Shown here piece by piece: positions 1-21,962 of a stretch of DNA of 21,962 nt. The DNA comes from a virus, in IMG/VR virus record IMGVR_UViG_3300030329_001442, positions 3,473-25,434 of that record; one strand, given 5' to 3'. The notes under the pieces were generated by a model. That model did not search any database. It was not told the DNA's origin and saw nothing but the letters and a program-made list of their open reading frames with translations. The number at the start of each line of letters is the position of its first letter. Within the stretch, counting starts at the first letter, position 1. Position numbers and translations under genes: made by a program.

Positions 1-2504
1 CTGCGATGGTAAATGCAAACGTTATTACAGGTCAGACTGCAGAAACTTCTCTAGATAGTAATAATGATACGTTATTATTTCACGACAACTCTGCAAGTGC
101 ATTACGTAAAGTAACTGTTGGAAGTCTATCTAGTGCTTTAGGTGGATTGTCTGAGGTTTCTGGAGACTCATCTCCACAATTAGGTGGTGATTTAGATGTA
201 AATGGCAATGATATTACAGGCTCTACAATAACACTAGATTCTGCAGGAGACATAATACTTGACGCAGATGGCACAGACATAACCCTAAAAGATGGTGGAA
301 CAACTTTTGCTAATCTTAAAAACTCTAGTGGTGAGTTAGTAATTCAATCAGGTTCTACACCTACAACTGCTATGACCTTTAGTGGTGCTAACGTAACTTT
401 AGCAGGAAACTTAACTGTATCAGGAACAACAACTACAGTAAACTCTACTACTGTAAATCTAAACGACCACAACATTGTATTAGATAGTGGTAATGATACA
501 AGTGCAGTAGTAAATGGTGCAGGTATAACTATTGAAGGTGGTAGTGGAGATGACGCTACATTTAGTTACAATACAACAGGTCCTAAATTTGAATTAAAAT
601 TAGGTTCTAGTCACGAAGATTTACAAGTAGACCAACTCATTGCAGCTTCTTTAGATATATCAGGCAACGTAGATGTAGATGGTACTTTAGAAACAGATGC
701 TTTATCCATAGCAAGCACCACAGTTACTTCTACAGCAGCAGAGCTTAACATTCTTGATGGAGTAACTGCAACCACTGCAGAGCTAAACATTTTAGATGGA
801 GTTACTGCCAGTGCTGCAGATATTAATTTAATAGATGGCATTACAAACGGAACTGTAATAGCAAGTAAAGCTATCATAACTGATTCAAACAAAGATATAT
901 CAGGTGGTAGAAATATTACAATTACAGGTGAACTTGACGCAGCTACACTAGATATATCAGGTAATGCAGATATTGATGGAACACTTGAGACAGATGCGTT
1001 ATCTATCAATGGTACAACTGTTACCTCTACTGCTGCAGAACTAAATATACTTGATGGCGTAACCTCTACTACTGCAGAGTTGAACATTCTTGATGGTGTT
1101 ACATCCACCACTGCAGAATTAAATATATTAGATGGAGTAACCTCTACTACTGCAGAGTTGAATTTGCTTGATGGGTCAACTGCAGGAACAGTTGTAGCAT
1201 CAAAAGCAGTTGTAGTAGACTCAAATAAAGATATAGCAAGTTTTAGAAATGTCACACTAACAGGTGAGCTTGACGCAGCTACCTTAGACATTAGTGGTAA
1301 TGCAGACATAGATGGCACACTTGAAGCAGCTGCAATCACAGTGGGTGGTACTGCATTAAACACTGTTATAGCAGGTGTTACTGTTACTGATGCTACCAAT
1401 GCTGCTCACGTATTAGTTACAGATAACGAAAGTACAGACGAAGATAATTTAATTACCTTTGTAGAAGGTGCAACTTCTAGCACAGGTAACGTTGGATTAG
1501 AGATGGATGGTAACTTAACTTACAATCCAAGCACAGGTAGATTAACTGCTACACAGTTAGCAGGTACATTACAAACTGCTGCACAAGCAAACATTACATC
1601 ATTAGGAACACTTACAACATTAACAGTAGATGACATTACTATTAATGATAGCACTATATCTGACAGTGGAGATTTTACATTAGATGTTGGTGGAGATATA
1701 ACTTTTGATGCTGCAGGTAATGATTTTAAATTTCAAGATAACGGAACAGAGTTTTTTAGAATTAGTAACTCATCTAGCAATGCAGTTCTTAAACCTACTG
1801 TGTCTGCTAAAGATATAATTTTTCAAAGAACAAATGGTGATGAGATAGCAAGAGTTAAGTCAAGTACTGATACATTCGATGTTCAAACAGGCAAACTTGC
1901 TATAAACGGAACAGCAATTACATCCACTGCTGCAGAGTTAAACATCCTAGATGGAGTGACCTCTACTGCTGCAGAATTGAACATCCTTGATGGCGTTACT
2001 TCTACCACAGCCGAGTTAAATATCTTAGATGGAGTTACATCTACAGCAGCCGAGTTGAATTTAGTAGACGGAATTACTGCAGGCACAGTGTCTGCGTCTA
2101 AAGCAGTTATTGTTGACTCTAACAAAGATGTAACAGGTTTTAGAAACGTTACAACAACAGGAGACGTAACTGTAGGAGATGATGCTTCTGTAGCAGGTAG
2201 AGCAACAGGTAATCAAGAGACAGACAATGATGGTAACTTTGATTTAGCGACTGCTAACTTTTTTAAGTGTACTCCATCAGGTAACTTTACTTTAACTTTA
2301 TCTAACCCTGCAGAGGGTCAATCAGGAACAATCATGCTAATTAACACTGGTGGTCACACAGTATCTGCCCACGCTAGTGTTGCTATAAATGCAGATATCT
2401 TAACAGCAATATCTTCAGCAGGAACATATATGCTTACTTATTATTGTTCTGCTGCAAGTGGTAATAATACAATACTAGTAGGTGCAACAGGAGCTTTAGC
2501 GTAA
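1..2504 (+). CDS. Repeat-rich phage tail fibre protein (5' end outside window)
   Basis: This is a long fibrous virion protein, probably a tail fibre that contacts the host surface. The frame is open to the window edge. The first ATG (base 6) lies inside a segment (NVITGQTAE, then DTLLFHDNSASALRK) that resembles the interior of marine phage fibres, so I treat the gene as 5'-truncated; at least 833 residues are visible. The middle consists of Thr/Asp/Gly-rich, beta-solenoid-like repeats: eleven copies of a 13-residue unit (consensus STTAELNILDGVT) in three clusters, joined by longer repeated segments containing LDISGNADIDGTLE. The last ~90 residues (from about NFFKCTPSGNFTLTL) look like the non-repetitive C-terminal cap of marine phage fibres. 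The next gene begins one base after the stop codon. The repeat type is familiar from marine phage fibres, but the receptor and fold are inferred. Confidence 0.82.
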   Translation, partial: AMVNANVITGQTAETSLDSNNDTLLFHDNSASALRKVTVGSLSSALGGLSEVSGDSSPQLGGDLDVNGNDITGSTITLDSAGDIILDADGTDITLKDGGTTFANLKNSSGELVIQSGSTPTTAMTFSGANVTLAGNLTVSGTTTTVNSTTVNLNDHNIVLDSGNDTSAVVNGAGITIEGGSGDDATFSYNTTGPKFELKLGSSHEDLQVDQLIAASLDISGNVDVDGTLETDALSIASTTVTSTAAELNILDGVTATTAELNILDGVTASAADINLIDGITNGTVIASKAIITDSNKDISGGRNITITGELDAATLDISGNADIDGTLETDALSINGTTVTSTAAELNILDGVTSTTAELNILDGVTSTTAELNILDGVTSTTAELNLLDGSTAGTVVASKAVVVDSNKDIASFRNVTLTGELDAATLDISGNADIDGTLEAAAITVGGTALNTVIAGVTVTDATNAAHVLVTDNESTDEDNLITFVEGATSSTGNVGLEMDGNLTYNPSTGRLTATQLAGTLQTAAQANITSLGTLTTLTVDDITINDSTISDSGDFTLDVGGDITFDAAGNDFKFQDNGTEFFRISNSSSNAVLKPTVSAKDIIFQRTNGDEIARVKSSTDTFDVQTGKLAINGTAITSTAAELNILDGVTSTAAELNILDGVTSTTAELNILDGVTSTAAELNLVDGITAGTVSASKAVIVDSNKDVTGFRNVTTTGDVTVGDDASVAGRATGNQETDNDGNFDLATANFFKCTPSGNFTLTLSNPAEGQSGTIMLINTGGHTVSAHASVAINADILTAISSAGTYMLTYYCSAASGNNTILVGATGALA
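729..845 (+). repeat. Fibre 13-aa repeat cluster 1 (3 units of 39 nt)
   Basis: Three contiguous in-frame 39-nt units encode STAAELNILDGVT, ATTAELNILDGVT and the divergent ASAADINLIDGIT. The units differ at many synonymous positions, so the repeat is much clearer in protein than in DNA. Confidence 0.9.
1026..1181 (+). repeat. Fibre 13-aa repeat cluster 2 (4 units of 39 nt)
   Basis: Four contiguous 39-nt units encode STAAELNILDGVT, two copies of STTAELNILDGVT, and STTAELNLLDGST. The unit ends the same way as in cluster 1, followed by a (N/A)GTV(I/V)ASKA linker. Confidence 0.9.
1923..2078 (+). repeat. Fibre 13-aa repeat cluster 3 (4 units of 39 nt)
   Basis: Four contiguous 39-nt units encode three STxAELNILDGVT copies and a last STAAELNLVDGIT, followed by a TAGTVSASKAVIVDSNKD linker like those after clusters 1 and 2. 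Confidence 0.9.
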
Positions 2505-2505
2505 G

Positions 2506-5091
2506 ATGAGTTTACTACCTGCATCAAGTATAGGTGACGAAAGCACAGGTTTTTATAATGGTGTGGCAACACAATCATTAAGGTTTAATGATGGAGATTC
2601 AGACCACCTTACTTTTACTCCGGGTTCAGCAAGTGGACAAACAAAATGTACTATATCAGCTTGGGTAAAAAGATGTAATTTAGGTTCTGAACACGTTATC
2701 TTTCATGCAGGAACAGCAAGTGGAAATAGAGGTCATTTAAGATTTAATTCAGATGATACTTTAGAATGGGCATATTACAATGGTTCTTCTTGGATTCTTG
2801 ATGTGAATACAAATGCATTATATAGGGATACAACAAATTGGTATCACATAGTAGCAAGACTTGATACTACTGATGGAACAGCAGATATTTATGTAAATAA
2901 TACAATACAAACTTTACAAGCATCTGTAAAACCAAGCAGTAGCCAAAATACATCTTTTGGTGAAAATGTAGAACATCAAATAGGTGAAAGAGGGTTTAAC
3001 ACAACTGGATATTTTGATGGGTATTTAGCAGACGTTAATTTTATTAATGGCACAGATTTAACTGCATCTTCTTTTGGAGAAACCAAAGAAGGTGTTTGGA
3101 TTCCCAAAGACACATCTGGTTTAACATTTGGAACAAATGGGTTTAGATTACAGTTTAAACAAACTGGAACTGGTACAGCAGGAGATTCAACGATAGGTGC
3201 TGATACAAGTGGAAACGACAATCATTTTACATCTAATAATTTAGCTTCAGGTGACTCAAATTTACCAGACTGTCCAGAAAACAACTTCTGTACATTAAAA
3301 GGAGTAATAGACCATCAAACCTCTGGCACAGCATCAGTAGGTAATCTACAATTAACAAATGCAGGTAGTAATGGTTGGTCAGTAGCCACTTGCACTTTCG
3401 CAGTAAGTAGTGGCAAATGGTGGTATGAAGCGTGTGCATCTGGAAGCATTGGTATTGGATATAATATAGGTTATCAAAATGTAGAAACTTATACTGGTGC
3501 TGCAACTGATGGAAAAGCTGAAGGTTCATTTTTTTATTACCCCAACACATCTGGAACTGCTTATTATTATGTTGGAACTGCTGATAGTGGTACAGTAGAT
3601 AATGACATTGATTATGATGTCGGAGATGATTTTGTTGTAGGAGATGTTGTAGGGATTGCATTGGATTTAGATTCAAGTCCACCAACAGTTCGGCATTATG
3701 TAAATGGTGTAGCACAAGATGCAGCAAAAGAAATACCATCTGGAAATACTTTAACTCCTTATCTTGGATTATATTCTGCAAGTGTTGTTACTACTTTTAA
3801 CTTTGGTCAAGACCCAACATTTGGGGGAATTTCTGTTAATGGTACTTCTGCTGATGCAACAGATTCCAATGGTAAAGGAAAATTTTACGACACACCACCA
3901 ACTGGATTTCTTGCATTATGCTCGGCAAATTTACCAGAGCCAACGATAAGTCCTAATGCTAATAATCAGAGTTCAGATTTTTATAATGCCATTATTTACA
4001 CGGGAGATGGCAATGATGATAGAGTTATAACTGAAGGCAGTGATGGAAAAAGTATAGGGTTTCAGCCAGATATTACATGGATAAAAAATAGAAGTAATGG
4101 AGGAAATGATTTATTAGTATATGACAGCAGTAGAGGTGGAGACCAAGCTATGATAACAACTAGTCAAGGTTATTATGCTGAATCTACTGCAACGAATAAG
4201 CTAGAAGCATTTGTGTCAGGAGGTTTTAGATTAGGTCAAAGTGTTCATAGTTCAGTTAATTCAGATGGAAATACCTATGTTGCGTGGAATTGGTTTATAG
4301 GTACAACACCTACTGCGACAAATAGTGAATCAGCAGGAGCAACTCCAACATCAGGAAGTGTTAAAATTGATAGCGTAAATAAATCAGACGCACTTGCAGG
4401 AACAATACCTGCAACATCAATTAATGCAAATACAACATCTGGTTGTAGCGTTGTTTTATATGAGGGAACTGGTTCAGCAGGAACAATAGCACATGGACTT
4501 AGTGCTGCACCAAAATGTATTATTCTAAAAAATAGGGATTCAAATCAAAATTGGTGTGTGTATCATGGAGCTAATACATCTGCACCTGCTACTGAAATCT
4601 TGCATTTAAATCGTGAGAATGCTACAGATGATGACGATACATTTTGGAATGATACTGCACCTACTTCAACTGTTTTTTCTGTCGGAACACAAAATAACAC
4701 AAATAAAGATGGTGAAAGCCATATGGCTTATTGTTTTGTTGAAACAGCAGGATTTTCAAAGTTTGGCACATTTAAAGGAAATGGCTCAACAGACGGAACA
4801 TTTGTTTATACTGGATTTACTCCTGCAATTATTATATCAAAACGAACAGACACTGTTGATAATTGGGCGATTTACGATAATGCAAGAGATACCTTTAATC
4901 CACGAGATAGTTATATATATACTGATTCATATACAGCAGCAGCAGAAGCAACTTTCTCAACAGCATTAGTAGATTTTTTAAGTAATGGTTTTAAGTGGAG
5001 AGGTGCAGTTAACTTTGGCAATAACAGTAGTGGAACGTATGTTTACATAGCTTTTGCAGAAAATCCATTTAAATTTAGTAATGCGAAATAA
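2506..5091 (+). CDS. Large tail fibre / receptor-binding protein with LamG-like and SPRY-like domains
   Basis: This 861-residue protein is probably an adhesin at the tail. Residues ~25-190 look like a LamG/concanavalin A-like lectin domain (SFxF-like start LRFNDGDSDHLTF, then TISAWVKR, WYHIVARLDT and ADIYVNN). Residues ~303-405 look like a SPRY-type domain (GKWWYEACASGSIGIGY, GDVVGIALDLD, HYVNGV). From about residue 490 to the end there are three related modules, each with a GFxP..I..K, a W/L-x-(I/V)YD..R and an F..GF..G element, ending in a G.(T)Y(V).A segment. These modules are common in marine phage fibres. The ATG follows the fibre gene's TAA by one base (TAAGATG) and the nearest GGAG is about 12 bases upstream, so translation is probably coupled. 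Lectin-like folds suggest polysaccharide or lipopolysaccharide recognition, but no ligand can be read from the sequence. Confidence 0.78.
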   Translation: MSLLPASSIGDESTGFYNGVATQSLRFNDGDSDHLTFTPGSASGQTKCTISAWVKRCNLGSEHVIFHAGTASGNRGHLRFNSDDTLEWAYYNGSSWILDVNTNALYRDTTNWYHIVARLDTTDGTADIYVNNTIQTLQASVKPSSSQNTSFGENVEHQIGERGFNTTGYFDGYLADVNFINGTDLTASSFGETKEGVWIPKDTSGLTFGTNGFRLQFKQTGTGTAGDSTIGADTSGNDNHFTSNNLASGDSNLPDCPENNFCTLKGVIDHQTSGTASVGNLQLTNAGSNGWSVATCTFAVSSGKWWYEACASGSIGIGYNIGYQNVETYTGAATDGKAEGSFFYYPNTSGTAYYYVGTADSGTVDNDIDYDVGDDFVVGDVVGIALDLDSSPPTVRHYVNGVAQDAAKEIPSGNTLTPYLGLYSASVVTTFNFGQDPTFGGISVNGTSADATDSNGKGKFYDTPPTGFLALCSANLPEPTISPNANNQSSDFYNAIIYTGDGNDDRVITEGSDGKSIGFQPDITWIKNRSNGGNDLLVYDSSRGGDQAMITTSQGYYAESTATNKLEAFVSGGFRLGQSVHSSVNSDGNTYVAWNWFIGTTPTATNSESAGATPTSGSVKIDSVNKSDALAGTIPATSINANTTSGCSVVLYEGTGSAGTIAHGLSAAPKCIILKNRDSNQNWCVYHGANTSAPATEILHLNRENATDDDDTFWNDTAPTSTVFSVGTQNNTNKDGESHMAYCFVETAGFSKFGTFKGNGSTDGTFVYTGFTPAIIISKRTDTVDNWAIYDNARDTFNPRDSYIYTDSYTAAAEATFSTALVDFLSNGFKWRGAVNFGNNSSGTYVYIAFAENPFKFSNAK

Positions 5092-5102
5092 GGAGATAGA
5101 CT

Positions 5103-5672
5103 ATGTCGTGGAAGCATAACGGAAAAATAATAAAAGAAGGAAAAGCGTGGGTTTCAGATAGTGGTGTAAAACATCCTGCTATTTGGATGAGATGGTCAGA
5201 CTCCGAAAAAAGAGATAATGGACTGACATGGGAAGACCCACCTGCATCTGAAGCTCCTTTTGATAATAGATTTTATTGGGGTAGAAAAACTGATGGTAGT
5301 TTAATTGAAAGAAAATTAGCTGACGAAGATGCTACTGATGAAAAAGGCAATAAACTTAAAGATGCTGATGGCAACCAAGTTATTAATGAAGGACTTAAAT
5401 CAATTTGGATTAGTAGAACAAAAGAACGTACTAAAGATTTATTAAGTAAATCTGATTGGGAAGTTACAAGAAAAGCAGAAAAGGGAACTGCTATTGCTAC
5501 TGCTACAAGTACCTATAGAGACAAAGTTAGAACTGCTTGCGACACTATAGAGACTAAGATAAACAACTGTTCTAAGTTATCCGAGTTTATAGCTTTGTTT
5601 GATTTGCCAAAAGACAGTGATGGTAAAGTAACTGGTAATGCACCTATAAATGACTTTCCAACAGAGAATTAA
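5103..5672 (+). CDS. Probable tail fibre assembly / virion-associated protein
   Basis: This is a 189-residue soluble protein. The N-terminal half has Trp-rich, fibre-like sequence (SWKHNGKIIKEGKAWVS, NRFYWGRKTDGS). The C-terminal half has the pattern RTKERTKDLLSKSDWEVTRK, an acidic/Gly turn, then YRDKVRTACDTIE. That DW..TRKAE.G...YR..VR pattern resembles the C-terminal region of phage fibre-assembly chaperones and XkdW/DUF4376-like proteins. Its place directly after the fibre genes supports a helper role in fibre folding or attachment. The start is well supported: TAAGGAG overlaps the upstream stop and lies 7 bases before the ATG. Two bases after the stop a promoter begins. The family assignment rests on pattern resemblance only. 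Confidence 0.6.
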   Translation: MSWKHNGKIIKEGKAWVSDSGVKHPAIWMRWSDSEKRDNGLTWEDPPASEAPFDNRFYWGRKTDGSLIERKLADEDATDEKGNKLKDADGNQVINEGLKSIWISRTKERTKDLLSKSDWEVTRKAEKGTAIATATSTYRDKVRTACDTIETKINNCSKLSEFIALFDLPKDSDGKVTGNAPINDFPTEN

Positions 5673-5673
5673 C

Positions 5674-5701
5674 TTGACATTTTGTATAAAAAGGATATAA
5701 T
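5674..5701 (+). promoter_or_regulatory. Consensus sigma70-type promoter upstream of holin candidate
   Basis: TTGACA at 5674-5679 and TATAAT at 5696-5701 are separated by 16 bases, a 12/12 match to the bacterial sigma70 consensus. It starts two bases after the stop of the previous gene and fills the 32-base gap before the next. A transcript would begin near 5708, just inside the annotated reading frame. Confidence 0.65.
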
Positions 5702-5704
5702 TAG

Positions 5705-5938
5705 ATGGAGATAGATGCAATGTTATTTTGGAATATAATCCTAACAATGGTAGTAGTACCATTTGGTTGGGCATTCAACAAGATGTTCCAAGAGGTAAAG
5801 CGTATACAAATACTCCTAAATAAAACAAGAGAAGAATATGCACGTAAGGATGATGTTAAAGAAGATATGCATGACCTTATGGATGCTATTAAAAGATTAG
5901 AAGATAAACTAGATAAGATATTAATGGGAGCTAGATAG
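5705..5938 (+). CDS. Small membrane/coiled-coil protein, holin candidate
   Basis: This 77-residue protein has one membrane segment (residues ~7-24, LFWNIILTMVVVPFGWAF) followed by a charged coiled coil (residues ~27-75) ending in LEDKLDKILMGAR. Size, single N-terminal membrane segment and place in the late module fit a holin or other lysis/membrane factor, but no endolysin is visible in the window, so this is inference. There are two possible starts. The ATG at 5705 has AAGGA at 5691-5695. The ATG at 5720 (codon 6) has its own GGAG at 5707-5710, nine bases away. The long form adds the acidic residues E and D ahead of the membrane segment. The promoter just upstream would start RNA near 5708, which would exclude the first ATG, so the two starts may be used from different transcripts. 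The stop overlaps the next gene's GTG. Confidence 0.6.
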   Translation: MEIDAMLFWNIILTMVVVPFGWAFNKMFQEVKRIQILLNKTREEYARKDDVKEDMHDLMDAIKRLEDKLDKILMGAR

Positions 5939-7980
5939 TGGCAGTATTTACAGGATTTAAACCAACAGGATTAAAGAAAATAGCAGGTAGACTTGGCTAT
6001 CAAGGTTCATTAGATAACTTTGAAAATTATCTAGAACAGAATCCTGAGAAGAAAAGACAAATGCTTGTCTACGAAGAGTCTGCAAAACGTATGGCTCGTG
6101 GTGGTATTGTTAGAATGCAAGAGGGTGGCACAACTGCCTCTAGAGAGCTACGCCCTGAGGATTTTGATACTGTATATGGAGGACCTGCTCCAATGCCTAG
6201 TCTAGATGAAGGTGCATTTACACCTCCACCTGTTACACCTCCACCTGTTACACCTCCACCTGAAGAAGAAAAGGCACAAACAATAGAAGACTTTAGTATA
6301 CAACAAGCAAAAAATCCAACTGTGCCTGAGGGAGGTGTTACTAAAGCAGCTAACATAGAGTATGACCCAAATCAATCTGTATCGACAACAGATAGTATGA
6401 TTAAAGATGATGTAAAAGTAGGTACTACAGTAAAAGGTCAAGTTGCTCAAACAGGAACTCCTGATGCAAGTTCTGCTGCAACAATAGATGCTTCAAATGC
6501 TTCTCCTGAAGTAAAAGAAGCTGTAAAAAGCATGAACGCTGCTCAAGGTATTGTTAGTAACGAAGCTATAGTAAATCCTGCACAACAAGATGAAAGTTCT
6601 GTATCAAAGTTAAAAGCTGCACAAGGAACTGCTACTACATTACAAAACCCTGTTCAAAGAGAAATACAGGAAGGTGAGTTAATTAGTGGAGTAGCTAACG
6701 CTGAAAAGGCAGCTAAATTTACTGAACAAATAGAAGCAGCAGAGGCATTGCCTTCAGAAAAAGCTACTGTAAGAGGACAACTTGCAGAGCTAACTTCTGA
6801 CTTTGATGGTAAAAATCCACCACCTTGGGCAGCAGGAACATTAAGAGCTATTCAGGCTCAGATGGCTGCAAGAGGAGTAGGTGCATCTAGTATGGCAGGA
6901 CAAGCTCTTATTCAAGGAGCATTAGAGTCTGCACTTCCCATAGCTCAAGCAGATGCTTCAACATTTGCAAGATTTGAGGAACAAAATCTATCCAACAGAC
7001 AAGCAAGAGCACTTTTAGCTGCAGAACAAAGAGCTACTTTCTTAGGTCAAGAGTTTGACCAAGCATTTCAATCAAGAGTAAAAAACGCTGCATCTATAGC
7101 AGATGTAGCAAATATGAATTTTACTGCAGAGCAAACTATAGCTTTAGAAAATGCTAAAATGACTGAAACAATGAATATAGCCAATCTAGAAAATAGACAA
7201 GCTATGGTTATGGCAGAAGCTGCTGCGTTATCTAATTTAGATGAAGCAAACTTAAATAACAGACAACAAGCTGCAGTGCAAAATGCTAAATCTTTTTTAG
7301 AAATGGACATGGCTAATTTAGATAATGAACAACAAACAGAAATGTTTAAAAATGAACAAATAACACAAGCCATATTTACAGATACTGCAGCAGATAACGC
7401 TGCAAAACAATTCAATGCAGAGTCAGAAAATCAAACAAATCAATTCTATGATGGATTAAAAGCTGATGTTGCTAAACATAATACAGAGCAAAAAAATGCT
7501 ATGGAAAGATATAATGCAGGAGAAGAAAACGAGATAGCAAAATATAATGCAGAGCTTAAACTGCAGAAAGAAAAGTTTAATTCAGAGAATAGAAGAATAA
7601 TAGACCAATCAAACGCAGTGTGGAGAAGAGAAATAGCAACTGCAGACACTGAGGCAATTAACCGTGCTAACGAATTAAATGCAAAAGCAGTGTTAGATAT
7701 ATCGGCAACTGCATACAATAATATTTGGCAAGGTTTTAGAGATGACATTGAGCATTCTTTTAAATCAGGTGAAAATGCAAAAGAACGTGCAAAAGATATA
7801 ACATTAAGAAAAATGCAAGACGAGGCAGAAGTTGCTGCCGCTGCTTTAGTGGCGAGTGCTCAAGAAGCATCTGATTTAGCAGATGGTGTTGTTGCTTTAG
7901 CGACAAGTAATACTGGTGCAAGTTTAGTTTCTGATGCAGTAGACATAGCAGAAAAAGCTATAAAGTGGATATTTGGTTAG
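5938..7980 (+). CDS. Virion structural protein with 11-residue repeat rod
   Basis: This is a 680-residue protein, probably an internal virion or tail component. It starts at GTG (5938), overlapping the previous TAG by one base, with GGGAG at 5926-5930. Residues ~1-60 are basic (FTGFKPTGLKKIAGRLGY, RMARGGIVRMQEGG), a start seen in marine phage structural proteins. A Pro/Thr hinge (PPPVTPPPVTPPP) follows at residues ~95-108, then an Ala/Thr/Gln-rich linker. Residues ~350-591 form an uninterrupted 11-residue repeat with Asn or Asp at the first position of most units, consistent with a long alpha-helical rod. The C-terminus (GFRDDIEHSF to the terminal AIKWIFG) is helical and Ala-rich. I recognise no enzymatic motif. 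The role is inferred from composition and from its place between fibre and ejection-protein genes. Confidence 0.6.
   Translation: MAVFTGFKPTGLKKIAGRLGYQGSLDNFENYLEQNPEKKRQMLVYEESAKRMARGGIVRMQEGGTTASRELRPEDFDTVYGGPAPMPSLDEGAFTPPPVTPPPVTPPPEEEKAQTIEDFSIQQAKNPTVPEGGVTKAANIEYDPNQSVSTTDSMIKDDVKVGTTVKGQVAQTGTPDASSAATIDASNASPEVKEAVKSMNAAQGIVSNEAIVNPAQQDESSVSKLKAAQGTATTLQNPVQREIQEGELISGVANAEKAAKFTEQIEAAEALPSEKATVRGQLAELTSDFDGKNPPPWAAGTLRAIQAQMAARGVGASSMAGQALIQGALESALPIAQADASTFARFEEQNLSNRQARALLAAEQRATFLGQEFDQAFQSRVKNAASIADVANMNFTAEQTIALENAKMTETMNIANLENRQAMVMAEAAALSNLDEANLNNRQQAAVQNAKSFLEMDMANLDNEQQTEMFKNEQITQAIFTDTAADNAAKQFNAESENQTNQFYDGLKADVAKHNTEQKNAMERYNAGEENEIAKYNAELKLQKEKFNSENRRIIDQSNAVWRREIATADTEAINRANELNAKAVLDISATAYNNIWQGFRDDIEHSFKSGENAKERAKDITLRKMQDEAEVAAAALVASAQEASDLADGVVALATSNTGASLVSDAVDIAEKAIKWIFG
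6220..6261 (+). repeat. 15-nt tandem repeat encoding Pro-rich hinge
   Basis: Two exact copies of ACACCTCCACCTGTT and a third copy cut to 12 bases lie in frame and encode TPPPV units. Slippage here would change hinge length in steps of five residues. Confidence 0.9.
6985..7710 (+). repeat. 22 contiguous 11-residue (33-nt) repeat units
   Basis: Cutting the protein every 11 residues from Asn at base 6985 gives 22 units with no insertion or deletion. Asn is first in 15 and Asp in 2 more. Typical units are NLENRQAMVMA, NLNNRQQAAVQ and NAELKLQKEKF. The first half alternates NL..RQ and NA units (22-residue period); the second half is closer to (F/Y)NAE every 11. An 11-residue period fits a hendecad, right-handed coiled coil. 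The DNA itself is poorly conserved between units. Confidence 0.85.
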
Positions 7981-7988
7981 GAGTAAAT

Positions 7989-8303
7989 ATGATACAGAGT
8001 AGTATAGTAGCAAAAACATATGTAAACATGGATGTTATGGCTAAAGAAATAGAGAAAGCAGAAAAAGGAGAAGGTAAAAATGCCTCAAAAATTACTGCTA
8101 AACCCTCTGAAAAAAAAGGTTTATTGACAAGAAATAAAATGTTTGAACCTAGAAAAAATATGGAAGAGTCTGACTCTGAATCCGAAGAAGACATAAGTGT
8201 ACAACAACAAAAATTAGTATTAGGATATTTGATGAGAATACGTAAGGCTTTTGAAGAGGCAAGAGAAGCAAAAAAAGCAAGAAAAGGTAAAAAAAATGGC
8301 TGA
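7989..8303 (+). CDS. Small highly charged protein of unknown function
   Basis: This 104-residue protein is not one I recognise. It has a short N-terminus (MIQSSIVAKTYVNMDVMAKE), a Lys/Glu-rich middle, an acidic Ser/Glu stretch (ESDSESEED) and a basic tail (REAKKARKGKKNG). It is probably partly disordered with one helix near QQQKLVLGYLMRIRKAFEEA. I chose the ATG at 7989 because AGGAG (7979-7983, overlapping the previous stop) lies five bases upstream; the in-frame ATG at 7965 is inside the preceding gene and has no such site. Its stop overlaps the next gene's start, so it is cotranslated with the virion genes. A scaffold or small virion role is possible, but nothing in the sequence proves it. 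Confidence 0.65.
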   Translation: MIQSSIVAKTYVNMDVMAKEIEKAEKGEGKNASKITAKPSEKKGLLTRNKMFEPRKNMEESDSESEEDISVQQQKLVLGYLMRIRKAFEEAREAKKARKGKKNG

Positions 8304-8796
8304 TGCAATATTTGGAGGTCCTATTCCGGGAGCATCTTTAACAACAGAACTAGGTAATAGACCTTGGGAAAATCCACCGAAACAAGCTAATTTAGATATT
8401 GTGATAAATTCTTATATGAGAAGACTACAGTCTCCTGAAATAATAAGACCTTTAGTTGATGCAATACGATATGGCACTTCTATAACTACCATAGTAGAAA
8501 GCGTTATTGAAACTGCAGTTATGGAAGGAGAACATAGTTTAGATGTAGGTATACTAGCTTCGCCTGTAATAGTAGAGTATTTAAAACAGATAGCTGAAAC
8601 ATCAAAACTAGATTATAAATTAACTGATGCAGATGTAAGGGCAGCAAAAAAACAAAAAACCATAGATAGTAGATTATTAGAAGAAGTTCTAAAAGATTTA
8701 GATAAGCCTAAAGCTATAGATGATACAATAGAAGAGTCAGTAGAAACTGTTGAAACTGAGGCTAAAGGATTAATGTCTAGAAGAGGAAAGAAATAA
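8296..8796 (+). CDS. Virion-associated protein with PIPGASLT...PWENPP N-terminus
   Basis: This is a 166-residue protein. Its N-terminal pattern (GGPIPGASLTTE, then RPWENPP) resembles a widespread marine phage protein family that usually sits among structural genes; its function is unknown to me. The rest is predicted helical (LDIVINSYMRRLQ, IETAVMEGEHSLDVGILASPVIVEYL) with an acidic segment and a basic end (MSRRGKK). The start at 8296 (MADAIFGG) overlaps the previous TGA (ATGGCTGA), with a weak AAAAGG upstream. An upstream in-frame ATG at 8251 would add only the Lys/Gln-rich reading of the previous gene and is less likely. The next gene begins one base after the stop. Confidence 0.62.
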   Translation: MADAIFGGPIPGASLTTELGNRPWENPPKQANLDIVINSYMRRLQSPEIIRPLVDAIRYGTSITTIVESVIETAVMEGEHSLDVGILASPVIVEYLKQIAETSKLDYKLTDADVRAAKKQKTIDSRLLEEVLKDLDKPKAIDDTIEESVETVETEAKGLMSRRGKK

Positions 8797-8797
8797 A

Positions 8798-9961
8798 ATG
8801 GCTGCAGGATTAAATTTTAATTTTAGTAAATTTTTTACCAGAGGTTTTAAAAAAATCGGAGAAACTGTTCAAGACATGGATGAAAAAGTTGCAACCGAAG
8901 CAAAAGCATTTGCAGAAGATGGTATAGAAAAAGCTGAAGAATATGAAACACAAGTAGAAGCAAACAGAAAATTACTAGAAGCAGAAGTTAGTAAATTACA
9001 AGCTCTTGGAATTAAGGATGTTGGTAAAATTAGAACCGTTATGAATGCTTATGGTAATGAAGACGTTATGAAAAAACTAACTGAAGATTATAAAAGCTAC
9101 AGAGCAAAGGCTGCACTTGGTCAAAATCAAGGAAAGTTCACAAGTCTCTCAGAATATATAAACGGTAAATTACAACCACAAGGAATACTGTCTGATGAGG
9201 GTGCAGAAGTAGCAGAAGATGAAGCAGTCATAGCAGGAGAAGCTACTGATATTCAAAAAGCAGAAAAAAGAGCTAAAGCCATGGGTGTTGATTTGCAAAC
9301 TTATCTTGCCTCACAAGCAAGAAAAATGTCAGACAAATCTGCATTTGATGTTGATGCTAGAGCAAAACTATTAGTTGAAAGAAGTAAGTTAGGTTTACTT
9401 GGTAAAACATTAACTTTAGAACAAGCTAAAGAGATGATAACAAAAGATATGGGTGAGCAACCTGATACTACTCCAAAAGAGTTAGGTGAAACAGGATTTA
9501 AGTTTGATAGAGAAGACCCATTAACTGCAGAAGAAGTTATAAAAATTGAAAAATTAGGAAAACAAAAAGATAAAGATTTAGGTCTAGAACTTGACGATAA
9601 AGAAATAAGAGCTGTTAGAAACGACTTATTAAGAATGATTAAAGGCAAAGGGGAATTTGTTGTTGGAGCAGATGAGGGAGATTTATCTATAAAAGATACT
9701 CCCGAATCTTATGATGCACTGATTAACGAAATAAACATTCGATTAGAAAGAGACAAACAAGCTAAAGAAAAAAACCAACCATCATTATCAGCTAAATCTA
9801 TAAATATTCTTAATTCATTGAAAGCAGAAGCCGAACTTAAAAAGAAAGGGTTAAGTAAAAAACAAATAGTTATACCTGAAATAAAATCACAAGAAGAGTA
9901 TGATAAACTACCTAAAGGAAGTCAGTATAAAAGAAATGGAAAATTGTATAGAAAAAAATAG
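8798..9961 (+). CDS. Helical virion protein of unknown function
   Basis: This 387-residue protein is Lys/Glu/Ala-rich and mostly helical. The N-terminus is amphipathic (FNFSKFFTRGFKKIGETV), followed by a coiled-coil-like stretch (residues ~25-70, ending KLQALGIKDVGKIRTVMNAYG). A central acidic part and a long basic helix lead to a C-terminal pattern EEYDKLPKGSQYKRNGKLYRKK-type end (Y..LP.G..Y..NGK..RK). That pattern recurs at the ends of many marine phage virion proteins. Position immediately before the large ejection-protein candidate suggests an internal virion role. The ATG follows the previous TAA by one base, with GAGG about 11 bases upstream, a weak site consistent with coupling. I see no catalytic motif. 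Confidence 0.55.
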   Translation: MAAGLNFNFSKFFTRGFKKIGETVQDMDEKVATEAKAFAEDGIEKAEEYETQVEANRKLLEAEVSKLQALGIKDVGKIRTVMNAYGNEDVMKKLTEDYKSYRAKAALGQNQGKFTSLSEYINGKLQPQGILSDEGAEVAEDEAVIAGEATDIQKAEKRAKAMGVDLQTYLASQARKMSDKSAFDVDARAKLLVERSKLGLLGKTLTLEQAKEMITKDMGEQPDTTPKELGETGFKFDREDPLTAEEVIKIEKLGKQKDKDLGLELDDKEIRAVRNDLLRMIKGKGEFVVGADEGDLSIKDTPESYDALINEINIRLERDKQAKEKNQPSLSAKSINILNSLKAEAELKKKGLSKKQIVIPEIKSQEEYDKLPKGSQYKRNGKLYRKK

Positions 9962-9970
9962 GAAGTAATC

Positions 9971-12900
9971 ATGTTAAAAAATGAATTTGGTGACGAAGAA
10001 ATAAAAGAAGATGAAAACGAATTTGGTGATAAAGTTATAGATGAAAACAAATCCAAATTAAATGAATTTGGTGACGAAGAAATAACTGAAGTTACTGAAC
10101 CAAATGTTAATGAGTTTGGTGATGAAGAAATAACTGAAGTATCCACGACAAAACCTACCACACCTACGTACAAACCCCCTGAAGAAGGTCTAACCTACGA
10201 CCAATTTAAATCTAACCCCCAATTATTATCAGCAGCAAAACGATTTGCTAAAAATAGACTAGGCTTTGATAACATCTCTGATGAAGATGCAGTTGATGAA
10301 GTTATAGAGCACTTTAGAGAATTTAAAGTTAATGAATTAACTGCAGGTGCAGATTGGAACTACACAAGTGGTTTAGTCACAGACGGTAAAAGAGACGAAA
10401 TAAATGATTATAAGTCTTTGTACAGAGCAACAGAGGCTATGGAAGATTTTGGTGGTGGTGTCATGAGCACGATAGGTGACTACGCAGAGGGTATATTTAC
10501 TGCTCCATCAACTCTTGTAGGATTACTACTTCCGGGTGGTGGTAAATTAGCAGGTATAGCTGCTCAACAAACTGCTAAACTTGGAGTTGGTAGAATAATT
10601 GCAGGTGCTGCTGCTCGACCTATAACTACTGCAGTAGGAGTAGAAACAACTGCAGGTGTTTTGCAGGATGTAGCAGAACAAAAAAGTTTAATGGCAGTTG
10701 ATGAACAAGATGACTTTGACTTTGGTCAAACTATAACAACAGGTGTTTTGACAGGTGCAGCCACTGCAGTTGTTGGTAGTGTGCCTTTATATTTAGCTAA
10801 AAAGTATGGTGCTAAAGAAATAAGCAAAAGAGCACAAACAGATGATTTATTAGCAACATCTCAAAAAGCAGTAGAAAAGAAAACTAAAAAGGCAGACGCA
10901 ACTGCTAAAGAAACATTGTCAAAAGCAGGAACGAAAGGTAATGAAGTAAAAGAAAGATTAAAAGAACTGAACAAAGAGTCTGTAGATGCAGGTAAAAAAG
11001 TAGGAGAAGACATTGCAGAGGATGCAGGTGTAGATGCACCCCTTAGAGTAGCAGTGACACCTGATAAATTAGATAGGGTATCTGCTGCTGCAGTTGAAGT
11101 TTTAGGTAAAACAGGATTAAAAACATTTAGAGGTGTAAATAGTAAAGGTGAAGAAGTTGTAAAAAAAGAAAGAATAACTGAAGGCATAGCTAGAGTAATA
11201 AGAAGTGCAAAAGACGATGCAACTGACAAAGCACTAGCAGAAGACTTTGGTAAAATTCTAAATAAATATAATTTAACTCAAGATGATTTTGCTAATTTGT
11301 TTATGTCTGAATTTTCAGAAGCAGGTAGATTACTGCAGAAAGCAGGGCATAATAAAAAACAATTAAGAGAAATGTTAAAGTCCATTGATGATGTTTCTAC
11401 TTCTGATATTTTTTCATTAAATGAAAATGCACTAGATGTTTTTGCAAAATCTAAAAAAGCTATAGATAAGGATGATGTTCAAGGTTTCTTAAAAATATTT
11501 GACCATGATTGGAAAGATTACTTTAGAAGTGCAGATGCTTTGCGTTTGGCTGCTATGACTTCACAGGTGGGTACTACGGTTCGTAATACTGTGGGTGGTT
11601 TTTCAAGAGTCGGTATTGATGCTCTAGCAACTGTATTTGATAATGCAGTACAAGGTGTGGTCACAGGCACAAGACGAATAGTAACAGGGGAGAAGGGAAC
11701 TCAAACATTCAAAGACGCTTTCAAGGATACATTTGCCATAGCATATGGGTTAATAAATAAAGATAAAGCAATAGCAGTAGAACAAATATTTGCTATGGGA
11801 TTTCAAAACAAAGCACAAAAGTTATATAGGCAATTAGCAGATTTAGAAGATTTAACAAATGTTGGATTAAAGGGGAAAAAGAAACCACCAAGCAAAATGA
11901 GAAACCTAACTACAGGAATAGGTAGAAATTTAAACGTATTAAACACGCTATCTGATAATATGTTTAAACGTGCTGCTTTTATGGGTGGTTTGGAAAGAAG
12001 TCTACGTTTAATGAAAAGAAGAAGGTTGGCTAGTGGACAGAAAGTTAATGACGCTGATTTTGATTTACTTGAGATAATGAAAGCAGGTAATTTTAATAAA
12101 GTATTTGGTACAGAGCAAGGTAAAAAAGCATTAGATAGAGCCATAGAAGATGCACTATACTTTACTTATCAGGCATCTCCTAAAAGCACAGTAGGACAAT
12201 TATTAGTAAAAGGTGCTAATAACTTACCATTTTTAACAACATCAGTTGTTCCTTTCCCTAGATTCTTAGCGAATGCGATGAGGTTTACTTATGAATACTC
12301 TCCTGTTTTTTTATTGAGCACTAGGGTAAGAAAAGAATTAATTAGAAGTTTTGGTAAGGAAACAGGTGAAGAGTTTGGTATACGTAGCTACCATAATACT
12401 GCAAAGGGTTTGGCAGGTCTAGGTGTTTTATTTGGTGCTGCTGCTTTCAGAGAATCTGAATATGCAGGAGAAAAGTGGTATGAGGGTAAATCAGAAGATG
12501 GACAGACATATGATTTGAGACCTTTCTTTCCTGCTGCACCCTATTTATTTTTTGCAGACTTAATTAAAAGATATAGAGCAAATGAAAATGTTGTAGACAA
12601 AAGAACTTTTAGAGGTTCTCTACAGGCTATTACAGGTATGCAGGTAGGTAAGGCAGGATTTGGATTATACGCTATGGACAAATTAGTGGATGACATATAC
12701 AATACTTTTGATGGAAGTTTAGAAAGTGAAGAAGCTGTTAATCGTATATTAGCAGAGTTTGCATCTAATATAACATCAACTTATTTTATGCCACTAACTC
12801 CTATTCAAGATATATATAACACATTTATTGCAGGAGATGACGAAAGAATAATAAGAGAAAATCAGGTAGAAGATATAGGTGCTCTAATATTACATAAATC

Positions 12901-13561
12901 TTTAGCTCGTATTCCCGGAAACTATAATATAGAAAAGATGTTACATGAAATGTTTGGAACAGAATATAATATACCTAAAGCATACCAATCTCCAACAAGA
13001 GAAGGTTTAATGAGAAGACCCACACCTATAACAAGACAGGTGTATGGTAGATTATATAGAGGTAAAAAAACAGAAATAGAAAAAGAGTTAGATAGACTTA
13101 AAATTACAAAAGCAGAGGTACTTAGAAGAACAGGAATAACTGAAGCAGATAGACTATTAGGATTTTATATGGGTGAGTTTATGACTGACATTGTAGCACC
13201 TTTTATAAAAACAGACTTTTACAAAAGATTACCTAATGACGCAAAAAGAGAAATATTAAAAATAGAAATTGCAAGAGTAAGAAAGAAAGTTACTGAGGCT
13301 GTTTCTAGAACGGTGGTGGAAGATGCAAGTAATGTAAGGACAAGACCTTATACAAAAGTAAAATTTAAAAAGTTACCTAAGTTTTATAGGAATATAGCTA
13401 TTAATACCTACAATAAAGTATATGGAGAGCCTAATAAATATAGAGATTATGATTATGAAATTTTGTTTGATTTAGCTCAACAGGCACGTAAAAAATTTAA
13501 AAATAAACAATTTATAATTGAAGATATTACTGATGAATTAAAACAAAGAGACCCTGATTGA
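9971..13561 (+). CDS. Large internal virion (ejection) protein candidate
   Basis: This is a 1196-residue protein, the largest complete one in the window. Residues 4-57 carry four copies of an acidic motif (NEFGDEEI), then a Thr/Pro linker, then a conserved-looking segment (DAVDEVIEHFREFKVNELTAG) like that in other marine podovirus internal proteins. Two Gly/Ala-rich hydrophobic regions follow (residues ~160-220 and ~254-276, the second ending GSVPLYLAKKYG). The rest is long, basic and helical, with AMTSQVGTTVRNTVGGFSR and a conserved C-terminal half rich in Arg/Lys. Size, hydrophobic stretches in an otherwise soluble helical protein and place at the end of the late module fit proteins ejected to form a channel for DNA, as with T7 gp15/gp16. 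I find no transglycosylase motif. AGGAAG lies five bases before the ATG. Confidence 0.6.
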   Translation: MLKNEFGDEEIKEDENEFGDKVIDENKSKLNEFGDEEITEVTEPNVNEFGDEEITEVSTTKPTTPTYKPPEEGLTYDQFKSNPQLLSAAKRFAKNRLGFDNISDEDAVDEVIEHFREFKVNELTAGADWNYTSGLVTDGKRDEINDYKSLYRATEAMEDFGGGVMSTIGDYAEGIFTAPSTLVGLLLPGGGKLAGIAAQQTAKLGVGRIIAGAAARPITTAVGVETTAGVLQDVAEQKSLMAVDEQDDFDFGQTITTGVLTGAATAVVGSVPLYLAKKYGAKEISKRAQTDDLLATSQKAVEKKTKKADATAKETLSKAGTKGNEVKERLKELNKESVDAGKKVGEDIAEDAGVDAPLRVAVTPDKLDRVSAAAVEVLGKTGLKTFRGVNSKGEEVVKKERITEGIARVIRSAKDDATDKALAEDFGKILNKYNLTQDDFANLFMSEFSEAGRLLQKAGHNKKQLREMLKSIDDVSTSDIFSLNENALDVFAKSKKAIDKDDVQGFLKIFDHDWKDYFRSADALRLAAMTSQVGTTVRNTVGGFSRVGIDALATVFDNAVQGVVTGTRRIVTGEKGTQTFKDAFKDTFAIAYGLINKDKAIAVEQIFAMGFQNKAQKLYRQLADLEDLTNVGLKGKKKPPSKMRNLTTGIGRNLNVLNTLSDNMFKRAAFMGGLERSLRLMKRRRLASGQKVNDADFDLLEIMKAGNFNKVFGTEQGKKALDRAIEDALYFTYQASPKSTVGQLLVKGANNLPFLTTSVVPFPRFLANAMRFTYEYSPVFLLSTRVRKELIRSFGKETGEEFGIRSYHNTAKGLAGLGVLFGAAAFRESEYAGEKWYEGKSEDGQTYDLRPFFPAAPYLFFADLIKRYRANENVVDKRTFRGSLQAITGMQVGKAGFGLYAMDKLVDDIYNTFDGSLESEEAVNRILAEFASNITSTYFMPLTPIQDIYNTFIAGDDERIIRENQVEDIGALILHKSLARIPGNYNIEKMLHEMFGTEYNIPKAYQSPTREGLMRRPTPITRQVYGRLYRGKKTEIEKELDRLKITKAEVLRRTGITEADRLLGFYMGEFMTDIVAPFIKTDFYKRLPNDAKREILKIEIARVRKKVTEAVSRTVVEDASNVRTRPYTKVKFKKLPKFYRNIAINTYNKVYGEPNKYRDYDYEILFDLAQQARKKFKNKQFIIEDITDELKQRDPD
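9980..10141 (+). repeat. Four acidic NEFGDEEI motifs at the N-terminus
   Basis: NEFGDEEI, NEFGDKVI, NEFGDEEITEV and NEFGDEEITEV start at residues 4, 16, 31 and 47. Copies 3 and 4 are nearly identical in DNA, so that duplication looks recent. Confidence 0.85.
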
Positions 13562-13562
13562 T

Positions 13563-13856
13563 TTAAACAAATAAGTATCTCATAATACCCATAGCTAACG
13601 CTGCACAGGCTACCCCATTCACCATAAGCAAGGCTCTATCATGCCATATGTAAGCCATACCTGCTAACAATCCTGTGCCTACACAAGAAGCTACTAAATC
13701 ATAAAAAGGTAACACTCCTGCTGCCCTACATATAATTCCTGACATAATTAAAAAAGAACCTGACCATTTAAGATACCATGATAAATCATGAACAGGTGTT
13801 ACTTTATTAACGAGTATCTCCTGACCCTTTAAGTTTTCCTCTTTTTTTTCTGTCAT
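13563..13856 (-). CDS. Small three-helix membrane protein (DUF6552-like)
   Basis: This 97-residue protein has a charged N-terminus (~24 residues) and three hydrophobic segments at about residues 26-47, 50-71 and 74-96. The sequence WYLKWSGSFLIMSG ... YIWHDRALLMVNGVA resembles a small family of marine phage and bacterial membrane proteins that I know as DUF6552; the name is from memory. Its function is unknown. The start is supported by GGAG seven bases before the ATG, even though this places the first 50 bases inside the MazG-like gene in another frame. No other Met precedes the first membrane helix. It is the last gene of the minus-strand module, and its stop lies one base from the stop of the converging virion gene. 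A membrane role late in the early transcript (host-membrane alteration, superinfection block) is speculation. Confidence 0.6.
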   Translation of the reverse strand: MTEKKEENLKGQEILVNKVTPVHDLSWYLKWSGSFLIMSGIICRAAGVLPFYDLVASCVGTGLLAGMAYIWHDRALLMVNGVACAALAMGIMRYLFV

Positions 13857-14169
13857 TCAACTTCTCCAAATTGCTTTCCATTATCTTGCCAAGACTAACA
13901 TTAACCTCAGATGCTAACATAGCACAATACCATAGAACATCGCCTATCTCTGATGCTACATCAGACTGAGTTCCGTCACGAATAAGTTTCTTAACTTTAC
14001 CTGCGACTTCTCCTGCCTCGCTAACGAGTCCAAGAGATAGATAAGGTAGTGCATCTTTCTTGGGATAGATAGCAGTTTCCTTTGCTTTCTCTTGATACTC
14101 ATCTGCAATAATCATGCTTTTGTTTTTAGACTGCATGAACTTCTTGGCTTCTTCTTCTAGCCTCTTCAC
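13807..14169 (-). CDS. MazG-like nucleoside triphosphate pyrophosphohydrolase
   Basis: This protein of up to 120 residues should hydrolyse (d)NTPs to monophosphates plus pyrophosphate. It has the metal-binding signature of the all-alpha MazG family: E51-A-G-E54 and E74-I-G-D77, in LGLVSEAGEVAGKVKK and ASEIGDVLWYCAML, and ends in KRGKLKGSGD, typical of the small phage form. The GTG at 14169 has GGAG ten bases upstream and lies 44 bases inside the previous gene; an ATG at 14136 would give 109 residues and has only a weak AAGAAG. Phage MazG enzymes are thought to clean nucleotide pools or alter host (p)ppGpp-linked signalling; which applies here is unknown. The 3' end overlaps the membrane-protein gene by 50 bases. 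Confidence 0.85.
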   Translation of the reverse strand: MKRLEEEAKKFMQSKNKSMIIADEYQEKAKETAIYPKKDALPYLSLGLVSEAGEVAGKVKKLIRDGTQSDVASEIGDVLWYCAMLASEVNVSLGKIMESNLEKLNDRKKRGKLKGSGDTR

Positions 14170-14395
14170 GTTTTAGTTTCTCCAAGTTTTTAAAGTAGGC
14201 AAAGTTATAACCTCTTTGCCATTCTCTATGTTGCATGGTATTCAACTTATAAGGACTCTCGGTTGAAATTATTTTTGCACCTTTTAGATTCCTTATGTAT
14301 TGTTTACCTTTAAATGCATTTACACCACGTTCAAATTGAATGCGTAGAGGTGCGTCATACTTACTTAGATTCGGGTTTCTTTTTTTCTTTTGCAT
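14126..14395 (-). CDS. RMF-like small basic protein
   Basis: This 89-residue protein is basic and helical. It has the pattern FERGVNAFKGK ... SPYKLNTMQHREWQRGYNFAY, that is G-x-x-A-F-x-G, then PY, then H..W..GY..A. This matches the layout of ribosome modulation factor (RMF), a small protein that pairs 70S ribosomes into inactive dimers in Gammaproteobacteria; RMF-type proteins also occur in phages. If the match is real, it could act on host ribosomes, but many small phage proteins share W..G.. patterns, so this is tentative. I chose the ATG at 14395, which has GAGG nine bases upstream; an ATG at 14404 adds three residues. It overlaps both neighbours (35 bases upstream, up to 44 downstream). 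Confidence 0.5.
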   Translation of the reverse strand: MQKKKRNPNLSKYDAPLRIQFERGVNAFKGKQYIRNLKGAKIISTESPYKLNTMQHREWQRGYNFAYFKNLEKLKREEARRRSQEVHAV

Positions 14396-14615
14396 TCGCA
14401 CCATCCTCTTGTTTAGGAATAAAATATTTAGCTATCATTGTTAATCTATCGTCATACATAGCCACCTTTTCCATTTCTTTATCTATGGTCTCTACTATAT
14501 CAGAGTGCTCTCCAACACCAATAGATGTTCGTAAATAAATTTCTATGTTAGCTACGTGCTTATTTATTAAGCCAACGTAATAAGATTTTAGTGCTCCTAA
14601 TAATATTTCTCGCAT
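14361..14615 (-). CDS. Conserved-type small phage protein, unknown function
   Basis: This is an 84-residue protein. The pattern YYVGLINKHVANIEIYL, then VGEHSDIVETIDKEMEKVA and a basic tail (AKEKKKPESK), matches the look of small proteins I associate with marine and other phages (N.(E/V).YL..(S/P).G(V/I)GEH.D..E.ID). No function is known to me. It is predicted to be helical, with no membrane segment and no metal-binding motif. The start is firm: AAGGAG (14625-14630) lies nine bases before the ATG, inside the 3' end of the nuclease gene. The 3' end overlaps the RMF-like gene. Confidence 0.68.
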   Translation of the reverse strand: MREILLGALKSYYVGLINKHVANIEIYLRTSIGVGEHSDIVETIDKEMEKVAMYDDRLTMIAKYFIPKQEDGANAKEKKKPESK

Positions 14616-14619
14616 AGTG

Positions 14620-15027
14620 TTATTCTCCTTTAAACGATTTTATTACATCTGATGAAAACAGTTTTTGGATATTCAATAAATACATTTTAGATGCATTATG
14701 GTCTCCCCCTGATACTGTCTTCTTATAATCTAAGTTATTAATTAACTTTCTTAGATTAGGTACTTTAAATACTAAAGTACAAAATACATCATCCTCAATA
14801 CATAGATGATGAAACCAATAGTCTGCCTCTGTAGCATTTATACCACTAGGCTTACCATAGCACTCGTACTCAATAGCTATGTTACCTGTTTTTTGCCACA
14901 TCCCCCTTTCACTTTTAACTTCAATTTTTTTATCTTGCAACATATCTGCAACAAGTTGTTCTCTGACCCTACCAAATTTTAAGTCAAGGTCAAATTTCTT
15001 TTGGTCTTCTACGCAAGGTTCTAACAT
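14620..15027 (-). CDS. Putative PD-(D/E)XK-type nuclease
   Basis: This 135-residue protein has a compact nuclease-like core: LDLKFGRVREQLVADML, then KIEVKSERGMWQKTGNIAIEYE, then GKPSGINATEADYWFHHL. The I-E-V-K element followed by a KTGN..IEYE strand is what one expects from the metal-binding E-x-K of small PD-(D/E)XK enzymes, with an upstream E/D-rich helix. Similar proteins occur beside replication genes in marine phages. It may cut or process DNA (resolvase, repair or host-DNA degradation); the substrate cannot be told from the sequence. AGGAGAA lies five to seven bases before the ATG. It is separated from the ribonucleotide reductase gene by 22 bases, and its 3' end holds the ribosome-binding site of the next gene. 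Confidence 0.55.
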   Translation of the reverse strand: MLEPCVEDQKKFDLDLKFGRVREQLVADMLQDKKIEVKSERGMWQKTGNIAIEYECYGKPSGINATEADYWFHHLCIEDDVFCTLVFKVPNLRKLINNLDYKKTVSGGDHNASKMYLLNIQKLFSSDVIKSFKGE

Positions 15028-15049
15028 ATATTCTCCTATAAAATTAAAG

Positions 15050-16975
15050 TTAACTTGCCTCTATATCTACAATTTCACAAACACCTGCAGTACACGCAAG
15101 TTCTTTGCTACCACTCGTAGTATCTTCTTTTTCAAACTCTTGTAACTTACTCCAATCTATAGCAGTTGGCATCTTTTTTGTCAACTCCTTATATTCATTT
15201 TCATCAATATCTTGATAGGGTGCTTGTTTGTATGTATGTTCACTAAAGGGTAGAAAGGAGATACCCGATACTTCATCAAAGTTATCATACACCCAAGCAC
15301 CCACATCCATCCACTCATCTTCTTTTACAGAGACGGTGACAGAAGGCTTGTGTTCACACCAATGTCTTTGAAACATCAACCAATAATTTAACTGCTCAAC
15401 TGCAGTCATTTCAGTTCTAGTAATAGCACCTGTGGGTGATTTCATAGGAAAGCTAAATACAGTTGTACTATCAGGCTTCATAACATCAGGCTCTGCAGGA
15501 ATACCTGCTTTTTTCATAAACTGTGTAAGTGGGTCTTTGTTATCACCACGCACAGTTCTAATATAATATGGGTTATGTCTTGCATGAATACCACTAGCAC
15601 TATCTACTAGTTGTGAAACAGTTCCTGATGGTTTTATGCAAGTGATTGCAGTCGATTGTGGTATGCCTAACTCTATTGATACTTTTAAATTTGTTTCTAC
15701 TGCAACCTGTTTTAGTTGTTCAAGAGTATCTTCTAATGCATGATTAGGAGATAGCAAAGGACAATCTAATATACCCGTAAGAGATACACCTAATAATCTT
15801 TCTTCTTCTGTGTTCTGCTTCCATACTTTACGTAAGTATTTAAACTCAGTAAGTGTAGATTGAAACGTGCCAAGTATAGTAGCTAATCTAACTTTATCTT
15901 TTAGGCTATTCAAATCATCTGTTTCACGAGCAACAACTTCAGTTAAATTACAAAACTGATAAGGTCTGAGAATAATTTCACTACAAGGATTGCATCCAAA
16001 TAGATAATTTTCTTTTCTTCTACCATTCTCTTCTACTTTATTTTTAGCTGCCTTACGATTAAATATACCACGTTCACCTGATTTAGATTCATATAACGCA
16101 GTCCATTCTCTCATGAATGTGCCCATGTCAGGTTTGCCTTTATAGGCAACAGAATTATTAGCTAATGCTCTCTGTCCTTCATTCTCCCACCATGAACCTG
16201 CTTTTGCGTGTCGCATTTGGTCATCACCAAGATTAGATAAAGATATAAGAGCAGACCTTCTAACACCACCTACAACTACCACTTCTCCTATTTTGCACAT
16301 AATGTCATGACATTCAATAGGAAATAGTTTTCTACCTCTTGCTCCTTTAAACTTCTCTATGCAAAATTCAAATAGCTCTTCTAATGGAGCAGGACCTGAT
16401 GCTCTACCACCAAATGTTTTTAATCTTGCACCTGCAGGTCTAACTTGGGATGTATCCCACTTTGGAATCTGTCCAACGTAAAGCATAGCTATCATTTCAC
16501 GCAATGCTCTTGACCATCCGGGTCTGCTATCGGCAACCGTGATGACCGTAGTGCTATCTTCAAAGTGCTCATTAACTGTGGGTAAATTATCTACATTTTC
16601 TCTTTCAACAGAGAAGCCTACACCTGTGCCACACATAAGAATATACATACACTCATCAAATGAACGTGGACTATCTACAGGTATATAACTACAGTTATAT
16701 CCTGCTACGTGGCATCTATCCAAAGCTACACCTGAAGTCATTAATGCTCTCATACTAGGCATAATACCTAGTGACATAATACTGTTAGTTAGTTTTTCTT
16801 TTAAAGCTCTAGTTAAAGTGTAACCATGTTTTTTATTTAAATGATTACTCATATAGTCAAAGTATCTTTCTACAGTTTCAGACCAATTTTCTCTTCTTTG
16901 CTCATCTTCTTTCCATCGTGCATAACGAGATAGAGCAATAAAATTTTGATAGTCAGTTGGTAAATAGTTTTGCAT
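15050..16975 (-). CDS. nrdJ: Adenosylcobalamin-dependent (class II) ribonucleotide reductase
   Basis: This 641-residue enzyme should reduce ribonucleotides, probably triphosphates, to deoxyribonucleotides for phage DNA synthesis, using vitamin B12. The catalytic residues are visible: N329, C331 and E333 in GCNPCSEI, and C342 in FCNLTEV. These match N406, C408, E410 and C419 of the monomeric Lactobacillus leichmannii enzyme with identical spacing. C95 (YNCSY) is the likely first redox cysteine. The C-terminal pair C628/C633 (CTAGVC) is the tail that thioredoxin re-reduces. The protein is about 100 residues shorter than the 739-residue Lactobacillus enzyme, as is usual for phage forms. A GGAG six bases before the ATG sets the start, which directly follows the stop of a 47-aa gene (TAAATG). 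No thioredoxin or B12 gene is present, so both must come from the host or the rest of the genome. Confidence 0.93.
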   Translation of the reverse strand: MQNYLPTDYQNFIALSRYARWKEDEQRRENWSETVERYFDYMSNHLNKKHGYTLTRALKEKLTNSIMSLGIMPSMRALMTSGVALDRCHVAGYNCSYIPVDSPRSFDECMYILMCGTGVGFSVERENVDNLPTVNEHFEDSTTVITVADSRPGWSRALREMIAMLYVGQIPKWDTSQVRPAGARLKTFGGRASGPAPLEELFEFCIEKFKGARGRKLFPIECHDIMCKIGEVVVVGGVRRSALISLSNLGDDQMRHAKAGSWWENEGQRALANNSVAYKGKPDMGTFMREWTALYESKSGERGIFNRKAAKNKVEENGRRKENYLFGCNPCSEIILRPYQFCNLTEVVARETDDLNSLKDKVRLATILGTFQSTLTEFKYLRKVWKQNTEEERLLGVSLTGILDCPLLSPNHALEDTLEQLKQVAVETNLKVSIELGIPQSTAITCIKPSGTVSQLVDSASGIHARHNPYYIRTVRGDNKDPLTQFMKKAGIPAEPDVMKPDSTTVFSFPMKSPTGAITRTEMTAVEQLNYWLMFQRHWCEHKPSVTVSVKEDEWMDVGAWVYDNFDEVSGISFLPFSEHTYKQAPYQDIDENEYKELTKKMPTAIDWSKLQEFEKEDTTSGSKELACTAGVCEIVDIEAS

Positions 16976-17119
16976 TTATGTCTCCGTAATAATCTTCATA
17001 TTTTTAATATCTACTCCCCCTATATCGTAGAAGAAATCATTTAGAGATTCTTCAAAGTCTTCTGTAACATCTCCATCAGAGGGAATGGGATATTCTTCAG
17101 GGTCAATACTTATTGTCAT
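16976..17119 (-). CDS. 47-residue acidic protein of unknown function
   Basis: This short gene fills the space between the DUF3310 gene and the reductase. It reads from ATG at 17119 to TAA at 16976-16978, immediately before the reductase ATG. It begins MTISIDPEEYPIPSDGD and continues through FEESLNDFFYDIGG to MKIITET. It has about 13 acidic and only two basic residues. There is no clear ribosome-binding site, but the upstream stop is seven bases away, so coupled translation is plausible. Without it the reductase would have a leader of about 150 bases in a genome that otherwise has almost none, which supports it being a gene. I do not recognise the family. Confidence 0.6.
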   Translation of the reverse strand: MTISIDPEEYPIPSDGDVTEDFEESLNDFFYDIGGVDIKNMKIITET

Positions 17120-17126
17120 AAATATT

Positions 17127-17474
17127 TTAATCTTTATCATCTTTTACTTCATCTATTAATTCACTGAGATACCATTGTGCTTTTTCTAAATCTTCAACAC
17201 CATTTTTATACCTGTATCTCCAAAGGTATTTCATAATATTACCCTGCAAGTAATATTGAAAGCCTTTATCTGTCATTGCCTTGATAGCTTCAATACATTC
17301 AATTCCTGACTTATTATAATGTGGTGGATTATTAACCATGTCCATAGTTTGTTTGTGGTCTGATTGTTGTTGTGCTTGTTCTTTTACACCTGACAAATAT
17401 TTAGGTTGTTCTTTTCTTACCATATTTCCTATCTCTCTAAATTTTTTTCTTAAAGATTCTCTGTACATACCCAT
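17127..17474 (-). CDS. DUF3310-domain protein
   Basis: This is a 115-residue protein. Its C-terminal part is a clear DUF3310 domain: NNPPHYNKSGIECIEAI, then GFQYYLQGNIMKYLWRY and KNGVEDLEKAQWYLSELI. The domain is widespread in phages and occurs in T7 gp1.7, a nucleotide kinase, so a role in nucleotide metabolism is possible but unproven here. The first ~50 residues are basic and Gln-rich (REIGNMVRKEQPKYL, EQAQQQSDHKQ). I prefer the ATG at 17474, one base after the previous gene's TAG. A longer reading would need a TTG at 17504 inside that gene. A 7-base gap leads to the acidic 47-aa gene. Confidence 0.82.
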   Translation of the reverse strand: MGMYRESLRKKFREIGNMVRKEQPKYLSGVKEQAQQQSDHKQTMDMVNNPPHYNKSGIECIEAIKAMTDKGFQYYLQGNIMKYLWRYRYKNGVEDLEKAQWYLSELIDEVKDDKD

Positions 17475-17475
17475 A

Positions 17476-17829
17476 CTAATGACGTGTTTTATCTTTAAAG
17501 TCAACAGAAATTATATTATCTTTAAATTCTTTTTTAATTTCGGCTTTGGTTTTAGGAGTATTATATATGTAGTCTTTATCAATGATATCAACAACATACT
17601 TATTCATCTTTTCTCTAAATGAATGGTCCATCTCTAGATAATTTAAGCTACCACATAGCATTTTGCATATATGCTCTATTTGAAAATAATCATCATCATC
17701 TAATGGATTATTTACATTAGGAATGATACTGACTTCAATTCCACCATTCCATTTACCTGTGCTTGTAAGATGAGGATTTACTTTTATTAAAAAATCTTCA
17801 GGTAGTATTTTATTTTTTTGATTTGGCAT
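17476..17829 (-). CDS. Conserved-type phage protein, unknown function
   Basis: This 117-residue acidic protein has the pattern FLIKVNPHLTSTGKWNGGIEVSI, then NNPLDDDDYFQIEHICKMLCG and a C-terminal charged helix. Proteins of this look occur in the early regions of marine phages, but I know of no function. The single NNPLDDDDY stretch may bind metal or be a turn; nothing else suggests an enzyme. AAGGAG at 17835-17840, five bases before the ATG, makes the start secure. The next gene downstream begins one base after its stop. It is separated from the resolvase gene by 15 bases containing only that ribosome-binding site. Confidence 0.65.
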   Translation of the reverse strand: MPNQKNKILPEDFLIKVNPHLTSTGKWNGGIEVSIIPNVNNPLDDDDYFQIEHICKMLCGSLNYLEMDHSFREKMNKYVVDIIDKDYIYNTPKTKAEIKKEFKDNIISVDFKDKTRH

Positions 17830-17844
17830 ATTTTCTCCTTCTGT

Positions 17845-18282
17845 TTATATTTTAATTACTTTAGGGTGTTTGTTAGTTCCTGTTTCTTTTAACCACTCGT
17901 CAGGTATAGTCTTATCACTATACTTAAATCCATTCTCTTCACACCATTGTGCATAGGTTGTTTTAGAACCTGTGTATAATTTATTATTACTATTCCCAAA
18001 AATAAATCTAATATCAAGAGAGGGATGTTGCTTTTGTATAGCTAATGCTCTTGTTCTTTCTTTTCCTTGAAAGAAACCTTTAGCTTCAATAATTATGCCA
18101 TTACTTAATATGAAGTCAGGCTTATAGGTACGATGAGTAAGATAAGACCATTTTATTCTGATGGTCTCATATTCAAACTTAACCTTTTTACTTTTTAAGT
18201 CTTCGGCTATGCTATGCTCTAACGTACCTCTAAAGCCTTCTTCTAAATGTGCTATTGTTGGCACTAGAGTATTCTTCTCCAT
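17845..18282 (-). CDS. T7 endonuclease I-like Holliday junction resolvase
   Basis: This 145-residue enzyme should cut branched DNA (Holliday and replication junctions). It clears branches before packaging and, in T7, also helps break down host DNA. The pattern GFRGTLEHSIAEDL, FEYE, RTYKPDFILSNGIIIEAKG, then LDIRFIFGN and GSKTTYAQWCEENGF follows the phage endonuclease I family almost end to end. The likely catalytic residues E22, E39 (or E37), D56, E66 and K68 line up with E20, E35, D55, E65 and K67 of the T7 enzyme; the D-to-E spacing of 10 and the E-x-K are identical. The start overlaps the previous gene's 3' end by 19 bases without a strong ribosome-binding site, so it is probably translated by coupling. 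Confidence 0.9.
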   Translation of the reverse strand: MEKNTLVPTIAHLEEGFRGTLEHSIAEDLKSKKVKFEYETIRIKWSYLTHRTYKPDFILSNGIIIEAKGFFQGKERTRALAIQKQHPSLDIRFIFGNSNNKLYTGSKTTYAQWCEENGFKYSDKTIPDEWLKETGTNKHPKVIKI

Positions 18283-18500
18283 CCTGCAAAAGGATTAAAT
18301 TCATACTCTGAACTGCTATACTTATAACCAAGTGCCTTCATTTCTTCTTTTACTGCTTCGTCTGCCAACTTCTTTGCTTCCATCGCCTCACGTAAGCCTT
18401 TTGTTTTCATTTCACGAAGAGTTTTTTTAGCTTCGGCTAATTCCTTTTCCATGTTGGAAATATCATTTTGCAGTTCTTCTATTTTTTTTGTGTCTGCCAT
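18264..18500 (-). CDS. Small coiled-coil protein
   Basis: This 78-residue protein is nearly all one charged coiled coil (KKIEELQNDISNMEKELAEA through VKEEMKALGYKY), followed by SSSEYEFNPFAGWRRIL. I do not recognise it. I chose the ATG at 18500: it overlaps the upstream stop (TAATG) and has GGAG nine bases away, while the in-frame ATG at 18515 lacks a site. Placed between two nuclease genes, it might be a partner or regulator of one of them, but that is a guess. The acidic and basic residues alternate in heptad fashion, so dimerisation is likely. Confidence 0.6.
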   Translation of the reverse strand: MADTKKIEELQNDISNMEKELAEAKKTLREMKTKGLREAMEAKKLADEAVKEEMKALGYKYSSSEYEFNPFAGWRRIL

Positions 18501-19249
18501 TATTTTACACTCCATATTTTTTTAGCTTCATTTTTCATATCTCCTGACCACATCCATGAATCGAAGTTAGGAAATACGAAAGAAGCTAACTCATGCTTAT
18601 CATCACTGATAGACAAAAACTTTTGTATACCAAAAGCAACTTTTTTTAATTGCTTTTTATACTCTGTTAGATTTTTTAATGTAAAAACTTTATGCTCTTT
18701 TGGTGTTACAAAAAATAAGTCTACACTATCTTTTGGGTATGCCATAGAATATAAAGCCATTTGTCTTTTTTGTGCTTCTGTTGGTTTTGTAGGCATTCTT
18801 GATGATGTTTTTAAATCAACAATTTTTCCTTCAAACCGAAAGTCTATATATCCCATAATGGGAACAGGCAAATCTTCTATTGGAACTTCAACTTTTTCTT
18901 GATAATCTTTTAAATTATCATATTTAAAATTTTCATCAAGTATAGTTCCATATTTATTTAAAGCGTTTCTTTCTTTCTCAACTTTAATATCCCCTAAATC
19001 TAAAGAGGCATCTGCACATAAAGACATGAATTTTGTTTCAAGTAAATTAAAATCAAACTTTCCATGTTCTAATTTATTTGCTAACACAAACTCTTCTGCA
19101 ATTCCTCTCATGGCACTAGCACCCCCTGCAGATTTAACACCAAACAAATATTTAGCAACCCACATAGATGGGTCACTAATATAAGTGTTAATACTGCTAG
19201 GAGACAGATAGTTAATACTATGTGCCTTGAAAGGATTATTACTTTTCAT
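18500..19249 (-). CDS. RecB/Cas4-like PD-(D/E)XK nuclease
   Basis: This 249-residue protein is a RecB-family nuclease, probably a DNA exonuclease used in replication or recombination. It opens with YLSPSSINTYISDPSMW, then AMRGIAEEFV (conserved RG..E helix). The metal-binding strands are G133-Y-I-D136 and I-V-D145-L-K147-TSS, followed by the Q163-M-A-L-Y167 helix. D136, D145, K147 and QxxxY are the signature of this superfamily. The enzyme lacks the four cysteines of iron-sulphur Cas4 proteins in the expected places, so it is a plain RecB-like form. It has no ribosome-binding site; its ATG overlaps the previous stop (TAATG), so translation is coupled to the gene before it. It likely acts with that upstream possible ssDNA-binding protein, much as exonuclease and SSB pairs do in other phages. 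Confidence 0.8.
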   Translation of the reverse strand: MKSNNPFKAHSINYLSPSSINTYISDPSMWVAKYLFGVKSAGGASAMRGIAEEFVLANKLEHGKFDFNLLETKFMSLCADASLDLGDIKVEKERNALNKYGTILDENFKYDNLKDYQEKVEVPIEDLPVPIMGYIDFRFEGKIVDLKTSSRMPTKPTEAQKRQMALYSMAYPKDSVDLFFVTPKEHKVFTLKNLTEYKKQLKKVAFGIQKFLSISDDKHELASFVFPNFDSWMWSGDMKNEAKKIWSVK

Positions 19250-20157
19250 TAGGCTACATCGCTATTGTCGATATCAATAAAGTTATTTACAGTATCAATA
19301 TCTTCTTTAGCAATATCCTTGCCTGTGTTTTGTTCCCATTCTTTCATAATGTATTCATTATAGTTTTGAATCCATGATAAAAAGTTAGAGAACGTTTGTT
19401 GGTCATCGTCTGATAACTCTATATTTTTAGATACATCTAAACTAACTTGAGGAAGATAAAAAGAATTACCATTAGGTAACTTTCTCTCCTCTGTGTTGAG
19501 AGTTATCTCATGTTGAACAGGTAGCTTTTTCATTTGAGCCAACTTGGAAAAAGGTTGACCTACAATTTTAAAAGCATCTCTGTTATCAATCTCCCAAATA
19601 AAAGGTGACTGATTTAATTCTTGTTCTTCGCCTTTTTCATTGACAGTATTTTTCAATGTAACCAAGCCGAAAACAACACGAACACGCTTTATTTGTTTAA
19701 TGAGATTTTGTTTCTCTTCAGACAAAGACTTAAAATCTTGAATGTATCCTGCAGGTTTACCACAATTAAACCCACCTTGATTATCTTTTAAATCCACATT
19801 CAAGGTATCTGCCATAACAGTTTTATGATACAAACCTAACGGTTCTCCTGCTTTGGCATTATTATTTTTAACAAATCTTTTATACATAAATCTTTGCATA
19901 AAAGGTCGGATGATTGCAGAAGAGCCATAGTAAATACCATTTTCAGGTTTATCTAACTTGTAAGAACCACCATCTACTACTTCTACTTTTACAGTCTTAC
20001 CATCTAAATTCTTTTCTCCCATGATAGGTGCATGGTTGATTCGTAATCTAGGTAGTGTATTGCTCTTTTTTTCTGAAGATGAGCCTTCTCCTGCGATACC
20101 CATAGCTTTTGCCATAGCAGCATAGTTATTGGCATCTATTGTTACTAAATCATTCAT
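19249..20157 (-). CDS. Possible ssDNA-binding replication protein
   Basis: This 302-residue protein is not one I recognise with certainty. It starts MNDLVTIDANNYAAMAKAMG, has a Lys/Ser linker, then a probably beta-rich core (LPRLRINHAPIMGE, VKVEVVDGGSY, IYYGSSAIIRPFMQRFMYKR), and RVRVVFGLVTLKNT. It ends in an acidic tail (KEDIDTVNNFIDIDNSD). The basic, aromatic beta core plus an acidic C-terminal tail is what phage ssDNA-binding proteins such as T7 gp2.5 show. The gene sits between DNA polymerase and a RecB-like nuclease, where such a protein is often found. AAGGAG lies ten bases before the ATG, and a near-consensus promoter begins about 35 bases upstream, so this gene can be transcribed strongly on its own. 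Function is inferred from context and tail. Confidence 0.5.
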   Translation of the reverse strand: MNDLVTIDANNYAAMAKAMGIAGEGSSSEKKSNTLPRLRINHAPIMGEKNLDGKTVKVEVVDGGSYKLDKPENGIYYGSSAIIRPFMQRFMYKRFVKNNNAKAGEPLGLYHKTVMADTLNVDLKDNQGGFNCGKPAGYIQDFKSLSEEKQNLIKQIKRVRVVFGLVTLKNTVNEKGEEQELNQSPFIWEIDNRDAFKIVGQPFSKLAQMKKLPVQHEITLNTEERKLPNGNSFYLPQVSLDVSKNIELSDDDQQTFSNFLSWIQNYNEYIMKEWEQNTGKDIAKEDIDTVNNFIDIDNSDVA

Positions 20158-20191
20158 AGATTTTTATCTCCTTTTTTCTCAAAGTTTTATA

Positions 20192-20220
20192 GTTATATCA
20201 CGATACATCTTTTGTGTCAA
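20192..20220 (-). promoter_or_regulatory. Near-consensus sigma70-type promoter, minus strand
   Basis: On the minus strand, TTGACA (20220-20215), a 17-base spacer and TATAAC (20197-20192) match 11 of 12 sigma70 consensus bases at optimal spacing. The -35 box lies inside the last codons of the polymerase gene and the -10 box in the 40-base gap. RNA would begin near 20185, ahead of the ribosome-binding site of the 302-aa gene. Confidence 0.6.
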
Positions 20221-21962
20221 GCCAATTTCTTCCTATTTTTGCCTCTAAAAGTAAAGGAACATTTAAGTTAATTCTAAACTGTCGATTTACAATGACATTT
20301 AGCTCTTGGTTCATATCATTTATTATTGAAATCACTTTCTGTTCTTCCTCAGGATGTACATCAATCACAATACTATCATGAACTGTATTCACAATACATG
20401 ATTTATATTCTCTTAATTTAAGTTCTATATTTATTAATACAAGAGGCACAATATCTGCAGTAGCAAAACTTTGCACAGGATAGTTTTTTATCTGTGTGAA
20501 GTGCGATACAGAACCACCATACTTTCTTTCTACATCAGGAAAAGAGAATTGCCTACCTGATGGTGTTGTAATCATACCTGTTTCTAAAGCCTCTTTAGCC
20601 AATTTGGAATGCCAAAGTGCGATGCCTTTGTATTTTTTTGTGAACGCTTTGTAGTAACTTGCTTCGGCTTTCGTTCTGCCAAACCCAGTCGCACCATATA
20701 ACGGAGCAAAGGTATGTGCTTTAGCTTCTTGTCTAGTTGTACTCTGACCCGAAGCTGAAATAACTGAAGACGTATAAGAGTGAACGTCAAAACCTGTCTT
20801 AACTTCATTTATAGCCACCTCATCTTGTGATAAATAAGCTGCAGTTCTAAACTCTAACTGTGCAAAGTCAGCTTCTAGAATCTTGCCACCTTCCCAACGT
20901 GAAACAAATACCTTCTTTACAGGGAATGTACCACCTCTAGGCATATTCTGCATATTGGGGTCTGCTCCACTAAATCTGCCTGTCGCAGTTCTGTGTTGTA
21001 ATAATCTAACGTGCAACATACCATCAGGTTTCATGTAGGTTGAAATGCCATGAACGAAAGAAGATAGGTATGTATCTAACGCAGATAGTCTTTGTAAATC
21101 TGATAAGAAGTTACTTGCCTCTATCATATCATTTTTCTTTGCTACATTTTGTAGTAAAGATAGATTGTTTTTATTTACACTGAAACCATTAGCACTAATC
21201 CATTTTGCATTGGGTGCATTGAACTTTAGTCCTGCAACAATATTAGTTGGTTTAAATAAATAACCTAGATTATTACAGTTAGAACACTTACTAGGTTTGG
21301 CATACGGACTGCCATCCTTCTTTATCTTTCTAATAAACCCACTACCATTGCACGTAGTACATTTGATAGCTTTCGTTTTATATATTACATCTGTATGTTT
21401 TTTTATGGTTGCTTTATATTCTTCATTAGGCATATAAGGAGTGAAGTTATTACCCCACATGGATTTATCTTTTAGCTTTCGACTGTAAATAACCCAAGAC
21501 ATTTGTTCAGGACTATTGAGATTAATAGGTGTGTCACCCATGAGTTCTCTAACTTGTTTAGATAACCTCTGTTCTATATCAGACTTCTCTTGTTCAAACT
21601 GAACTTGCACTTCTTTTAGAACATCTTTATCCACTTTGAATCCATTCTTATATATTCTAGCTAGAGTAACACAAACTCTGTTTGTTAAAATTACAGACTC
21701 TAACAAACTTGCATACTCTTGTGTATTTAATTTTTTATACACCTCATTAGATAGTTGTTGTGTTGCTTTTAAATCTGCTAACAAGTATTCTTTTAATTCA
21801 TCTCTTGGTATAGCATCAACTCCAACACCTTGAGCAAAGTAATGTTTAAGTGTATCCTTCTTTTGTGTTTCAAGTTGATAGCGTTCTGCACAAGCCTCAA
21901 GAGATAAAGGTTGTTTAATACCTCTTTGAATTATATACTCTGCTAACATTGTATCAAAGACT
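20198..21962 (-). CDS. polA: Family A DNA polymerase with internal DnaJ-type zinc finger (5' end outside window)
   Basis: This is the phage replicative DNA polymerase. The frame runs off the window (the four codons before the first ATG read V-F-D-T), so the 3'-5' exonuclease domain is cut; its third motif is visible near LKEYLLADLKAT. Residues below are counted from the Met at 21949. The polymerase core has RTATGRFSGADPNMQNMPRG, motif A ILEADFAQLEFR (D361), motif B RQEAKAHTFAPLYG (R406, K410, F414, Y418) and motif C VHDS (H524, D525). F414 sits where E. coli Pol I has F762. Between exonuclease and polymerase is CTTCNGSG ... CSNC (C197, C200, C222, C225), like one repeat of the DnaJ cysteine-rich domain, the trait described for HMO-2011-like phages. 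It ends at a TGA overlapping the downstream promoter. Confidence 0.93.
   Translation of the reverse strand, partial: VFDTMLAEYIIQRGIKQPLSLEACAERYQLETQKKDTLKHYFAQGVGVDAIPRDELKEYLLADLKATQQLSNEVYKKLNTQEYASLLESVILTNRVCVTLARIYKNGFKVDKDVLKEVQVQFEQEKSDIEQRLSKQVRELMGDTPINLNSPEQMSWVIYSRKLKDKSMWGNNFTPYMPNEEYKATIKKHTDVIYKTKAIKCTTCNGSGFIRKIKKDGSPYAKPSKCSNCNNLGYLFKPTNIVAGLKFNAPNAKWISANGFSVNKNNLSLLQNVAKKNDMIEASNFLSDLQRLSALDTYLSSFVHGISTYMKPDGMLHVRLLQHRTATGRFSGADPNMQNMPRGGTFPVKKVFVSRWEGGKILEADFAQLEFRTAAYLSQDEVAINEVKTGFDVHSYTSSVISASGQSTTRQEAKAHTFAPLYGATGFGRTKAEASYYKAFTKKYKGIALWHSKLAKEALETGMITTPSGRQFSFPDVERKYGGSVSHFTQIKNYPVQSFATADIVPLVLINIELKLREYKSCIVNTVHDSIVIDVHPEEEQKVISIINDMNQELNVIVNRQFRINLNVPLLLEAKIGRNWLDTKDVS

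Follow-up and report, generated by a model that had tools for sequence, protein, structure and literature searches.

A phage repeat array that changes length by whole 11-residue units and may help to deliver viral DNA

The locus and its late gene cassette

Phages of the HMO-2011 type have been described as being among the most abundant virus groups of the ocean (PMC6918029). The DNA considered here (the window, 21,962 nucleotides) comprises positions 3473-25434 of a 25,434-base IMG/VR virus record and, judging from its encoded proteins, originates from an HMO-2011-type podophage. Its gene order is that of HMO-2011: fibres, the repeat protein that is our subject, small genes and a large gene, with MazG and ribonucleotide reductase on the other strand. 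The repeat protein is encoded by an open reading frame of 680 amino acids with a GTG start (5938..7980, + strand). It is a homologue of HMO-2011 gp25 (phage1322_25, annotated as 'hypothetical protein'), with 49 % identity over 92 % of the length. It has no Pfam family above the gathering score and no PHROG match, and a Pfam search finds no Peptidase_S74 domain in it.

The surrounding cassette keeps the same order across hosts, namely the repeat gene, a small gene, a gene for 165-180 amino acids, one for 315-900 amino acids and finally a large gene. Directly upstream of the repeat gene in the window lies a 77-codon frame with a hydrophobic N-terminus, possibly part of a lysis group (5705..5938, +). 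Downstream, a 165-residue protein of no known family (8299..8796, +) occupies this position in 143 loci; it and its relatives of 165-180 amino acids start with PIPGxSLTxExGNxPWExPP and have no match in the PDB or PHROG. It is followed by a 387-residue protein (8798..9961, +), in the slot that holds the 315-900-residue frame in relatives, and by a 1196-residue protein, again of no known family, which is the last of the late cassette and is conserved in 78 loci (9971..13561, +). From the position of its gene, the repeat protein is likely to be a virion protein.

Two other features of the record deserve mention. A tail-fibre-like frame at window positions 6-2504, together with adjoining upstream sequence (L163, 1547-3484), carries tandem repeats of its own, about 13 residues long (TSTxAELNILDGV); close to the start of the window, the upstream part breaks off in undetermined residues, likely a gap in the record. 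At the other end, a family A DNA polymerase on the minus strand (20198-21949) has an inserted CTTCNGSG ... CSNC element, which resembles the CXXCXGXG (DnaJ-type) motifs reported for polymerases of HMO-2011-type phages.

A gapless array of 11-residue units

The repeat protein begins with a three-helix mini-domain, residues 1-53 (5938..6096, +), which AlphaFold predicts with a pLDDT of about 86-97, followed by a low-confidence and probably flexible linker, residues 54-254 (6097..6699, +). Next comes a conserved segment of the form RGxGASSxAG...ESALPIAQADA (6853..6984, +), and then the array itself. The original prediction had described 22 consecutive 11-residue units without a gap, Asn standing first in 15 of them and Asp in 2 more, and exactly this was found at residues 350-591, base 6985 being codon 350 in frame with the 5938-7980 reading frame. 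Within these 242 residues, 15 of the 32 Asn fall in one register (hypergeometric P = 2e-10), while the best of 500 shuffles reached 1e-5 when all periods from 5 to 30 were searched. None of the other long reading frames tested within the window has a comparable Asn run.

The suspicion that the residues just upstream form a 23rd unit proved too modest, as the register extends four units further. These units (QAQMAARGVGA, SSMAGQALIQG, ALESALPIAQA and DASTFARFEEQ) make up the conserved segment and are in phase both here and in relatives, but lack the leading Asn. Motifs of the type NL.N.Q do lie at 6985, 7183, 7249 and 7315, on multiples of 66 bases, although the fourth reads NLDNEQ and so departs from the NL.NRQ that had been proposed for all four.

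Relatives and the steps of array length

More than 100 relatives were found in the phage records and viral contigs searched. They come from marine and freshwater contigs and from phages of Roseobacter, Pelagibacter, SAR116, Vibrio, Aeromonas, Pseudoalteromonas, Rhizobium and Sinorhizobium. The genome collection contained relatives only as phage contigs sitting in metagenome-assembled genomes (MAGs). Among these, contigs of equal length and matching score (L170-L173) occur in MAGs of Flavobacteriales TMED123 and Neomarinimicrobiota MED589; their filing in two unrelated bacteria is likely to be a binning error, which could mislead host assignment.

Nearly all complete relatives have a gapless Asn register, of 14 to 75 units, the latter amounting to 825 residues. 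The register mostly stands well above shuffled sequences and is weakest in phiM6, the Rhizobium phages and CRP-212 and CRP-738. Isolates and finished genomes have 14-37 units, and the records of isolates in the range of 18 to 37 units are 53-66 kb long; the counts up to 75 come from contigs. The comparison of unit number among relatives that the original prediction had proposed thus yields a wide range, with changes by whole units. Counted from the ESALPIA motif ahead of the array to a motif beyond it, the distance leaves a remainder of 9 on division by 11 in 99 of 100 proteins; in the one that departs from this, L041, the anchor had been placed at a later site. When the end anchor was defined more strictly, all 95 non-redundant relatives gave this remainder. 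This constant spacing upholds the earlier view that selection holds the register. At the level of protein sequence, array length is shown to change by whole units only, with one 11-residue register running across two different segments.

Most of the changes follow a larger step. Measured between the anchors, 69 of the 95 non-redundant relatives have arrays of 13, 23, 33, 43, 53 or 63 units (13+10k); the other lengths are 19 (Pelagibacter type), 5 (CHOED type) and 7 (phiM6 type), with 12 and 17 found once each. A tree built from the flanking sequences requires 10 or more switches between 13+10k classes, and every one of them adds or removes an exact multiple of 110 residues. In the longest arrays, the blocks of 110 residues can still be recognised as recent tandem duplicates. 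In the 23-unit class no special similarity is left at 110 residues, and still the length is exact.

Two halves with different periodicities

The array consists of two halves that share a register and differ in their periodic signals. In the first half, most length classes show high self-identity at even multiples of 11 residues, whereas odd multiples stay close to background (0.31 at 22 versus 0.14 at 11 in one example); the Pelagibacter class shows this pattern more weakly. The real repeat of the first half therefore spans 22 residues and pairs an NLxNxQQ-type unit with an NA-type unit behind it, and the 12 units of residues 350-481 in the window protein (6985..7380, +) form six such repeats. 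This is also why the 66-base spacing of the NL motifs matters: it reflects a structural repeat of 22 residues and not of 11.

The second half, residues 482-591 (7381..7710, +), consists of 10 hendecad units of the type N-A-x-x-x-N-x-[IV]-x-Q-F. Over these units (12-21) there is a 3.67-residue hydrophobic period (power 7.6, P < 0.001). It places Phe/Tyr, Ile/Val/Met and Leu/Gln along a single stripe and, together with the AlphaFold model, suggests a continuous helix. In units 0-11 of the window protein the 3.67-residue period is not significant (P 0.12) and a period of 2.75 is strong. Over the whole array, the Kyte-Doolittle scale gives no significant 3.67-residue period (P 0.92). The 11-residue hydrophobic signal sought by periodicity analysis is thus present in the C-terminal half and absent from the N-terminal half, so that the hendecad signature once read into the entire array belongs to residues 482-591, predicted as part of one long helix, and not to the 22-residue repeats that precede them. 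Across the array units hydrophobic positions form two opposite stripes, and proline stands at 0.1 % in 2,506 units.

Predicted structure

AlphaFold was run on the window protein as a single chain with 55 sequences. The model has no strands; beside the confident mini-domain (1-53) and the flexible linker it shows a single helix from residue 497 to 656, including a C-terminal continuation of the long helix beyond the array (residues 592-656; 7711..7905, +). The first half is modeled as helical, though with a low pLDDT (about 45-65), and is interrupted at 369-374, 413-418 and 438-440; these positions coincide with three of the five junctions expected from a 22-residue helix-loop repeat.

A clearer picture of the first half comes from the 75-unit relative L113, modeled from a 26-sequence repeat alignment (pTM 0.42). 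From about residue 236 to 780, its model shows a 16-residue helix plus a 6-residue loop every 22 residues (pLDDT about 80-91), and a long low-confidence helix begins at residue 852. Each loop covers the junction at which an NA-type unit gives way to an NL-type unit, often with a Gly just ahead of it, and in the model NLSNxQQ reads as a helix N-cap. Each fifth helix is shorter and irregular, giving a superunit of 110 residues. Since each predicted helix-loop unit takes 22 residues, 110 residues correspond to five helices. The result that we consider most notable is that array length is quantised across phages, strictly by 11 and mostly by 110 residues; in terms of the predicted structure, the array grows by whole five-helix blocks.

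The first-half array is accordingly predicted, in the 75-unit relative, to be an alpha-solenoid with no close match in the PDB: a fold search with the L113 model against the PDB gave no good match (best E = 0.02, TM at most 0.25). Viral matches with E below 0.001 were three phage or viral proteins with no assigned function, the best of them 58 % identical. The window model, of low confidence, retrieved only generic long helices. PDB profile searches with the repeat protein and two downstream proteins returned only designed or generic helical proteins, or nothing.

These models support the all-alpha structure that had been foreseen, both being free of strands. A beta-solenoid with an Asn ladder had been considered, given the period of 22, the stacked Asn and strong 2.2/2.75 harmonics; it was rejected on the lack of any strand in either model and on the helical, proline- and glycine-poor composition of the units. 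The uniform 35-nm hendecad rod of the original prediction is not supported either, as the first half has no significant 3.67-residue period and the long homologue is predicted to form a helix-loop-helix solenoid there. The evidence does support a rod in the C-terminal half, with a length of roughly 16-24 nm.

Could the five-helix block also be a geometric unit? One proposal, speculative and rather improbable in our estimation, is that five 22-residue helix-loop units make one full turn of a single-chain coil, a tube that grows by whole turns only, in which the opposite stripes would contact the turn above and the turn below. Such a turn would account for the strictness of the 11-residue register, for both stripes and for the occurrence of 13+10k lengths in separate lineages. 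Alternatively, duplication bias alone may lie behind the 110-residue steps, which would then reflect how the gene duplicates and not a structural turn.

Accessory domains in relatives

Several relatives carry additional domains. Four (CRP-3, CRP-212, CRP-235 and CRP-738) end in an S74 chaperone domain, and the closest S74 relatives outside the family, in Vibrio and Pseudomonas phages, are proteins encoded directly upstream of P22 gp20-like injection genes and gp16-like genes. S74-like C-terminal domains were seen in PVA1, AH02, 1.090.B, 1.275.O, 199E37-1 and Octadecabacter DB virus 2 (L164-L169); unexpectedly, the P22-like phages in this set have their S74 proteins in the slot of P22 gene 7, before gp20-like genes. 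Two further leads were set aside. A PHROG match of CRP-235 to 'DNA ejection protein' covers the S74 domain, which is also found in tail fibres, and a likeness by eye between the RGxGASSxAG segment and the gp7-slot proteins was not supported as homology on comparison.

At the other end, some relatives have variable N-terminal extensions with LysM, DUF4214 or RTX nonapeptide domains (L040, L129, L120, L125, L126), which suggests exchangeable modules for envelope contact. Annotations as lysine-acyltransferase (toxin-activating) occur near the repeat gene in two loci (L031 7666-8115, HTVC115P gp46; L040 443-865, CRP-235 gp30). Together with the RTX repeats (L120, L125, L126), these genes hint that a delivery protein may be acylated or may need calcium to fold.

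Comparison with known systems

Homologues with the same register and gene order include HMO-2011 gp25 and proteins of Roseobacter CRP, Pelagibacter HTVC, Vibrio CHOED, Aeromonas MQM1 and Sinorhizobium phiM6 phages. The isolate homologues, gp25 among them, have about 30-51 % protein identity, differ in unit number, in some cases carry LysM or S74, and have no assigned function.

Beyond the family, the nearest systems are Sf6 gp12 and the ejection proteins P22 gp7-gp20-gp16 and T7 gp14-gp15-gp16 (reviewed in PMC8954989). The latter are helical, increase in size along the cassette and have neighbouring genes late in the structural region; the cassette of the repeat gene has a similar layout and size order, with partner proteins that match no assigned family. 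Some gp7-slot proteins of P22-like phages have the S74 domain in common with four relatives; otherwise there is neither homology nor a fold match to the P22 and T7 proteins, and the passages of that review considered here make no mention of repeat arrays of this kind. Sf6 gp12, a DNA-injection protein of a short-tailed phage, is a flexible monomer able to assemble into a channel (PMC4755594), but no homology of the window protein to solved structures was found. The nearest functional parallel is the phiX174 H tube, a decamer built from continuous helices that contain 3 hendecads and 11 heptads (PMC7354561), which likewise has amide-rich hendecads and provides a DNA path spanning the envelope. 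It is unrelated in sequence and belongs to an unrelated virus, however, and half of the window array is predicted to form helix-loop repeats instead.

Known alpha-solenoids (HEAT, TPR, mTERF and designed helical repeats) also have tandem helices, short loops and open-ended length. The family described here differs from them in its predicted single helix per 22 residues, its strict 11-residue Asn register and its predicted five-helix quantum, and searches found no match to Pfam repeat families or solved solenoids.

Genome delivery and its alternatives

We put at about an even chance that the protein is a component of genome delivery, either ejected or located at the tail tip. This reading is based on the conserved cassette that closes the late region, on the S74 relatives near gp20- and gp16-like genes, and on the LysM, RTX and DUF4214 domains. 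The protein would travel with the virion or its tail; on infection it would either leave the particle or extend, and would build or line a DNA path across the cell envelope. No relation to solved ejection proteins was found by sequence or fold (PDB profile and fold searches), homology to gp7-slot proteins is absent outside S74, and the literature searched held no virion proteomics for these phages. Counting against delivery, RTX and DUF4214 would equally suit an external adhesin. A straight rod of 75 units would moreover measure about 124 nm, more than a periplasm could hold, so the longest arrays must fold up or act otherwise.

Indeed, the alternative that survives best is an external fibre or adhesin at the tail tip, trimeric and partly coiled-coil, in which the array would set the reach, variable N-terminal domains would bind and, in some members, S74 would act as a trimerising chaperone at the C-terminus. 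The gene directly follows the tail-fibre genes, the array varies strongly in length, the C-terminal half is a single-seam hendecad helix, and S74, RTX, LysM and DUF4214 all occur in relatives. Nevertheless, the upstream region already has fibre genes of its own, the conserved cassette around the array encodes large proteins that are not fibres, most relatives and the window protein lack S74, and the first half, a predicted solenoid, lacks the single hydrophobic stripe of a trimeric rod; we regard a fibre as unlikely.

Less probable still is that the whole array is one hendecad helix in a multi-helix barrel lined with Asn and Gln, like the DNA-piloting tube of phiX174 H. The 11-residue units, the amide-rich helix, the near-absence of proline and the two opposite stripes all fit, and in the three hendecads of the H tube, although they amount to only 33 residues, harmonic strength likewise peaks at 11/4 and is lowest at 11/3. 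This idea, which arose from the two-stripe pattern, was demoted by first-half identity at multiples of 22 rather than 11 and by the loops predicted every 22 residues in the long homologue. A solenoid whose helices pack on both neighbours explains two stripes equally well, and array lengths reach 75 units.

A scaffold inside the head or core, which would organise the packaged DNA without being delivered itself, is also improbable, more so than the barrel: the gene is in a late structural cassette, Asn/Gln-rich helices could touch DNA and CRP-3 is matched over its repeat and C-terminus by phrog_6121 (a 'virion structural protein' of the head and packaging category, 3.6e-13), but the LysM, RTX and DUF4214 domains of relatives point to the cell envelope. 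The tape-measure-like element of the original prediction does not suit short-tailed phages, a class that includes the isolated relatives CRP-1 to CRP-3 (PMC6918029), and tape-measure folds were matched only at E > 0.1.

Returning to genome delivery, the joint explanation that we favor, tentatively and at slightly less than even chance, is a solenoid spacer plus an oligomerising hendecad stem that together form the first component of a delivery cassette. The first segment would be an alpha-solenoid with a 16-residue helix and a 6-residue loop per 22 residues. Each helix would pack against the one before and the one after it, in line with hydrophobic stripes on opposite sides, and the segment would act as a spacer adjustable in length by units of five helices (110 residues). 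The second would be one long amphipathic hendecad helix, able to oligomerise through its single stripe and serving as the stem. The 11-residue register would be the common step of these two different structures, and the N-terminal part, sometimes with LysM, RTX or DUF4214, would contact the cell envelope.

Significance for HMO-2011-type phages

A natural protein that holds one register through up to 825 residues and lengthens by 110 is an uncommon subject for work on the growth of helical repeats, and might be of use in the design of length-programmable helical scaffolds. If the five-helix-turn coil were true, it would be a natural length-quantised protein tube for DNA delivery and a new kind of helical coil. 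Comparison of phages with 13, 23 and 33 units could show whether array length matches a dimension of the envelope or of the tail. The length pattern suggests a modular helical structure that may help to deliver viral DNA, and the repeat protein offers a concrete handle on DNA delivery by HMO-2011-type phages.
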